64,000 nucleotides of DNA. Source: Cyanobacterium sp. Dongsha4. GTDB lineage: Bacteria > Cyanobacteriota > Cyanobacteriia > Cyanobacteriales > Cyanobacteriaceae. A program made the position numbers and the translations under genes. The notes under the pieces are model-generated. The model was given only the letters and a program-made list of their open reading frames with translations, made no database searches and was not told the origin of the DNA. Shown here piece after piece: positions 1 through 64,000 of the stretch (its first letter is position 1; every line of letters starts with the position of its first letter). The DNA lies in contig NZ_CP084098.1 of the NCBI RefSeq assembly GCF_036345015.1, forward strand, positions 496,001 through 560,000, given 5' to 3'.

Positions 1-100
1 TTTCCTGCTCAAAAGCTCTATTAAAGGCTATTCTATGACCGTCTCTTTCTGTTTCTGCGATCGTACCATCTACATCAAATATAATCCCCTTCAGACTCAT
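1..100 (-). CDS. HAD-family hydrolase (CbbY-like), N-terminal part only
   Basis: The gene runs off the left edge, so only about 33 N-terminal codons are visible. They begin MSLKGIIFDVDGT, followed by AETERDGHRIAFNRAF. FDVDGT is HAD motif I, in which the first Asp is the phosphoryl-accepting nucleophile. The Glu-rich stretch and 'HRIAFNRAF' right after it resemble the cap-domain entry of CbbY/Gph-type sugar-phosphate phosphatases. A Cbb-type role in sugar-phosphate clean-up is known for the family, but the substrate cannot be read from this fragment. The gene points away from the rest of the window. Confidence 0.75.
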   Translation of the reverse strand, partial: MSLKGIIFDVDGTIAETERDGHRIAFNRAFEQE

Positions 101-643
101 AAGTTAATACCTTCTGTAAAAATCAAACCCAATTATAACTTCAGTTCGAGATAACATAGATATATTGCATTAGCTAAAAGTTAAATATAACGAGCAAAAA
201 GTCAATACCTTGCCAATAAAACTTAATCAACAACTCAAAACTTTATGAATGCTAATATTTAAGATTATTTACTTTTTCTTACTTTTCATGACCAAGAAAA
301 TTAACCGAGATCATGCCCAAAAAAACATCATCCCTTATGTAACAGGTTCAATCAAGAGATTTATTGATAAAAATAATAGATAAATTGATTTTACATCTTT
401 TTTTCTATGTTTAATAGTTTTTATAGGTACAAACAAAATTAATTATCGCTCTCAATGCCTCATCCCACAAAGTTTTTTACATCGAACTTAGGTAAGTTAA
501 GGGTTTTAAGCTCATTATTCAATATTACAAATTAAGAAACAACAATAAGTAATTAAGTCAGTAAAAACTAGAGAGAGAAAAAGAGATAAAATTATTTTAC
601 AAATGGGTAAAATGAAATCAGTATTCATTCAATAAAAGAATAT
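101..643. other. Non-coding stretch of about 540 bases
   Basis: AT-rich sequence between the leftward HAD gene and the rightward gene at about 644. I see no RNA gene and no convincing promoter. At 483-493 there is CGAACTTAGGT, which is one base off the terminal repeat of the MITE-like element described at 19409 and 41301. It may be a relic end. Nothing else stands out. Confidence 0.4.
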
Positions 644-661
644 TTGAGCAGGGGCAAATCA

Positions 662-1756
662 GTGTTTAAAGATATTGATAAAACGATTGAATTAGGGAAT
701 TATCAGGAAGCGAAAGAGAAATTATCTCAACTTATTGTTGAAGAAAAAGATCGTTTATGGTATCGATATTACTCTGCTTTAATTGCGGAAAAAGAGGGAG
801 ATTTAAGTTTAGCAGAAAATTCTTATAGAGAAATAATAAAGGATAGTATATATCCAGATCCAGCTTTGATAAAATTAATCAGAGATGGTATTGAAAGAAT
901 CGTTAAATTTTATCAATCTAAAAAAGAAGAAAAAAAACAAGAGTTTCGCACTATAGAAGATAGTCAAGATTTAGCTGTTTTAATCTTAGAACCTGTTAAG
1001 CCAGAAGATAAAAAAAATCTCGCTCCCCAGTTAGCTAAATTAATGGAGATAGATAATTATACTGCCACTTTACAAATACCAACTCGTAGTTTAAGACTTT
1101 ACAAAACAGGTAGTTTAGGAGAACTAAAATATTATCAATCTGAATTATCTCAAGGGGGAATACCTTGCTTTTGTCACCCAATAAAAAATATAAATAAAAT
1201 GGAGGTTTATCAGGTTAAATTTATTGAAAATGATGGTAATATATGCGATTTAACAATAGAAAATGATTTGGAAGAAGAAAAAAAATATACTTTAAATTGG
1301 ACAAAAGTTAAAAGCAAAGTACAGGGATTAATTCCTATCTTTGAAATGACAACCCATCTGGATGCTAGAAATAAAGTTCAGAAAAAACAATCAACTTTAG
1401 ACTATGCTAATTTTTTTGATTTACACGTTATTAGCGATAATGTAATATTGCGATTTAGTGACCATTTTTATCAGTTTGAAGCTGGATTAACTGTTGGAGA
1501 AAATAGCAAAACAACTCAAGAAAAGTGGAAAAAATTAGTTAACTATTTACAAGGAAAAACATTAGATATTAATTTATTATCTAATTTTAATTTATTTGCT
1601 GAAGGTGTTATTCATTTTCCTGAAATGTTAAAACAAATTACCGCCCATATTAATCTTTTTCGTCGAGAAGAATCTATTTGGGATGAAGCATTTCAACTTT
1701 ATAGTGGTTTAATTTTTTTACAAACTTTATCTCAACAAGAAGATGATAATATATAG
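662..1756 (+). CDS. Conserved hypothetical protein with TPR-like N-terminus
   Basis: I do not recognise a named family. The first 100 or so residues are helical and repeat-like (TIELGNYQEAKEKLSQL, then YYSALIAEKEGDLSLAENSY), a pattern typical of one or two tetratricopeptide repeats. The rest is mixed alpha/beta, rich in Lys and Glu, with no signal peptide or membrane segment. The frame opens at a TTG (644). A GTG at 662 has a purine-rich AGCAGGGG about 5 bases upstream and is my preferred start, giving about 364 residues. A cytoplasmic scaffold role would be a guess. It ends 51 bases before the cpcS-like gene, so co-transcription is possible. Confidence 0.6.
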   Translation: MFKDIDKTIELGNYQEAKEKLSQLIVEEKDRLWYRYYSALIAEKEGDLSLAENSYREIIKDSIYPDPALIKLIRDGIERIVKFYQSKKEEKKQEFRTIEDSQDLAVLILEPVKPEDKKNLAPQLAKLMEIDNYTATLQIPTRSLRLYKTGSLGELKYYQSELSQGGIPCFCHPIKNINKMEVYQVKFIENDGNICDLTIENDLEEEKKYTLNWTKVKSKVQGLIPIFEMTTHLDARNKVQKKQSTLDYANFFDLHVISDNVILRFSDHFYQFEAGLTVGENSKTTQEKWKKLVNYLQGKTLDINLLSNFNLFAEGVIHFPEMLKQITAHINLFRREESIWDEAFQLYSGLIFLQTLSQQEDDNI

Positions 1757-1807
1757 TCATAAAATCACTTGTTTTTAGTCAAATATTAATTTTTATTTAT
1801 TTTTGTT

Positions 1808-2392
1808 ATGGACGGATTGACTTTTTTTCAGAATAGTGCAGGGAAGTGGCGCTCGCAGCGTACTACCCACCATTTACCTTTCAGAAGAGCCGAAACAGGG
1901 GGTTCAGAGATAAAAGTAGAGCATTTAGAACAGAATGACCCCAAAATAAAAGAAATCTGCGAAATGCACTCTTTTGACCCTAATTTATCGGTAGGAGGTT
2001 CTTATGTTACTTGGGATGGTGCAATGCAATGGGATAAAGAAAATGAAAATCATCAGGGTGAAACAGTATTTGCTTTAATACCTAACCAAGAAAATCCCAG
2101 ACAAGGAAAACTACTTAGAGAAAGAGGCTACGCTGAAATAGTTCCCGTTGCTGGAGAGTATTATTTAGATCATGATGATGCTTTGATTTTAACCACAGAA
2201 TATGAAACCATGACTATCCATGAAAAATTCTGGTTTGTCAATGATAATATTCGGATGAGAACAAGCACTGTACAGCGTTTTGGCGGTTTTAATACTGCTA
2301 CTTTTTGTATTGAAGTAAGAGAAGAAGATAACCAAGTAACCACAGAAGAAATCAAACCAATTTTAAATACACCGTCTATTACAGGATGGTAA
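1808..2392 (+). CDS. cpcS: CpcS/CpeS-type phycobiliprotein chromophore lyase
   Basis: The 194-residue protein carries the hallmark start of the CpcS/CpeS lyases: FFQNSAGKWRSQRTTHHL, then FRRAETGGSEI, and later VTWDGAMQWDKE and RMRTSTVQRFGGFNTATFC. These proteins are lipocalin-like beta-barrels that deliver phycocyanobilin to the Cys-84-type site of phycocyanin and allophycocyanin subunits. Length matches the family. CpcS, CpcU and CpeS paralogues are hard to separate by eye, so the symbol is provisional. It converges with the carboxysome operon; the two stop codons are about 60 bases apart, with that operon's terminator between them. Confidence 0.85.
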   Translation: MDGLTFFQNSAGKWRSQRTTHHLPFRRAETGGSEIKVEHLEQNDPKIKEICEMHSFDPNLSVGGSYVTWDGAMQWDKENENHQGETVFALIPNQENPRQGKLLRERGYAEIVPVAGEYYLDHDDALILTTEYETMTIHEKFWFVNDNIRMRTSTVQRFGGFNTATFCIEVREEDNQVTTEEIKPILNTPSITGW

Positions 2393-2414
2393 TTTCTGTA
2401 CGACTTGCGAGAAT

Positions 2415-2452
2415 AAAAAAGGGCATTTTATTAGGAATTAGGAAATAGCCCT
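2415..2452 (-). terminator. Intrinsic terminator of the carboxysome operon
   Basis: On the minus strand AGGGC pairs with GCCCT. The stem is lengthened after a one-base bulge by ATTT/AAAT, and six T residues follow directly. The left arm overlaps the ccmN stop codon, so transcription ends right after the operon. This also shields it from the convergent cpcS-like gene. Confidence 0.7.
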
Positions 2453-3137
2453 ACATATTCCTTTCTGGAAAAAGAGTGAATAATAACTTGTTTATATATA
2501 CTTTCCCAACAACTTGCTCACTGTTAGGGGGAGTATCTTCTTGCCAACTATCAGTTTTAACCTCTTCTTCTTGTGCCAAATTTTCGTTACTAATATCTTG
2601 GTTTTCTTGCTTTATGTGTTCTGGATTTTCTGAAATAGACTCCGCCTTAGTTTCACTTTCTTCTTGATTATTTGTGATATTATGCTTGTTTTCCTCAGAT
2701 TTAGCTGATTTATTTGACCATTTATTTTCCTGAACTTTATTTTCGGCGACACTATTACTATTTTCCTGAGAGTTTAGTTCAATTTTTCGGGTGCGATCGC
2801 CTCTTATCGAACCGGCAGGAATTACATCTCCTGCATCAACACTAACATTATATATAGTAACAGAAGAACCTAAAGAAGCCTGAGAACCGATCACACAATG
2901 ACCAAAAATCAGACAACCAGCTCCCAAAATTGCATTAGGCTTTATTTCCACATCACCATCATGAGCAGTAATAACAGTACCCATACCCAAACAAACACCA
3001 CTATGAATAATAATTTTATTCCCCGGAGTTGCATTTAAGATAACCCCCACAGCAATCATCACAGAGGAGTCAATCATGACATCTCCCCGCACATGGGTTG
3101 TTTGATTTGTACTAGCTTGAAGAATGGGTAAAGACAT
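2451..3137 (-). CDS. ccmN: Carboxysome assembly protein CcmN
   Basis: CcmN bridges the CcmM/Rubisco core to the shell during beta-carboxysome assembly. Residues 1-125 or so are hexapeptide-repeat left-handed beta-helix (ILNATPGNKIIIHSG, IKPNAILGAGCLIFG, VIGSQASLGSSV). A long acidic, Asn/Glu/Ser-rich linker follows (about 125-205). The last 18 residues, VGKVYINKLLFTLFPERN, form an amphipathic helix of the kind used as an encapsulation peptide that binds CcmK2. The layout and length (228 residues) are normal for CcmN. It is the last gene of the operon, 131 bases after ccmM. Confidence 0.93.
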   Translation of the reverse strand: MSLPILQASTNQTTHVRGDVMIDSSVMIAVGVILNATPGNKIIIHSGVCLGMGTVITAHDGDVEIKPNAILGAGCLIFGHCVIGSQASLGSSVTIYNVSVDAGDVIPAGSIRGDRTRKIELNSQENSNSVAENKVQENKWSNKSAKSEENKHNITNNQEESETKAESISENPEHIKQENQDISNENLAQEEEVKTDSWQEDTPPNSEQVVGKVYINKLLFTLFPERNM

Positions 3138-3268
3138 CCTGAAGAATGAAGAATTGAGAATGAAGAATATTAAAAGAGGTATCAGGTATCAAGAGAATGA
3201 ATAAAAACAAAAACCGTTGCTTTCTGCCTGTTTTTTACTTATTACTTTTTACTTATTACTTAAAAAAT

Positions 3269-4612
3269 CTATGGTCTTTGAATGATAGTTTCTAAAACAC
3301 GACGTTTTGCATTGGTATCAATACCGATCAAACGTACATATTCCCCTGCATGATCCTTTAAGCAACCCTCAAGGGCATTTAAAACTTGACTTTCGTTGGT
3401 GCTTTCAATGGGAGAGCAGGACGTCCAAGATTTCGTACGGAAACGACGTTTGTTAGCGTGTTCAGTACCAATTTGATAACCTTGAGCTAATAGAGAACGA
3501 ACTTGGCCAATAGTCTCAGAATCTAAAGAACTAGAGCCACTATAGGTACTTGTTCCATAGTTACTAGAAACACTGCTACTGACAGAGTTAGAGCTACCAT
3601 TATTGCTGACACTACGAGCAGTAGAACCGTTATTATCACCCGGACGTTGAATAATCATTTCTAAAATACGACGTTTTGCATTGGTATCAATACCGATCAA
3701 ACGTACATATTCCCCCGCATGATCTCGCATACAACCCTCTAAAGCACTAATAACTTGTCCCTCATTGGTGCTAGTGATGGGAGAACAAGACTTCCAAGAT
3801 TTTGTACGGAAACGACGCTTATCAGCGTGTTCAGTACCAATTTGATAGCCTTGAGCTAATAAAGATCGCACCTGTTGAATTGCTTCAGCACTTAAACTAC
3901 TAGATGAAATAGCACTTCCATTACCATTACTGTAGGAAGAATAACCACTAGAAGCCCCATTACTACTATTGACTACGACCCCATCTTCTCCGGGGCGCTG
4001 AATAATAATTTCGGCAACACGACGTTTTGCTTGAGGGTCAACTCCAACAATCTGGACGTACTCACCATTAAACTCTTGCAAATAACCTTGAATTTGATTC
4101 AAAGCCTGATTAATAGAATTAGTAGTCACACTAGGAGCGGTTAACCAAGACTTAGTACGGAAACGACGCTTATCAGCGTGTTCAACCCCAATATTATATC
4201 CACCCTGAATTAAAGAGCGAATTTCACCAGTCCAATCACCATTACCTTGAGAATAACTACTAGCTCCATTTACCTTACCATTACCATTAACACTACCAAG
4301 ATCCACTTTGGCAGAAACAGTAGTTACAGAAGCTGGTTGTCCGGGGGTATCTTCAGGACGTTGAATAATAATTTCTGCTACTCTACGTTTGGCTTGAGGA
4401 TCAACCCCAATTAAACGCACATATTCTCCCTGATACTCATGGAGTAAACCATCTAATTCTCTTAAAATAGCATTTTCATTATTGCCTTGCAAAGAAGCAG
4501 TCAACCAAGACTTGGTTTTAAAACGACGAGCATTAGCGTGTTCAATGCCGACGGTATAGCCTTGTCTGAGCAAGGATCTGACTTGATTAGTAATATCTGT
4601 ATTTAAAGTCAT
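3269..4612 (-). other. ccmM: Probable short CcmM form from an internal start
   Basis: Cyanobacteria make a short CcmM containing only the SSUL modules from an internal start in the same mRNA. Here an ATG at codon 229 (ATG ACT TTA AAT, first base 4612) lies between the anhydrase domain and the first SSUL module, exactly where such a start is expected. It would give 447 residues with all four modules. The upstream bases (CAGAAAATAAT) are only weakly ribosome-site-like, so use of this codon is inference from family behaviour. Confidence 0.55.
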
Positions 4613-5296
4613 ATTATTTTCTGATTGATAAGCATTACTATAGTTAGAAGTAGCTACCCGCCCCGAGGCTTGATTTTGCTCTCTGATAGGGTTGATACAA
4701 GCAGAGTTTTGGGAGCAGTGATAACCTGCCGCTAAGGCTTCATTAATATGAACTACATGGGCGGCAAACTCCCTGTCTTCTGGTTGAACGTCTGGAAGGC
4801 GATCTGCTTGTTGTTGATTAGTAATAACTGCACCTGAAGGAATATATTTTCCAGGAGGGATTTCTACATCTTGAATCAGAGCGTGCATCATCACAATACA
4901 ACCATCTCCGACACGGGCATTAAATACCGTAGAGCGAAAACCAATAAAGCAGTTATTACCTACATAAGCAGGACCATGAATCAGAGCTAGGTGAGTAATA
5001 CAGCTATCAGCACCAATCCAAACGGAGTATTCTTTCCCGTCATCTCCTTGTACTCTACCTTGTTCTAAACCATGAATCACCACCCCATCTTGGATGTTAC
5101 TACCATCACCAATATAGAAAGGTGTTCCTTCATCAGCACGAATAGAAGTACCAGGAGCAACTAAAACATTAGCCCCTACTTTCACATCTCCAATTAAATT
5201 AGAAAAGGAGTGAATATAGGCAGTATCATCTACTGTCGGCTCGGCTAAGTTTTTTGACCAAGGAGTTGGGGGAGCAGCCATTATAGGGACGCTCAC
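3269..5296 (-). CDS. ccmM: Carboxysome core protein CcmM: gamma-carbonic anhydrase with four Rubisco-small-subunit-like modules
   Basis: CcmM gathers Rubisco into the carboxysome core. Residues 1-210 or so are a gamma-carbonic anhydrase beta-helix with the zinc ligands His75, His102 and His107. A Cys194/Cys200 pair (YHCSQNSAC) matches the disulphide needed for activity in the Thermosynechococcus protein. Four SSUL modules follow, at about 231-314, 355-435, 471-552 and 592-675, each with [IV/T]EHA..RRF.TKSW and [AV].DP/T.AKRR. They are joined by Ser/Asn/Gly-rich linkers. Only modules 3 and 4 have a Cys pair (504/522 and 627/645). The start is GTG at 5296, with GGAGG six bases upstream. The in-frame ATG five codons later lacks such a site, and numbering from the GTG matches the known enzyme. 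The protein is 675 residues. Confidence 0.95.
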
Positions 5297-5429
5297 TTGT
5301 TACCTCCATTAATAATTTTATTTAACTTAAACTATGGGGTTGTCAGGAATATCAGCATCCTCTACCCCTTTCCATTAACTTTTTATTACTTTAGTTATGA
5401 ATTACAAATTACAATAGTAGAAAAAGTAT

Positions 5430-5738
5430 TTAATATAGTCTTTCGGCATCTTTTTTGCTATACAAAAGTTCCGATGCAACTGTAACTGTATCTATAATGC
5501 CCACTACCATTGCATCAATGGGACGTTCCTCATGACCAGTTTCTTTACGAGCAGAACTTCCACGAGTAACAAGTACCCATTCATTTATTCCAGCTCCTAC
5601 AGTGTCTCCTGCTACTTCATATTCTGGTAGAGGATTACCACTGGCGTCCAAAAATTGTACCAGAAGTAATTTTACCCCTGTAAGAGTTCTTGACTTGTGG
5701 GTACTTACTACTGTCCCACATACTTTAGCAATTTGCAT
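5430..5738 (-). CDS. ccmL: Carboxysome shell vertex protein CcmL
   Basis: CcmL is the BMC-P pentamer that caps the vertices of the icosahedral shell. The 102-residue product opens MQIAKVCGTVVSTHKS, with LLLVQFLDASG and the C-terminal half GAGINEWVLVTRGSSAR and PIDAMVVGIIDTV, all characteristic of CcmL/EutN. Length is normal. It lies 18 bases after ccmK1 and about 130 bases before ccmM in the same operon. Pentamer stoichiometry makes it a minor shell component. Confidence 0.95.
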   Translation of the reverse strand: MQIAKVCGTVVSTHKSRTLTGVKLLLVQFLDASGNPLPEYEVAGDTVGAGINEWVLVTRGSSARKETGHEERPIDAMVVGIIDTVTVASELLYSKKDAERLY

Positions 5739-5756
5739 TAATATTTAGTTACTATT

Positions 5757-6095
5757 TTATGGTCTGCCTAAAGGGCGAGGATTCACGCTTTCTCTGAATT
5801 GTTCTACTTCTTCTGTGTAACGAATAGGTAAGACGTATTCGAGGTTTTCATGAGGACGAGCGATGATGTGGTGAGATAAAACCTGACCACCTTTTACTCT
5901 TTTCACGTTTTCAATACCTGCGGCAACAGAAGCCTGTACTTCAGACACGTCTCCTCTAACGATGACGGTTACACGACCAGTACCAATTTTTTCATAACCA
6001 ACGAGGGTTACACGAGCTGCTTTTACCATAGCGTCTGCGGCTTCTACTACGGCGGGGAAACCGAGGGTTTCAACCATTCCTACTGCGATCGACAT
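5757..6095 (-). CDS. ccmK1: Carboxysome shell protein CcmK1
   Basis: A BMC-H hexamer forming the facets of the beta-carboxysome shell. The 112-residue protein has the full Pfam00936 core ([32 protein letters not shown]). The pore-loop KIGTG sits where bicarbonate and ribulose bisphosphate are thought to pass. It differs from CcmK2 mainly by a longer C-terminal tail ([14 protein letters not shown]), which is typical of CcmK1. It lies about 120 bases after ccmK2. Confidence 0.94.
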
Positions 6096-6213
6096 ATTTT
6101 TTTCCCTATATTTTTATCTTTAGGATGTATGAAAAGGTCAATAAATTAGGGTGTGACACCTCTAATCTTGACAGTTTTTGTAGTTTTAGAGTTATTTAAC
6201 TACTCTTTTACTG

Positions 6214-6525
6214 TTAATAGTTACGGAATTGTTCTACTTCTTCTGTGTAACGAATAGGTAAGACGTATTCGAGGTTTTCGTGAGGACGAGCGATGATGTG
6301 AGTAGATAAAACTTCTCCTCCGCTTACTCGATTAGCCGCATCAATACCTGCAGCAACGGAAGCCTGTACTTCTGATACATCTCCACGAATAATAACGGTT
6401 ACACGACCGCTACCAATTTTCTCATAACCAACAAGGGTTACACGAGCTGCTTTTACCATAGCATCAGCGGCTTCTACTACGGCGGGGAAACCTAAGGTTT
6501 CAATCATTCCTACTGCAATTGGCAT
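6214..6525 (-). CDS. ccmK2: Carboxysome shell protein CcmK2
   Basis: The major BMC-H facet protein of the shell and first gene of the operon. The 103 residues are nearly identical to CcmK1 over the core, with pore motif KIGSGR and a short C-terminus ending EEVEQFRNY, the usual CcmK2 end. The start ATG has an AAGGA box about eight bases upstream. The high identity between ccmK2 and ccmK1, including at the DNA level, suggests duplication with ongoing homogenisation. CcmK2 is the docking partner for the CcmN tail. Confidence 0.95.
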
Positions 6526-6938
6526 TTTGTTTTTTCCTTGATATACTAAAAATTTGCTTAAATTTACTTGTAAGGTTTTGTATAATCTTATTGCGCGGAT
6601 TATTAGCTTGATTTAATTTTCATCGTTGAAACAAAAATGTTTTTATTGATGATTACGCAATAGACACGGACTTCCCTAAAGAAGTTTTTCACCTTTACTC
6701 AAGATATTTTTTTAATCTATCTAAAATAAGCATAAACAAGCATGGTACGTTTGACAAGATAAACGATCATGATATTTATTAATCTGTTCCTTAATAATAA
6801 TTAATAGTCAATGGTTCGCTATCTGTTAGCTTGTATTTCAGTTAACTGCGGAGGATATGAAACAGATAACAGTTAAGAGTTATAATTCTTCTGACTCGGT
6901 GACTTGACTACTCTTCTGTTAAATTCTTAATTGTTTCT
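6526..6938. other. Divergent intergenic region between ccmK2 and galE
   Basis: About 410 bases that must hold the promoter of the leftward carboxysome operon and that of rightward galE. A candidate galE promoter is listed separately. For the ccm operon I see only AT-rich sequence and no clear -35/-10 pair. No RNA gene or small gene is evident. Confidence 0.45.
6751..6778 (+). promoter_or_regulatory. Candidate sigma-70-type promoter upstream of galE
   Basis: A perfect -35 TTGACA at 6751-6756 is followed after 16 bases by TATTTA at 6773-6778. The implied start near 6785 would leave a leader of about 150 bases before the galE ATG. The -10 is imperfect, so this is a moderate call. Confidence 0.4.
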
Positions 6939-7919
6939 ATGGCTATTTTAATTACTGGTGGTGCTGGTTATATTGGTTCTCACACTGTTAAACTTTTACA
7001 AAGTAAGGGTTATGACATTCTTGTTTTTGATAACTTGGTTTACGGACATCGAGATATTGTTGAGAAATTGGGAGTTAATTTTGTTGAAGGGGATTTGTGC
7101 GATCGCACCTTATTAGATGATTTATTTCAAGAGCATGATATAGAAGCCGTGATTCATTTTGCCGCTTATGCTTATGTAGGAGAGTCGGTAGAAAATCCAG
7201 CTAAATATTACCGCAATAACGTTACCTATACTCTCAATCTACTAGAAGGGATGGAAAAAGCAGGGGTTAGAAAAATAGTCTTTTCCTCCACTTGTGCCAC
7301 CTACGGCATCCCCGAAGAAGTTCCCATTAAAGAAACACACCCTCAAAATCCCATTAATCCTTATGGTTATACCAAATTAGTGGTAGAAAAGATGTTATCT
7401 GATTTCCAGAGGGCTTATAATTGGGAATATGTAGCTTTTCGCTATTTTAATGCGGCAGGTGCATCTAGTGATGGTTTAATCGGAGAAGATCACAATCCTG
7501 AACCCCATTTAATACCTTTGATTTTGTATGCGGCTCTAGGAAAAAGAGATTCAATCTCCATTTTGGGGGATGACTATCCAACTCCTGATGGCACTTGTAT
7601 CCGAGATTATATTCATGTGGAAGATTTAGCCCAAGCCCACCTTTTAGGTTTAGAATATTTATTAGACGGGGGAAAAAGTGAAGTATTTAACCTAGGTAAT
7701 GGTAATGGTTTTTCTGTCAAAGAGGTAATCAAAGCCGCCAAGAAAGTTACGAGTAAAGATTTTACAGTTAAAAATGCACCTCGTCGCCCCGGAGACCCAC
7801 CTATGTTAGTGGGGAGTAGTGAAAAAGCAAGGAAAATCTTAAATTGGCAACCTCAATATCCAGATATTGAAACTATTATTAGTCATGCTTGGCAATGGCA
7901 CCAATCTCGGCATAAGTAG
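6939..7919 (+). CDS. galE: UDP-glucose 4-epimerase GalE
   Basis: Interconverts UDP-glucose and UDP-galactose for glycolipid, exopolysaccharide and lipopolysaccharide synthesis. It is a short-chain dehydrogenase-fold extended SDR of 326 residues. The NAD-binding GGAGYIGSH sits at residues 6-14. The catalytic Ser/Thr region is FSSTCATYG, the catalytic pair is YGYTK, and RYFNAAGA and the C-terminal RRPGDPPMLVG contact the nucleotide sugar. Length is that of ordinary bacterial GalE. It stands alone between the carboxysome operon and prfC; galactolipid-rich thylakoids give a reason for steady need. Confidence 0.92.
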   Translation: MAILITGGAGYIGSHTVKLLQSKGYDILVFDNLVYGHRDIVEKLGVNFVEGDLCDRTLLDDLFQEHDIEAVIHFAAYAYVGESVENPAKYYRNNVTYTLNLLEGMEKAGVRKIVFSSTCATYGIPEEVPIKETHPQNPINPYGYTKLVVEKMLSDFQRAYNWEYVAFRYFNAAGASSDGLIGEDHNPEPHLIPLILYAALGKRDSISILGDDYPTPDGTCIRDYIHVEDLAQAHLLGLEYLLDGGKSEVFNLGNGNGFSVKEVIKAAKKVTSKDFTVKNAPRRPGDPPMLVGSSEKARKILNWQPQYPDIETIISHAWQWHQSRHK

Positions 7920-8365
7920 GGTGGTTAAAAAAATTTTTTATTTTGGTGAATAGTTGTCTTTATATTGAGATATTTAATCTGAGTTCAGTATAAATTTTCA
8001 TCTATGAGTGATGGCGAAAAGGGCAGAGGGCAAGGGGCAAAGTTACAAGGGCAATGGGCAAAGGTAAATAATTAAGAATTAAGAATTAAGAATTAAAAAC
8101 TCCTAACTCCTAACTCCTAACTCCTAACTCGTTTCTCCCCAACACCCTAACACCTCCAACCTGAAACCTATCCTTATCCGACATTTTTAATAAGTATTTT
8201 TTTACTAACAATGAAAAATGAACTGCTAAAATAGAGTATTATTACTTTTACGATGTGAAAGAAAAAATGTATTTCGGAGTTTGATTATAAATCAATGTAA
8301 GTTTATTCGTCTAATAAAAAAGTACCCTTCAAAAAAATAAAAGAACGTTATTTCAAGATATAAAA
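7920..8365. repeat. Intergenic region with short tandem heptad repeats
   Basis: About 450 bases without a gene. Two kinds of low-complexity sequence lie inside. One is a G/A-rich GGGCAA-type stretch near 8018-8065. The other, near 8069-8131, is an AATTAAG repeat followed by AACTCCT repeated about five times in 7-base steps. The same AACTCC heptads reappear near 19553, 41446 and 63947. This resembles the short tandemly repeated (STRR-type) sequences of cyanobacteria. Confidence 0.7.
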
Positions 8366-9970
8366 ATGGCTGTAACTATTGAACAAGAATTATTAAAAGC
8401 GGTAAGTAAGCGACGTAACTTTGCAATTATTTCTCACCCTGATGCTGGTAAGACAACTTTGACGGAAAAATTATTACTTTACGGAGGTGCAATTCACGAA
8501 GCAGGGGCAGTTAAAGCCAGAGGAGAGCAAAGACGGGTTACTTCCGACTGGATGGAGTTGGAAAAACAAAGAGGAATTTCTATTACTTCTACCGTTTTGC
8601 AATTTACCTATAACAACTATCATCTTAATCTTTTAGATACCCCCGGACACCAAGACTTTAGTGAAGATACTTATCGCACTTTGGCGGCGGCAGATAATGC
8701 AGTGATGTTAATTGATGCAGCTAAGGGGTTAGAACCTCAAACTCGTAAACTTTTTGAAGTATGTAAGTTGCGATCGCTTCCTATCTTTACTTTTGTTAAC
8801 AAAATGGATCGCCCGGGTAGAGAGGCTTTAGAATTGCTGGATGAAATTGAGAAAGAATTAGGCTTAAAAACTTATCCTGTCAACTATCCCATCGGTAATG
8901 GTGATTATTTTAAGGGGGTGTTCGATCGCCGTCTGAAAAAGTATCATTTATTTGAGAGAGTGGCTCATGGTAGTAAAGAAGCATCGGAAGTTATCTTATC
9001 GGCAGATGACCCCACCTTGGAAAAATACATTGGAGATAGTGATTTATTAGCACAAACTCAAGAAGAATTAGAAATACTTGACGAGATAGGTGCAGAGTTT
9101 AACCTTGAAGAAATTCACGCAGGAAAAATGACTCCTGTTTTCTTCGGTAGTGCCATGACTAATTTTGGGGTACGTCTATTTCTTGAATCATTCCTTGAAT
9201 ATGCTTTACAGCCTACTCCCAGAAATTCTAGTTTAGGACAATTAGAGCCTACTCATCCCGATTTTAGTGGTTTCGTCTTCAAACTACAAGCAAATATGGA
9301 TCCCAAACACCGAGATAGAGTTGCTTTTGTTCGGGTTTGTACAGGAAAGTTTGAGAAGGATATGACGGTTAATCATGCCCGTTCAGGAAAATCCGTACGA
9401 TTGTCACATCCTCAAAAATTATTTGCTCAGGGGCGAGAATCTATTGATGAGGCTTATCCGGGTGATGTAATCGGATTAAATAACCCTGGGGTGTTTGCCA
9501 TTGGCGATACCATTTATTTAGGGCAAAAACTCGAATATGATGGTATTCCTTCTTTTTCCCCTGAATTGTTCTGTTATCTCAAAAATCCCAATCCCTCTAA
9601 ATTTAAGCAATTCCAAAAAGGTATTACTCAACTACAGGAAGAAGGTGCAATTCAAATTATGTATTCCGTTGATGATTTTGTCCGTGAACCCATTTTGGCG
9701 GCAGTGGGGCAATTGCAGTTTGAGGTAGTGCAATTTAGAATGTTAAGCGAATACAATGTCGAAACAAATCTTGAGCTTTTACCTTTCTCCGTTGCCCGTT
9801 GGGTTGTTGACGGTTGGGAAGCCTTAGATAAAGTTGGTCGAATATTTAACACTATGACAGTAAAAGATGGACGCGATCGCCCCGTGTTATTATTCCGTAA
9901 TGAATGGAACGTGAGACAACTACAAGCCGATCATCCCGATTTAAAATTAAGTTCCATAGCCTTACTATAA
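8366..9970 (+). CDS. prfC: Peptide chain release factor 3 (RF3)
   Basis: RF3 is a translational GTPase that recycles RF1/RF2 after peptide release. The 534-residue protein has G1 SHPDAGKTT, the switch region [10 protein letters not shown]3 DTPGHQDF, G4 NKMDRPGR and the RF3-specific C-terminal part ([17 protein letters not shown]). It is distinguished from EF-G by its length and by the [14 protein letters not shown] sequence after the P-loop. Not all cyanobacteria keep prfC. It precedes psbA by about 140 bases, but psbA has its own promoter, so co-regulation is unlikely. Confidence 0.95.
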
Positions 9971-10013
9971 ATAAAAGTTATCTGAGAAATAAAAATAACT
10001 ATTATGAAAATAT

Positions 10014-10042
10014 TTGACAAAACTTTACAATCTTGTTAAATT
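10014..10042 (+). promoter_or_regulatory. psbA promoter
   Basis: TTGACA at 10014-10019, a 17-base spacer and TAAATT at 10037-10042 make a near-consensus group 1 sigma promoter. Transcription would start near 10049 and leave a 5' leader of about 65 bases before the psbA ATG, which is a common length for cyanobacterial psbA. Confidence 0.75.
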
Positions 10043-10113
10043 AGTAAGTGAGGTGAGCAAATGACTCAAAATATATAAGTACCTCGAAAATTCATAACTG
10101 AAATCATAAGAAC

Positions 10114-11184
10114 ATGACTACCACTTTACAGCAACAACAACAGCTTTCCGCATGGGAGCAGTTCTGTCAGTGGATCACTTCTACCAACAACCGTTTATAT
10201 GTAGGTTGGTTTGGTGTGTTAATGATCCCTTGTTTATTAACTGCAACCACTTGTTTCATCATCGCTTTCATCGCAGCTCCTCCCGTTGATATTGACGGTA
10301 TTCGTGAGCCTGTAGCTGGTTCTTTATTATACGGTAACAACATCATCTCTGGTGCAGTTGTTCCTTCTTCCAATGCTATTGGTTTACACTTCTATCCTAT
10401 CTGGGAAGCAGCTTCCTTAGATGAGTGGTTATACAACGGTGGTCCTTACCAATTGGTAGTATTCCACTTCTTGATCGGTGTATTTTGCTACATGGGTCGT
10501 CAGTGGGAATTATCCTACCGTTTAGGTATGCGTCCTTGGATCTGTGTTGCTTACTCTGCACCTGTATCTGCGGCAACTGCTGTATTCTTAATCTACCCCA
10601 TTGGACAAGGTTCTTTCTCTGATGGTATGCCTTTAGGTATCTCTGGAACTTTCAACTTCATGTTTGTGTTCCAAGCTGAGCATAACATCTTAATGCACCC
10701 CTTCCATATGCTTGGTGTAGCTGGTGTATTTGGTGGATCTTTATTCTCTGCGATGCACGGTTCTTTGGTAACTTCTTCCTTAGTGCGTGAAACCACTGAA
10801 ACCGAATCTCAAAACTACGGTTACAAATTCGGTCAAGAAGAAGAAACCTACAACATCGTAGCGGCTCACGGCTACTTCGGTCGTTTGATTTTCCAATATG
10901 CTTCATTCAACAACAGCCGTGCGTTACACTTCTTCTTAGGTGCATGGCCTGTAATCGGTATTTGGTTCACAGCAATGGGAATCTCTACCATGGCATTCAA
11001 CTTAAATGGTTTCAACTTCAACCAGTCTATCTTAGATAGCCAAGGTCATGTAATTGGAACTTGGGCAGACGTATTAAACCGTGCAAACATCGGTATCGAA
11101 GTAATGCACGAGCGTAATGCTCACAACTTCCCCTTAGACTTAGCAAGTGCAGAGCCTGTATCTGCTCCTGTAATCAACGGATAA
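10114..11184 (+). CDS. psbA: Photosystem II reaction-centre protein D1
   Basis: D1 binds P680, pheophytin, the QB plastoquinone and most ligands of the Mn4CaO5 cluster. It spans the thylakoid membrane five times. The 356-residue sequence is canonical ([23 protein letters not shown]-type loop [48 protein letters not shown]). Residue 130 is Gln, the form usually linked to standard or low-light D1. The C-terminal processing site follows Ala344 and leaves a 12-residue extension. The codon choice is visibly more restricted than in neighbouring genes, as expected for very high expression. A strong promoter lies upstream and a terminator downstream. Confidence 0.98.
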
Positions 11185-11230
11185 GTTGTATAGGTTGAAA
11201 AACTAAAACAATTAAATAAATAAGCAAAAG

Positions 11231-11262
11231 GCACTCTCTATTAATTTAGGGGGTGTTTTTTG
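11231..11262 (+). terminator. Intrinsic terminator of psbA
   Basis: CACTCTC (11232-11238) pairs with GGGGGTG (11249-11255), with two G-T pairs, around a 10-base AT loop. The stem is followed by seven T residues. It is 47 bases after the psbA stop. Confidence 0.7.
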
Positions 11263-11320
11263 GCATTTGTGTTAAAATCAAGGAAAATAATGATTGTCGT
11301 GGGATGGGAGAAAAATTTTT

Positions 11321-11803
11321 ATGCAATCTTTAGAGAAAATTAGTTTAAAAGATTTATATAATGAAGATTATTTGGCGTGGCATGAAGTAACGTTGAAACA
11401 AATAAAAAATAGAAATTTAACTGCTTTAGATTTAAATACTTTGGCGGGGGTATTAGAAAATTTGGTTAGAGATATTAAACGCAGTGGTGAAAGTTATTTA
11501 AAACAAATTATTATTCATTTATTGTTAATTGAATATTGGGATTCTGAAAAAATTAACCATCGTCATTGGGCTTCGGAGATTGCTAATTTTCGTGATGAGT
11601 TGGAAACAGATATGACTACTAATTTGCGAAAACATCTTGAGAAAGAAAGAGATAATCTTTATCAAAAATCTGTTAAATATGTAGTGATTAAAACTGGTTT
11701 AAATAAAAATATTTTTCCTAATCAATGTCTTTATACTTTAGAACAATTATTAAATGAAAATTGGTTTCCTCATAATATTGACTTAACAAATTTTTATTCA
11801 TAG
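11321..11803 (+). CDS. DUF29 family protein
   Basis: A 160-residue cytoplasmic protein matching the DUF29 pattern common in cyanobacteria. Its marks are LYNEDYLAWHEVTLKQIKNR, then LDLNTLAGVLENLVRDIKRS, a helical LLLIEYWDSE block, and the C-terminal signature FPNQCLYTLEQLLNENWFP. Function is unknown; DUF29 genes occur in many scattered copies, often beside toxin-antitoxin or mobile genes. I take the ATG at 11321, which has GGGAG about ten bases upstream, rather than an upstream TTG at 11294. It starts an accessory stretch reaching to about 15.7 kb. Confidence 0.8.
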   Translation: MQSLEKISLKDLYNEDYLAWHEVTLKQIKNRNLTALDLNTLAGVLENLVRDIKRSGESYLKQIIIHLLLIEYWDSEKINHRHWASEIANFRDELETDMTTNLRKHLEKERDNLYQKSVKYVVIKTGLNKNIFPNQCLYTLEQLLNENWFPHNIDLTNFYS

Positions 11804-11914
11804 ATTTCTTCCATAATTATCACAAAAAGAGCTATATCTTCAAGGTTTAAATATTCAACCCCTAGAAATTGATAAAATATAATATTACTTTCGAACGCAC
11901 GGAGAAATATAATA

Positions 11915-12490
11915 ATGACTGCTTATACTATTAACTTCGATGTAATTTCTACCATTGATGATGAAAAATTTTATCAGCTTTGTCGTCATAATCCCGAATT
12001 AAAATTGGAAAAAAATCAAAAAGGAGAATTGATTATTATGTCACCTACTGGGGGAGAAACTGGGAAAAAAAATTCTGAATTAAATGCTGATTTTGTTATT
12101 TGGAATCGAAAAAAAAAATTAGGATATATATTTGATTCTTCCACCTGTTTTAAACTACCAAAAGGTAGTAATCGCTCTCCCGATGTAGCATATATTCAAA
12201 AGGAAAGATGGGATAATTTAAAAGAAGAAGAAAGGATAAAATTTCCCCCTTTAGCACCAGATTTTGTTTTAGAGTTAATATCAAAAACAGACTCATTAAA
12301 AGATACTCAGGAGAAAATGCAGGAATATATCGATAACGGAGTAAAACTGGGATGGTTAATTAATCCTGAAAAAAAAGAAGTAGAAATATATCGTCAAGGT
12401 CAAGAAAAAGAGGTTTTAGATAATCCTAAAACTTTATCAGGAGAGGATATTTTACCTGAATTTAATTTAGATATAAGTATGATTTGGTAA
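11915..12490 (+). CDS. Uma2-family (DUF820) PD-(D/E)XK nuclease-like protein
   Basis: A 191-residue Uma2 protein, a restriction-nuclease-fold family greatly expanded in cyanobacteria and of unknown cellular role. Visible marks are FYQLCRHNPELKLEKNQKGEL, the nuclease-core strand SPDVAYIQKERW (Asp), the FVLELISKTDSL strand (Glu..Lys), and GVKLGWLINPEKKEVEIYR. The putative catalytic residues are present. A paralogue lies 145 bases downstream, and the two share a stretch of nearly identical DNA near the 3' end. Confidence 0.88.
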   Translation: MTAYTINFDVISTIDDEKFYQLCRHNPELKLEKNQKGELIIMSPTGGETGKKNSELNADFVIWNRKKKLGYIFDSSTCFKLPKGSNRSPDVAYIQKERWDNLKEEERIKFPPLAPDFVLELISKTDSLKDTQEKMQEYIDNGVKLGWLINPEKKEVEIYRQGQEKEVLDNPKTLSGEDILPEFNLDISMIW

Positions 12491-12635
12491 AACATATTTA
12501 TGCTGTTTAACATATTTTTAAATATTTCGTTTTATTCGTTAAAAAAATTATTTTCTATTATTAATTTATTAAAATGCTCCTTAGTGTTTGTGTTAGGATA
12601 ATTCATTATAACTATAGTAATTCCTACGAAAAATT

Positions 12636-13211
12636 ATGGTTTATTTATCAACACCATTGGAATTAGAATTGCAATTAACTGATGAGCAGTTTTTTGAACT
12701 TTGTCACAAGCACAAAGATTTAAGATTTGAACGCAATGCTCAAGGAGATTTAATTATTATGTCACCGACAGGAGGATTAACTGGTAATCGTAATGCAGAT
12801 TTAATTTACCAATTAATTGCTTGGAATCGACAAAAAAAATTAGGTAAAGTTTTTGATTCTTCCACTGGTTTTAAGTTACCAAATGGGTCAAATAGATCCC
12901 CTGACGCTTCTTTTATTACCTCGAAAAAATGGAATAATTTAACATTAGAACAACAAGAAAAATTTTTATCTTTAGCACCAGATTTTGCGATTGAATTAAA
13001 GTCACCTTCTGATAAATTGACTAACATTCAAGAGAAAATGCAGGAATATATCGATAACGGAGTAAAATTGGGATGGTTAATTAATCCTGAAAAGAAAGAA
13101 GTAGAAATATATCGTCAAGGTCAAAAAAAAGAAGTTTTAAATAATCCTAAAATTTTATTAGGAGAGGATGTTTTGCCAGATTTTGTTTTAGATTTAACTG
13201 AGATTTTTTAA
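12636..13211 (+). CDS. Uma2-family (DUF820) PD-(D/E)XK nuclease-like protein, paralogue of the preceding gene
   Basis: Same length (191) and layout as the gene at 11915: FFELCHKHKDLRFERNAQGDL, then SPDASFITSKKW, FAIELKSPSDKL and the shared GVKLGWLINPEKKEVEIYR. The nuclease-core Asp, Glu and Lys positions are kept; this copy has the more typical ELKSPSD. The first two thirds differ clearly from the neighbour, while about 100 bases near the 3' end are almost identical. That points to duplication followed by partial gene conversion. No promoter is evident in the 145-base gap. Confidence 0.88.
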   Translation: MVYLSTPLELELQLTDEQFFELCHKHKDLRFERNAQGDLIIMSPTGGLTGNRNADLIYQLIAWNRQKKLGKVFDSSTGFKLPNGSNRSPDASFITSKKWNNLTLEQQEKFLSLAPDFAIELKSPSDKLTNIQEKMQEYIDNGVKLGWLINPEKKEVEIYRQGQKKEVLNNPKILLGEDVLPDFVLDLTEIF

Positions 13212-13248
13212 TTTTATAATTTCTGTTGATGTTACCATTAAATGTAGA

Positions 13249-13283
13249 TGCGATCACGAAGTGGCAGGCTACGCCTGATCGCA
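13249..13283. repeat. Imperfect palindrome built on a HIP1-like core
   Basis: TGCGATCA at 13249-13256 is mirrored by TGATCGCA at 13276-13283. The interior contains a second small hairpin, AGGC/GCCT. It lies 38 bases after the second Uma2 gene and resembles small dispersed palindromes carrying the GCGATC core in other cyanobacterial genomes. It could form a cruciform or act as a weak transcript end. Confidence 0.5.
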
Positions 13284-13422
13284 CCTTTCATGATAAGCCC
13301 TTTAGAGCTTTGATTATTCCTTAATCCGCAGGTAACAAATACAATCCCGAAGGGGTATTCTCATCAGGCAAAATCTCCTTACTACTTTTCAGGTTACGAC
13401 TTTCGCACAAATCCGCAAAGGC

Positions 13423-13934
13423 TTATAAACTCTCTAATCTAGCTAATAATTCGCTTAAACCGTCTAAATATTCCGCTATGGCAATCTGTTTTTGTATCCA
13501 TGATTTAGGGTATCTTTCTCGGGCGTAAGACATTTCAAACTCAACACTTGCCTCATTTTTTTTGCGTCTGACTTGATCCCGATCTAAACTAAGATCACTA
13601 GGGGAAATATCCTTAATTCTGGTAACTCTTTCGGGGGTGATATATTCTGCAAAGGGAGAAGTCGAAAAACGATACGCCGTTGACAATGACGAATTACCCT
13701 CTTTTATCAGGCTATTACTCCAATTATGAGCCATTTTTTTAAAGTTCTCTACCTCCTCCCTTAACATTCCTTTTGCTTCCTGATGTTCCCCCATTTGTAA
13801 CAGTAAATGCGCTTCGGTGACGGTAGCAACCGCCCATCCTTGAATCGATAATCACTATTTAAGAGCAATTCTGCCTCTAATTCTGGGATTGACTGCGTGG
13901 CCTGACAACTGTAATAAGAATGTTTAATTGATTC
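13423..13934 (-). pseudogene. Broken gene of unknown function (frameshifted, N-terminally truncated)
   Basis: An open frame on the minus strand (13423-13794) gives 123 residues beginning MGEHQEAKGMLREE. The same reading continues upstream without a start codon to a stop (IQGWAVATVTEAHLLLQ). A different frame then reads ...PELEAELLLNSDYRFKDG. The two join naturally if one frameshift lies near 13833-13842, and this longer frame itself begins after a stop with no start codon. So this looks like the C-terminal remnant of a larger gene. I do not recognise the family. The visible part is helical and charged, with KSWIQKQIAIAEYLDGLSEL at the end. Its GC content is slightly higher than its neighbours. 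Confidence 0.55.
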
Positions 13935-13949
13935 ATAGCTTATTTGTGT

Positions 13950-14627
13950 TTAGTTCGTAAATCTGATTTGTAAATTTAACTTAATAAATAATCCTCCATT
14001 TTCTTTATATAATTTTCCAAAATTATGCCTTGAGGTACTAGCAGTTTCTAACTTTGTATTGTTAAGCAAATAATTTTCAAATAAGTGTTTATGATAGATA
14101 TGAGAACAAATTATTTTTCCATCATCTTTAACAATTAAATATCCATCATTTCCATCATAATTTCCTTCCCAAATCTTTAAAGGAAATATTCTTAATGCAA
14201 TATCAATTAAAAATCTTTTTACTTTATAAGTATAAAAATCATGGTTATCTGATAAATCATAGTTTAAGGGATTAGCTTTTTTAATTTCATTAACTAAATC
14301 AATCATTTTTGAGTAACTAGAGGAATAAAATTTTAATAATATTTCACCAAAAATATTAGGTAATAAACTATCACTTAAAACTAAGTTATTGCAAAAAATA
14401 CGATTTTCAGTTTTTACAAATTCTAAAATTCCCCCTCGATTAAGGATTATTTTTATTCTTTCTTTAACTTTTTGAGGTGTAACAATATGATTTATTTGTT
14501 GAAAATTATTAGGGGATAAATTTTTTACTCTAAATATAAAGTTAGTTTCTGATGAATTTAATAAAAATCCTTGATATTTTAAATCGTATTTATTATGGTA
14601 TTCTGAATTGTAAGAAATAAGTCTCAT
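13950..14627 (-). CDS. Shortened HpaII-family restriction endonuclease, probably inactive
   Basis: The C-terminal 200 residues fit the HpaII restriction-enzyme family (CCGG cutters) as I remember it: NPLNYDLSDNHDFYTYKVKR, GYLIVKDDGKIIC, NNTKLETASTSRHNFG and a final FIKLNLQIRFT. The product is 225 residues against roughly 350 for full-length members. The N-terminal third is absent, and a 'GFLLNSSETNFIF' stretch looks like two family motifs fused by a deletion. That missing part probably includes the nuclease centre. The start codon lacks a good ribosome site. The divergent HNH gene begins 77 bases away, and a truncated cytosine methyltransferase lies beyond it. Family assignment is from memory of the motifs. 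Confidence 0.65.
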   Translation of the reverse strand: MRLISYNSEYHNKYDLKYQGFLLNSSETNFIFRVKNLSPNNFQQINHIVTPQKVKERIKIILNRGGILEFVKTENRIFCNNLVLSDSLLPNIFGEILLKFYSSSYSKMIDLVNEIKKANPLNYDLSDNHDFYTYKVKRFLIDIALRIFPLKIWEGNYDGNDGYLIVKDDGKIICSHIYHKHLFENYLLNNTKLETASTSRHNFGKLYKENGGLFIKLNLQIRFTN

Positions 14628-14704
14628 GATAAATTTGTTTTAATGTGGTTGCTACTATAAATAATATGGCACAATTTGATAATTAAAATCGTTAAATAAG
14701 AACA

Positions 14705-15466
14705 ATGCCAAGAGTTAATTGGACTAGGGAAGAAACAATAATCACTTTAAATTTATATTGTAAAATACCTTTTAATAGAGTATCTTCTAATCATCCCGAA
14801 ATAATCCGTATCTCACAAATAATAGGAAGAAGTCCGAATGCTGTTAAGATGAAAATAGGTAACTTTGGGCGTTTTGATCCCGAGTTAAGAAAAAGAGGAA
14901 TTGTCGGTTTATCAAACGGTAGTAAATTAGATAAAATAATTTGGGATGAGTTTAATAATAATTGGGATGATTTAGCTTATGAAAGTGAAGTATTAATAGC
15001 AAAATTAAGCAATAAATCTTTAGAAGAAATTGCTGGGATTGAAACATTTGATATTCCTGAAGGAAAAGAAAGAGAATCAATAGTTAAACAAAGAGTTAAT
15101 CAAAATTTTTTTCGCTCTACAATCTTATCTTGCTATAATTCCCAATGCTGTATAACTGGTTTAAGTATTCCTGATTTTTTAGTTGCTAGTCATATAATTC
15201 CTTGGTCAAAAGATAAAAAAAATAGATTAAACCCCCGTAACGGTTTATGCTTAAATTATTTACATGATAAAGCATTTGATAAAGGTTATATAACAGTTAC
15301 ACAAGATTATAAAGTCAAAATTTCTCAATATTTTAACGATTTTCAAAAAGATAATTCTGTAATAGATTTATTTTTCAAATATAAAGATAATTATATCATT
15401 TTACCCAGTAAATTTCTTCCTTCAAGAGAATTTTTAGAGTACGATAAAACTAACATTTTCATATAA
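14705..15466 (+). CDS. HNH endonuclease
   Basis: A 253-residue protein with an N-terminal helical region resembling a DNA-binding segment (WTREETIITLNLYC, then RSPNAVKMKIGNF). The C-terminal HNH domain has CCITGL, VASHIIPWSKD, LNPRNGLCLNYLHDKAFDKG. The HNH-type His and Asn residues are present. Proteins of this layout occur as stand-alone nucleases in restriction or defence islands. Here it stands between a shortened HpaII-type gene and a methyltransferase stub on the other strand. It is intact by length and motifs. Whether it replaced the original restriction enzyme or is a separate selfish nuclease cannot be told from sequence. Confidence 0.8.
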   Translation: MPRVNWTREETIITLNLYCKIPFNRVSSNHPEIIRISQIIGRSPNAVKMKIGNFGRFDPELRKRGIVGLSNGSKLDKIIWDEFNNNWDDLAYESEVLIAKLSNKSLEEIAGIETFDIPEGKERESIVKQRVNQNFFRSTILSCYNSQCCITGLSIPDFLVASHIIPWSKDKKNRLNPRNGLCLNYLHDKAFDKGYITVTQDYKVKISQYFNDFQKDNSVIDLFFKYKDNYIILPSKFLPSREFLEYDKTNIFI

Positions 15467-15471
15467 TAATT

Positions 15472-15734
15472 ATTGTATTTCTCCAAAATTTGCTTGATAA
15501 GTTTGTTGGGCTTTCTCATCCCATTCACTGGAAAAAATACATAAGCCTCCTAAATTTTGTAAAGCGATTCTAAAACCTCCAATTCCTGCAAATAAATCAA
15601 TGAATTTAAACTTAGGATATTTTGGTGGTGGAAAAGGAATTTTTGTGTTTTTTTGTATGATTAACTATTTTCTTTTCATCAATAGTTACATTTAATTTAA
15701 TTTTACTGGCAATCATTTTTGCTTTTTATATTTA
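15472..15734 (-). pseudogene. DNA (cytosine-5) methyltransferase remnant, N-terminal stub
   Basis: Read on the minus strand, the sequence gives FKFIDLFAGIGGFRIALQ, then CIFSSEWDEKAQQTYQANFGEI and an immediate stop. DLFAGIGGFR is motif I of C5-methyltransferases, and the SSEWD..AQ.TY..NFGE stretch is the segment that follows in Dcm/M.HpaII-type enzymes. The catalytic PCQ motif and everything after it are missing. Upstream, an ATG-initiated reading (MIASKIKLNVTIDEKK) is in another frame and joins if one base is lost in the A-rich run near 15653. So the gene is both truncated and frameshifted and cannot encode an active methylase. Confidence 0.75.
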
Positions 15735-15992
15735 TCTCGATAAGTTTTTGTTATCTTAATTAAAACTATTACTATTTTAAATTGTCATCAGTACCATTTT
15801 CTGAATTTATGCAAATTTCAATAATATTTTTATAAAGTTATAATTCTTATCATGTAATCAAAAAGTACGATCGCATCTTTAGAGATAACAAAAATATTAT
15901 TCATAGACATCATCATTACTCATAAATCTGTTATCATAGTTAAGTTGTGAAAAATGTTGTTAGCAAAATAAAAATAGAGCTGAATCGTAAAT
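15735..15992. other. Intergenic sequence before rimO
   Basis: About 260 bases, AT-rich, following the methylase stub. It should contain the promoter of the rimO-crhR transcript. No clear -35/-10 pair or RNA structure was found. Confidence 0.35.
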
Positions 15993-17312
15993 ATGGGCAA
16001 TAAGCCAACCATCGCCGTTTCTCATTTAGGCTGTGAAAAAAATCGCATTGATTCTGAGCATATGCTCGGTTTATTGGCAAAATCAGGCTACGGCATCGAT
16101 AATACCGAAGAATTAGCCGATTATGTTATTGTAAATACTTGTAGTTTTATTGAGTCCGCTCGTCGAGAATCTGTAAGAACTTTAGTAGAATTAGCGGAAA
16201 ACCAGAAAAAAATTATTATTGCTGGTTGTATGGCACAGCACTTTCAGGAGGAATTGTTGGCAGAACTACCAGAAGCCGTTGCTTTAGTTGGAACTGGTGA
16301 CTATCAAAATATTGTCGATATTATTGAACGGGTAGAAAAAGGTGAAAGAGTTAAGGCGGTTTCTGCTGAACCTACTTTCATTGCGGATGAAAATATACCT
16401 CGTTATCGCACTACCACTGAAGGGGTGGCTTATTTAAGAGTCGCTGAGGGTTGTGATTATCGTTGCTCTTTTTGTATAATCCCCCATTTGCGTGGGAATC
16501 AAAGATCCCGTACGCTCGAATCTATTGTGGCAGAAGCCCAACAATTAGCAGATCAAGGAGTGAAAGAATTAATCTTAATCTCTCAAATTACCACTAATTA
16601 CGGTGTTGATTTATACGGTGAACCTAAGTTAGCTGAGTTATTAAAAGCGTTAGGAAAAGTTGATATTCCTTGGATTAGAATTCATTATGCTTATCCGACA
16701 GGCTTAACAGATAAAGTTATAGAGGCGATCGCATCTACAGATAATATACTGCCCTATTTAGATTTACCCTTACAACATTCTCACCCCGAAATCCTTAAAA
16801 GCATGAATCGTCCTTGGCAAGGGAAAGTAAATGATGAAATTATAGAACGCATCAAACTAGCCCTTCCCGAATCGGTTATGCGAACAACATTTATTGTGGG
16901 ATTTCCTGGAGAGACTGAACAACATTTCCAACATTTGTTACAATTTGTTAAAAGACATCAATTTGATCATGTGGGTGTGTTCACTTTTTCTCCCGAAGAA
17001 GGCACTAAGGCTTATGAATTAAGTAATCAGTTGCCAGAGGAAGTAAAAGAAGAAAGACGCAATCAGTTAATGGAAATACAACAGCCCATTGCCGCCATGA
17101 AAAACGAGGCAGAAATAGGTAAGATTGTTCCAGTATTGATTGAGCAAGAAAACCCCATGACTGGTGAATTGATTGGGAGATCCCCCCGTTTTGCCCCCGA
17201 GGTAGATGGATTAGTCTATGTTAAGGGTTCAGCAAACTTAGGTGAGATTACCCCTGTTCGCATCACCTCAGCCGATGTCTATGATCTCTATGGAGAAACA
17301 GAGATAAATTAG
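15993..17312 (+). CDS. rimO: Ribosomal protein uS12 methylthiotransferase RimO
   Basis: A radical-SAM enzyme that adds a methylthio group to the conserved Asp of ribosomal protein S12. The 439-residue protein has three domains. The N-terminal UPF0004 domain has three Cys for the auxiliary Fe-S cluster ([27 protein letters not shown]). The radical-SAM core has CDYRCSFC, and a C-terminal TRAM domain ends the protein. The 'SFIESAR' and GCEKNR.D wording separates it from MiaB. It lies 400 bases before crhR on the same strand, the same order as slr0082-slr0083 in Synechocystis 6803, where the two are reported to share a processed transcript. Confidence 0.95.
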
Positions 17313-17712
17313 TAATTATCCTAGATTAAGTAGGTCTTAATTCAGTGACTACATTCTGATAATCATAGTAAAGATAGTCGTCACGAAAAATAAAAAAGTA
17401 AAAAAACTTAATCTTCTTACTCAATTGTCTCTCGGAAATCGTTTCGTGCTTAAGTAAAAGCGGAATGTAAGGGCTAATGGCATCATAATCATTAGCTATA
17501 AAGATAACGGTAGTAAAAGCAGTTATTAGAAAGGAATAAAGAACTAAAAATTCTAAAGTGTAGCAAACTTTAACTGATGATTTTTAGCTTCTGCTCACCA
17601 ATTCCTCATTCTTAATTAAATTTCCCCTTACTGTTACCAGTTTTGCTTCACGGGATTGTTTCCTTTGATCTGTGGAGAGTAACACAGTAAACATTCACAA
17701 ATAACATTACAG
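17313..17712 (+). promoter_or_regulatory. Long leader region upstream of crhR
   Basis: No gene is visible in these 400 bases. In Synechocystis the equivalent spacer is the long 5' untranslated region of crhR and contains an RNase E-type cut that separates it from rimO. The presence of a similarly long spacer here suggests the same arrangement. I see AT-rich single-stranded candidates (for example near 17380-17410) but cannot place a cut site. Confidence 0.4.
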
Positions 17713-19188
17713 ATGACAATTTCATTTTCCAGTTTAGGACTATCCGAATCCTTAGTTAATCAACTAGAAAAAATCGGTTTTGTGACTCCCACCAAAATTC
17801 AATCATTAGCAATTCCCGAATTATTATCAGGGCGTGACGTAGTAGGGCAATCGCAAACTGGTACAGGTAAAACAGCCGCTTATTCTCTACCTATCTTAGA
17901 TAGCATTGATCGCAGTTCCAAAGATGTTCAAGCCTTAATTTTGACTCCTACCAGAGAATTGGCTCAACAAGTAGCCGAATCCTTAAAAGACTTTATTGCA
18001 AGGGGCGATCGCACCTATGTATTAACGGTTTATGGTGGTCAATCCATAGAGCGTCAAATTCGCTTTTTAGAAAAAGGATCGCATATAGTTGTTGGAACAC
18101 CAGGGCGAATTATAGATCTGCTTAATCGTAAAAATCTTACTTTAGATGCCCTTCGCTATGCGGTTTTAGACGAAGCAGACGAAATGTTAAGTATGGGCTT
18201 TATTGACGATGTAAAAGAGATTCTTTCTCAAACTCCTAAATCTCGTCAAACCATTTGTTTCTCGGCAACTATGCCCAAAGAGATTCAATATTTGGTAAAA
18301 GAGTTCATGAATGATCCTATCAATGCTACAGGAGAAAAACCTCAAGATACACCCTCCCGCATTGATCAGTGTGTTTATATGGTGCCTCGTGGTTGGTCTA
18401 AAATTAAAACTATTCAACCAATCCTTGAAATTGAAGATCCCCAAAGTGGTATTATTTTCGTAAGAACCAAGCGTACTGCTTCTGAGCTAACGACTAAATT
18501 ACAAGAAGCCGGTCAAAGCGTAGATGAGTATCATGGTGATTTAAGCCAATCTCAACGGGAGCGTTTAATTCAACGTTGGCGTGAAGGAAAAATTAAGTTG
18601 GTAGTGGCTACAGACATTGCCGCCAGAGGTTTGGATGTGTCTGATTTAACCCACGTTTTCAATTTCGATTTACCAGATAATACCGAGACTTATATTCACC
18701 GTATAGGACGTACAGGAAGGGCAGGAAAAGAGGGTAAAGCTATTGCTTTAGTTGAACCAAGCGATCGCCGTTTTTTACGTCAAATTGAGCGTCGTTTAAA
18801 TCAAACCATTCGGGTGGAAAATGTCCCCAATCGCTCTACGGTAGAAGCGAAAAGAATGGAGAAACTCACGGAACAAATTAAAGAATCTTTAGCTGGTGAA
18901 AGGTTAGCTTCTTTCTTACCTTTAGTTAAAGAACTACATGAAGATTATGATCCAACTGCGATCGCAGCCGCTACGTTACAGATATTGTACGATCAAGATT
19001 GTCCTAGTTGGCTACAGCAAGATTGGGAAGTTCCCCCTCCTGCAACTCCTAAACCTTATATCAAAAAGGGCAAAGGAGGACGTACTAAATATGGTAGTCG
19101 TGGCTCTGATAGCTTCGATCGTCAAAGTAAATACAAAGGCAAACCTAAACGTAGTTATAACCGTTCAGTAAAGCTAAATAACCGATAA
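17713..19188 (+). CDS. crhR: DEAD-box RNA helicase CrhR
   Basis: A redox- and cold-responsive RNA helicase in cyanobacteria that unwinds and anneals RNA. The 491-residue sequence has the full helicase set: Q motif (GFVTPTKIQ), Walker A SQTGTGKT, PTRELAQQ, GTPGR, DEAD in VLDEADEML, SAT, FVRTKRTAS and HRIGRTGRAG. A C-terminal extension after about residue 400 ends in a basic, Gly/Arg/Lys-rich tail, as in CrhR. Downstream lies a CAAGGGG/CCCCTTG hairpin. The position after rimO supports CrhR rather than another DEAD-box protein. Confidence 0.92.
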   Translation: MTISFSSLGLSESLVNQLEKIGFVTPTKIQSLAIPELLSGRDVVGQSQTGTGKTAAYSLPILDSIDRSSKDVQALILTPTRELAQQVAESLKDFIARGDRTYVLTVYGGQSIERQIRFLEKGSHIVVGTPGRIIDLLNRKNLTLDALRYAVLDEADEMLSMGFIDDVKEILSQTPKSRQTICFSATMPKEIQYLVKEFMNDPINATGEKPQDTPSRIDQCVYMVPRGWSKIKTIQPILEIEDPQSGIIFVRTKRTASELTTKLQEAGQSVDEYHGDLSQSQRERLIQRWREGKIKLVVATDIAARGLDVSDLTHVFNFDLPDNTETYIHRIGRTGRAGKEGKAIALVEPSDRRFLRQIERRLNQTIRVENVPNRSTVEAKRMEKLTEQIKESLAGERLASFLPLVKELHEDYDPTAIAAATLQILYDQDCPSWLQQDWEVPPPATPKPYIKKGKGGRTKYGSRGSDSFDRQSKYKGKPKRSYNRSVKLNNR

Positions 19189-19208
19189 GATTTAAGTCTT
19201 AGGAATTA

Positions 19209-19232
19209 GGCAAGGGGTTCATTCCCCTTGTT
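19209..19232 (+). terminator. Hairpin after crhR
   Basis: CAAGGGG (19211-19217) and CCCCTTG (19224-19230) make a perfect 7-bp stem with a 6-base loop, about 20 bases after the crhR stop. There is no T run, so it may serve as an RNA 3' end or stability element rather than a classical terminator. Confidence 0.45.
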
Positions 19233-19408
19233 AGGAATCATAGGAAAAGAGGAAAAATAAAATAGTTGCAATTACAAATATTCTCTTCACTTATATAAAG
19301 TTTTATCTTGCTAAAATCACTTGAGTTAGCCTGAGTAGGGAGTTAAGATAAAAAAGAGGTTTCTCCCCACAATTCTCCAATCAATTAATCATTACTCTGC
19401 TAAACCTA

Positions 19409-19589
19409 ACCTGAGTTCGATGAAAAAAGTATCGAAAAATAAAGCGTTGAGAGTTATCATCGAGCCAATTTTGGAATAAAAAATTGTTAAATTTAGGAAA
19501 AACTCATTTAAAATCAATTTATTCAGCTTTTTTGTCAATAATTATTACTTTTAACTCTGAACTCCGAACTCCGAACTACGAACTCAGGT
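19409..19589. mobile_element. MITE-like element, copy A (181 bp)
   Basis: It begins ACCTGAGTTCG and ends CGAACTCAGGT, an 11-bp perfect terminal inverted repeat. It is flanked on both sides by AAACCTA (19402-19408 and 19590-19596), a 7-bp target duplication. There is no coding capacity. The right end contains four heptads of AACTCCG type before the terminal repeat. The interior is the same as copy B at 41301 apart from a few bases. So it is a non-autonomous transposable element that needs a transposase from elsewhere. Confidence 0.85.
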
Positions 19590-19793
19590 AAACCTAGTAT
19601 CTGCCACCGAAAATCATGGGATGCGAACATTGTTTAACCGCCACCACTTCAGTTTATCCAACATTCTTTATGCAGAACCGAAATTAAATAAGATTGCTCA
19701 AGAACTCTATATGTCAGTATGATAATTTTAGTTTAAAATATTATTAACTTTTGTTAAAAATATAAAAAATACATATCAAAAATTTAATTTATA

Positions 19794-20519
19794 ATGACTT
19801 TTTTTAAGCCTAGACAACCTATTTTACAACGAAAGCAATCTTCTTCTGATACTCAGCAGTTTTTATCAATGAAATGTTTAAGAGTAAAGTCTGCGGAAAA
19901 ATTTTTTCTCTCAGGAATATATACTTGTGTTGATCAAGCAATGTTAGTTTGGGGAGTGGTGGCGGCAATAATTTTTTTCAGTGCTCAATTTTTATCGGTT
20001 AGTTGGGTTGATCAAGCATTTTTTTGGTCTGCATTTACCGTTTTTGCCATCATTGTCATGACCACTTTAACTTATTCTTGGGCAGTATGGGAAAAAGTTT
20101 CAGGTTTACTTTATGGCTGGATTTTTTTGATGATTTTTGGTCTGGTTATTACTGATAGTGCGATCGCATTTTCTTGGGGTTATATTCTCGGTCATTTATG
20201 TGAATTGTGGCTAATTTTAAGTGCTTTAGGTTATTTTCTCACAGGTTGGATGATGCGATCGAGGGCTTTTTTCCTCGCTGGTATAATTCATGGTGGTATG
20301 GTCTTAATATTACCCTTATTTGCGGGGTGGCAATTTGCAACGACAGGATTAGTCATGATGAGTAATCTGTTATTATTCTCCGAAGGTCAATGGGATATGC
20401 TTTTACCAAGAGAATTAAAAGAATATTCTGTAGAAGAAGTTAATCATGTATCTTTAACCAGAAAATCACCTCATCAAGATTCAAGTACCAGAAATCAGTT
20501 ATCCATTATTAGTTTTTAA
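19794..20519 (+). CDS. Integral membrane protein of unknown function
   Basis: A 241-residue protein with a soluble N-terminus of about 45 residues rich in Gln and Ser. Six or seven hydrophobic segments then lie between about 45 and 200 (for example AMLVWGVVAAIIFFSA, FAIIVMTTLTYSWAVW, GWIFLMIFGLVITDSAIAF, AGIIHGGMVLILPLFAGW). A short soluble tail ends it. No motif identifies a transporter or enzyme. The ATG at 19794 has no strong ribosome site. It stands alone with MITE copy A upstream and a stretch without large genes downstream. Confidence 0.65.
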   Translation: MTFFKPRQPILQRKQSSSDTQQFLSMKCLRVKSAEKFFLSGIYTCVDQAMLVWGVVAAIIFFSAQFLSVSWVDQAFFWSAFTVFAIIVMTTLTYSWAVWEKVSGLLYGWIFLMIFGLVITDSAIAFSWGYILGHLCELWLILSALGYFLTGWMMRSRAFFLAGIIHGGMVLILPLFAGWQFATTGLVMMSNLLLFSEGQWDMLLPRELKEYSVEEVNHVSLTRKSPHQDSSTRNQLSIISF

Positions 20520-20730
20520 TTTTTCTTTTAATATTGTTTTTGGCTCTTTTACGGCAATTATGACCAATTAATTCCCAAATTTTGCGATAGTCAACTAACT
20601 ATTAGTAGGCTAAAACTATCCCCCATTAGCTATTCCTATGTTTTCCGAAACACTTTTTCAGCTCCCCCTATTAAAGTAAGAGAGCCTTATTTTTCTCGAT
20701 TCTCCACACTTGAGATGAATTTATAGGTTA

Positions 20731-20826
20731 TCAACCACCCTTAGCAAAAGAAATCATTACCAGAAAAGAAAGTAATAATCCGGGTACTAACAGAGTTACT
20801 AACATTAAAAATTGATCACCAGTCAT
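20731..20826 (-). CDS. Possible 31-residue single-membrane-span peptide
   Basis: An ATG frame on the minus strand reads MTGDQFLMLVTLLV, then PGLLLSFLVMISFAKGG and a stop. One hydrophobic helix fills most of it, with a polar N-terminus and a Lys-Gly-Gly end. Small single-span photosystem, cytochrome b6f and NDH-1 subunits have this shape, but I cannot match it to PsaM, PsbM, PsbX, Psb30, PetL or PetN. There is no strong ribosome site. The case is the composition and the otherwise empty 466-base gap. Confidence 0.4.
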   Translation of the reverse strand: MTGDQFLMLVTLLVPGLLLSFLVMISFAKGG

Positions 20827-20985
20827 AATAATATTGCTAAAAAATAAGATCACCTTTAATTGTAAAAGAAGATTAAAAAATTAGAACATTGTATTCTCGG
20901 TGATTAGTCCATTTCATGAGATGATATTCTTAAAAAGATAACTTGTTTTTAATATATATATTTTTAGTTTTTCTTAAGATTTTCT

Positions 20986-22053
20986 ATGTACTTATTAGAA
21001 TGCCACAATCAATGTCCTGATTGTTTCTCTGCTGATTTAAAGTTAATTCCTGTTGCCGATAAACAAGGAGAATATGAGTTTTATTTTAATGCTAAAGTAA
21101 ATGAACAGCAAGAAAATATCTTAGATGGAAAAGTTAAATTTAGTCTCAGATCAGCAAAATTATTAGTAACTTTTAATGGCTTTGATATTTTAGAAATTTA
21201 TGACATTAATAAGGATTATATTCAAATAAGAAAAAATATTTCAAAAAATCATCAAGAGTGGTTAATAAAACCAAATTTGCTCAAAGATAATTCTTCCGTT
21301 AAATTAGCAACATTCAAAGCAGTGGGAGATGAAAGTAATTTAACTGCTCAAATTGTAATAGATAAATCTAATGTTGTTTTAACTGATATAGAAGGATTAT
21401 GGGTTCATAATATAACCCCTAATAAACACGCTATTTTAGAAAGAAAAGTAGCCGAATTTATTGAAAAAGTTTATCTTAGTCCTTATGTTAGTAGGGTAAT
21501 TTTTTCCTCTCAAAAATCTGAAACAACACCCCATTTCAATCAAAAAAATAATCAGGAAATTGAACAAGAAATAAGTAGCTTAAAAAATATCATTCAAGGA
21601 ATTTATCAAAATCCTCAAGAAGACTTTAATACTTTAGCTAAAAAAGCTAATCTTAATCCTTTGATAGATTTTGTTGGTGCTAATTTGATTGGTGTCAACT
21701 TAAGTGGTTTGAATTTGAGTAGTGCCAATTTTCAGGATGCAAATTTGCGAGGTGCTGACTTAACAGATGTTGATTTAAGCGAAGCTAATTTACAAAATAC
21801 AAAACTTAATGGTGTAGATTTAAGTGGTGCTTACTTAGAAGGTGCAAATTTAACTAATGCCAATTTGACTAATGCTAGTTTAGCTTTAAGTAATTTAATT
21901 GGGGCTAATTTAACCAATGCCAACTTAACTAATACGAATTTACAAAATACTAGCCTAGGTCAAACAATTGTTAAAGGGGCTATTTTTGCCAACAATCTCG
22001 GTTTAAATGAGGAGAAAAAACAGGAGTTAATCAGTAAGGGGGCTATTTTTTAA
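20986..22053 (+). CDS. Pentapeptide-repeat protein
   Basis: A 355-residue protein. It opens MYLLECHNQCPDC, with closely spaced Cys that could bind a metal. An alpha/beta region of about 190 residues follows without a recognised fold. From about residue 230 come roughly 19 tandem A(D/N)LXX pentapeptides (ANLRGADLTDVDLSEANL and so on), which fold as a right-handed quadrilateral beta-helix. It closes with LNEEKKQELISKGAIF, a common end for cyanobacterial members. Pentapeptide proteins are abundant in cyanobacteria and few have known jobs. No neighbour suggests a partner. Confidence 0.85.
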   Translation: MYLLECHNQCPDCFSADLKLIPVADKQGEYEFYFNAKVNEQQENILDGKVKFSLRSAKLLVTFNGFDILEIYDINKDYIQIRKNISKNHQEWLIKPNLLKDNSSVKLATFKAVGDESNLTAQIVIDKSNVVLTDIEGLWVHNITPNKHAILERKVAEFIEKVYLSPYVSRVIFSSQKSETTPHFNQKNNQEIEQEISSLKNIIQGIYQNPQEDFNTLAKKANLNPLIDFVGANLIGVNLSGLNLSSANFQDANLRGADLTDVDLSEANLQNTKLNGVDLSGAYLEGANLTNANLTNASLALSNLIGANLTNANLTNTNLQNTSLGQTIVKGAIFANNLGLNEEKKQELISKGAIF

Positions 22054-22076
22054 TTTAGAGAGGGAATGGGCAATAG

Positions 22077-22218
22077 GCAATGGGCAATAGTTTTTAATGG
22101 TTTATGGTTATAAATTGATAATCTCAACATTTTTAACTACTTCTTAATCCTCAAAGCCCTAAAACGCTATATTCTTTTACTGGCAATAGTTTTAGCGTTT
22201 TTGTATTTCTACTTTGAA
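22077..22218 (-). repeat. 142-bp dispersed repeat, copy 1 (inverted)
   Basis: The reverse complement of this stretch matches 41142-41283 with three differences over 142 bases by my alignment. Within this copy AAAACGCTA and TAGCGTTTT form a 9-bp inverted repeat. It lies just after the pentapeptide gene. It has no coding frame and no terminal inverted repeats that I can find. Confidence 0.8.
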
Positions 22219-22290
22219 ACAGCCCTGCCCCAAACACCCCAACACCCCAATCCCCCAACAACCTAACTGAGGTTAATCAAGAATCTACTA

Positions 22291-22752
22291 CTACAAAATA
22301 ATTAAACGACAATCAGAACTACTGGAATCATCGTCTATTTCTCTGTACAAAATATCAATCCATTCATCTTCTTCGGGAAAGTTTTTCCATTTTACGGCGA
22401 TAACCCAGTGTTGATCAATATTTAATTCTTGACGAATACTGGCACGTTGCTTACTTTTTAAATCATAAAAAATACTTTGAGCTTTGCTCTCACTTTCTCT
22501 TAGGGTAATAGCGACTCTCAAGGATTGACCTTCTTGATTTTCTAGGGTAATTATATTATCGATGCCGATAATTTCCCAGAGTATGAGATAATCACTCAAA
22601 TCATAACGTTTACCCTTTGCCCAACGTAATTTTCCCTGACAGTATTTGGTTGCTACTTCAAGCAAGTGTTCTTCGTTCAAATCTGGGGCGTTTAAATCAG
22701 AGATTTTTAGTTTTGAAGCTACTGTTTGAAATCTTAAACGTAAACTAAACAA
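22291..22752 (-). CDS. Conserved hypothetical protein
   Basis: A 153-residue soluble protein of mixed alpha/beta composition with no motif I recognise. Its features are an N-terminal basic stretch (MFSLRLRFQTVASKLKI), a central DLSDYLILWEIIGIDNIITLE, and an acidic run followed by a Ser stretch (DDDSSSSDCRLIIL) at the end. It is transcribed away from the cpcF operon, starting about 70 bases from that operon's first gene. The intergenic gap may therefore carry a two-way promoter. Function unknown. Confidence 0.6.
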   Translation of the reverse strand: MFSLRLRFQTVASKLKISDLNAPDLNEEHLLEVATKYCQGKLRWAKGKRYDLSDYLILWEIIGIDNIITLENQEGQSLRVAITLRESESKAQSIFYDLKSKQRASIRQELNIDQHWVIAVKWKNFPEEDEWIDILYREIDDDSSSSDCRLIIL

Positions 22753-22825
22753 GAGTTCCTCAACAATGATTTGGCTACAATAGTATAACCAGATATGGGT
22801 ACTTTTGACAACGACTTACTTATCA

Positions 22826-23122
22826 ATGATCACGATTCAAGAACTAGAAAAATATAGCGAAAACCATCCTCAAGAGGTATTAATCTTAAGGGCTAGAGAT
22901 AATCAAGAGGAGGTAGAAATTATGATTTTCAAAGGATTTTCCAGCAATTTGACTGGTTCAACTGCTTTTGATCCTGATATGCCTATTTTATCTCCTGATG
23001 GAGAAATTATAAGCGGCGATCGCATCTTAAGTCCTTATAATCCAAATAATCCCCAATATATTGAAAAAAATATATCTCCGTCAGAATTGCTAAAATTACT
23101 AAGGGAAAACGAATCCAAATAA
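22826..23122 (+). CDS. Small conserved cyanobacterial protein (DUF7734-like)
   Basis: About 98 residues: MITIQELEKYSENHPQEVL, then RDNQEEVEIMIFKGFSSNLTGSTAFDPD and PILSPDGEII. The EIMIFKGFSSSLT-like block with TAFDPD.P is shared with small proteins of cyanobacteria and plastids of unknown role. The frame opens at TTG 22805, but the ATG at 22826 fits the usual start. It ends five bases before cpcF, so it very likely belongs to the same operon. That suggests a link to bilin lyase or phycobilisome work, which is an inference from position. Confidence 0.6.
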   Translation: MITIQELEKYSENHPQEVLILRARDNQEEVEIMIFKGFSSNLTGSTAFDPDMPILSPDGEIISGDRILSPYNPNNPQYIEKNISPSELLKLLRENESK

Positions 23123-23127
23123 TACTT

Positions 23128-23784
23128 ATGACTCAAACCCTAGAAACATCAGTTCAACAACTAATTAACGCTGTCAACGAAGCAGATTCAGCCGTTAAAC
23201 TACTTCAGGCAGTACAAAAATTAGCCGCCGCTCAATCTCCCGAAGCCATACCCACCCTAATTCAAGTATTAGGTTTCAATAACCCCGGTGCCGCCGTTGC
23301 CGCCACAGAAGGCTTAATCAATCTGGGAGAAATTGCGATCGCACCTCTGATGAAAAACCTTGATGATTATAATTATGGGGCAAGAGCATGGGCATTAAGA
23401 GTATTTGCAGGAATTGGAGATATTAGAGCCTTAGACTTACTAATTAGTGCCGCTACTACAGACTTTTCCCTAAGCGTGAGAAGGGCGGCAACAAAAGGAT
23501 TAGGAAATATTCAATTGTCTAGCTTACCCCCAGAAGATATTGCCCCAACCCAAGAAAAAATTTTCCATACCCTTTGCTTAACCATTCAAGATGGAGAATG
23601 GGTAGTTCGTTACGCCTCCATTGTTGCTTTAGAAAACTTAACACAAAGTCTAAAAGCCTTTAATAACAATTATTTAATACCTCAAATTATCGAACAATTA
23701 ACATTGTTATCTCAAAAAGACGATGAAATCGGGGTTCAAACCCGTGCTAAACTAGCATTGACAAAAATCAAACAGGAAGTATAG
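23128..23784 (+). CDS. cpcF: Phycocyanobilin lyase subunit CpcF-like (HEAT-repeat)
   Basis: CpcF works with CpcE to attach phycocyanobilin to Cys-84 of the phycocyanin alpha subunit. This 218-residue protein is almost wholly HEAT/PBS-lyase repeats: AIPTLIQVLGFNNPGAAVAA, then NLDDYNYGARAWALRVFAGIGD and SVRRAATKGLGNI. NYGARAWA with GIGD.RALD is characteristic of CpcF-type subunits. Length matches CpcF rather than the longer CpcE, and no CpcE is in the window. Five bases separate it from the upstream small gene and 15 from the downstream cpcT. Confidence 0.82.
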   Translation: MTQTLETSVQQLINAVNEADSAVKLLQAVQKLAAAQSPEAIPTLIQVLGFNNPGAAVAATEGLINLGEIAIAPLMKNLDDYNYGARAWALRVFAGIGDIRALDLLISAATTDFSLSVRRAATKGLGNIQLSSLPPEDIAPTQEKIFHTLCLTIQDGEWVVRYASIVALENLTQSLKAFNNNYLIPQIIEQLTLLSQKDDEIGVQTRAKLALTKIKQEV

Positions 23785-23799
23785 CAATTTTTTAAGAAT

Positions 23800-24384
23800 A
23801 TGAGTAAATCAACAGATGTAAAAGGATTAGCCCGATTAATGGCGGCTGACTTCAGCAATCAACAACAGGCATGGGATAACCCCCCTTTTTTCGCTCATAT
23901 TCGAGTTTGTATGCGTCCCCTTCCCGAATCTCTCCTCGGTGGTACAAGTCTTTTTCTTGAACAAGCCTACGATTTTCTCTTGAATCAACCCTATCGCTTA
24001 AGAGTATTTAAAATTCAAGCAGTAGATGATCATTTAGAATTAGAACACTACAAACTGAAAGAAGAAGCAGAATTTTATGGAGCTTCCCGTAATCGAGAAA
24101 AATTGAAAGAGTTAACTATTGACCATTTAGAGAAAATGAATGGTTGTGATATGATTGCCCAATGGAATGAAAGTCATTTTAAAGGCTACATCAAACCGGG
24201 TAAAGCCTGTATTGTAGTCAGAAAAGGTAAAGAATCCTATTTAGATAACTCCTTTGAAATTGATGAACGTAAACTAATTAGTTTCGATCGAGGTAGAGAT
24301 TTAGTGACTGATGAATTATTGTGGGGTTCTGTTGCAGGTCCATTTCACTTTACCAGAATTGAAAGTTTTGCCCATGAAGTTTAA
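23800..24384 (+). CDS. cpcT: CpcT/CpeT-type chromophore lyase
   Basis: CpcT attaches phycocyanobilin to the Cys-153/155 site of the phycocyanin beta subunit. The 194-residue protein has the family landmarks FFAHIRVCMRPLP, QPYRLRVF, CDMIAQWNESHFKGYIKPGKAC and the closing WGSVAGPFHFTRIESFAHEV. Length is right for CpcT. It is the last gene of a three-gene run with cpcF, so two lyases acting on different phycocyanin sites would be made together. Confidence 0.88.
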   Translation: MSKSTDVKGLARLMAADFSNQQQAWDNPPFFAHIRVCMRPLPESLLGGTSLFLEQAYDFLLNQPYRLRVFKIQAVDDHLELEHYKLKEEAEFYGASRNREKLKELTIDHLEKMNGCDMIAQWNESHFKGYIKPGKACIVVRKGKESYLDNSFEIDERKLISFDRGRDLVTDELLWGSVAGPFHFTRIESFAHEV

Positions 24385-24511
24385 TTCATCACAATTACTA
24401 ACTTTCCAACCCATAAATACTGATAGAAACATAAATTGTCAAAAAAAACATCAAATATACTCCCTTTTTCATTTCTTCCCTCTTCACCCCCCAAATTCAT
24501 TCATCTAACCT

Positions 24512-25363
24512 ATGAGACAGTTAAGAGAATTATTATTTCCTAGCCAAAACAGCAAAAAGAATCCCCCCAAAACAAAAGGACTTCCGCCACTAAAAAAAAG
24601 TCGTAGGGGGATAGAAATAAAAACTGAAGCTGAAATCGAAATCATGAGAGTTTCAGGGAAAATAGTGGCAACAGTATTAAAAGAAATTCAAGAAATCGCC
24701 AAACCCGGAATGACAACGGCGGATTTAGATACCTATGCAGAAAAACGTATTCGAGAAATGGGGGCAACTCCTAGTTTTAAAGGTTATCATGGCTTTCCTG
24801 CTTCTATTTGTGCTTGTGTTAATGATGAAGTAGTCCATGGCATTCCTAACCCCAAAAAAGTCCTAAAAATGGGTGATATTGTCAAAGTTGATACGGGGGC
24901 TTTGTATAACGGCTATCACGGTGACTCCTGCATTAGTTTCCCCATTGGTAAAATCAAAAGACAAGGAGTTAAGTTATTAGAAGTAGCTGAAAAGGCTATG
25001 TATAAAGGAATTGAGCAAGTAAAAGCTGGAAATTATTTAATGGATATAGCAGGAGCAATTCAAGATTATGTAGAAAAAAATGGGTTTTCTGTGGTAGAAA
25101 ATTTTGTGGGACATGGTGTAGGTAGAAGTTTACATGAAGAACCCTCTGTGTTTAATGTTCGCACTAGAGATTTACCCAATGTAAAATTGCGTAGTGGAAT
25201 GACATTAGCTATTGAACCCATTGTTAATGTGGGTAGTAATAAAACTCGTACCCTCAAAGACCGTTGGACTGTTGTAACCGTTGATAAATGCCTCTCAGCC
25301 CAGTTCGAGCATACTGTTTTAGTAACTGATTATGGTTATGAAATTCTAACTTGGCGAGACTAG
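24512..25363 (+). CDS. map: Type I methionine aminopeptidase
   Basis: Removes the initiator Met from nascent proteins. The 283-residue protein has an N-terminal extension of about 35 residues, Lys/Pro-rich, then the pita-bread fold: [20 protein letters not shown], then the metal ligands in [30 protein letters not shown] and FEHTVLV. Type I, since no helical insert is seen. Similar extended Map proteins occur in cyanobacteria and plastids. It lies 127 bases after cpcT with no obvious terminator between. Confidence 0.93.
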
Positions 25364-25643
25364 GCACTTTAATTGATCTCAGTTAGGCTTAAGAATATAG
25401 GCTCAGTGTAGGTGTTAGGTTACAGGCTTCAGGTGACAGGTTTGACGGTTTATTTTTTTGAATATTAACTTATTAGTCACTTTTTCCTCTTCCTCTTTTT
25501 CTACCATAACTAGGAAAATTTATCCCCAACTCTGGTTTACTTAATAAGTAGCTCCCGTTAAATAAAACTAAAGTTTGTAGTTACCCCTTTAGGGGTTTCA
25601 AAAGTTCTGAGAATAAGGGCTGAAGCCCTCACTACTAACTGAC
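25364..25643. repeat. Intergenic hairpins between map and lysS
   Basis: ACCCC/GGGGT (25583-25596, loop TTTA) and AGGGC/GCCCT (25616-25629, loop TGAA) are two GC-rich tetraloop hairpins in AT-rich surroundings. Both map and lysS end here, so the structures could bound transcripts from both sides; T runs are short. The block near 25390-25450 has degenerate CAGGTT-type heptads. Confidence 0.5.
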
Positions 25644-27215
25644 CTATTTCACAACTTCCTCTAAACGTTTTAAAACAAAATCCTTATCTAAATAAGAAAA
25701 TAAATAACCAGCTTTAGGACCTCTTTCCTTACCTAAAAATGAATAATAAATGGCAGGAAAAGCAACGCTAGGACTAATACCTAATTGTTTGGTGGCAGTA
25801 AATAAAGCAGTTTGCAATTCTTCCCCTTCCCATTTTTCTAAGGCGATTAAATTTTCTTTTAGTTTAGTTAAATATTGTTTTTGTTCATCGCTCAACCCAG
25901 AGGCGGTTTCAGGAATATCATCAAAATAAATTACCAGTTTTTCTTCCTCATCGGCATAATCTTCTAACCATTTTTTCGCCACAGCAATACGTTCGTTTAT
26001 TTTTTCCCAATCATATTCGGTTAACTCTGTTTCTGCTCTTTTTTCTATTTCCGCTTTTAAGTCTAAATGGGGTACTTGTAATAAGGAAATGAGAGTGCTA
26101 ATGTCGAAAGTATAATAAGGTTTAATTTCCTCCTCTAATTGAGCATAGAATAGAGGTAATAAGGTTCTGTCTAATTCTACATTTTCATTTTCTTTCTGCA
26201 GTTGAGCATATTGATTTAAAAGACTATCATAGTCTCTAAATAAACGGGTAATTGTCTCATAATTAGGAGCAAAATTAATCACCGTTTTTGGTTGAGTTCT
26301 TAACATCAAAAAACGCAATAATTCTGGAGGCAACAAATCTGCCATATCTTTGGCGCTTGAACCCACTCCCTTAGAAGAGCTCATTTTTGTGCCGTTAACC
26401 AAAATAAATTCATAGGGAGAATGGAAAGGGGGTTTTTTATGTAAAACTTTACGACAAATAGCATTTGCTACATCCCTTGAGCCACCTTTTTGAGAATGAT
26501 CTTTTCCTGCCATTTCCATGGTTACACCAACTAAATCCCACTTGGCAACCCATTCAACTTTCCACGGAAGTTTGCCGTTACCATCAAAAGGAGAAATCCA
26601 GCCTTGATGTCCACATCCTTTCACCCAGTCGGTAGCATCTTCCTTACAGGTAAAAAAGACTTCTGAACCATTATAGTCAGTTACATTGGTAGTTGCTATC
26701 TTGCCACAATTAGGACAGATTACCTGAAAAGGATACCAATTATCGGCGCGATCGGCTTTACTCACATCTCGATAAACTTCCCTAACATCCTGAGCATGAT
26801 TGAGAAATTTGTCAATATAGGGGTTTAATTTTCCTGAACGATATAAGTCTCTCAAATAGTAAATTTCGGCTTTTACTCCCAAATATTCAAATACTTCCAA
26901 AAATTCACCCATAAAATATTTGGCGTAATCAGGGGCATTTTCATCAGGAGAAGGAACATTGCAAAGAGGATAACCTAAGTAAGGAGAAAATTTTTCTTTA
27001 TCTAAATAATGGGGGACTGTATCTAAAGCGTCGTAATCATCAACTCCATAGGTAAACTTTACTGGCTTTCCTACTCTTGTCAAAGCCCGATACATAACAT
27101 CATGAATAATCACCCCTCTGACAGAACCTACATGAACTCTACCTGAAGGGGTTTTGGAATCGTTTACTAATTCTTCTTGGTGTGAGGAAGCCGCTATTTT
27201 ATCCGCCCAAAACAT
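25644..27215 (-). CDS. lysS: Class I lysyl-tRNA synthetase
   Basis: Charges tRNA-Lys. This is the class I enzyme, with Rossmann-fold signature motifs SGRVHVGSVRG (HIGH equivalent) and KMSSSKG (KMSKS). A zinc-binding insert carries Cys residues (CPNCGK ... CKED ... GCGHQG) and a helical anticodon-binding region follows. The 523 residues match archaeal and some bacterial class I LysRS. It has no similarity to the class II enzyme typical of bacteria. No second lysS is in this window, so whether it replaces or accompanies the class II type is open. It begins at ATG 27215. Confidence 0.93.
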   Translation of the reverse strand: MFWADKIAASSHQEELVNDSKTPSGRVHVGSVRGVIIHDVMYRALTRVGKPVKFTYGVDDYDALDTVPHYLDKEKFSPYLGYPLCNVPSPDENAPDYAKYFMGEFLEVFEYLGVKAEIYYLRDLYRSGKLNPYIDKFLNHAQDVREVYRDVSKADRADNWYPFQVICPNCGKIATTNVTDYNGSEVFFTCKEDATDWVKGCGHQGWISPFDGNGKLPWKVEWVAKWDLVGVTMEMAGKDHSQKGGSRDVANAICRKVLHKKPPFHSPYEFILVNGTKMSSSKGVGSSAKDMADLLPPELLRFLMLRTQPKTVINFAPNYETITRLFRDYDSLLNQYAQLQKENENVELDRTLLPLFYAQLEEEIKPYYTFDISTLISLLQVPHLDLKAEIEKRAETELTEYDWEKINERIAVAKKWLEDYADEEEKLVIYFDDIPETASGLSDEQKQYLTKLKENLIALEKWEGEELQTALFTATKQLGISPSVAFPAIYYSFLGKERGPKAGYLFSYLDKDFVLKRLEEVVK

Positions 27216-27957
27216 ATTTATAATTTATTGTTCACTATCTTTAAACTGCAGAAGTTCTATTATATCTTACTTTAGCTATTTAGCTATTCACCTTGAATCC
27301 AAGAAAGTTTAGAACTCTACTATGGAAAATTCACCAAAGATGATAATATATCAAATCATCAACATTGCTATGTTACCGCACTATTAGTTCCTTATCTCAG
27401 ATGAAAAATAGTCTTAAATAACTTTAATTCACTGGCAGAAGTACAAACCCATTTGTTTTTTTATGGTTTTTCTGCTATGCAGTTATGTTGTATTTCTATT
27501 TTTTACTATGATATTTTATTCGATGGCATTTTTATTCTACATTAAACTTTATTCTCGTGAATATATGCCATAAGTTTTCAAAACACTAATAATAGGGAAT
27601 ATAAATGTTGATACCTGCAATGATTATTATTTTTTATAAGTAATAATTCTAATCATCTATATCTGCTTTTTATTTTAAATCACTTAACATTAATTATTAA
27701 AATAATTTTTTTATCGAGACTAGCTACAAATTTTATTTAAGAGTAATTATTAGTTAATAACTTGTAGCAAAAACATTAATATTTTTCTTGCAAATATTAA
27801 ATTATGTTCACCATTTATAGTAAACTAATCAAAATTAAGTAATTATTTTCTATTAATCATTTTTATCTTACCTTTTAGATTTAATACTTTTAAAAATACA
27901 AATCAAATACTCTATTATTATATTTATCCTCATTTATTATAATTACTAAAATTAAAT
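27216..27957. other. AT-rich gap of about 740 bases
   Basis: The longest gene-free stretch in the window, between two divergent genes (lysS and the SNF2 gene). It is very AT-rich, with T and A runs. I found no tRNA, no convincing small gene and no repeats shared with other parts of the window. Promoters for both flanking genes must lie inside, but I cannot pick them. Confidence 0.4.
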
Positions 27958-30900
27958 ATGTCGATTTTACATGGAAGTTTTTTAATTAGAAAAGAAGAAA
28001 AATACTTTATTATTTGGGGAGAAAAGTGGATAAATATCGAGAAAGAAAAGTTTGATTTAGAGGCTGAGTTTTTATATATTTATCCTTTTTTAATTGAAGA
28101 TAACCAAGAATTAGGTGAGCTTTTAAAACAAAATTCTTTGGAGGACATAATTTCCGATGAAACAATAAATAATGAAGATCCTGAATCTTTTTGGCAGTGG
28201 GAAATGGCTTTATTTCCTGTTCAGAAAAAACCAAAATCTAAAACAGTTATACCTCTTCTTTATGAGCATTATTTAGGTATTAGTAATAAATTAAGTTCAG
28301 TTATTTTATATCCTTGGGATGTGTGCGGAGTTAAGTTAAATACAGAACAACTTTTAAGACTATTACAACAGTTACCTTTAAATAAAGTAGATTACATAGC
28401 CCCTGATTTAAGATTTTGGAGTCATATTTATCGTTGGTCTTTAGATTTAATTTGTCGTCAAAAATTTATTCCTAGTATTGATGAGAAAAATAATTGTTTT
28501 TGGCAACCTTTATTAGATAGTAATATTGATCAGGGTAGATTAGCTCATTTTATACAATCAATGCCCTCTATTTGCCGTTGTTATGTGGAGAATGAGGACG
28601 ATCCTAATGTTCCTCAACAAAAGTTAATTCTGGAATTTTTAGCTACTATTTTAGATGCTCAAATAAGACGTTTATTAACAAACATCTCTACTCCTGTTAA
28701 TAATGAATTAATGGTGCAAACTTGGTTAGAATCTTTAAACAACGAAGAAAAAAGTAAATGTCATTTATCTTCTTTAGACAATAAAAGGTTACAAATGGCA
28801 TTTGATAATTGGACATTACCTATTCAAGAAAACTTGATTACTTCTGATTATCAATTGGTCAGAAAACAATATAGACTTTGTTTTAAATTACAGCCTCCTA
28901 GTGGGCAAAATCAAACGGATAATTATGATAATTGGAAATTAGATTACTATTTACAAGCAATAGATAATCCTGATTTTTTGATTCCCACAGAACAAATTTG
29001 GTCACATCCTCATCCTCAATTAGAAATAGGCGATCGCATCATTGATAATCCTCAAGAAATCATTTTGAAAGGGCTAGGATTGGCGGCGAAATTTTACGAA
29101 CCGATAGCGGAAAGTTTGCAAGAATCAATGCCTAATTACTGCTCTTTAAATGCTATTTCTGCTTATCAATTTATCCGCAGTGCGGTATGGCAATTACAAG
29201 ATAATGGATTAGGAATAATTTTACCCAATGGGTTAAATAGTGGTGTTGATGAAAAACGTTTGGGAGTGAAAATAGAAGCTAAAGTTAATCTGAAAAAAGG
29301 TGAAAGATTAAACCTAAATACTTTGTTAAATTATAATTTAAAAGTTGCTGTAGGAGATAAAACTTTAACAAAAAAAGAGTTTCAAAATTTATTAGCACAA
29401 AAATCTCCTATTGTGGAAATTGATGGACAATGGTTAGCTTTACAACCAGCCGATGTAAAAGCCGCAGAAGACATTTTAAATAATACTGATTCTGGCACTA
29501 ATTTAACTGTGGAAGATGCTCTGCGTTTAAGTAGTGGTAACAGTGAAACTATTGCAAAATTACCTGTTGTCGCCTTTGAAAGTAGCGGTGCATTAGCAGA
29601 TTTAATTAACAGTATTAATGATAATCAAAAAGTAGAAGTATTAAATTCACCAAAAGATTTTCAAGGTACTTTACGACCCTATCAAGAATTAGGATTTAGT
29701 TGGTTATATTTCTTGCAAAAATGGAATTTAGGGGGATGTTTAGCGGATGATATGGGATTAGGAAAAACTGTACAATTAATTGCTTTTATCTTAACTTTAA
29801 AAGAGAAAAAAGAATTAAATAAACCTAGTTTAATTGTTGCACCAACTTCTGTTTTAAATAACTGGGCAAGGGAAATAAAAAAATTCGCTCCTTCCTTAAA
29901 TGTTTTAATCCATCATGGAGATAATCGTAGCAAAGAAAAAGAGTTTATTAAAACCAGCAAGAAATTAGATATTATCATCACCAGTTATTCTTTAGTTTAT
30001 AGAGATTTTGACACATTAAACTTAGTAGAATGGCAAGGAATTATTCTCGATGAGGCACAAAACATCAAAAATCCTCAAGCAAAACAAACTCAAGCAGTCC
30101 ATGATTTAAACTCTGAATTTAGAATTGCTTTAACAGGTACACCAGTAGAAAATAGACTCTCAGAATTATGGTCAATTTTAGAGTTTTTAAACCCCGGTTA
30201 TTTAGGGACACAACAATTTTTCCAACGGCGTTTTACCTTGCCTATTGAAAAATATGGGGATCAACATTCCTTACAAACTTTACGTTCTTTGGTTCAACCT
30301 TTTATTCTGAGACGCTTAAAAACAGACAAAAATATCATTCAAGATTTACCTGAAAAACAGGAGATGAATGTTTATTGTGGCTTATCTGGTGAACAAGCTC
30401 AATTATATCAAAATTTAGTGGATGAATCCTTAGAAAAAATTAATGAAACTACAGGAATTAAACGTCATGGTTTAGTATTAACTTTGCTGATGAAATTAAA
30501 ACAAGTTTGCAATCATCCTGCTCATTTATTAAAAGAAGAAAAGCTCAATTTTTCCTCTCGCTCAGGGAAGTTGTTACGCCTAGAAGAGATGTTAGAAGAA
30601 GTAGTAGCAGAGGGCGATCGCAGCTTAATTTTTACTCAATTTGCAGAGTGGGGAAATCTATTACAACCCTATTTGCGTAAAAAGCTAGGGGTCGAAGTAT
30701 TGTTTTTATCAGGTAGTACCAAAACAGAAAAACGTCAAGAAATGGTCGATCGCTTCCAAAATGATCCTCAAGGACCTCCTATATTTATACTATCATTAAA
30801 AGCAGGAGGAACAGGCTTAAATTTGACCAGAGCAAATCATGTTTTCCATTATGATAGATGGTGGAATCCTGCGGTAGAAAATCAAGCAACAGATAGAGCG

Positions 30901-31101
30901 TATCGTATTGGACAAAAACAAAATGTCCAAGTGCATAAATTTGTTTGTAGTGGCACTTTGGAAGAGAAAATTAATGATATTTTGGAAAGCAAACAACAGT
31001 TAGCAGAACAAACAATTAATAGCGGTGAGGATTGGCTAACTAATCTTGACACTGACCAATTAAGAGAACTGCTTATTCTGGAGAGAAATGCAATTATTTA
31101 A
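27958..31101 (+). CDS. SNF2-family ATPase/helicase-like protein
   Basis: A 1,047-residue Swi2/Snf2 ATPase. The first 480 residues or so are the N-terminal region of bacterial SNF2 proteins with unknown function. The motor lies from about 560: LRPYQELGFSWLYF, Walker A DDMGLGKT, APTSVLNNW, DEAQ box LDEAQNIKNPQ, LTGTPVENR, then the second lobe with SGSTKTEKRQEMVDRF, LSLKAGGTGLNLT and QATDRAYRIGQ. These proteins move along double-stranded DNA; bacterial members interact with RNA polymerase or restriction systems. No partner gene is next to it. The stop is 15 bases from the end of tRNA-Leu on the other strand. Confidence 0.9.
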   Translation: MSILHGSFLIRKEEKYFIIWGEKWINIEKEKFDLEAEFLYIYPFLIEDNQELGELLKQNSLEDIISDETINNEDPESFWQWEMALFPVQKKPKSKTVIPLLYEHYLGISNKLSSVILYPWDVCGVKLNTEQLLRLLQQLPLNKVDYIAPDLRFWSHIYRWSLDLICRQKFIPSIDEKNNCFWQPLLDSNIDQGRLAHFIQSMPSICRCYVENEDDPNVPQQKLILEFLATILDAQIRRLLTNISTPVNNELMVQTWLESLNNEEKSKCHLSSLDNKRLQMAFDNWTLPIQENLITSDYQLVRKQYRLCFKLQPPSGQNQTDNYDNWKLDYYLQAIDNPDFLIPTEQIWSHPHPQLEIGDRIIDNPQEIILKGLGLAAKFYEPIAESLQESMPNYCSLNAISAYQFIRSAVWQLQDNGLGIILPNGLNSGVDEKRLGVKIEAKVNLKKGERLNLNTLLNYNLKVAVGDKTLTKKEFQNLLAQKSPIVEIDGQWLALQPADVKAAEDILNNTDSGTNLTVEDALRLSSGNSETIAKLPVVAFESSGALADLINSINDNQKVEVLNSPKDFQGTLRPYQELGFSWLYFLQKWNLGGCLADDMGLGKTVQLIAFILTLKEKKELNKPSLIVAPTSVLNNWAREIKKFAPSLNVLIHHGDNRSKEKEFIKTSKKLDIIITSYSLVYRDFDTLNLVEWQGIILDEAQNIKNPQAKQTQAVHDLNSEFRIALTGTPVENRLSELWSILEFLNPGYLGTQQFFQRRFTLPIEKYGDQHSLQTLRSLVQPFILRRLKTDKNIIQDLPEKQEMNVYCGLSGEQAQLYQNLVDESLEKINETTGIKRHGLVLTLLMKLKQVCNHPAHLLKEEKLNFSSRSGKLLRLEEMLEEVVAEGDRSLIFTQFAEWGNLLQPYLRKKLGVEVLFLSGSTKTEKRQEMVDRFQNDPQGPPIFILSLKAGGTGLNLTRANHVFHYDRWWNPAVENQATDRAYRIGQKQNVQVHKFVCSGTLEEKINDILESKQQLAEQTINSGEDWLTNLDTDQLRELLILERNAII

Positions 31102-31115
31102 AGGGTTTTAGAGTA

Positions 31116-31197
31116 TGGGCAGAGCGAGACTCGAACTCGCATGACCGAAGCCGCCACATTTTGAGTGTGGTGCGTCTACCAATTTCGCCATCCGCCC
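31116..31197 (-). tRNA. tRNA-Leu (anticodon CAA)
   Basis: The minus strand folds as a class II tRNA of 82 bases. The acceptor stem GGGCGGA/TCTGCCC has one G-T pair and discriminator A. The D-arm is GGCGAAATTGGTAGACGC. The anticodon stem CCACA/TGTGG has loop CTCAAAA, giving anticodon CAA. A short variable arm follows, then the T-arm with GGTTCGA-type GAGTTCGAGTCTC. CCA is not encoded. The 5' 22 bases overlap the 3' end of the M48 protease gene on the same strand. Confidence 0.95.
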
Positions 31198-32042
31198 TGA
31201 CGATCACTTTCACAATTATAACTTATTCTCTTTTGATTGAGCAACTGATCATACTCAGGAGAATTAGACCATTTTTCTACTTCTTTTGCTCTAATAATCG
31301 GCAATGGATGGGTTAACTGAGCAGTTTGTGTTTCTTGTAACAATCTTCCTAACTCATTATTACTCATCACTCTATAGTCTTTGACCTGCTCCATAAAAGC
31401 AGATAAATTCAACTGAGACGCTAAATTCGGTGAACCTCCAGCTAGTTTCATCAATACAGACATAACAATTTCTGGTTTTTGTACTACTAATAAAGCACTG
31501 CGATCGCAACTAAATTCAGCACAACGAACCCACTGTAATAACTGACTTTGTAGAGATTGAGCCACCAATGTTCCCCAGGTCGGGATTAATCCGGCCGCCA
31601 ATACCATAATATTAGCTAAAGAAAGATATACTCCATGCTCACACTTTAAATGCCCCAACTCATGAGCAATGACAGCCTTAATTTCTTCAGGATTGAGTAA
31701 ATCAAGCAAAGAGGTATGAATAACAATAAAAGGTTTTTGACCACGAATAGCTAAAGTATAAGCATTCGGCACAGGGTTTTGCTGAATGTATAATTGAGGC
31801 GTTTCTACATCCAAGATTTCACAGGCAGAAATTAGTAAATCATGCAAATCAGGTAGTTGTTTTTCTGAAATACGAATACTCGAAGCGATATTATTAAGAT
31901 AAAAAAAATCTTCCGCAATACTTCCTAAAAAACCTCTAATAGCTAAATCTAAACCAGGAAGTTGCTTAAGTCGATTTGTTGCTTCCAAGTCCAAAGGATG
32001 ACGAAAATGATCCGCTTTTAACCCGATTAATTTTACCGTCAT
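31176..32042 (-). CDS. M48-family zinc metalloprotease
   Basis: A 288-residue M48 peptidase with the zinc motif HELGH (AVIAHELGHLKCEHG) and the downstream third ligand region CAEFSCDRSAL. Hydrophobic stretches flank the active site (LANIMVLAAGLIPTWG), pointing to a membrane-attached HtpX/Ste24-like enzyme that clears misfolded membrane proteins. I use the ATG at 32042 (MTVKLIGLKADHF); two TTG codons lie just upstream. The last seven residues, QGGWRNW after ESDR, are encoded by the 5' part of tRNA-Leu, and the TAG stop lies in the tRNA D-loop. Confidence 0.88.
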   Translation of the reverse strand: MTVKLIGLKADHFRHPLDLEATNRLKQLPGLDLAIRGFLGSIAEDFFYLNNIASSIRISEKQLPDLHDLLISACEILDVETPQLYIQQNPVPNAYTLAIRGQKPFIVIHTSLLDLLNPEEIKAVIAHELGHLKCEHGVYLSLANIMVLAAGLIPTWGTLVAQSLQSQLLQWVRCAEFSCDRSALLVVQKPEIVMSVLMKLAGGSPNLASQLNLSAFMEQVKDYRVMSNNELGRLLQETQTAQLTHPLPIIRAKEVEKWSNSPEYDQLLNQKRISYNCESDRQGGWRNW

Positions 32043-32305
32043 GGTCAACAATTAGTTTTATTTTTTCTTCATATTCTAACATTATCCATAGAAATTCAGA
32101 GAGAAATCATCATCATTTCTACACTTATGACTAAACTTGAGTCAATTTATATTTCAATCTGATCACTTTTATGTAATAATGTATAGTAAATATTTGTAAA
32201 TTTTCTTGCAAATATCTGGCTATTTTTCTAGTAATACATTACCCTAGTATTACTAATACTCAATGTCAAAAAATTTAATGTCTAGTATAGTTTAGAGGAA
32301 AAAAA

Positions 32306-32638
32306 ATGCGTCCTAACAGAACCTCCACCACTCAAATGGAAGTTACCAGCATCCGTTTAGAAAAAACTCTTAAAGATAGCTTAAAGTCTTTATCTGGTAG
32401 TCAAGGTTATCAAACATTAATTCGAGATATTCTTTGGAACTATGTACAGCAAAAGTCTGGAGAATACCGTCCTAATTTTTCCAAAACTGATATTCGCTCT
32501 ACTATTACTGCAACCGCTAGAAAAGACGAAAGTTGCGTATTAACAGGTAAGCTGATTCCCGAAGGTGAAGAAATGCTTTTAGCTTTAACCATTCACGGTG
32601 ATTTTGTCCCTGTTTCCGTAGATGCAATGAAAGAATAG
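32306..32638 (+). CDS. Small conserved protein with ribbon-helix-helix-like N-terminus
   Basis: 110 residues. The first half, MEVTSIRLEKTLKDSLKSLS and then GYQTLIRDILWNYV, has the strand-helix-helix spacing of ribbon-helix-helix DNA-binding domains (CopG/MetJ type). The second half, CVLTGKLIPEGEEMLLALTI, is a small beta-rich unit of unknown role. The start is supported by TAGAGGA seven bases upstream. A 250-base AT-rich leader precedes it. It may be a DNA-binding regulator, though the fold call is by pattern only. Confidence 0.65.
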   Translation: MRPNRTSTTQMEVTSIRLEKTLKDSLKSLSGSQGYQTLIRDILWNYVQQKSGEYRPNFSKTDIRSTITATARKDESCVLTGKLIPEGEEMLLALTIHGDFVPVSVDAMKE

Positions 32639-32846
32639 GACATTATCTTAGGAATTAGGAATACAAAAAGGTAAAAGGGCAAGGGGCAAAGGTAAATAGT
32701 TGATAATTAATCACTTCTAACCCCGAACCCCGAAATCAGGTATTGCTTATCTTCTGGTCAATGACACAAATATTAAATTCTAGGTATCATGAAAATGTCA
32801 TAATGTAGGAATAATCATAAAATTTCCTTTACCTTTTCTATTAATC

Positions 32847-33428
32847 ATGTCTATAAAACAATCGGATTATGAAACGGTGTTGGCTGACTACAGCAGTCGC
32901 AAAAGAGTTGTCTCTTTATTAGGGATGTATAGGGAATATTTAGAAATGATTCCCAGTATGAGAAGACCAACAGAAAGTGTTATTACAATACCCCTTCCCC
33001 TCGCAAAAGTAAGAAATTTAAAAACCGTTTCTGGAGATTGTTTAAGTTCTGTAGGTACGGATGAAATAACACCTATTCCCTGTGATTTAGCCATTTTAAT
33101 GTGTGATCCTGAATGGAAGATTAAGATAGGGGTAGAAATTCTAGTATTTATTCATCGCCCCCAAGAAGATTTTTCAGATTTACTAAGACGTTGGCGCCAA
33201 TCTCAAATTTATTTGAACAAAGAATATGAGTGGATTATGCCAAAGACAGAAGAACATATGTTTAGTGATTTAGCCGAAGAAATTAGACCTTTATTTGTGG
33301 TTTTTTCTCAAACGCCAGAAAGAATTAAAAAGGGTTTATCAGGTGCGAATCTCCCTTATGTAGAATATATCCCTGAAGTGCCTAGTGATGACCCAGAATT
33401 TATCCCCTCTCCTATGAAAAATAATTAG
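32847..33428 (+). CDS. Conserved hypothetical protein
   Basis: A 193-residue soluble protein that I cannot assign to a family. Notable runs are IPSMRRPTESVITIPLPLAKVR, LAILMCDPEWKIKIGVEILVF and DFSDLLRRWRQSQIYLNKEYEWIMP. It is Pro-rich near the end (EYIPEVPSDDPEFIPSP). No signal peptide or membrane segment. It stands in a run of rightward genes from 32.3 to 36.4 kb with moderate gaps. Function unknown. Confidence 0.6.
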   Translation: MSIKQSDYETVLADYSSRKRVVSLLGMYREYLEMIPSMRRPTESVITIPLPLAKVRNLKTVSGDCLSSVGTDEITPIPCDLAILMCDPEWKIKIGVEILVFIHRPQEDFSDLLRRWRQSQIYLNKEYEWIMPKTEEHMFSDLAEEIRPLFVVFSQTPERIKKGLSGANLPYVEYIPEVPSDDPEFIPSPMKNN

Positions 33429-33523
33429 AGATTATTATTGTTTTAATGCTTATTAGTTGAATCAAGTTTTTGAAAAAGTTTATGATTGTTTAAGTTTAGC
33501 TGTCAATAAAAATCATATTAGTA

Positions 33524-34651
33524 ATGTTTAATAAACTATTTGCCATTAGCAAAAAAAATAAGAATAATACTCAGGTTTCACAAAGCAAAGATGATTTTCT
33601 TGGGGAAAATGACCAAGTAAAACCAGTTAAATCGAAAGGCTTATCAATACAAAAACAAAGGGAAGAACAAATAAAAAGAAAGAAAATAATCATCAAACAT
33701 TTTGGCAAGTCTTTACTCAATTTACAGCTAGAAACAGGCATTTGGACACCAGTATATATTGTTGATTTATATGAGGTAAATTTTTCGCAAAATCAAGAAG
33801 ATTATGCACCCTTAATTGATAATGCTTTAAGTGAGTGTTTTGAAATTCATAAACAGAAATTAAGACAAAAAATTTATCGTGAGTCTTTTAATTTACAACC
33901 CGGAGAATTATTAATTGTTGCGAAGGAAATAGAAGGAGAAATATTCTTATCATGTAAAAAATTCCCTTATAATATTGAAAAATTAGTAGAACTTCTTAAT
34001 TGTGGTTTCTTTACTTCTCATACTCATCAATTATTTTTTTTACGATATTTTGTTCCTCCTATACCAGATGATTTATATAAATTCGATCGCATCTCTATTC
34101 CTTCTAAATTTGAGCTAGTTATTAGAAAAATTATTCATTACTGCGATCGCACTTTTACTACAGATAATTTACCCTATGAAAAATGGGAAAATTTAATCAA
34201 TAATTTGCAGGTATTAGGAATGATTATAAAATTTCCCGATACAGAAGAAACCGTCACAATAGATGCACTTTTGACAGAAGATTATAGTAATATTGGCTAC
34301 CATCGTTTAAAAGTAGAAGAAGTTGTTAAAGATACCATAGACAAAAATCCTATTGTTATACCCCTATTTATTCTTTTATTAGCTTTCTTTTGTAGCGATA
34401 AAAATGATAGTAAAATCTTTTCTTATCACTATTTATTTTCTCCTACAGGCATCACGAAAAAAAAATCAATGGAGCGGGGACAACTTTCTTTCTTTAAACT
34501 TTTTAACGAACTTTTAGACGAATCTTTATTACCAAATCAATTTCGTAAATGTATGTCAACTATCTATTATGAAGCCTTTATTTTACATCAATATGAAATA
34601 GAAGATTTACTATTTAAGTATAGAGAAAAATATAAACAAAAAACTAAGTAA
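33524..34651 (+). CDS. Hypothetical protein
   Basis: 375 residues with no family I recognise. The N-terminal 60 residues are Lys/Asn/Gln-rich and probably unstructured (SKKNKNNTQVSQSKDD). The middle has alternating hydrophobic strands (LLNLQLETGIWTPVYIVDLY, PGELLIVAKEIEGEIFLSC). A single hydrophobic stretch, NPIVIPLFILLLAFFCS, near residue 285 could be a buried helix or membrane anchor. The coding DNA contains HIP1 sites, so it is resident rather than recently acquired. It starts 95 bases after the preceding gene. Confidence 0.55.
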   Translation: MFNKLFAISKKNKNNTQVSQSKDDFLGENDQVKPVKSKGLSIQKQREEQIKRKKIIIKHFGKSLLNLQLETGIWTPVYIVDLYEVNFSQNQEDYAPLIDNALSECFEIHKQKLRQKIYRESFNLQPGELLIVAKEIEGEIFLSCKKFPYNIEKLVELLNCGFFTSHTHQLFFLRYFVPPIPDDLYKFDRISIPSKFELVIRKIIHYCDRTFTTDNLPYEKWENLINNLQVLGMIIKFPDTEETVTIDALLTEDYSNIGYHRLKVEEVVKDTIDKNPIVIPLFILLLAFFCSDKNDSKIFSYHYLFSPTGITKKKSMERGQLSFFKLFNELLDESLLPNQFRKCMSTIYYEAFILHQYEIEDLLFKYREKYKQKTK

Positions 34652-34705
34652 ATAATTATTTAATCTCATCATCAATTTGATTTATTAATCATAAAATATC
34701 TTCAG

Positions 34706-35449
34706 ATGACTAATCGTTCAAAACCTCATATTACTGCAATTATTGCCATGAGTTTAAATGGCAAAATCAGCACCGATGTAAATACTAGAGCAAAATTCAC
34801 CTCTGTTAATGACTTTCATCACTTAGAAACCCAAGTATCTTTGTGCGATGCCGTAATTTTTGGAGCAAATACCCTCCGTGCCTATGGTACAAGTTTATCA
34901 ATTAAAGACCCAGAATTAATAAAAGAAAGACAAGCAAGACACCAACAGCCTCAACCTTTGCATATAGTTTGCTCACCCTCTGGTAATCTTAAACCTGATT
35001 GGGCTTTTTTTTCTCAACCGATACCTCGTGGTTTAATTACTACTAAAGAGGGATTAAATACATGGCATGAAAATGTAAATACTTGTCTCAATTGCAATAA
35101 TGATATTCAATATTCATCAAAAGAAGGTGAAAAATCTTATTTTCAGAATATTTTTATCTCAGAATCATCAATAATTAATTGGCACTTTATTCTTGATAAT
35201 TTACAAAATATGAACATTAATAAAATTGCTATTTTGGGGGGAGAAAAATTAATAACTTCTTTTTTAAAAGATAAATTAATTGATGATTTATGGATAACTA
35301 TTTGTCCTTTATTAATATTAAACAGTAAAGCTCCTAATTTTTGTTCAACTTTTTTAGATGATAATATGCACTCAACAATTTCTTTGCAATTATTAGAGGT
35401 GATAAATATTGAAGAAGAAATTTTCGTTCATTATTCTGTTGATTATTGA
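34706..35449 (+). CDS. RibD C-terminal-type reductase (DHFR-like fold)
   Basis: A 247-residue protein with the dihydrofolate-reductase-like domain of RibD: PHITAIIAMSLNGKISTD at the start, DAVIFGANTLRAYG, then a long central insert, and KIAILGGEKLITSFLKDKLIDDLWITICPLLI. It lacks the deaminase domain, so it resembles stand-alone 5-amino-6-ribosylaminouracil-phosphate reductases or related pyrimidine reductases. The NADPH-contact GGEKL and LIDDLWIT are visible. Role in riboflavin synthesis is likely but not certain. Confidence 0.8.
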   Translation: MTNRSKPHITAIIAMSLNGKISTDVNTRAKFTSVNDFHHLETQVSLCDAVIFGANTLRAYGTSLSIKDPELIKERQARHQQPQPLHIVCSPSGNLKPDWAFFSQPIPRGLITTKEGLNTWHENVNTCLNCNNDIQYSSKEGEKSYFQNIFISESSIINWHFILDNLQNMNINKIAILGGEKLITSFLKDKLIDDLWITICPLLILNSKAPNFCSTFLDDNMHSTISLQLLEVINIEEEIFVHYSVDY

Positions 35450-35613
35450 CAATAAGACTTGCGGAAAAATGATTTTTATGATGATATATAGCAGTGCTAT
35501 CTGATGCTTAACATGATAAGGCAACAAAAATATAAAAATATTTTATGAATGCTAAAATATATATACTATAAAGCTAGTGATAGTAAAAAAAGAAAAAACT
35601 ATCTAATTTTTAA

Positions 35614-35811
35614 AAAAGAGAATTAGACAAATTAGAAACAGTCATCATACCTGAATTAGAGAAGAAAAAAGCGACTTAGAAAAAAATTTATGACAATGCA
35701 GTGCGTGATTATGAACTATTAAATGCCTTAACATAAGCATTAAATCAAGTGATTAAAGAGATATATGAGAAAAGAGAGAAATATTTAGAGTTATTAGCAT
35801 TAAGTTATTAG
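35614..35811 (+). pseudogene. Decayed coding remnant with two in-frame stops
   Basis: One frame reads RELDKLETVIIPELEKKKAT, stop, KKIYDNAVRDYELLNALT, stop, ALNQVIKEIYEKREKYLELL. The sequence is Lys/Glu/Leu-rich and coiled-coil-like throughout, in one frame, which is unlikely for random AT-rich DNA. It lies in a 383-base gap between the RibD-like gene and the membrane protein gene. Family unknown. Confidence 0.4.
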
Positions 35812-35832
35812 CAAGATATATATTGGTTTTCT

Positions 35833-36435
35833 ATGAATAGAAAAGTAAAAAACACTGGGATAATTTTACTGATATTATGGGTTATTTATTGGTTAATAAT
35901 TTTTATTCTACCCCAATTCAACTTAATTTTAAGAGGAAGTCTATATAGTATTCTTATTCTGAGTTTAATTTCACTTATTCTCACCTTGAAAATGATTAGG
36001 GAGTCAAACCTTCAAGCATTAGGAAACATCAAGCAGTTAATTATTGCTGTTTTAATTCTCCCTGGTATTATTTTATCTTTCAGTCTAATAATTATTTTAG
36101 GGGGGATTACCTCTTCTCATCCTTGTTTTCGTGAATATCCTTCCCCTAGTCATAAATTAGTTTTAACAATGGAAAGTTGCGGTAGTTTAACTGTAGGCTA
36201 TAATTATACTATTAGTCGAAACTATAGTATTTTTCAGAAGGTAAAATCGAGAGGTAAGATTTCCCCTGATATTAGTGGTAAATGGTATAGTCGCCGTTTC
36301 GAGTCTCTTAAGATTGAATGGGATTCTCAAGAAACCCAGATAAGATGGGAGTTAAAAGAGTATAGTACCACAGGCTTGGCAGAAGATAACTCTCAAATGC
36401 CTATTCAGGGAATAATTAACATCATTAACAATTAA
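35833..36435 (+). CDS. Membrane protein of unknown function
   Basis: 200 residues. Three or four hydrophobic helices fill the first 100 residues (IILLILWVIYWLIIFIL, LYSILILSLISLILTL, LIIAVLILPGIILSFSLIIIL). A soluble C-terminal half follows, with two Cys (HPCFREYPSPSHK, MESCGSLTVGY) that could form a disulphide outside the cytoplasm. No recognised family. It is followed 40 bases later by the convergent polA stop. Confidence 0.6.
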   Translation: MNRKVKNTGIILLILWVIYWLIIFILPQFNLILRGSLYSILILSLISLILTLKMIRESNLQALGNIKQLIIAVLILPGIILSFSLIIILGGITSSHPCFREYPSPSHKLVLTMESCGSLTVGYNYTISRNYSIFQKVKSRGKISPDISGKWYSRRFESLKIEWDSQETQIRWELKEYSTTGLAEDNSQMPIQGIINIINN

Positions 36436-36475
36436 CAATGAAGCAACAGGTAACTGTATATAGTTATTTACCACT

Positions 36476-39388
36476 CTATTTAGCTTCCATCCAATTATTG
36501 CCAGTGTGAATATCCACTAATAAAGGTATTTTCAAAGATAAAACATTCTCCATCGCTTCCTTAATTTTGACACTCAAATCATCTACTTTTTCTGAAGGTA
36601 ATTCAAACACTAATTCATCATGAACTTGTAACAATAAATTACCCTCTTCTTCAGCTAAAATTTTATTCACTTCTATCATCGCTAATTTAATTATATCCGC
36701 ACTAGAGCCTTGAATTGGTGCATTAGCGGCAGATCTTAACATTTGTATTGTTTGATAGTTAAAGTTAAAATCAGATAATTCAAAGGAGTTAATATCAGCA
36801 TTTATTAATTTTTCTGCTTCTCTATCATTAAAGTAAAAATATCTTCTTCTTCCTAAAATAGTGGTAACATAACCATTAACTAAAGCCTCCTTTTTCTGGT
36901 TTTCTAAATAATTGAAAACATTTGCATATTTTTCTCTATATATATCGATAAATTTTTGTGCAGTTGCTGTCTTTACTCCCGTTTCTCTGGAAAATTTTTG
37001 TGCGCCCATGCCATAGATTACACCAAAATTAATGGTTTTTCCTAAGTTTCTTTCTTCTGGGGTAATATCTTCTTTTTCTAATAATAATTTAGCGGTGACG
37101 GTATGAATATCTTGATTATTTTGATAGGCAGATATTAAAATGGGTTCATTACTTAAATGGGCTAAAATTCTTAATTCAATTTGAGAATAATCTGCACTTA
37201 AAAATACCCAGTTTGATTGCGGAATAAAGGCTTTACGAATTTGTCGAGAAAAAGCCGTGCGAATAGGTATATTTTGTAAGTTAGGATTGGATGAAGAAAG
37301 TCTCCCCGTAGCCGTCACCGTTTGATTATAATTGGTGTGCAGTCTTTGGGTTTTTTGATTAACTAAAGTGGGTAAGGTATCCACATAAGTAGATTTTAGT
37401 TTTGCTAACATACGATGTTGTAAAATTAAATCGATGATAGGATGATCTCCTTTTAGTTTTTCTAATACGGCTTGATTGGTAGAATAGCCTGTTTTTGTCT
37501 TACTACTTTTTCTTTTATTTAAGCCTAGTTTTTCAAACAATAATTGACTCATTTGTTTAGGAGAGGCAAGGTTAAATTCTTCCCCTGCTTCTTGATAGGC
37601 TTCCGTTTCAATGGTTATTAATTCTGAATCTATTTCTTTGGCTAATTCTTGCAGATATTCACTGTCGATTAATACCCCTATTTGCTCCATTTGAGCTAAA
37701 ATGGGTTCTAGTTTTAATTCTAGTTCAAATACTGTGTTTAATGAAGGTATTTTTTCTAATTCAGCAGTTAAAATTTCCGTTAAGTGAAAAGTTGCTAACA
37801 CATCTAAAGCACAATAATTGGCTGTCTTTTCTATCGGTAAATCTGCTATGGTTTGTTTTTTATCTAAGCCTAAATCATCGTAATCTTGAGCGATAAATTC
37901 ACTGCCGTATTTGATACATAAGTTACTTAATTTGTGGCTTTCTTCGGGTTGTAAAACGTAACTAGCTAACATGGTATCGCAGACAATACCTTTGATTTCC
38001 ATGCCATTATTCAAAAAGACGAGGCGATCGAACTTTGCATTATGGAAGGTTTTTTGATATTCTGTAGAGTTTAAAATAGGCTCTAATTTTGTCTGAATAA
38101 TATCGAGGGTTAACTGTTTTCCTTCTTGATGATGTAAGGGAATATAAGCAGTTTCTTTGAGGGTTTTTCCCCAACAACAACCAATCCCCACTAAGTTAGC
38201 AGTGAGAGTATCTAGGGAGTCGGTTTCGGTATCCCAAGCCGTAATTTTTGCCTGTTTTATTTTGCTGATTAATATGTCTAATTTTTCTATATCATCAACA
38301 ATCAAAGTATCTATTGACTGAGAATTATTATTAGTCTCTGACTTACTTTCCCCCTTTACTAAGGGGGGATTAAGGGGGGATAACTCTTGCCTACCTTTAC
38401 CCCTATCTTTGACTCCTTTCCCTATAGTAAATAGAGATAATTGCCCATTATTTTCTGTCGGATTATCTAATATTGTACCCCCTAACTTCTCTTGAATTTG
38501 ATTAATTTGTTTGACGAAGCTATTTAATTCTAAAGTTTGCAAGAGGGGGATTATTTCTTGGTTATTAAATCCTGTTAGTTGTAAATCATCTAAAGATATT
38601 TCTAAGTCAATATCTGTTACTATTTTTGCTAAAAATTGGGAGTGTTGAGCGTCTTTTTCTCCGTTAATCAATCTATTTTTTACAGCAGATTTAATATTAT
38701 CTAAGTTGTGATAAACGTTATCTAATGTCTCATATTTTTCTAAAAGATTACTAGCAATTTTCTTGCCAATGCCTAAAACTCCGGGAATGCAATCTGATTT
38801 ATCACCACATAAGGCTTTAAAATCAACAATTTGCGATGGTTTTACCTTCATTTTGGTAAATACTTCTTCTTCTTTATAAGTGCCATATTTACCTAAATTT
38901 CTCTCCAAATATAAAACGCTTATTTCTTTTTCATCATCAACTAATTGAAATAAATCTCGATCGCCGCTTAAAATTTTAACTTGACAATGGGATTTTACTG
39001 CTTGGGTGGCTAATGTGCCTATAACATCATCTGCTTCATAACCAACAGCAGTAACTATCTCAATATTTAACGCCTTTAACAGAATCTGTAAGTTATTCAC
39101 ATCCTCAATAAAATCATCGGGAGCAGGAGAGCGATCGCCCTTATAATTACTATCAGCAGTGTGGCGAAAAGTAGCTTCTTTCAAGTCAAAGGCAACGGCG
39201 ATATATTGGGGTTGATAGTCGCTAATGATGGTAAAGAGGGAATTGAGAAACCCGAAACAAACACTCGTGGGAATACCAGTGGAAGTACGCAACGCCCCTT
39301 TTTTCGCTTTAGCTAAGGCATAATAGGCACGATATGCAAGGGAATGTCCATCTACTATTAAGAATAAGGGACGATCGCTTTTTGTCAT
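36476..39388 (-). CDS. polA: DNA polymerase I
   Basis: The repair and Okazaki-fragment polymerase. The 970-residue protein has three domains. The 5' nuclease domain (1-290) has DGHSLAYRAYYA, EADDVIGTLA, GDKSDCIPGV and related acidic residues. The 3'-5' exonuclease-like domain (about 365-570) has AWDTETDSLD, FHNAKFD and YCALDVLAT, so the DEDD-type acidic residues appear present. The polymerase domain has motif A SADYSQIELRILAH, motif B GKTINFGVIYGMG and motif C LLQVHDELVFELP. A Ser/Asn/Pro-rich linker separates the first two domains. The N-terminus is normal and the gene stands alone. Confidence 0.97.
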   Translation of the reverse strand: MTKSDRPLFLIVDGHSLAYRAYYALAKAKKGALRTSTGIPTSVCFGFLNSLFTIISDYQPQYIAVAFDLKEATFRHTADSNYKGDRSPAPDDFIEDVNNLQILLKALNIEIVTAVGYEADDVIGTLATQAVKSHCQVKILSGDRDLFQLVDDEKEISVLYLERNLGKYGTYKEEEVFTKMKVKPSQIVDFKALCGDKSDCIPGVLGIGKKIASNLLEKYETLDNVYHNLDNIKSAVKNRLINGEKDAQHSQFLAKIVTDIDLEISLDDLQLTGFNNQEIIPLLQTLELNSFVKQINQIQEKLGGTILDNPTENNGQLSLFTIGKGVKDRGKGRQELSPLNPPLVKGESKSETNNNSQSIDTLIVDDIEKLDILISKIKQAKITAWDTETDSLDTLTANLVGIGCCWGKTLKETAYIPLHHQEGKQLTLDIIQTKLEPILNSTEYQKTFHNAKFDRLVFLNNGMEIKGIVCDTMLASYVLQPEESHKLSNLCIKYGSEFIAQDYDDLGLDKKQTIADLPIEKTANYCALDVLATFHLTEILTAELEKIPSLNTVFELELKLEPILAQMEQIGVLIDSEYLQELAKEIDSELITIETEAYQEAGEEFNLASPKQMSQLLFEKLGLNKRKSSKTKTGYSTNQAVLEKLKGDHPIIDLILQHRMLAKLKSTYVDTLPTLVNQKTQRLHTNYNQTVTATGRLSSSNPNLQNIPIRTAFSRQIRKAFIPQSNWVFLSADYSQIELRILAHLSNEPILISAYQNNQDIHTVTAKLLLEKEDITPEERNLGKTINFGVIYGMGAQKFSRETGVKTATAQKFIDIYREKYANVFNYLENQKKEALVNGYVTTILGRRRYFYFNDREAEKLINADINSFELSDFNFNYQTIQMLRSAANAPIQGSSADIIKLAMIEVNKILAEEEGNLLLQVHDELVFELPSEKVDDLSVKIKEAMENVLSLKIPLLVDIHTGNNWMEAK

Positions 39389-39616
39389 CAGATTTCATAG
39401 AAACAACAGAAACTATATTATAGTTGCTAAAGGGGTAATGAGTAGAAGTCAGAAGTTCTTAACTATCAACTATTCACCATTCACCTTTGCCCCTTGCCCT
39501 TTTAACTTTGCCCTTTATCTGTTATCTATTCCCTTTTCTTAAAACCTTAATTACATAATCGGTTATTATGGTGAAAAACAATCCCAATTTTTTAGATTAA
39601 GTGTGTGAGGATACCC

Positions 39617-41068
39617 ATGTCAGAGGGAAAAAGTAAGCGTCAATCTAATCAATATCAGCGTCAAAATAACAGTAAAAAACAATCTTCTCTCAAATTCAAT
39701 CCTCGTTGGTTATTCTTAGGTTTTGGCTTTAGTGCGATCGCAGTTGTTTCTGCTAGTATAGGAGCATTATTAGCCCTATCTCTCTCTAAAACACCCTTAA
39801 GACAAGCCCAATTAACCCCCGCCGAAGAAGCCGTTTTTAATCAAGAAGAAACTGTTACCTTTGATAGCCTACAAATTCCTAAATTAAGTCGTCCCGTTAA
39901 TATTCTTGTACTGGGAATTAAAGTTTTAACCTCTGATGTACCAGAACAAGCGCACCCTGACGTTGGTTATCATGCTTTAGTTAATTCTTTTGAAGGATTG
40001 TCAGACAGTATGTTACTGTTAAGGTTCGATCCAGAAAAAGATAACGTAGTAGTGCTTTCTATTCCTCGTGACACCAAAACCCTCATACCTCAAAGGGGAG
40101 TTACCAAAATTAACGAAGCCAACGCTTTAGGAGGCCCTGCTTTAGCGGCTGAATCTGTAAGTAACCTCTTAGATGATGTTAGCGTGGATCGTTACATTAG
40201 AATTAATATTCAGGGAGTTGAAAAGCTGATTGACGCTTTAGGAGGATTAAATATTTATGTACCCGAAAATATGAAATATACAGATCATAGTCAACATTTG
40301 TATATTGATCTTAAACAGGGACAACAACACTTAGACGGTGAAAAAGCGATTCAATTTTTACGTTTCCGCTATGACGCTTATGGTGATATAGGTAGGGTGC
40401 AAAGACAACAAAGTTTTATGCGCGCCTTAGTTGAACAAACTTTAAGTCCTCGTACTATCCTCAGAATGCCCGATATTCTTAATGTAGTGCGATCGCATCT
40501 TGACACCAACTTAACCACCAATGAATTAATTGCATTAGCCGCTTTTGCCGCCCAAAAGAATCGCTCTAATGTGAAAATGGTAATGTTACCCGGAGACTTT
40601 AACACCCCCGCAGAGGGAGAATTGAGTTATTGGCTACCGAATCACGATAAAATCAGTGAAGTCATGGCACAACACTTTGAAGTTGGTTCTAATTATTTTT
40701 CTGCCAATTATCAATCAGATTCTCATAACCTCAAAATTGCCGTACAAAGTACCAAAGATGATCAAGAGATAGCCCAAAAAATTGTACAATATTTAAAAAA
40801 CAATGGTTATTCTCGTACTTATTTTAGCTATAACTATTATTCTCATAACTTACCAGAAACAAAAATTATTGCTCAACAAGGAGATAACCTTGCCGCCGCT
40901 CAACTAAGAGCAGATTTAGGAGTGGGAGAAGTGGTAGTTGAAAGCACAGGAGTTATTAATTCAGACGTTACCATCCAAGTCGGTAGCGATTGGTATAAAT
41001 CCCATGCTAACCCTGCTAATGATAATGAGAATAATAATGAGAATAACTTTCAAACTATCTCTTATTAA
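39617..41068 (+). CDS. LytR-CpsA-Psr (LCP) family cell-wall glycopolymer ligase
   Basis: LCP proteins transfer lipid-linked glycopolymers to peptidoglycan. The protein is 483 residues from the ATG at 39617, which has GAGG six bases upstream; an in-frame GTG four codons earlier overlaps that site and is less likely. A basic N-terminus is followed by one membrane anchor (about 27-55). The LCP catalytic domain has NILVLGIKVL, SDSMLLLRF, VLSIPRDTKT (Arg/Asp active site) and FLRFRYDAYGDIGRVQRQQ. A LytR_C-type domain closes the protein (about 365-470). The tail is Asn/Glu-rich. Confidence 0.88.
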   Translation: MSEGKSKRQSNQYQRQNNSKKQSSLKFNPRWLFLGFGFSAIAVVSASIGALLALSLSKTPLRQAQLTPAEEAVFNQEETVTFDSLQIPKLSRPVNILVLGIKVLTSDVPEQAHPDVGYHALVNSFEGLSDSMLLLRFDPEKDNVVVLSIPRDTKTLIPQRGVTKINEANALGGPALAAESVSNLLDDVSVDRYIRINIQGVEKLIDALGGLNIYVPENMKYTDHSQHLYIDLKQGQQHLDGEKAIQFLRFRYDAYGDIGRVQRQQSFMRALVEQTLSPRTILRMPDILNVVRSHLDTNLTTNELIALAAFAAQKNRSNVKMVMLPGDFNTPAEGELSYWLPNHDKISEVMAQHFEVGSNYFSANYQSDSHNLKIAVQSTKDDQEIAQKIVQYLKNNGYSRTYFSYNYYSHNLPETKIIAQQGDNLAAAQLRADLGVGEVVVESTGVINSDVTIQVGSDWYKSHANPANDNENNNENNFQTISY

Positions 41069-41141
41069 TTGAGGGGAAAAGTTAAAAGGGCAAAGGGCAA
41101 GAGGTAAGACTCCTTTATCCCCATTCGATAGGCAGGAGTGA

Positions 41142-41283
41142 TTCAAAGTAGAAATACAAAAACGCTCAAACTATTGCCAGTAAAAGAATATAGGGTTTTA
41201 GAGCTTTGAGGATTAAGAAGTAGTTAAAAATGTTGAGATTATCAATTTATAACCATAAACCATTAAAAACTATTGCCCATTGC
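41142..41283 (+). repeat. 142-bp dispersed repeat, copy 2
   Basis: Nearly identical to the reverse complement of 22077-22218 (three differences). It lies 18 bases before MITE copy B. The 9-bp inverted repeat found in copy 1 is broken here by two of the three changes. Confidence 0.8.
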
Positions 41284-41300
41284 AAGAGTGCCTATTCCCT

Positions 41301-41496
41301 ACCTGAGTTCGATGAAAAAAGTATCGAAAAATAAAGCGCCCTCGAGTTATCATCGAGCCAATTTTGGAATAAAAAATTATTAAATTTAGGAAAAACTCAT
41401 TTAAAATCAATTTATTCAGCTTTTTTGTCAATAATTATTACTTTTAACTCCGAACTCCGAACTCCGAACTCCGAACTCCGAACTCCGAACTCAGGT
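41301..41496. mobile_element. MITE-like element, copy B (196 bp)
   Basis: Starts ACCTGAGTTCG, ends CGAACTCAGGT (11-bp terminal inverted repeat). It is flanked by ATTCCCT on both sides (41294-41300 and 41497-41503), a 7-bp target duplication different from that of copy A. Six AACTCCG heptads stand before the right terminal repeat, against four in copy A, which explains most of the length difference. No coding frame. Confidence 0.88.
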
Positions 41497-41503
41497 ATTC
41501 CCT

Positions 41504-41788
41504 GCCTTAACCAGAAAATTTTAGAATGAATCAGCCCTGCCCAATATCCCAACACCTGCAACCTGAAACCTATCTCCATAAGTGCCTAACGTCAGTTCAA
41601 ATATAAGCTATAATCAGAAAAAGTTAAGTTTGACATCCCTTAACTATAAAGATGCTTTGGAATTAATTCCAAAAAAACTACATCATAGTTTCTCATGTGA
41701 TGATAGTATGATGTCATGTATCCTTGGCTGTTGCCTTCCCTCAAAGGACAAGAGAAGATAAGATTATCGTAAACTATCAATAAAGCCA
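41504..41788 (+). promoter_or_regulatory. cysH upstream region with an 18-bp perfect palindrome
   Basis: TTTGGAATT/AATTCCAAA at 41656-41673 is a perfect palindrome without spacer, centred about 125 bases before the cysH GTG. This shape suits a dimeric repressor or a cruciform. A TTGACA at 41630-41635 lies just upstream, but no -10 at proper distance is evident. The binding protein is unknown. Confidence 0.4.
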
Positions 41789-42547
41789 GTGTATCAATTA
41801 CCTAATACCCATTTTGAGCTAGATTTAAAAAATATCAATGAGAAATTAGCCCAAGCAAATGCAAGTCAAATAGTGTCATGGGCAAAAGCAGAATTTGGTT
41901 CTCATTTGGTCTTAAGTACCAGTTTTGGCATTCAATCGGCGGTGATGTTGCATCTAGTAACTCAAGTCGTGCCTGATATTCCTGTCATCTGGATTGATAC
42001 AGGGTATTTACCTAAAGAAACTTATTTATTTGCCGAAGAATTAACTAATAAATTAAATCTTAATTTGAAAGTTTACCAATCCCATTTAACCCCCGCAAGA
42101 ATGGAAGCAATTTATGGCAAATTATGGGAAAAAAAAGACGTTGAATCCCTCAATTTATATGATCGTATTCGCAAAGTTGAACCCATGCAACGAGCTTTAA
42201 AAGAGTTATCGGCTAAGGCTTGGTTAGCAGGATTAAGACAAAATCAAACTCAATTTCGCAAACAATTAGGTTATGTTAATCAACAGGGTGAACAATATAA
42301 AATTTTACCAATTTTGCGCTGGAATTCCAGAGATATTTATGAGTATTTAAAAGAGTATGATTTACCTTATCATCCTTACTTTGATCAGGGTTATGTCACC
42401 GTGGGAGATTGGCATTCTAGTCGCCCTCTGTCAGCCGATGATGACCATGAAAGAGATACCCGTTTCCATGGTTTAAAACAAGAATGTGGTTTGCACTTAC
42501 CTACTAGCAAGGAAGAGGCACAAAGTTTAGATTCTAGTCAACTCTAG
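41789..42547 (+). CDS. cysH: Phosphoadenylyl-sulfate (PAPS) reductase
   Basis: Reduces PAPS to sulphite with thioredoxin in assimilatory sulphate reduction. The 252-residue protein has the PP-loop-like [15 protein letters not shown], then [28 protein letters not shown] and the C-terminal nucleophile motif ECGLHLP. The Cys-Cys pairs that ligate the Fe-S cluster in APS reductases are absent, so this is the PAPS type. The start is GTG at 41789; no ATG lies nearby in frame. Upstream is a palindrome that could be an operator. Confidence 0.93.
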
Positions 42548-42832
42548 CTATTCTATAAAAAAAATCTAGCGTTGTAGTAAATTCAGCTATGATTTTTAGC
42601 TTAGTTCGGGAATGACGAATAGGCAACGCAACGATACACTGGCAATAACATTTTGGTTGTTAGATATTTGAATTGATTCAATAATGTTTCGTGCCATAGT
42701 TAAACAACCCCAAAAATCTCAATTGTTGCCTCAAGGGTCAAAATAGTCAAAAATCATTAAACCTGACACCTACTACCTGCTACCTACCACCTTTTACTTA
42801 GTTTTTATGTATTGGTGATAGATTTGAGTAAA

Positions 42833-43646
<814 letters not shown>

Positions 43647-43889
43647 ATGAATAATTTTGAATCGAGACAGTCACAGCCAAAGTTGAATAATGATGAGGGG
43701 TGGGTAGTGCAAGTATATGGCAGTAATCGCCGTTTGCTTTGTGTTTTAGAACCTTCTCACGGTTGGATTTTTCTGATCGGTTGTGGTTTTGGTTTACTGC
43801 TGTCAATAATTTGGTTTAATATCGCTCGTTATAATCCTCCTTTGGATACTCCTCCACCAGTGGATTCAGCACCATTGCAAGTGGATTAA
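43647..43889 (+). CDS. Small single-span membrane protein next to sbtA
   Basis: 80 residues. A polar N-terminus (MNNFESRQSQPKLNNDEG) and a short beta-like stretch (WVVQVYGSNRRLLCVLEP) lead to one membrane helix (GWIFLIGCGFGLLLSIIWF, about 39-57). A Pro-rich tail ends it (PPLDTPPPVDSAP). TTGGAG lies about eight bases before the ATG. I do not recognise the family. It sits 260 bases before sbtA on the same strand and shares the divergent region with sbtB, so a link to bicarbonate uptake or its control is possible, by position only. Confidence 0.65.
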   Translation: MNNFESRQSQPKLNNDEGWVVQVYGSNRRLLCVLEPSHGWIFLIGCGFGLLLSIIWFNIARYNPPLDTPPPVDSAPLQVD

Positions 43890-44117
43890 GATTTTCTCAA
43901 GAGGGTAAGGGAAATGTTTTCGATAAGACTATTAATCCAAAAGAGCGATCGCAATTTATATCAGCTAAAGGGGGAAACTATATAAAAGAAAAACTTATCA
44001 TTCAAATCAGATATTACGTTCTAAATTCCTGTCAAAGAGAGCAACAATCTGCACATTCTACGATAGAATTAACTGCATGGTTAAAAAAAAATAATAGAGT
44101 ATAGTCTATAAAAATAG

Positions 44118-44144
44118 CTCCTCGTTTGAGGAGGCAGAAGGAGG
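44118..44144 (+). promoter_or_regulatory. Hairpin just before the sbtA ribosome-binding site
   Basis: CTCCTC (44118-44123) and GAGGAG (44128-44133) form a 6-bp tetraloop hairpin five bases before the very strong AGGAGG (44139-44144) that serves the sbtA GTG. The left arm could pair with the ribosome site instead of with its own partner arm, giving two exclusive folds. Confidence 0.4.
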
Positions 44145-44149
44145 TATTT

Positions 44150-45274
44150 GTGGATTTCTTATCTAATTTTGTGTCTGATTTCATAGGACAGTTGCAATCC
44201 CCAACTTTGGGGTTTCTGATTGGTGGAATGATAATTGCGGCTCTCGGTAGCCAACTACAAATTCCCGACTCAATTTATAAGTTTATTGTTTTCATGCTAC
44301 TTATAAAAGTCGGTTTGAGCGGTGGTATTGCAATTCGTAAAGCCAATTTAGGGGAAATATTTTTACCCGCTTTGTTTGCTGTTTTGCTAGGAATATTAAT
44401 CGTCTTTATTGCTCGATATACATTAGCTCAATTACCTAAGATCAAAATGGTAGATGCTCTAGCCACGGGAGGTTTATTCGGGGCTGTTAGTGGTTCTACT
44501 TTAGCGGCAGGTTTGACGGCATTAGAAGCTCAAGGTATTGAATACGAAGCGTGGGCGGCGGCTCTCTATCCATTTATGGATATTCCTGCTCTTGTAACTG
44601 CTATTGTTATGGCTAGTGTTTATCTTAGCAAACGTCGTAATGATAAAGAAGAAGAATTCAGCCAAGTAGAATATGTTAGTAAACAGGCAGTTGCCGCAGG
44701 AGATTACTCCAGTGTGGAATATCCTACAACTCGTCAAGAGTATCTTAGCCAACAACGTGGTACACCAAAGCGAGTAGAGATATGGCCTATTGTTAAAGAA
44801 AGTCTCCAAGGTTCTGCTTTATCAGCGTTGTTACTTGGACTTGCTTTAGGTTTGTTCACTCAGCCTGAAAGTGTTTATGAGAGTTTCTTTAGTCCTCTGT
44901 TTCGTGGTTTACTTTCCATTTTGATGTTGGTAATGGGTATGGAAGCTACTGCAAGGCTTAGTGAATTACGTAAGGTAGCTCAGTGGTATGCAGTATATGC
45001 TTTTGTTGCACCATTAGTACATGGGTTTATCGCTTTCGGTTTCGGTATGATTGCTCATGCTCTGACTGGATTTAGCCTTGGTGGCGTAGTACTCTTAGCC
45101 GTTATTGCTTGTTCTAGCTCAGATATTTCTGGACCTCCCACTTTACGGGCAGGTATCCCTTCAGCTAATCCCTCTGCCTATGTGGGTTCTTCCACTGCTA
45201 TCGGTACACCGGTTGCTATTGGCATAGGAATACCACTATACATCGGTCTTGCCCAAGCAATTATGGGCGGCTGA
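44150..45274 (+). CDS. sbtA: Sodium-dependent bicarbonate transporter SbtA
   Basis: A high-affinity, low-CO2-induced HCO3-/Na+ symporter of the plasma membrane. It is 374 residues from GTG 44150, with AGGAGG five bases upstream; a longer frame from TTG 44126 reads through the ribosome site and is rejected. The protein opens VDFLSNFVSDFIGQLQSPTL, as in known SbtA. Two inverted five-helix halves carry the signatures ATGGLFGAVSGSTLAAGL and ACSSSDISGPPTLRAGIPSA. Between them lies a cytoplasmic loop (about 165-220) with the conserved YPTTRQEYLSQQ, the region contacted by SbtB. Confidence 0.96.
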   Translation: MDFLSNFVSDFIGQLQSPTLGFLIGGMIIAALGSQLQIPDSIYKFIVFMLLIKVGLSGGIAIRKANLGEIFLPALFAVLLGILIVFIARYTLAQLPKIKMVDALATGGLFGAVSGSTLAAGLTALEAQGIEYEAWAAALYPFMDIPALVTAIVMASVYLSKRRNDKEEEFSQVEYVSKQAVAAGDYSSVEYPTTRQEYLSQQRGTPKRVEIWPIVKESLQGSALSALLLGLALGLFTQPESVYESFFSPLFRGLLSILMLVMGMEATARLSELRKVAQWYAVYAFVAPLVHGFIAFGFGMIAHALTGFSLGGVVLLAVIACSSSDISGPPTLRAGIPSANPSAYVGSSTAIGTPVAIGIGIPLYIGLAQAIMGG

Positions 45275-45284
45275 TTCCAGACGA

Positions 45285-45326
45285 TTGCGGTTCGCCAGTG
45301 CTTGTTTGGTCTGGCGATCAACGCAA
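45285..45326 (+). terminator. Nested hairpin after sbtA
   Basis: An inner CGCCAG/CTGGCG stem with a 12-base loop lies inside an outer TTGCG/CGCAA stem, starting 11 bases after the sbtA stop. There is no following T run, so it may be a transcript end or stabiliser. Confidence 0.4.
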
Positions 45327-45438
45327 CGGTTCTACCTAAGTTCGATATAAAAATATGGGATTTGGGTAGTTATCAGGTATCAGGTTATAGGTTACAGGTT
45401 TGATTTTTGTACATCTATTACATTAGTGAATAAAGAAT

Positions 45439-48400
45439 TTAGAAGAAACCGGCATTAGAAACTTCTGAGCCATTAAGTAGTGCTAAACTATTTTCCATGA
45501 ACTGATCTAAAAATGTTTGAGCTTCATTCATATTGCCGATATAACCAACTCCCGCTACTTGTTGATTAAAGGCTTGAAAGCGATCGCTCGATGAACTTAA
45601 ACCCTGTCCAAAAGAACCAAAAAGGTTAGCGTTATTAGCCCATTGTGCGTCACTCCACTCTGCGGAAGAAGCAAGAAAACTAACCCGAGTGCGATCGTCC
45701 ACATTAAAACGAATAATCGCATCATCATAATCTAAATCTCCTCCACCGAGGATGTCTTCAAAGCCCCAAGTGTTATAACCTAGATTAGTAACGTGGTCAA
45801 AATTATCCACATTGGCGTCTTTATAAGCAAAGAAAACATTTTCAAACTCTATTGCTGAACCATTAACCGCCATAAAGGGTGCAAATAATTCATCGCCACT
45901 GAGGTTAAAGCTAAAGGGTACTGTTTCTAAATCTGCTAGGCTAAGATTGGCATTAGTGTCCGTTAGACGATTAAACTCGCTGAGAGCTATGGTTTGGTAT
46001 TCAGGGTTATCTGGGCTGTAGGTATTACCATCAGAGTCAATGACTGTACCATTTTCATCTAGGACACGGTAAAATCCAACGGTATTGTTAAAGGCCGCTT
46101 CACGGAAAATTGAACCAGAGATGGTATATTCAATTTCACTAGAATTGTTCTGGGTGTCAACAAGATCAATATTCGGATTTGGGTCAGTAATAGGGATGGT
46201 ATTATTTTCTGGTTGGAAACTGGTATAGTCAGTTATCGTTGATTGCAAAATCGCTAGGGGTAATTGAGATTTGCTTAAACCATCATCTACCGCCTGATTC
46301 CATCTTTGAATTTCCTGAGAAGAAGGATTGCGAGAGTAAAGAGTTTCACTGGTGACATTAACTATGGCTTCTACGGATGAGTCTTCAAGGGTTGCCCCAA
46401 AGTGGTTAATAATTTCTGCTTGACTTTCAGGAGAACTGATAAAGCTATCAACAAAATCATCAACGTTATCAAAATCTGGCATTTTCGCAGACCAATTGGC
46501 ACTACCAGTGGGATCACTTAATCTTCCGAAATAGGTTTGATATAGTAAACGGGTGAGGTTATATCTGTCCATGGTATTATCAGGAATGTTATTATCCCCA
46601 ATACCTTCTAAATCAAATACTCCTACTTGACCAATAGTTGTAATATTTAGGTTGAGTTGCTGAGTATTCTCTAGTAAATTTGAACCGCTAGAAGGTGTAC
46701 CGTTTACTTCATTACCTGTGGCAAAGAGGATTTGTGGAGCTTGATTTTCTGGGGCTAATCCAGAGGTAAGATCGAAACTTTGTACTAATAAACCACCATT
46801 ACCTAATGCACCGCCAAAAATCGGGGTAACGCTATGACCTAGACCTTCAGGCACATTGAGAATACTGAGGTCAACTAGATTAAAGATACTGGGATTAAGA
46901 TTAGTAACAATATCTTCTGTTCCCATATCCATACCCATATCCATATTATGACCACTATGACCTCCGTGGCCAATGGTGCTACCGTCAGAAGTGGCGATAA
47001 AGTGTCCTGCCCCTAATTGGAAGGTGTAAACGCCCGTTTCTGTAGGAGAATTAGCAGTTAAAATCAGATTTTCTAGGGCTATTTGTGCATACTGATTAAA
47101 GCCACTGGTAAGGGTAATTTCTGAGGCTTGGGCAAGGGTTTCATTTTCAATTAAAGCATCAGCTAATAAGGCTTGATCTGGCTGGTATCCACCAGTAAAT
47201 TGTCCTGTTTGTAATAAAAGTGCGATCGCAGCTCCATCTAAAATACTTAAATGAACTCCATTAGTGGTGCGATAGGCAATAGCTAAATCGGCAAAATTAT
47301 CTAAATTGTAATCTCCTGTACTTATAGTAACCTGCTCAGGACGTAAACCCGCAACAGGATCAAGATTATCCCCTTCAATGTCGATGAAGTCCCAAGGATC
47401 AAATTCAAAAATTTCTGTCCAATCTTCTCCCTGAGAATCGGTACTCCAACCTGTCACTGCAAACTCAGTTAAGTTTACAGAACCATCATTATTAATTTGT
47501 TTAAAACCTGCGGTAGTTATATCATTGCGGTTATCTCCACTCAAATCAGAAATTACCGCCCAAGGTGCTAAATTACTATTTTCATAGGGTTTAAAACTGC
47601 TGAGTAAGTTAGTTTGGTTTGTCAATAAACTAGCACCATCATAGACTCGGACTAAACCATCTCCTTCGGTGGTAATTACGACTTCTTGGACAAAATCACT
47701 ACTAACATCTCCTGTTTGTCCTCTTCTAGGAGTTATATCAAGATTGCCATTAAGGCTTAAAGTATAAGGTTTAAAATCTGAAGCTCGATAAACTGTGACA
47801 TTAATATTATTATCATCGCTGCGATCGAAATTAAAATGTTCCGCAGGAATTAACCAACTATCATCAGTATTTTCAATCACTTGAATTGCCATCATCATCC
47901 CCGCATCTTCATGGGGCAGAATATGACAGTGGAAAACATAAGTTCCTAAAAAGTCTTGGAATAACATTCGAATAGTTTGATTATTTGCTCCCCAAGTTGC
48001 TAAAGGAAGAGTATTGTTAGGGTCGATCGCCTCTGGTAAAGTGGTAAAAGTACCCTGTAAAGGATCTTTTTGTAAAACCTCTCCAGAACTAGCATCATAG
48101 TAGTGATAGCCAGAACTATTGAGCATTGTCACATCTTCAAGGTTACGTTTTTCGGGCAACTCAGTATCACTATCCAACACTTGATAATCATTGATATGGA
48201 TATGAAAAGGATGCCCAATATACTTACTAGGTGCGTTGATACTCCAATTTTTAAGAGTCCATTCTTCGATCGTACCTAACTGAGCTGTAACCAAAGGACC
48301 AAAAGGAAAAACATGATCATTAATCAGAAAAGGATTTTCATAACCTAACCATGTACCTTCCTCATCCCTTGGCAAAGCAGTAAAAGTTTGATATTCTTGT

Positions 48401-50307
48401 CCCGTTGACTCTTGATAGGCTTTCAAAGCCTCTTGAGTTGCCGCATCTCTCTCTGTGGGATCTCGTCCTACTAATACATCTTTTGTCCAGTTAAACTCCC
48501 TTCCCCGTGTAGGTTGCCACTGCTCATCAAATAAATTTACACTAGGTACTTTATTGGGATCATACTCTTCTGGAGTTGTTGTTGGTAAAATCTCTTGTAC
48601 ATCAATATTAGTATTAATCTGATTGATAAAATCTTGCTGTTGAGCAGGGCTTAAATCTTCTGTACCTTCAGGCACTGTCAAAATCGCCAAAGGACCCGCT
48701 CCCTGAGAATTTTCTGAGCTTAATTCAGGATAACCTCCCATATTAGTTACATTGTAGGTTAAACCATCTTTTTCAAAAGAGTAAACCGAGGTTAATTCCG
48801 TCGTGCCACTTTCAAGATAAAATAAAACATCTACTCTTTTCCCCGGTGGCAGGGAAATAATATCTTCTCCTTTTGTATAGTCTGTCGGCGCGGAAGCCCC
48901 TTGAGGAGTATATGAACCTAAAACTCCTTCCGCTCGGCGAATCTCAGGGTATTGATGACCGTCTTCTCCATAAATGAATAAGGGTATGGGTTCTAAGGTT
49001 GTATTGCCATCATTATCTGTAACTCGTTGTTGCAAACTGACATTATAATAGGCTTGATTACTTTGATTGCTTAAAGAGATACTTTGCCACCCTCCCACGG
49101 TTTCCCGATTCGGTTGAAATTCTCCATTCACCGTCACCATAGTTAAACGGTTAACTAAACCCCCTAGATTATCATAGGAAGTTAACCTTAAACTGGGGTC
49201 TTCTTCTCCTTCCGTTTCGTCTGCGCCAAAATCAAGATCAATATTTTTGAGAACCGCTAAATTGCGAGGTATATCTTCTAAGCTAGGAATGCGACTGAGG
49301 GGATCTCCAATTTGAATAAACCCCGATTGCCCCCCATAAACTTGAGCGTTAACAGAAGGGTGATAATGGGGATGATACCAATAAGAACCGATACCATGAT
49401 CATCAGGAATATTAATGTCTGTTGTCCAACTTTGTCCTGTGGTATAACGACTTACGACATTATCAGAAAATCCCCCCGGAGCGGTATGGGCACCATGAAA
49501 ATGGAAATTAGTTGACGTTGTTCCTCCTAACCCTGCACTGCCACCATTACCATAAGAACTATTACGCACTAAAGTCGCCGCTTGAATTTGTTCGGTAGTT
49601 AATCCGGGAATAGTGATTTCATTATCAAAATTAATGCGTAAATCTTCCCCCGGTTGCATGATTAATGTGGGGCCTGGGTAGCTAGTGGTTATGGTATCTC
49701 CATTGGGAAGACCATAGGTATATAAAAAATTTGGCAACCAGAGAGGGGGGGTTTCTCCTTGGGCAACATCTAAATTATCTAAAAGATTTTGAGCATCAAA
49801 AATAGAGCGGACTATTTCACTGTCATTGTATATGTCCCATTTAGCAGAAGGATCATAATTGCTATTATCTTGAATTGCTGTATAAAGTTCATCCGTAGTT
49901 TGTCCTTGGGCTGACCAAAATTCATCGGTATTTGCACCTTGATCAAATCCGGGTCCTGTGTAGCCAATAAGTCTTAAGTTATAGATAGAATTATTCCGAG
50001 ATTTTCCTGTCCAGTTTCTGACGATCGCATTTTTGTATTGAGTAAACAGAGAATTAGGACTATTAACAGCAGTTAAACCATTTGCTCCTAATAAAAATTC
50101 ATTAACAAATTGATCTACATTAATAATCTGTACGGGGTTACTGGTAATATCGAGATCAACTTCTAAGTCTTGACGAGGTTGATTATTATTTTGAATAATG
50201 CCTGTTTCAGGATCATAACTAAGACTAGAACTTAAAACAATGTTGGGATTACCTTCGGGAGTTGTAGGGAATATAGCACCGAGGCGATAGAAAAAAGAAT
50301 CTGACAT
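45439..50307 (-). CDS. Giant multicopper oxidase with VCBS-like, DUF4214 and DUF4114 regions
   Basis: About 1,622 residues from the ATG at 50307. Residues up to about 815 form a multicopper oxidase with all copper motifs: NFHFHGAH (about 267-274), WYHPHYH (310-316), HPFHIH (699-704) and HCHILPHEDAGMM (793-805). So the type 1 Cys-His-Met and trinuclear sites are complete. After it comes a region with FG-GAP/VCBS-like Asp-rich loops (ISDLSGDNRNDITTAG). A His/Met-rich stretch, HGGHSGHNMDMGMDMG, follows. Then a DUF4214 domain (MDRYNLTRLLYQTYFGR, about 1255-1380) and a DUF4114-like C-terminus (YNTWGFEDILGGGDLDYDD, about 1390-1560). No signal peptide is seen; DUF4114/DUF4214 proteins are often exported by type I systems. 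The substrate (Cu, Mn, Fe or phenols) is not readable from sequence. Confidence 0.85.
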   Translation of the reverse strand: MSDSFFYRLGAIFPTTPEGNPNIVLSSSLSYDPETGIIQNNNQPRQDLEVDLDITSNPVQIINVDQFVNEFLLGANGLTAVNSPNSLFTQYKNAIVRNWTGKSRNNSIYNLRLIGYTGPGFDQGANTDEFWSAQGQTTDELYTAIQDNSNYDPSAKWDIYNDSEIVRSIFDAQNLLDNLDVAQGETPPLWLPNFLYTYGLPNGDTITTSYPGPTLIMQPGEDLRINFDNEITIPGLTTEQIQAATLVRNSSYGNGGSAGLGGTTSTNFHFHGAHTAPGGFSDNVVSRYTTGQSWTTDINIPDDHGIGSYWYHPHYHPSVNAQVYGGQSGFIQIGDPLSRIPSLEDIPRNLAVLKNIDLDFGADETEGEEDPSLRLTSYDNLGGLVNRLTMVTVNGEFQPNRETVGGWQSISLSNQSNQAYYNVSLQQRVTDNDGNTTLEPIPLFIYGEDGHQYPEIRRAEGVLGSYTPQGASAPTDYTKGEDIISLPPGKRVDVLFYLESGTTELTSVYSFEKDGLTYNVTNMGGYPELSSENSQGAGPLAILTVPEGTEDLSPAQQQDFINQINTNIDVQEILPTTTPEEYDPNKVPSVNLFDEQWQPTRGREFNWTKDVLVGRDPTERDAATQEALKAYQESTGQEYQTFTALPRDEEGTWLGYENPFLINDHVFPFGPLVTAQLGTIEEWTLKNWSINAPSKYIGHPFHIHINDYQVLDSDTELPEKRNLEDVTMLNSSGYHYYDASSGEVLQKDPLQGTFTTLPEAIDPNNTLPLATWGANNQTIRMLFQDFLGTYVFHCHILPHEDAGMMMAIQVIENTDDSWLIPAEHFNFDRSDDNNINVTVYRASDFKPYTLSLNGNLDITPRRGQTGDVSSDFVQEVVITTEGDGLVRVYDGASLLTNQTNLLSSFKPYENSNLAPWAVISDLSGDNRNDITTAGFKQINNDGSVNLTEFAVTGWSTDSQGEDWTEIFEFDPWDFIDIEGDNLDPVAGLRPEQVTISTGDYNLDNFADLAIAYRTTNGVHLSILDGAAIALLLQTGQFTGGYQPDQALLADALIENETLAQASEITLTSGFNQYAQIALENLILTANSPTETGVYTFQLGAGHFIATSDGSTIGHGGHSGHNMDMGMDMGTEDIVTNLNPSIFNLVDLSILNVPEGLGHSVTPIFGGALGNGGLLVQSFDLTSGLAPENQAPQILFATGNEVNGTPSSGSNLLENTQQLNLNITTIGQVGVFDLEGIGDNNIPDNTMDRYNLTRLLYQTYFGRLSDPTGSANWSAKMPDFDNVDDFVDSFISSPESQAEIINHFGATLEDSSVEAIVNVTSETLYSRNPSSQEIQRWNQAVDDGLSKSQLPLAILQSTITDYTSFQPENNTIPITDPNPNIDLVDTQNNSSEIEYTISGSIFREAAFNNTVGFYRVLDENGTVIDSDGNTYSPDNPEYQTIALSEFNRLTDTNANLSLADLETVPFSFNLSGDELFAPFMAVNGSAIEFENVFFAYKDANVDNFDHVTNLGYNTWGFEDILGGGDLDYDDAIIRFNVDDRTRVSFLASSAEWSDAQWANNANLFGSFGQGLSSSSDRFQAFNQQVAGVGYIGNMNEAQTFLDQFMENSLALLNGSEVSNAGFF

Positions 50308-50780
50308 GATCAACTATCCATTGAGATCGGTAAATTTAAAATACTTAAAATTTTAATGATTTTTTGCCTAAAAAAGACCTGTTGTCTTAAAAATTTTATT
50401 TTTTCTTTACAAAATGTCAATTTTAGATATTTATCTTCAATATGACTCAAAAAGATAGATACTTTAAAAGTAAAAACTAGATTAATAGTTAGGGCAAGAA
50501 AATAACTAAATTGTCTTCTGATAAATCATTAATGATTTCACTTAACAATTTTTTAATTATTTTTACTGGTTTTATAGACTTGATCAGAATCATAAATTAA
50601 TAATATTTACTCAGTTTACTTAACGGTTTTTTCTTAGTAACTATTGACGGCAATTTATTTTTATTTTTCAACAATAATTGTATATTTTTGTTACAGTTAT
50701 TAATATTTATTGCATCTGTTACTGGTAATTAATGCTATTTTGTATGGTTGAATGGAATTAATAGCAAGGAGATAGAGTTA
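50308..50780. other. Divergent gap between the multicopper oxidase and DUF692 genes
   Basis: About 470 AT-rich bases. I looked for a small Cys-rich precursor peptide, which many DUF692 enzymes modify, and found none on either strand. Promoters for both genes are expected here, but no pair stands out. Confidence 0.4.
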
Positions 50781-51608
50781 GTGGGTTTCGGTTTAAATGC
50801 TCGTTCGGCGGGTCTAAATCTGTGCCATGAAAATGCTGATGAATTCGTGGCAACTATGCCTTCTGTGGATTTTGTTCAAGTGCATCCAGAGCATTTTCTA
50901 CAGGATTTGGGAGGTAATTATGTTCATGCTTTTGAGAAATTAAAAGAAAATTATCCTCTTACCTTTCATGGTTTTGGTTTATCTTTAGGTTCGATCGCAC
51001 CTTTGCCAGAAAATTATCTAAAATTGGTTAAACGCTTACTAGCAGAAAATGAAGGAAGTTTTTTTTCAGAACATTTTTCATGGAGTTCCGTTTCTCATCA
51101 CCATTTCCATGATTTAATACCCTTTCCTTTTACCCAAGAAGTTTTAGACTATTTTTGCGAAAGAGTTGAACAGGTGCAAGAATATCTCGGTAGTGAGATT
51201 TTATTAGAAAATATTAGTAGTTATATGCGTTTTAGCATTTCTGAAATGGACGAAATAGCCTTTATGAATGAAGTGTTTAAACGTACTGGAGCAAAAATGT
51301 TATTGGATCTTAACAATCTATGGGCTAACGCTCAAAACTTTGAAGAAGATGCCTTAGAGAGAATGATGGCAATTAAGCCTGAATATGTACAAAGTTATCA
51401 TTTAGCAGGGTGTACAGCTTGGGGAGATAATAATTATATTGACTATCATGGAGAAGCTGTTAGAGAGGAAGTATGGCAACTATATCAGAAAGCGATGGAA
51501 GTATTCGGAGCTAAACCGACTTTAATTGAATGGGAAAATAATATTCCTCCCATTAGCCGAACAGTGGAAGAAGTCCATAAAGCTAAAGCTATTTTAGTAA
51601 AGGCCTAG
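50781..51608 (+). CDS. DUF692 (MNIO) family enzyme
   Basis: DUF692 proteins are TIM-barrel multinuclear non-heme iron oxidases; studied ones (MbnB, TglH, ChrH, bufferin enzymes) modify Cys residues in peptides. The GTG at 50781 has AAGGAG nine bases upstream and gives the family-like start GFGLNARSAGL; the frame upstream to TTG 50748 lacks such a site. Metal-ligand regions are visible: VQVHPEHFLQDLGG, FHGFGLSLGS, FSEHFSWSS with HHHFHDLIPFPF, ENISSYMRF, LDLNNLWANA, YHLAGC and EWENNIPP. Length is 275 residues. No partner DUF2063 protein or precursor lies beside it. It is divergent from the multicopper oxidase. Confidence 0.85.
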   Translation: MGFGLNARSAGLNLCHENADEFVATMPSVDFVQVHPEHFLQDLGGNYVHAFEKLKENYPLTFHGFGLSLGSIAPLPENYLKLVKRLLAENEGSFFSEHFSWSSVSHHHFHDLIPFPFTQEVLDYFCERVEQVQEYLGSEILLENISSYMRFSISEMDEIAFMNEVFKRTGAKMLLDLNNLWANAQNFEEDALERMMAIKPEYVQSYHLAGCTAWGDNNYIDYHGEAVREEVWQLYQKAMEVFGAKPTLIEWENNIPPISRTVEEVHKAKAILVKA

Positions 51609-51871
51609 AGTTCAACTCAAGCTCAATTTGTGCCAATAATCGCCGATGAGGACAGGTTTCAGATATGACAATACGGCTAGTAAATTAGTTAAGAGGAGGA
51701 GAAAGGGGGATGTGGGGAGAGGAGAAAGCCAGTCATAAGTTCAGAGTTTTTAATTCTTAATTTTTAATTCTTCATTTTTTCTTTGCCCTACCATAACCAG
51801 AAAAATTTATCTTGAACTCAGATTAGTTTACTTTTTCGAGAAGATTGGAATTTCTAATTTTTGAAAATAAT

Positions 51872-52195
51872 ATGATACATCCTCAATTAGAAGAAATAAT
51901 TAGTAAGTTAAAACAGTCTTTTATTAACTTATATAATACTAAATTAGACAAAATTATTTTATATGGATCTCAAGCGAGAAAAGATGCTCAAATAGATTCA
52001 GATATTGATATTTTAGTAGTTCTTAAAGACAACATTGATCCTTATAAAGAAATAGATAGAACTGGAGATATTATCTATCAAATAAGTTTAGATTATGATG
52101 TGGTTTTATCTCGTCATTTTATCTCTTCTGATAAATTTAATTATAGTAATAATCCATTTTTACACAATGTAAAAAAAGAGGGAATTATATTGTGA
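51872..52195 (+). CDS. mntA: MNT-type nucleotidyltransferase antitoxin
   Basis: A minimal nucleotidyltransferase of 107 residues with the active-site pattern GSQARKDAQIDSDIDILVV (GSX10DXD). Such MntA proteins neutralise the partner HEPN RNase by adding AMP to it. I use the ATG at 51872; TTG 51845 also opens the frame. The stop overlaps the HEPN GTG by four bases, the usual translational coupling. The partner gene is split by an insertion element, so the antitoxin now probably stands without a working toxin. Confidence 0.85.
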   Translation: MIHPQLEEIISKLKQSFINLYNTKLDKIILYGSQARKDAQIDSDIDILVVLKDNIDPYKEIDRTGDIIYQISLDYDVVLSRHFISSDKFNYSNNPFLHNVKKEGIIL

Positions 52196-52294
52196 AATTA
52201 GAAGTTGATAAATTAATTAAAAAGGCTAGAGAGAGTTTAGTTGCTTCAGAAATTTTAGCTCAAAATGAACTGTATAATTTTGCAGGATCGAGGG
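52192..52294 (+). pseudogene. HEPN toxin gene, 5' part, cut by IS607 insertion
   Basis: It starts at GTG 52192, overlapping mntA. It reads KLEVDKLIKKARESLVASEI, then AQNELYNFAGSR, the first helix pair of a HEPN domain. The frame then enters the insertion element and becomes meaningless. Joined to 54190-54467 it makes 381 bases, exactly 127 codons including the stop. Confidence 0.85.
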
Positions 52295-52337
52295 TAGATA
52301 ACAGTTTGTTGTTATTTAGTAAAATCTATGCTAATCT

Positions 52338-52976
52338 ATGTATATGGAAAAAAGATTAGTTAAGATAGGAGAAGCGGCTAAAATACTAGGAACAACCCCA
52401 GACACTCTAAGAAAGTGGGAAGCCACAGGAGAAATAGTGCCGACTAGAAAAACTAAAGGCGGTACTAGATATTACGATGTTGCTGAACTGATGAATTTAG
52501 ATTCTGGAGATTATCCCACAATAGGGTATGCTCGTGTTTCTAGTCACGACCAAAAAGAAGATTTAGTAAGACAACAAGCAATGTTGGAAGCCTATTGTTC
52601 AGCTAAAGGTTGGAGAACTGAAATAATTAAAGACTTAGGCTCAGGCATGAATTATCACAAGAAAGGATTGCTTTTGTTGCTTGAAAAAATACTAAAGAAG
52701 CAAATGAAACGTCTCGTTATTACTCATAAAGATAGGTTGCTTCGTTTTGGTTCTGAATTAGTGTTCACATTGTGTGAATTGCAAGGAATCGAGATTGTAA
52801 TTATTCATAAAGGAGATCAACCGACTTTTGAAGAAGAATTAGCACAAGACGTTTTGGAAATAATTACTGTTTTCAGTGCTAGACTTTATGGTTCAAGAAG
52901 TCGTAAGCATAGAAAACTAATGTCAGCATTAACCGAAGAAGGAGACAAATTATTTGAACAAGTACAGAAAAAATGA
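52338..52976 (+). CDS. tnpA: IS607 transposase, serine recombinase TnpA
   Basis: A 212-residue recombinase with an N-terminal MerR-like helix-turn-helix (KIGEAAKILGTTPDTLRKWE, then GGTRYYDV). The small serine-resolvase catalytic domain has GYARVSSHDQKEDLVRQ (nucleophile Ser in ARVSS), HKDRLLRFG (Arg) and ELAQDVLEIITVFSARLYGSR. It is complete and looks active. It overlaps tnpB by four bases (ATGA), so the two are translationally coupled. A second ATG lies two codons in. Confidence 0.93.
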   Translation: MYMEKRLVKIGEAAKILGTTPDTLRKWEATGEIVPTRKTKGGTRYYDVAELMNLDSGDYPTIGYARVSSHDQKEDLVRQQAMLEAYCSAKGWRTEIIKDLGSGMNYHKKGLLLLLEKILKKQMKRLVITHKDRLLRFGSELVFTLCELQGIEIVIIHKGDQPTFEEELAQDVLEIITVFSARLYGSRSRKHRKLMSALTEEGDKLFEQVQKK

Positions 52977-54079
52977 TTAGTTTCAAAACGGAATTAAAAC
53001 TGAATAATAAGCAACGAACAATTATGGCAAAACACGCAGGAGTTGCACGTCATGCTTATAATTGGGGATTAGCTATTTGCAAGGAAATACTTGATTATAA
53101 TCAAGCAAACCCTGAAAATAAACAAAAATTTCCCAGTGCTATTGATTTACATAAACGATTAGTAGCAGAAGTAAAAAGTCAAAATCAATGGTATTATGAA
53201 GTATCAAAATGTAGCCCTCAACAGGCTCTTAGAGACTTAAGAATTGCTTGGGATAGATCTTTTAACAAAATAGCTAAACCACCTCGATTTAAAAAGAAAA
53301 ATAACAGAGATAGTTTCTATCTCGAAGGTAATATCCAAATCAAAGGAAACAAAATTAAATTACCTAGAATTGGTTGGGTTAAAACTTATGAAAAATTTAT
53401 TCCTTCAATTTTAGTAAAAAAATCAGGGAGTAATTGTGTAATTTCTAAACGGGCTAATAGATGGTTTATTTCTTACAAAGTAGATTATGAGCCAGAAAAA
53501 ATAGAACATCCTTTTGGTAGAGTCGGTTGTGATATTGGCATAAAAAAACTAGCTACATTGAGTAATGGGTTAGTATTTCCCAATGTTAAAGCCTATAGAA
53601 CTGTCAAGAAAAAGTTAGCACATTTACAAAGAGAATTAAGTAGGAAAGTAAAGGGTTCTACTAACTATAAAAGAGCATCGGTAAAATTGGCAAAACTCCA
53701 TTATCGGATTAGTTGTATTCGGAAAGATGCCATTCACAAATTAACTCATTACCTCACTAAAAACCACAGTGAGGTAGTGATTGAAGATTTGAATGTGTCT
53801 GGAATGCTACAAAATCACCGATTAGCCAGTGCCATAGCAGACTGTGGATTTTATGAATTTAGAAGACAATTAGAGTATAAATGTGACTGGTATGGGGCAA
53901 TTTTACACATCGTAGATAGATGTTTTCCATCTTCTAAAACTTGTTCTAATTGCAATGAAATTAAATCAGATTTAAAGCTAAAAGATAGAACCTTTAATTG
54001 CTCTTACTGTGGACTAATTATTGATAGAGACTTAAATGCTTCAATTAATTTGGAAAATGCGGTAAGCTCTACCGTGTAA
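52973..54079 (+). CDS. tnpB: RNA-guided nuclease TnpB of IS607
   Basis: TnpB is an RNA-guided DNA nuclease and the ancestor of Cas12. The 368-residue protein is full length, with a helical N-terminal and wedge region, RuvC-I GCDIGIKKLATLSNG (Asp187), RuvC-II VVIEDLNVSGM (Glu271) and RuvC-III DRDLNASINL (Asp353). The zinc finger is C324SNC327 and C343SYC346. All catalytic residues are present. The guide RNA would be cut from the 3' end of this transcript and extend into the flank to the right of the element. Confidence 0.95.
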   Translation: MISFKTELKLNNKQRTIMAKHAGVARHAYNWGLAICKEILDYNQANPENKQKFPSAIDLHKRLVAEVKSQNQWYYEVSKCSPQQALRDLRIAWDRSFNKIAKPPRFKKKNNRDSFYLEGNIQIKGNKIKLPRIGWVKTYEKFIPSILVKKSGSNCVISKRANRWFISYKVDYEPEKIEHPFGRVGCDIGIKKLATLSNGLVFPNVKAYRTVKKKLAHLQRELSRKVKGSTNYKRASVKLAKLHYRISCIRKDAIHKLTHYLTKNHSEVVIEDLNVSGMLQNHRLASAIADCGFYEFRRQLEYKCDWYGAILHIVDRCFPSSKTCSNCNEIKSDLKLKDRTFNCSYCGLIIDRDLNASINLENAVSSTV

Positions 54080-54210
54080 GTCTGTGGAGTGTCAGACAAA
54101 CTAATAATTTAGATTATTAGGACACGGTGAAGCAGAAAATTGACAGATAATCTTAGATTTTCTTGATTATCATAAGTTCTTTAGAGCGGCTTACTATACT
54201 ATGTTTTATA
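54040..54210 (+). ncRNA. Candidate omega-RNA (reRNA) at the right end of the IS607 element
   Basis: After the tnpB stop come three perfect hairpins: GTCTG/CAGAC at 54080-54097, CTAATAA/TTATTAG at 54101-54120, and GATAATC/GATTATC at 54146-54171. The right element end follows at 54189. This arrangement fits an omega-RNA scaffold. The guide would be the bases right after the end, from 54190 (CTTACTATACTATG...), that is, the HEPN gene. Exact ends are inferred. Confidence 0.55.
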
Positions 54211-54467
54211 TAGCGGAGGCTTTTTTATGGACGCAAGGAATGAGTTTTTCTAGTCATTCTGCGGTTATTTCGGCTTTTGGTAAAGAATTTGTCAAAAAAG
54301 GTCTTGTTCCCATCGAATTTCATCGTTTTTTAATCAATGCTCAAGATAAAAGGACTCAGGGAGATTACAGTATAGACGATGAAAAACAGTTAAGTTTTGA
54401 GGATGTCAGTATTTTAATAGAACAAAGTAAGCTATTTATTAAATGGGCTGAAAAAACAATTATTTAA
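54190..54467 (+). pseudogene. HEPN toxin gene, 3' part, cut off by IS607 insertion
   Basis: It reads (A)[39 protein letters not shown] and [16 protein letters not shown], typical of the C-terminal helices of MNT-partnered HEPN proteins. It is in frame with the 5' part at 52192-52294 once the element is removed. An ATG at 54201 could give an 88-residue fragment, which would lack the first helices. Confidence 0.85.
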
Positions 54468-54543
54468 AATTTTTTACGTTATTTATTTTTAACGGTTCAT
54501 AGCAAATCCAATTCACTAAATCTCCAAAGAGACTATATACATA

Positions 54544-56049
54544 ATGACAAAAATAGAGACATGGGAAGATACAGGGCAAGGTTATCCTCTGCGTTGGTGG
54601 GTTTTGCCGATTGTTTGTTTACCAACTCTGGCGATGTTACTAGATGGAAATATTGTCTTTATTGCCTTACCTGCCATTGGTGACACTTTCCGTTATTTTC
54701 CCAATTTGGGGGAATGGGTGTTAGCTTCTTTTTCCTTAGTGGCGGCGGCTCTTTCCTTACCTGCGGGGGAATTGGGCGATCGCATCGGCTTAAGAAGGGT
54801 ATTTAGCTGGGGTTTATGGTTATTTATCCTCGGTAGTGGTATTTGTTTTTTTGCTTTTAAAGGCTGGATATTAATTTTGGGGAGGGTGATATGTGCTTGT
54901 GGGGCGGCAATTCTTGCCCCTGTTGCCTTGGCTTGTTTACGGCGTATTTTTCCTCCAGAAGAACAGGCGATCGCCTTTGGTTATTGGTCTGCTAGTGTCA
55001 CCATTGGTACAGTGATTGGACCATTTTTAGGAGGATTTTTAGAACATATTGCTAGTTGGCATTGGGTCTTTTTTGCCCCTGTAGTACCTGCTGCGATCGG
55101 ACTTTTAGGACTGCCTTTATTGCCTTTGCTTCCTGCGAAACAAATTTCCTCCAAACCTGATTATATGGGCATAACTACCATCGGCTTTGCTATCTTTTTC
55201 TTTCTCTTTTTCCTGATGGAAAGTCCAAATTTATCCCCCAGTCTTAACATTTTGATTATCTGTCTTTTCTTGCTAACAGTAGTAATGTGGCGACAAAGTG
55301 CGAATAAATCATCGGCGGTTATTCCTTTAAATATTATTACTCGTAATAGTTGGTATGTTCCTTCTGTTTTACAACTATTTATTCGAGCATTGTTTGTATT
55401 TGTAATGACTTGTTTAACGGTTTATTTTCAAGAAGGGAGAAGTTTATCCGCTTTAGACACATCTATTCATATTTTGCCTTTAAGTATCGTGTCGGGGGTT
55501 GTTTCTCTTGCCAGTGGCTATTTAGAAAAATCTTTCGGAGTCAAATATTTAATGATGGCAACTCTTACTTTAACCGCTCTAGGTTTTTGGTCTTTGCGAG
55601 ATATTCCCCTATCTGGATTTGATGGGGGTGACTGGTTTGGTATGGTAGCTTTTGGCATCCTTTATGGTAACACTGCCCAACTTTCTCACCAAGCCTTAGT
55701 TCATTTTCCTAAATCCCAAGCCATGAGAGGTTCTGCCATTAATACCTTAACTATTAACTTAGGTTTAGCTTTAGGGGCGGCTATTTACAGTATTTTTATC
55801 TCAATTGCCTTACCATTGAATTTAAAACAGCAGTCTAATTGGCAATTTCCCGTTGAGATACCTAGCAGTGTTCAAGAAATACTCAATCAGGTAGATCAAA
55901 ATCTTCATACCTCAACTCATAGTCAATCATTACAGGCTTTACAAGAATCTTTAGCCCATAGTTTTGGCTTTGGTTTTACATTGTGTGCTATTTTTTGTGT
56001 AATCGCCATTGTCATTACCTACAGTATGCGACCATTTTCATCGAATTAA
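54544..56049 (+). CDS. MFS transporter, DHA2 (14-span) type
   Basis: A 501-residue major facilitator protein of the drug:H+ antiporter-2 kind. About 14 hydrophobic spans are seen. The typical motif region LPAGELGDRIGLRRVF lies between spans 2 and 3, and the antiporter-type motif VTIGTVIGPFLGGFL in span 5. It exports or imports a small organic molecule; the substrate cannot be told. The next gene, a ThDP-dependent decarboxylase, starts 34 bases later on the same strand. The two are therefore likely co-transcribed, and the transporter may move that enzyme's substrate or product. Confidence 0.87.
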   Translation: MTKIETWEDTGQGYPLRWWVLPIVCLPTLAMLLDGNIVFIALPAIGDTFRYFPNLGEWVLASFSLVAAALSLPAGELGDRIGLRRVFSWGLWLFILGSGICFFAFKGWILILGRVICACGAAILAPVALACLRRIFPPEEQAIAFGYWSASVTIGTVIGPFLGGFLEHIASWHWVFFAPVVPAAIGLLGLPLLPLLPAKQISSKPDYMGITTIGFAIFFFLFFLMESPNLSPSLNILIICLFLLTVVMWRQSANKSSAVIPLNIITRNSWYVPSVLQLFIRALFVFVMTCLTVYFQEGRSLSALDTSIHILPLSIVSGVVSLASGYLEKSFGVKYLMMATLTLTALGFWSLRDIPLSGFDGGDWFGMVAFGILYGNTAQLSHQALVHFPKSQAMRGSAINTLTINLGLALGAAIYSIFISIALPLNLKQQSNWQFPVEIPSSVQEILNQVDQNLHTSTHSQSLQALQESLAHSFGFGFTLCAIFCVIAIVITYSMRPFSSN

Positions 56050-56082
56050 CTATTCACTATTCTTATTCACTAATTGTTATTA

Positions 56083-57804
56083 ATGATTAAAAACAATCCT
56101 ACCACTGCTGAATATGCAGTACAACGTCTGGCTGATTTAGGAATTCGCCATGTTTTTGGTTTACCAGGAGATTATGCTTTTCCTATCGATGATGCGATCG
56201 AATCTAACCCTAATTTAACATGGGTTGTCTGTAGTAATGAACTTAATGCCGCCTATAGTGCCGATGGTTATGCCCGTGTTTTTGGTGCGTCTATCCTCAG
56301 TACTACCTATGGAGTGGGAGAATTAGGTGCAATGGCTGGTGTCATGGGAGCTAAAGCAGAAAGATTACCTATTTTTCATCTGGTAGGGATGCCTTCCACT
56401 AGGTTAATGCGGACTCGTAAACCCTTACATCATACCTTCGGAGATGGAGAATTTGACCATTTTCATCAATTATCCTCCGCCACCGCCTGTGTTAGCACTA
56501 TCTTAACCCCAGAAAATGCCATTACCGAAATGGAAAGAGTAATTGCGATCGCACTTTCCCAACGGCAACCAGCAATTATCGCCATAGCTGGGGATTACGC
56601 TCAAATGCCTGTGATAGGCAATCCCATACAGGGAGTACCATTACATCAAGTTTCACCCCCAAAAAGTAACCCTCAAGAGTTAGAGTGTGCCGTTAAAACT
56701 ATCTTACAAAGATTAGAACAAGCCCAACAACCCGTTATTCTTCCCTGTTTTACTCTACTACGTTACGGATTAACAAAACAATTCACCCACCTTCTCAAGA
56801 TTACTGGTATTCCCTACGCTACCACCAGAATTGATAAAGCCGTAATTTCCGAATCTCATCCCTTATATATGGGTATGTATCGAGGGGCAACTTCAGAATC
56901 CGCCCTCCGAGAATATGTAGAATCTGCGGACTTAATTCTTGACATCGGCGGAGTCTTATTTGATGATGTTTCTACAGGTCATGGTTCAGCAAGACTCGAT
57001 CGAGAAAAGATTATTTCCATTCATCCCCATCATGTAGAAATTCTCTCTAACATTAGTCATATTAATTCTCAATCCCACACTTATAGCCCTGTTTGGATAG
57101 AAGATGTCATTAGTAACCTTATAGAGAATATTAAACCCATTTCCCTCAAAAAATTTCCCCAACCTTCCCCCATTACCCTCGAAAAAAGTTCTTCCCAAGC
57201 TATTACTTGGCAAACCCTCCGAGCCACAATGCAAAATTTCCTAGAAGCAGAAGATATTTTAATCTGTGAATCTGGTTTAAGCGTTGCTTTCTTATCATCC
57301 TTACTGTTACCAAAAAACTGTAGCTTTCATAATCAAACCCTTTGGGCGGCTATTGGTTGGGCAACTCCTGCCACATTTGGGGCGGCTTTAGCAAATCCCC
57401 AACGGCGAGTTATCTTAGTTACAGGCGATGGTGCTCATCAACTTACGGCAAATGAAATTGGCACTATGGGGCGTTATGGAGTTAAACCCATAATTATTGT
57501 CTTAAATAATGGCATTTTTGGTATTGAAGAGTTTTTAGCAGGAAATAAATCCAATATTTACAATGTTTTATCTCCTTGGAATTATGCTCAGATACCTCAT
57601 GCAATGGGTTGCGAAAACTGGTATTGTCAAAAAGTTACATCTTTAGATGAATTAAACAACGCCCTTGAAAAAGCAAGACTCCACAATAATGGGGCTTATA
57701 TAGAAGTTGTTTTAACCGAGAAAATTCCTCCTGCTTTATCTGAAACAATATACGCTCAACGCTATCAATTATCACCTATAAACACTTACCTGAGTCCCCT
57801 CTAA
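56083..57804 (+). CDS. ThDP-dependent 2-keto-acid decarboxylase (pyruvate/indolepyruvate decarboxylase-like)
   Basis: 573 residues from the ATG at 56083. The N-terminal PYR domain has the cofactor-activating Glu in SNELNAAYSADGYAR and the His-His pair PLHHTFGDGEFDHF that marks pyruvate- and indolepyruvate-decarboxylase-type enzymes. The middle domain is unremarkable. The C-terminal PP domain has GDGAHQLTANE and LNNGIFGIEEF, the GDG...NN thiamine-diphosphate motif. It would convert a 2-keto acid to an aldehyde plus CO2. Pyruvate, phenylpyruvate or indolepyruvate could be the substrate; sequence alone does not decide. It lies between an MFS gene and an acetolactate-decarboxylase-like gene. Confidence 0.85.
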   Translation: MIKNNPTTAEYAVQRLADLGIRHVFGLPGDYAFPIDDAIESNPNLTWVVCSNELNAAYSADGYARVFGASILSTTYGVGELGAMAGVMGAKAERLPIFHLVGMPSTRLMRTRKPLHHTFGDGEFDHFHQLSSATACVSTILTPENAITEMERVIAIALSQRQPAIIAIAGDYAQMPVIGNPIQGVPLHQVSPPKSNPQELECAVKTILQRLEQAQQPVILPCFTLLRYGLTKQFTHLLKITGIPYATTRIDKAVISESHPLYMGMYRGATSESALREYVESADLILDIGGVLFDDVSTGHGSARLDREKIISIHPHHVEILSNISHINSQSHTYSPVWIEDVISNLIENIKPISLKKFPQPSPITLEKSSSQAITWQTLRATMQNFLEAEDILICESGLSVAFLSSLLLPKNCSFHNQTLWAAIGWATPATFGAALANPQRRVILVTGDGAHQLTANEIGTMGRYGVKPIIIVLNNGIFGIEEFLAGNKSNIYNVLSPWNYAQIPHAMGCENWYCQKVTSLDELNNALEKARLHNNGAYIEVVLTEKIPPALSETIYAQRYQLSPINTYLSPL

Positions 57805-57911
57805 AATTGTAGCTTAAGGTAAGCAACGGGCAATAGGCAACAAGCAACAGTACATTTAAGTACATTTAATTAAGATAATATCTGAGTATAAAAAACGACA
57901 AAGGAGAGATA

Positions 57912-59018
57912 ATGGCAAAATTATTTGTAGCAAATACAATTACAGATTTAATTTTGGGTGATATAGATGAACATTTACCCATAAATCGCATCCCTTTATC
58001 GGGAACTGTTTTAGGTTTAGGTACTACTACCGCAACAGATAACGGTGAATTAGTTTTTCTTCCTAATTTTGAGCAAAATAAAACTTCCATCTACAAATGT
58101 AACCCCACTGATGGTAAAACTTATTCTTTATCCCCAACTTCAGAAGTAGATCATTTTCCTTATGTTTGCTTCACAAATGACATTGACGAAGAAGGTATAG
58201 AAATCGATGTTTCTAACTTTAATATTACTAATTCTAGTCTGACGGAAATTATCACTCAATCAATTAACCAATGCGGTGTCAAAGCTAGTTATTATGGTGT
58301 ATATATCAAGTCAATATGGTCATCGGTTGTTTTAACCATTGCATCTAAGTTATGTTTGTGGCAGTGGGCAAGAATGAAGAATTTTGTCTCTGATGAGATT
58401 TTTAGTGCAGAAGATAATATCTACACATCATTACAGCATTTTTACTGTGCTGATCAAGAACAGACTGATAACCCAATGAAATACTTGGGTAAAGCAAATT
58501 CATGGCAATTAATTGGAATGTATGCCAGTGAACCAAAAACAGGCTTAGTTACAGTACCACAACCTAACCAAAATTTACATATACATGGTATTTGTACAGA
58601 AAAAAATTGGGGTGGCCACGTACACCATGAACATAAGATGAGCAAATTACTCCGTATTGATAGTTTAATTATCTATCCCCTTCAAGAAGTTGAAGTAATT
58701 GAATCGGATTTAACGATTAAGGATGCTGTATGGCTTGATGATAACCTTGTTTTTACTGTTGTTAACCAAGGATTATTAGATGTGAGTAATCTTCAAATTC
58801 ACATAGTTCCTAATAATCAATATAGCTCATACATTGGTTGTCGCATTCCTTGGTTAAGTGCTGGTAATTCTTTTCAATTCAATATTCCTAAAGACCAGAT
58901 TAAACTGAAAACAGGAAAAAACCTTATAAATATTATTGCAGACCCAGACAATTTGATTTTAGAAGCTAATGAAAATAACAATATATTGACTCTTGAGGTT
59001 TCTATTTCCCCTGTTTAA
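57912..59018 (+). CDS. Acetolactate-decarboxylase-like protein with C-terminal CARDB domain
   Basis: 368 residues. The C-terminal 100 (SDLTIKDAVWLDDNLVFTVV, then PDNLILEANENNN) are a CARDB-type Ig-like domain. The first 255 residues have an order like alpha-acetolactate decarboxylase: LSGTVLGLGT, then GVKASYYGVYIKSIW, NSWQLIGMYASEP, and NLHIHGICTEKNWGGHV. HxH...GGHV mirrors the zinc His ligands of AlsD. There is no signal peptide. Similarity is distant and judged by motif order only, so the reaction is unproven. AGGAGAG lies seven bases before the ATG. It follows the ThDP enzyme gene by 107 bases. Confidence 0.55.
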   Translation: MAKLFVANTITDLILGDIDEHLPINRIPLSGTVLGLGTTTATDNGELVFLPNFEQNKTSIYKCNPTDGKTYSLSPTSEVDHFPYVCFTNDIDEEGIEIDVSNFNITNSSLTEIITQSINQCGVKASYYGVYIKSIWSSVVLTIASKLCLWQWARMKNFVSDEIFSAEDNIYTSLQHFYCADQEQTDNPMKYLGKANSWQLIGMYASEPKTGLVTVPQPNQNLHIHGICTEKNWGGHVHHEHKMSKLLRIDSLIIYPLQEVEVIESDLTIKDAVWLDDNLVFTVVNQGLLDVSNLQIHIVPNNQYSSYIGCRIPWLSAGNSFQFNIPKDQIKLKTGKNLINIIADPDNLILEANENNNILTLEVSISPV

Positions 59019-59043
59019 TCTTTGGGCAGGTTTCAGATAAAGA

Positions 59044-59580
59044 TTATAACTTGATCAATTCTACGGCATCTTTACCATCGATCGCATCTAAATAAACTTT
59101 TACTTTTTCCTCTTTAGCGGTAGGTAGAGCTTTACCGATGAAGTCAGGGTGAATAGGTACTTGTCGATGACCTCGATCAACTAAAACTAACAATTTAATA
59201 ATTTCTGGTCTGCCATACTCTGTAACAGCGTTTAAAGCGGCTCTAATGGTTCTTCCCTTATAAATCACATCATCCACCAAAATTACGGTTTTACCCGTCA
59301 AATCAAAGGGTATTTCAGTCTTCTGAGGCGTTCTGGTTTTGATTTGGTCTAAATCATCTCGAAAAAAAGTTATATCTAGCGCACCAACTGCCACCTTAAC
59401 TTGTTCAATCATTTCTATCTGATTGGCTAATAGATAAGCCAAAGGAACACCCCTTGTATAAATACCCAAGAGGACAACTTGAGATAAATCTGGGGCTTCC
59501 TCGACTATTTGTGAAGCTAAACGAATTAAAGTACGACGTATTTCGTCTGCCGAAAGTATTTCTATTATTTGACGAGCCAT
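59044..59580 (-). CDS. pyrR: Bifunctional PyrR (pyrimidine regulator / uracil phosphoribosyltransferase)
   Basis: 178 residues of type I phosphoribosyltransferase fold. The PRPP loop is [20 protein letters not shown], with the PyrR-specific [16 protein letters not shown] and DITFFRDDL, and [18 protein letters not shown] near the end. In other bacteria PyrR binds pyr mRNA leaders and controls attenuation by UMP. No pyr gene or obvious leader lies here, so the control target would be elsewhere. It is about 150 bases downstream of the PP2C gene on the same strand. Confidence 0.93.
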
Positions 59581-59733
59581 TATTTAGATAGATTACATTT
59601 GAGTTTATGGATTTAGAACATAAGGAAGTGATGAGTTGTTTAGGTATCAGGTGTAAATTGAATAAAGAATTAAATAAATCCCCTTATCTGCCCAATACCT
59701 CATATACCTGAAATCTGATCAATATTGATTGAC

Positions 59734-60549
59734 TTATGGATTCTCACTTTCATCTGTTGACTTATTTTCAGTTTCTTCCTTTGATGGGGTTTCTATTTGC
59801 TCACTGGATTGACCTTGTATTCCTTCCACTGATATAAGAACCACTGTGATATTATCTGAACCCCCTCCGTCTTTAGCGTTTTGAATGAGAGTTTTAGCCG
59901 CTTGTTCTAAATTTTCTACTTCTTGTAAGGATTTGTTAATCAAATCGTCGGGTACTTCTTCGGTTAAACCATCGCTACAAAGCAAGAAGCGATCGCCGTT
60001 TTGGACATCATCCATTTTTTGTATATCAATACCTTCGTATAAGTCTCTACGTCCCAAACACTGAGAAAGAACGTGTCTCCAAGGATGATATTTTGCATCT
60101 TCTGGGGTAATTTCTCCTGCCCTAATCGCTTGAGAGATCCAAGTATGATCGAGGGTAATTTGATTTAACTCCCCATTACGCCAACGATAAAGGCGGGAAT
60201 CTCCCACGTGGGCTCGCCATGTTTCATTTTCTCTAAACAGAATTAACACAAGAGTTGTTCCCATGTCTGCTCTTTCGGGATGAAGCACTTGATCCTCTAA
60301 AATGCCTTCATTTGCCTGATAAATTGACTTTTCCATCAAATCATAAGAGTCTATAGGCGCATCCCAATTAGCTTCTAGGTATTCTCTAATAACTTCTACG
60401 GCAATACGACTGGCTTCTTCCCCTCCAGCATGACCTCCCATACCATCGGCAAGGATAAAAAAACGTCCTTCGGGGTCTGTATAGTGGTTATCTTGGTTGT
60501 AGGGTCTAACTAACCCCGGATCAGTTAACCCAATAGATGTACATTTCAT
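59734..60549 (-). CDS. PP2C-family protein phosphatase
   Basis: A 271-residue Ser/Thr phosphatase of the PPM family. Metal-binding motifs are all present: [61 protein letters not shown] and [12 protein letters not shown] 30-residue acidic tail ([13 protein letters not shown]) ends it. PII phosphatase PphA and several others belong to this family in cyanobacteria; the substrate is not clear here. It starts 25 bases after the UbiB-kinase stop, which suggests one operon. Confidence 0.9.
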
Positions 60550-60574
60550 ACGGTCAATTAATTGATACTAATAT

Positions 60575-62332
60575 TTATAGTTTACGGTCTAATCTATCTA
60601 ATTGTCTCAATAAACGGAACAAAGATACAGAGGGAAAAATACTTAAAACAAAAACTGCGATCGCAATTTGCCATAATCCGTTAACAATTAGTATCGTAGC
60701 AGATAAAATCAAAGCTCCCACAAATAGACTATAATTAGTAGCCATCTGCATCCCTGCAATACGTCGTAAAAGGCGATCGGACTCTTGGGAACGAACCCTA
60801 ATGCGAATATCTCCCCGTTCTAATTTTTCGATGGCATCTTCTAAGCGTCGGGGTAAACCTAAAGCAGTATTGCTTACTTGCACTGCCTGACGACTTAATT
60901 CATCAAACAATGACTTACCACCATCATTACTAAATTCTGACATAATTTGTAAAGCGAAAGGTTGCGCTACTTCCATAAAGTTAAATTCTGGATCTAATCC
61001 CTTGCCCACTCCCTCTAAAGTAGAAAAAGCTCTCATCACAAAAGTGAAAGTAGCAGGAAAGCGGAAAGGTTGATCATAAGCGATTTCAAATAAATCCTCG
61101 CTAATTTGATTAATGGATTGTTCCTCAAAAGGCTTATCCATAAAGTTATCTAACATAAACTGAATTGACCTGCGCACTGGACCTGGATCATCTGTAACAG
61201 ATAAAGCCTCTAAATCCACCAAAGCAGAAACGACGCGATCGGCATTTTTTTCCGTAATCCCGAATAACATCTCAATCAACTTTTCTTTGACATTGGTTTT
61301 AATATGCCCCATCATGCCGAAATCATAAAAGATTAAAGCACCATCGGGAGCTACAGCTAAATTACCCGGATGAGGATCAGCATGGAAAAAACCATCATTC
61401 AACAACTGCTGTAAATAGGCTTTTGCCCCTAATCTTGCCAAAATTTTGCGATCGAGCCCTGCCGCTTCAAGAGCTTCATAATGACTAATCTTAATCCCCG
61501 GCATATACTCCAAAGTCAAGACTCTAGGAGAAGTATAACGCCAATAAACTTTAGGAACATTAACCCAATTCGCTCCCCGAAAATTACGGCGAAAAGTATC
61601 TGCATTGCGCCCCTCATTCAAATAATCCGTTTCTAGCCAAAGAATACGACTACATTCTTCATAAATCCCTAACCAGTCTCTACCCTTACCCCAACGGGGA
61701 TGATTTTGAAAATAGCGAGTAATTTGCTTAAGAATCCCTAAATCAATAGTAAATAATTGGGGTAATCCGGGGCGTTGAATTTTGATTACCACTTCTTCCC
61801 CTGATTTTAACTGTGCCTTATGCACCTGTCCTAAACTAGCCGCCGCCAAGGGAGTAGGATCAACACTGAGGAATAAATCTTCTAAAGGCTTCCCTAAATC
61901 CTTCTCAATAATCGATCGCACCTGTTCAAAACTAAAGGCAGGAACTCGATCCTGTAACTTAGACAACTCGTCCACATATTCGACGGGAAAAATATCTGCA
62001 CGGGTAGAGAACAATTGACCTACCTTAATAAAAGTAGGACCTAACTCCAGTAAATTTTCCCTAATCCATGCCGCCTGAATGCGACGACGGGCGCTTCTTT
62101 TCTCCTCTGTATAACCATTAGCATAAGTCCATTTTTTGCTGTTACGCCATAGTTTAAACAAAAGGATTAACACAAAAGTCCAAATATCAACACGACGACG
62201 CAAACGGGAATAATTACTGCGATTCCAACGATAAGTTTTTTTCCCTTTTTCTAATTTAGGCTTCACATTAACAGAAGCAAAATCGGGGCTAGATTGTAAG
62301 TATTTTTCTGTATTAGAGTAAGCTGAAGACAC
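60575..62332 (-). CDS. ABC1/UbiB-family atypical kinase
   Basis: 585 residues. The UbiB/ADCK/ABC1K core has the KxGQ-type entry TFIKVGQLFSTRADIFP, the Ala-rich loop AAASLGQVHKAQL, the VVIKIQRPG lysine, the catalytic HADPHPGN and the metal motif YDFGMMG. A membrane-associated C-terminus with two hydrophobic stretches follows (SLFVGALILSATILIV, LWQIAIAVFVLSIFP). These kinases support quinone and prenyl-lipid metabolism in thylakoids and plastoglobules. Cyanobacteria carry several paralogues. It is followed by a PP2C gene. Confidence 0.9.
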   Translation of the reverse strand: MSSAYSNTEKYLQSSPDFASVNVKPKLEKGKKTYRWNRSNYSRLRRRVDIWTFVLILLFKLWRNSKKWTYANGYTEEKRSARRRIQAAWIRENLLELGPTFIKVGQLFSTRADIFPVEYVDELSKLQDRVPAFSFEQVRSIIEKDLGKPLEDLFLSVDPTPLAAASLGQVHKAQLKSGEEVVIKIQRPGLPQLFTIDLGILKQITRYFQNHPRWGKGRDWLGIYEECSRILWLETDYLNEGRNADTFRRNFRGANWVNVPKVYWRYTSPRVLTLEYMPGIKISHYEALEAAGLDRKILARLGAKAYLQQLLNDGFFHADPHPGNLAVAPDGALIFYDFGMMGHIKTNVKEKLIEMLFGITEKNADRVVSALVDLEALSVTDDPGPVRRSIQFMLDNFMDKPFEEQSINQISEDLFEIAYDQPFRFPATFTFVMRAFSTLEGVGKGLDPEFNFMEVAQPFALQIMSEFSNDGGKSLFDELSRQAVQVSNTALGLPRRLEDAIEKLERGDIRIRVRSQESDRLLRRIAGMQMATNYSLFVGALILSATILIVNGLWQIAIAVFVLSIFPSVSLFRLLRQLDRLDRKL

Positions 62333-62487
62333 TGATTGTTATTTTATGAAAGTTTTACTAAAAAAATTTATTGACTTTATTTTCAATCTTAAAAGAAACC
62401 AGAAAAAATTAAATTTAGAACAAATCCAGAGACGAATACATTATTAATCCCTAAAACTTGCCCATCGAATATTTCTTCCTAAGAATC

Positions 62488-62805
62488 TCACTTATTTTGA
62501 CGATAATTATTCAATTCTGCTTTTAAACGAGCAATTTCGGCTCTTAATTCATCTAACAATTCCTGTAAATCCACCTCTGTATTAGCTTCTACCGTGATAG
62601 TGGTATTAGTATTACCAGATTGTTGTTTTGCCTTTTCTGCTCTTGCTTTGACTTCTTGAGCAAATTCTTGTAATCTCTGCCTAGTCTCTGCATCAAACTT
62701 ACCAATATCACTGAGAATATGAGTTAGACTATCTTCTGCTTTTTCTGTTAAAACCTCAGTTAAGGCTTTGCTGAGATAATAAAAATCATTAATTGGGTTA
62801 GTCAT
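62488..62805 (-). CDS. Small conserved coiled-coil protein
   Basis: A 105-residue soluble protein with helices throughout: MTNPINDFYYLSKALTEVL, then LQEFAQEVKARAEKAKQQ, a Thr/Asn linker and the heptad-like LQELLDELRAEIARLKAEL. The last part is a clear coiled coil (about 78-100). Similar short proteins with the NDFYYLSKAL start are conserved in cyanobacteria and plastids, with no assigned role. It is read in the same direction as the UbiB kinase gene, 155 bases upstream of it. Confidence 0.65.
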   Translation of the reverse strand: MTNPINDFYYLSKALTEVLTEKAEDSLTHILSDIGKFDAETRQRLQEFAQEVKARAEKAKQQSGNTNTTITVEANTEVDLQELLDELRAEIARLKAELNNYRQNK

Positions 62806-63147
62806 TGGTAATGTTAATATTTCTTAATGGTTTTTAACAAATTATATCTGAGATTTTCAGATTCCGTTGAGATTATTTTGAACTATTCTTTCTCTCATTA
62901 AAATAATCAACAGGTGAGTTCAGGGTTTTGGGTTATTAGGGTTTGAGGGAATTAGGGCGTTAGAGTTATTGTTAATTAAACACTTTTGCCTTTTGGGAAT
63001 AAAGGGGTGTTTACCTCTAGCTCTTTACTCTATAACTCTTATTTATCACATACCATCACCCAGATTAAGGGATGATTTTTTTGGTTATATCTCCTTGAGC
63101 AAATAGTATTAGAATATTATCGGTATCTTAATAATTATCAAAGTTTC
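62806..63147. repeat. Gap with G/T-rich degenerate repeats
   Basis: About 340 bases. Near 62913-62965 runs of GGGTTTTGGG, TTAGGGTTTGAGGG and AATTAGGGCG repeat in 7-8 base steps, the complement of the CCCCAACACC-type tracts seen near 22225-22265. No gene is seen. The ComFB gene and the coiled-coil gene are divergent from this gap. Confidence 0.5.
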
Positions 63148-63690
63148 ATGGATATTGAAAAAATTGTCGAACAGGCATTAGAAACGGGCTATCTCACTCC
63201 TTCTATGGAGGCAGAAGTTGGTAGATTATGCGATGCTTCTGGAGAACTTTCTGCTGAAGAATACAAGGCTTTAGATAAGTTGATGGGAGCATTATTGACA
63301 GGAGAAATTACTGCCACTCCTAAAAAACAATTCATCAATGTTATGGAAGAACTTGTAGTCAGTGAAGTAATCAGTAGAGTCGCAGAAATTGAAACCACTA
63401 GCGATACATTGTTGGATGTGGGAGATATTTCCGCCTATGCTTTGAATCGTTTACCTCCCCTCTATGCTACCACGGAAGAAGGGGCGGACTTTCAAAGAAA
63501 AAAAGCCAAAGAAGAATTAAACGGCTTAATTTTAGAACAGGTTGAACAGGCTATTGCTTTATATCTCGATCGCCCCTCATTCTACCCTGAAAGACAAGCA
63601 ATTAACAAGACTGGGGTAACAGGGGGAGTTTTTGAACAAGTAAGTAAACTGTTACAGTCACAAGCCTCTCTATACGAAGGAAATAATTAG
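63148..63690 (+). CDS. ComFB-family protein
   Basis: 180 residues. A late-competence ComFB domain is centred on FINVMEELVVSEVISRVAEIE, then YALNRLPPLYATTEEGADFQR and the closing VEQAIALYLDRPSFYPER. An N-terminal helical part of about 60 residues precedes it (EQALETGYLTPSMEAEVGRLC). Cyanobacterial ComFB-like proteins have been reported as cyclic-dinucleotide receptors linked to natural competence and cell size. I cannot see the ligand site in this copy. The gene stands alone. Confidence 0.75.
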   Translation: MDIEKIVEQALETGYLTPSMEAEVGRLCDASGELSAEEYKALDKLMGALLTGEITATPKKQFINVMEELVVSEVISRVAEIETTSDTLLDVGDISAYALNRLPPLYATTEEGADFQRKKAKEELNGLILEQVEQAIALYLDRPSFYPERQAINKTGVTGGVFEQVSKLLQSQASLYEGNN

Positions 63691-63799
63691 GGATTTGGGT
63701 TTAGAAAAGAGGTTTCAGGTTGCAGGTTGCAGGTATGGAGTTTAGCCGAAGCTGAGTAAGTGGATAATAAGTAATAAGTAGAAGTTAAGGTTAGTGTTA

Positions 63800-63969
63800 A
63801 CCTATGTTCGAGATAAAAAACCTTGTGGAGTAAGGCATTGAGAGGGAATATTAACTCTGTATTATGCCGATAACAACTATTAAACTTAGAAAAAAAAGAT
63901 GTAAAATAAATTTATCTATATATTTTTATCAATACACCTAAGTTTTTACTCCGAACTCCGAACTCAGGT
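63800..63969. mobile_element. Diverged relative of the MITE-like element, copy C
   Basis: The right end has AACTCCG-type heptads followed by CGAACTCAGGT, identical to copies A and B. The left end ACCTATGTTCG differs from ACCTGAGTTCG by two bases. The interior keeps short matches in the same order, such as ATTGAGAG and TTAAACTTAG. The flanks (AGTGTTA and TGAATTT) do not form a 7-bp duplication, so it is old or rearranged. Confidence 0.55.
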
Positions 63970-64000
63970 TGAATTTAGGCAATTTTTATTTGTGCTAAAT

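Follow-up and report, generated by a model that had tools for sequence, protein, structure and literature searches.

What joins the three forward-strand genes that follow one another closely in the genome of Cyanobacterium sp. Dongsha4, a transporter of the major facilitator superfamily (MFS), a ThDP enzyme, and a protein that resembles acetolactate decarboxylase (AlsD, also ALDC) and carries a CARDB domain? A sequence-only reading of the 64,000-nucleotide stretch analyzed here (the window) had proposed a pathway, in which the ThDP enzyme makes an acetolactate-like acid, the third protein decarboxylates it, and the transporter moves product or substrate. The analyses described below lead us to lean, with some reserve, toward a different answer, namely that these are three accessory genes lying side by side and not one conserved pathway, the ThDP enzyme being an aldehyde-forming decarboxylase (KDC) and the third protein a divergent member of an AlsD-fold/CARDB family.

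The Locus and Its Surroundings

Open reading frames, Pfam matches, and residue positions bear out the three genes on one strand and the motifs recognized in them (Table 1). The gap of 107 bases between the ThDP enzyme gene and the AlsD-CARDB gene had been counted correctly; the gap between the first two genes is 33 bases instead of 34, or 24 bases with the alternative TTG start, and the MFS gene may be co-transcribed with the KDC gene. The AlsD-CARDB gene has a G+C fraction of 0.329, versus 0.398 and 0.406 for the other two. Scanning for promoters and terminators returned 14 and 3 sites, compared to 19.9 and 4.6 in shuffled sequences, and a search for repeats in the region yielded nothing notable.

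Table 1. Features of the three-gene locus, in window positions
Feature	Position	Strand	Remarks
MFS transporter	54544..56049	+	501 aa
ThDP enzyme (KDC)	56083..57804	+	573 aa from ATG 56083; TTG 56074 possible start
LHHTFGDGEF	56425..56454	+	From residue 115; aligned with indolepyruvate decarboxylase
GDG...NN motif	57424..57510	+	GDG at residue 448, NN at 475-476
Glu482	57526..57528	+	Aligns with Glu in NNEGYTVE of indolepyruvate decarboxylase
AlsD-like/CARDB protein	57912..59018	+	368 aa
AlsD-fold domain	57912..58682	+	About residues 1-257, boundary approximate
Glu46	58047..58049	+	E in 43/43 AlsD-CARDB and 7/7 canonical AlsD rows
Thr142	58335..58337	+	T in 43/43 AlsD-CARDB rows, R in 7/7 canonical rows; hhalign pairs them alike
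H223-x-H225-x10-H236 metal-site motif	58578..58619	+	His in 43/43 AlsD-CARDB and 7/7 canonical rows
CARDB domain	58743..58991	+	Pfam match, residues 278-360

Upstream, in the region 51845-54467, an IS607-type element (resolvase-like gene, 52338-52976; TnpB-like gene, 52973-54079) is flanked by genes for a nucleotidyltransferase (51845-52195) and a HEPN protein (54201-54467), and perhaps splits an MNT-HEPN pair. In the sister species, the nucleotidyltransferase ORF and the MFS gene lie just 94 bases apart, with no HEPN gene between them. Farther upstream, positions 50748-51608 encode an MbnB/TglH/ChrH-type RiPP-modifying enzyme (PF05114, 2.2e-91); an equally long ORF (286 aa) occupies the corresponding site in the sister. 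Positions 45439-50313 encode a multicopper-oxidase-type protein of 1624 aa that matches DUF4114 and, weakly, DUF4214.

The first gene product matches PF07690 (MFS_1) in Pfam at 2.5e-38. Searches place it as a DHA2-type drug-efflux-like MFS transporter; against NCBIfam models of the SmvA/EmrB type it scores 136.8 and 131.6 bits, under the cut-offs of 701 and 230.2. Matches to it at E<=1e-80 occurred in 2 of 291 genomes, Dongsha4 and its sister. The protein may export something related to KDC chemistry.

Assignment of the ThDP Enzyme

Pfam recognizes three TPP-enzyme domains in the product of the middle gene (1.4e-24, 5.3e-24, and 1e-18), and its best PDB relatives are indolepyruvate, 2-oxoisovalerate/branched-chain, and yeast pyruvate decarboxylases. 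TIGR03393 matches at 1e-123 with 413.9 bits, below its equivalog cut-off of 946, and the exact substrate is therefore not assignable from profiles. The acetolactate synthase models TIGR00118 (129.3 bits, cut-off 538.35) and NF006378 (93.3 bits, cut-off 510) also stay below their thresholds. The HHTFGDGEF and GDG..NN motifs seen in the sequence-only reading are present, and together with the Glu of the NN..GIE stretch they complete the hallmarks of pyruvate (PDC), indolepyruvate (IPDC), and other 2-oxo-acid decarboxylases. We take LHHTFGDGEF to be the HH motif of PDC-type decarboxylases, GDG...NN to be the ThDP-binding motif, and the position of Glu482 to be that of the catalytic Glu of indolepyruvate decarboxylase. 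The enzyme thus shares three ThDP domains, HH, GDG..NN, and Glu with known 2-oxo-acid decarboxylases, including the indolepyruvate, pyruvate, and branched-chain enzymes.

By these profile scores (413.9 versus 129.3 bits), the enzyme is a member of the PDC/indolepyruvate decarboxylase/KDC family, not an acetolactate synthase, and its proposed role in making an acetolactate-like acid finds no support. The ordinary products of this family are aldehydes; acyloins can be made by PDC-type enzymes via carboligation. The window KDC would most likely decarboxylate a 2-oxo acid to the corresponding aldehyde. Microcystis MaKDC is described as homologous to indolepyruvate and pyruvate decarboxylases; its expression in E. 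coli led to branched-chain alcohols and phenylethanol, and activity on pyruvate was not detected (PMC4103566). The window KDC is likened to it by family description.

Three other TPP_enzyme_N proteins are encoded in the Dongsha4 genome: a biosynthetic IlvB-type acetolactate synthase, an AlsS-like enzyme, and MenD. KDC matches were also found on 15 plasmid records; of three such regions examined, one has no annotated genes, and in the two with listed neighbors no MFS gene adjoins the KDC gene.

An AlsD-Type Fold Joined to a CARDB Domain

The third protein matches CARDB (PF07705) above the cut-off (9.7e-8; 32.6 bits versus 22.7). AAL_decarboxy (PF03306), with a cut-off of 25, scores 24.1 bits on the whole protein and 26.0 bits when residues 1-258 are taken by themselves, and TIGR01252 scores 23.3 bits, below its cut-off of 180.65. 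A structure model built from 43 sequences reached a pLDDT of 88.0 and a pTM of 0.85, with residues 158-172 poorly modeled. In a Foldseek search with it, rows 1-11 were ALDC or ALDC-like chains (E 7.6e-11 to 2.3e-7), followed by CARDB domains. VIA-align superposed the model on AlsD chains with Z 19.1-20.4 and rmsd 2.8-3.4 A over 205-214 aligned residues at 14-23% identity, on human PTD012 (1xcr) with Z 14.5 and rmsd 4.5 A over 225 residues, and on the CARDB domain of PF1109 with Z 13.8 and rmsd 2.5 A over 103 residues (3idu; model residues 260-368) or Z 13.2 and rmsd 2.0 A over 100 residues (2kl6). The structural comparison with AlsD that the sequence-only reading had named as a check thus recovered the AlsD fold, and the description of the protein as AlsD-like with a CARDB domain stands.

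When 43 members of the family were scanned singly at E<=1, CARDB was found in 42 and AAL_decarboxy in 41; DUF1907 was not among the five families found. DUF1907 was likewise absent from the Pfam matches of the window protein at E<=10, in a search whose filters may drop weak matches. A profile–profile comparison with AlsD by hhalign gave a probability of 50.6 and E 1.6e-4. Because a PDB sequence-profile search with the family alignment (A3) returned AlsD only at E 0.89, the link to AlsD rests on the fold and the profile–profile comparison. The AlsD fold fused to CARDB is a conserved, uncharacterized family; no publication title among the matches listed announced an AlsD-CARDB protein.

Two further structures are informative by comparison. 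In PF1109, the CARDB domain has a similar structure, and in the window protein it sits behind an AlsD-fold domain. Human PTD012/C11orf54, of the DUF1907 family, has a related zinc fold and serves a substrate other than that of AlsD: it is reported, in a commentary, to be a 3-dehydro-L-gulonate decarboxylase (PMC12435205). The commentary does not mention CARDB, and the window protein has no DUF1907 match.

Active-Site Residues

Residues were compared, under each of three MAFFT settings, in a joint alignment of 43 AlsD-CARDB rows, cut at residue 268, and 7 canonical AlsD rows. Glu46, which we take to be the equivalent of the active-site residue Glu65 of B. brevis ALDC, is invariant in both groups, as is the histidine motif. 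Thr142 stands at the position of a conserved active-site Arg of AlsD, which we take to be Arg145, and the C-terminal active-site Glu of AlsD, which we take to be Glu253, has no aligned counterpart in the cut AlsD-CARDB rows (42 gaps and one Pro). The Glu/Arg/C-terminal Glu trio is invariant in 7/7 canonical rows, and the full set is lacking in AlsD-CARDB. The family therefore shares with AlsD (PF03306) the fold, the H-x-H-x10-H motif, and an active-site Glu, whereas it differs in having Thr for Arg, no aligned C-terminal Glu, and an added CARDB domain. The missing C-terminal Glu is judged from the sequence alignment of these cut rows, and the CARDB domain may itself supply such a Glu.

In ALDC, zinc is reported to be bound by three His (PMC10048662). 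In the window protein, a metal is predicted to be bound, most likely via His223, His225, and His236, and Glu46 would most likely act on a small carbonyl acid. Because the Arg is missing, as is the C-terminal Glu according to the alignment, the substrate or the chemistry probably differs from that of AlsD, and the substrate is probably not acetolactate. With Arg replaced by Thr in 43/43 rows and the C-terminal Glu unaligned, a role as decarboxylase of an acetolactate-like acid lacks support.

Distribution and Divergence of the AlsD-CARDB Family

Within the phylum, AlsD-CARDB matches were found in 17 of 386 genomes at E<=0.01. Thirteen are strong (Dongsha4, its sister, one genome of family f37, and ten of family f41, which includes Cyanobium) and four are weak (E 0.002-0.005); among 60 genomes drawn as relatives, only Dongsha4 and its sister carry the gene. 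In a named genome collection, a single-sequence query did not find it, and a query with an 11-row alignment returned 50 loci, mostly from Cyanobium, Synechococcus, and Vulcanococcus. Seven of the 50 come from gammaproteobacterial MAGs, including three that carry the name Haliea or Halioglobus. In the tree, these seven loci (L121, L127, L130, L141, L142, L148, and L159) group as a single supported clade, suggesting that the gene passed once between cyanobacteria and proteobacteria. No match was found in plasmids or phages at E<=0.01 that would point to a mobile or viral origin, and none was confirmed in viral contigs. Some copies look broken: L057 is split in two frames, and L155 and L165 have one and nine in-frame stops, respectively.

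No member of the family has diverged more than the window protein, which has the longest branch in the tree (2.13) and differs at 23 of 110 strongly conserved columns, compared to at most 7 of 112 in any other row.

A review credits Synechococcus of the deep Black Sea with a catabolic acetolactate decarboxylase (PMC8955281), which may belong to either family; one record labeled as from the Black Sea, L124 (Synechococcus sp. BSA11S), contains an AlsD-CARDB gene. In Dongsha4, no PF03306 match was found at E<=0.001, leaving no candidate canonical AlsD; the match of the AlsD-CARDB gene itself is too weak to appear at this threshold.

Conservation of the Gene Neighborhood

Both genomes of the genus covered here have the three genes at one locus. 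In the sister, the MFS and KDC genes are intact and 97-98% identical to those of the window. The AlsD-CARDB frame is recognizable there from about codon 50 onward, and the first ~50 codons, including Glu46, are replaced by unrelated, stop-containing sequence, a difference that may stem from an assembly error. The MFS and KDC genes are thus kept without an intact third gene. Between window and sister, dN/dS is 0.080 for the MFS gene, 0.081 for the KDC gene, and 0.154 for the AlsD-CARDB gene from codon 53. About 5 kb beyond the sister's remnant lies a pyruvate formate-lyase-like gene (L046, 1671-3947); the only such match in Dongsha4 is far from the locus (C1:4122144).

Beyond the genus, the arrangement is not conserved. 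In the flanks fetched for the 50 named AlsD-CARDB loci (up to 8 kb per side, often less; tblastn, E<=1e-8), KDC, window-type MFS, AlsS, and canonical AlsD genes were found at none, and the lack of AlsS is a further contrast with AlsD. Among 12 G-genome loci with the AlsD-CARDB gene, KDC and MFS genes are present only at the sister's, with its truncated copy. KDC matches at E<=1e-90 occur in 41 of 386 genomes, 39 of them outside the genus, and none of the 11 loci examined from these 39 has AlsD-CARDB nearby; seven f41 genomes with both genes carry them on different contigs or ~290 kb to 1.1 Mb apart. The conserved linkage that a pathway had led the sequence-only reading to expect is therefore not found, and a conserved three-gene operon was rejected.

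The fetched flanks contain gyrA in 22 and crtL (lycopene cyclase) in 23 of the 50 loci, and LD-carboxypeptidase in 7. Many picocyanobacterial loci have either gyrA/lycopene cyclase/GH57 or LD-carboxypeptidase/class I aldolase as neighbors, and the few others are varied. Gene context was rejected as a clue to the AlsD-CARDB substrate, since the neighbors have no common theme.

Co-occurrence was assessed for three gene pairs in the 161 genomes of family f41, with p values uncorrected for relatedness or genome size. AlsD-CARDB is present in 26 and KDC in 14 of them, and 6 genomes have the two together (expected 2.3; Fisher p 0.012). Canonical AlsD, in 27 genomes, occurs with KDC in 5 (expected 2.3, p 0.062) and with AlsD-CARDB in 3 (expected 4.4, p 0.57), in one of these only as a fragment. 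In two genomes of one f41 genus, canonical AlsS-AlsD lie beside a KDC relative (L061, 4631-9539; L168, 4074-8754), possibly as a fermentation cluster, which indicates that a KDC can sit with acetoin genes. In L102 and L168, the MFS protein also has weak, partial-length matches (29-31%) several kb away.

Discussion

The co-occurrence of KDC and AlsD-CARDB in six genomes where 2.3 are expected, a comparison that ignores kinship and genome size, is the best evidence for the pathway in which the KDC makes a 2-hydroxy-2-acyl acid or acyloin precursor, the AlsD-like protein decarboxylates it, and the MFS protein exports the product. The shared strand, the short gaps, and the carboligation known from PDC-type enzymes fit this scheme as well. 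We nevertheless regard it as highly improbable: none of the 50 named loci shows the linkage, the sister keeps MFS and KDC with the third gene's 5′ end lost, and the KDC family forms aldehydes. Of the interpretation offered in the sequence-only reading, the AlsD fold, the metal-site His with one Glu, and the CARDB domain hold, and the synthase role, the conserved linkage, and a full AlsD site find no support. Alternatively, the third protein could be a functional acetolactate decarboxylase, producing acetoin from the acetolactate made by IlvB and leaving the KDC without a role. Its fold, its three His and one Glu, the biosynthetic acetolactate synthase and the AlsS-like ThDP enzyme of the genome (L170, L171), and the missing canonical AlsD would agree with this, but the Thr in place of Arg throughout the family and the unaligned C-terminal Glu make it unlikely, and the three of 161 f41 genomes that hold both kinds, one as a fragment, indicate that AlsD-CARDB is not simply a replacement for AlsD.

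The long branch, the many changed conserved columns, and the sister copy without its 5′ end raise the further question of whether the window copy is degenerating or non-catalytic. We consider this still less likely, as the frame is intact, Glu46, the three His, and the invariant columns of the family alignment are kept, and dN/dS over the part shared with the sister is 0.154. Because relatives elsewhere do not keep the three genes together, a shared pathway is unlikely, and we return to the reading of three adjacent accessory genes, which would have been acquired independently. The AlsD-CARDB protein would then be a divergent member of its family with a chemistry or substrate probably unlike that of AlsD. 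A more specific proposal, to which we give slightly less than an even chance, is that AlsD-CARDB proteins constitute a separate enzyme class of picocyanobacteria and some Gammaproteobacteria, with a Thr-for-Arg site and a substrate other than acetolactate, which they decarboxylate or otherwise transform.

These proteins have the AlsD fold without the full AlsD active site. Annotation by similarity may call them acetolactate decarboxylases, and picocyanobacteria may thereby be credited with acetoin fermentation. In human metabolism, the reported assignment of C11orf54 filled a 65-year-old gap (PMC12435205). Given this precedent, a conserved, uncharacterized branch in aquatic phototrophs, present in 26 of 161 genomes of one family, is a tractable target.
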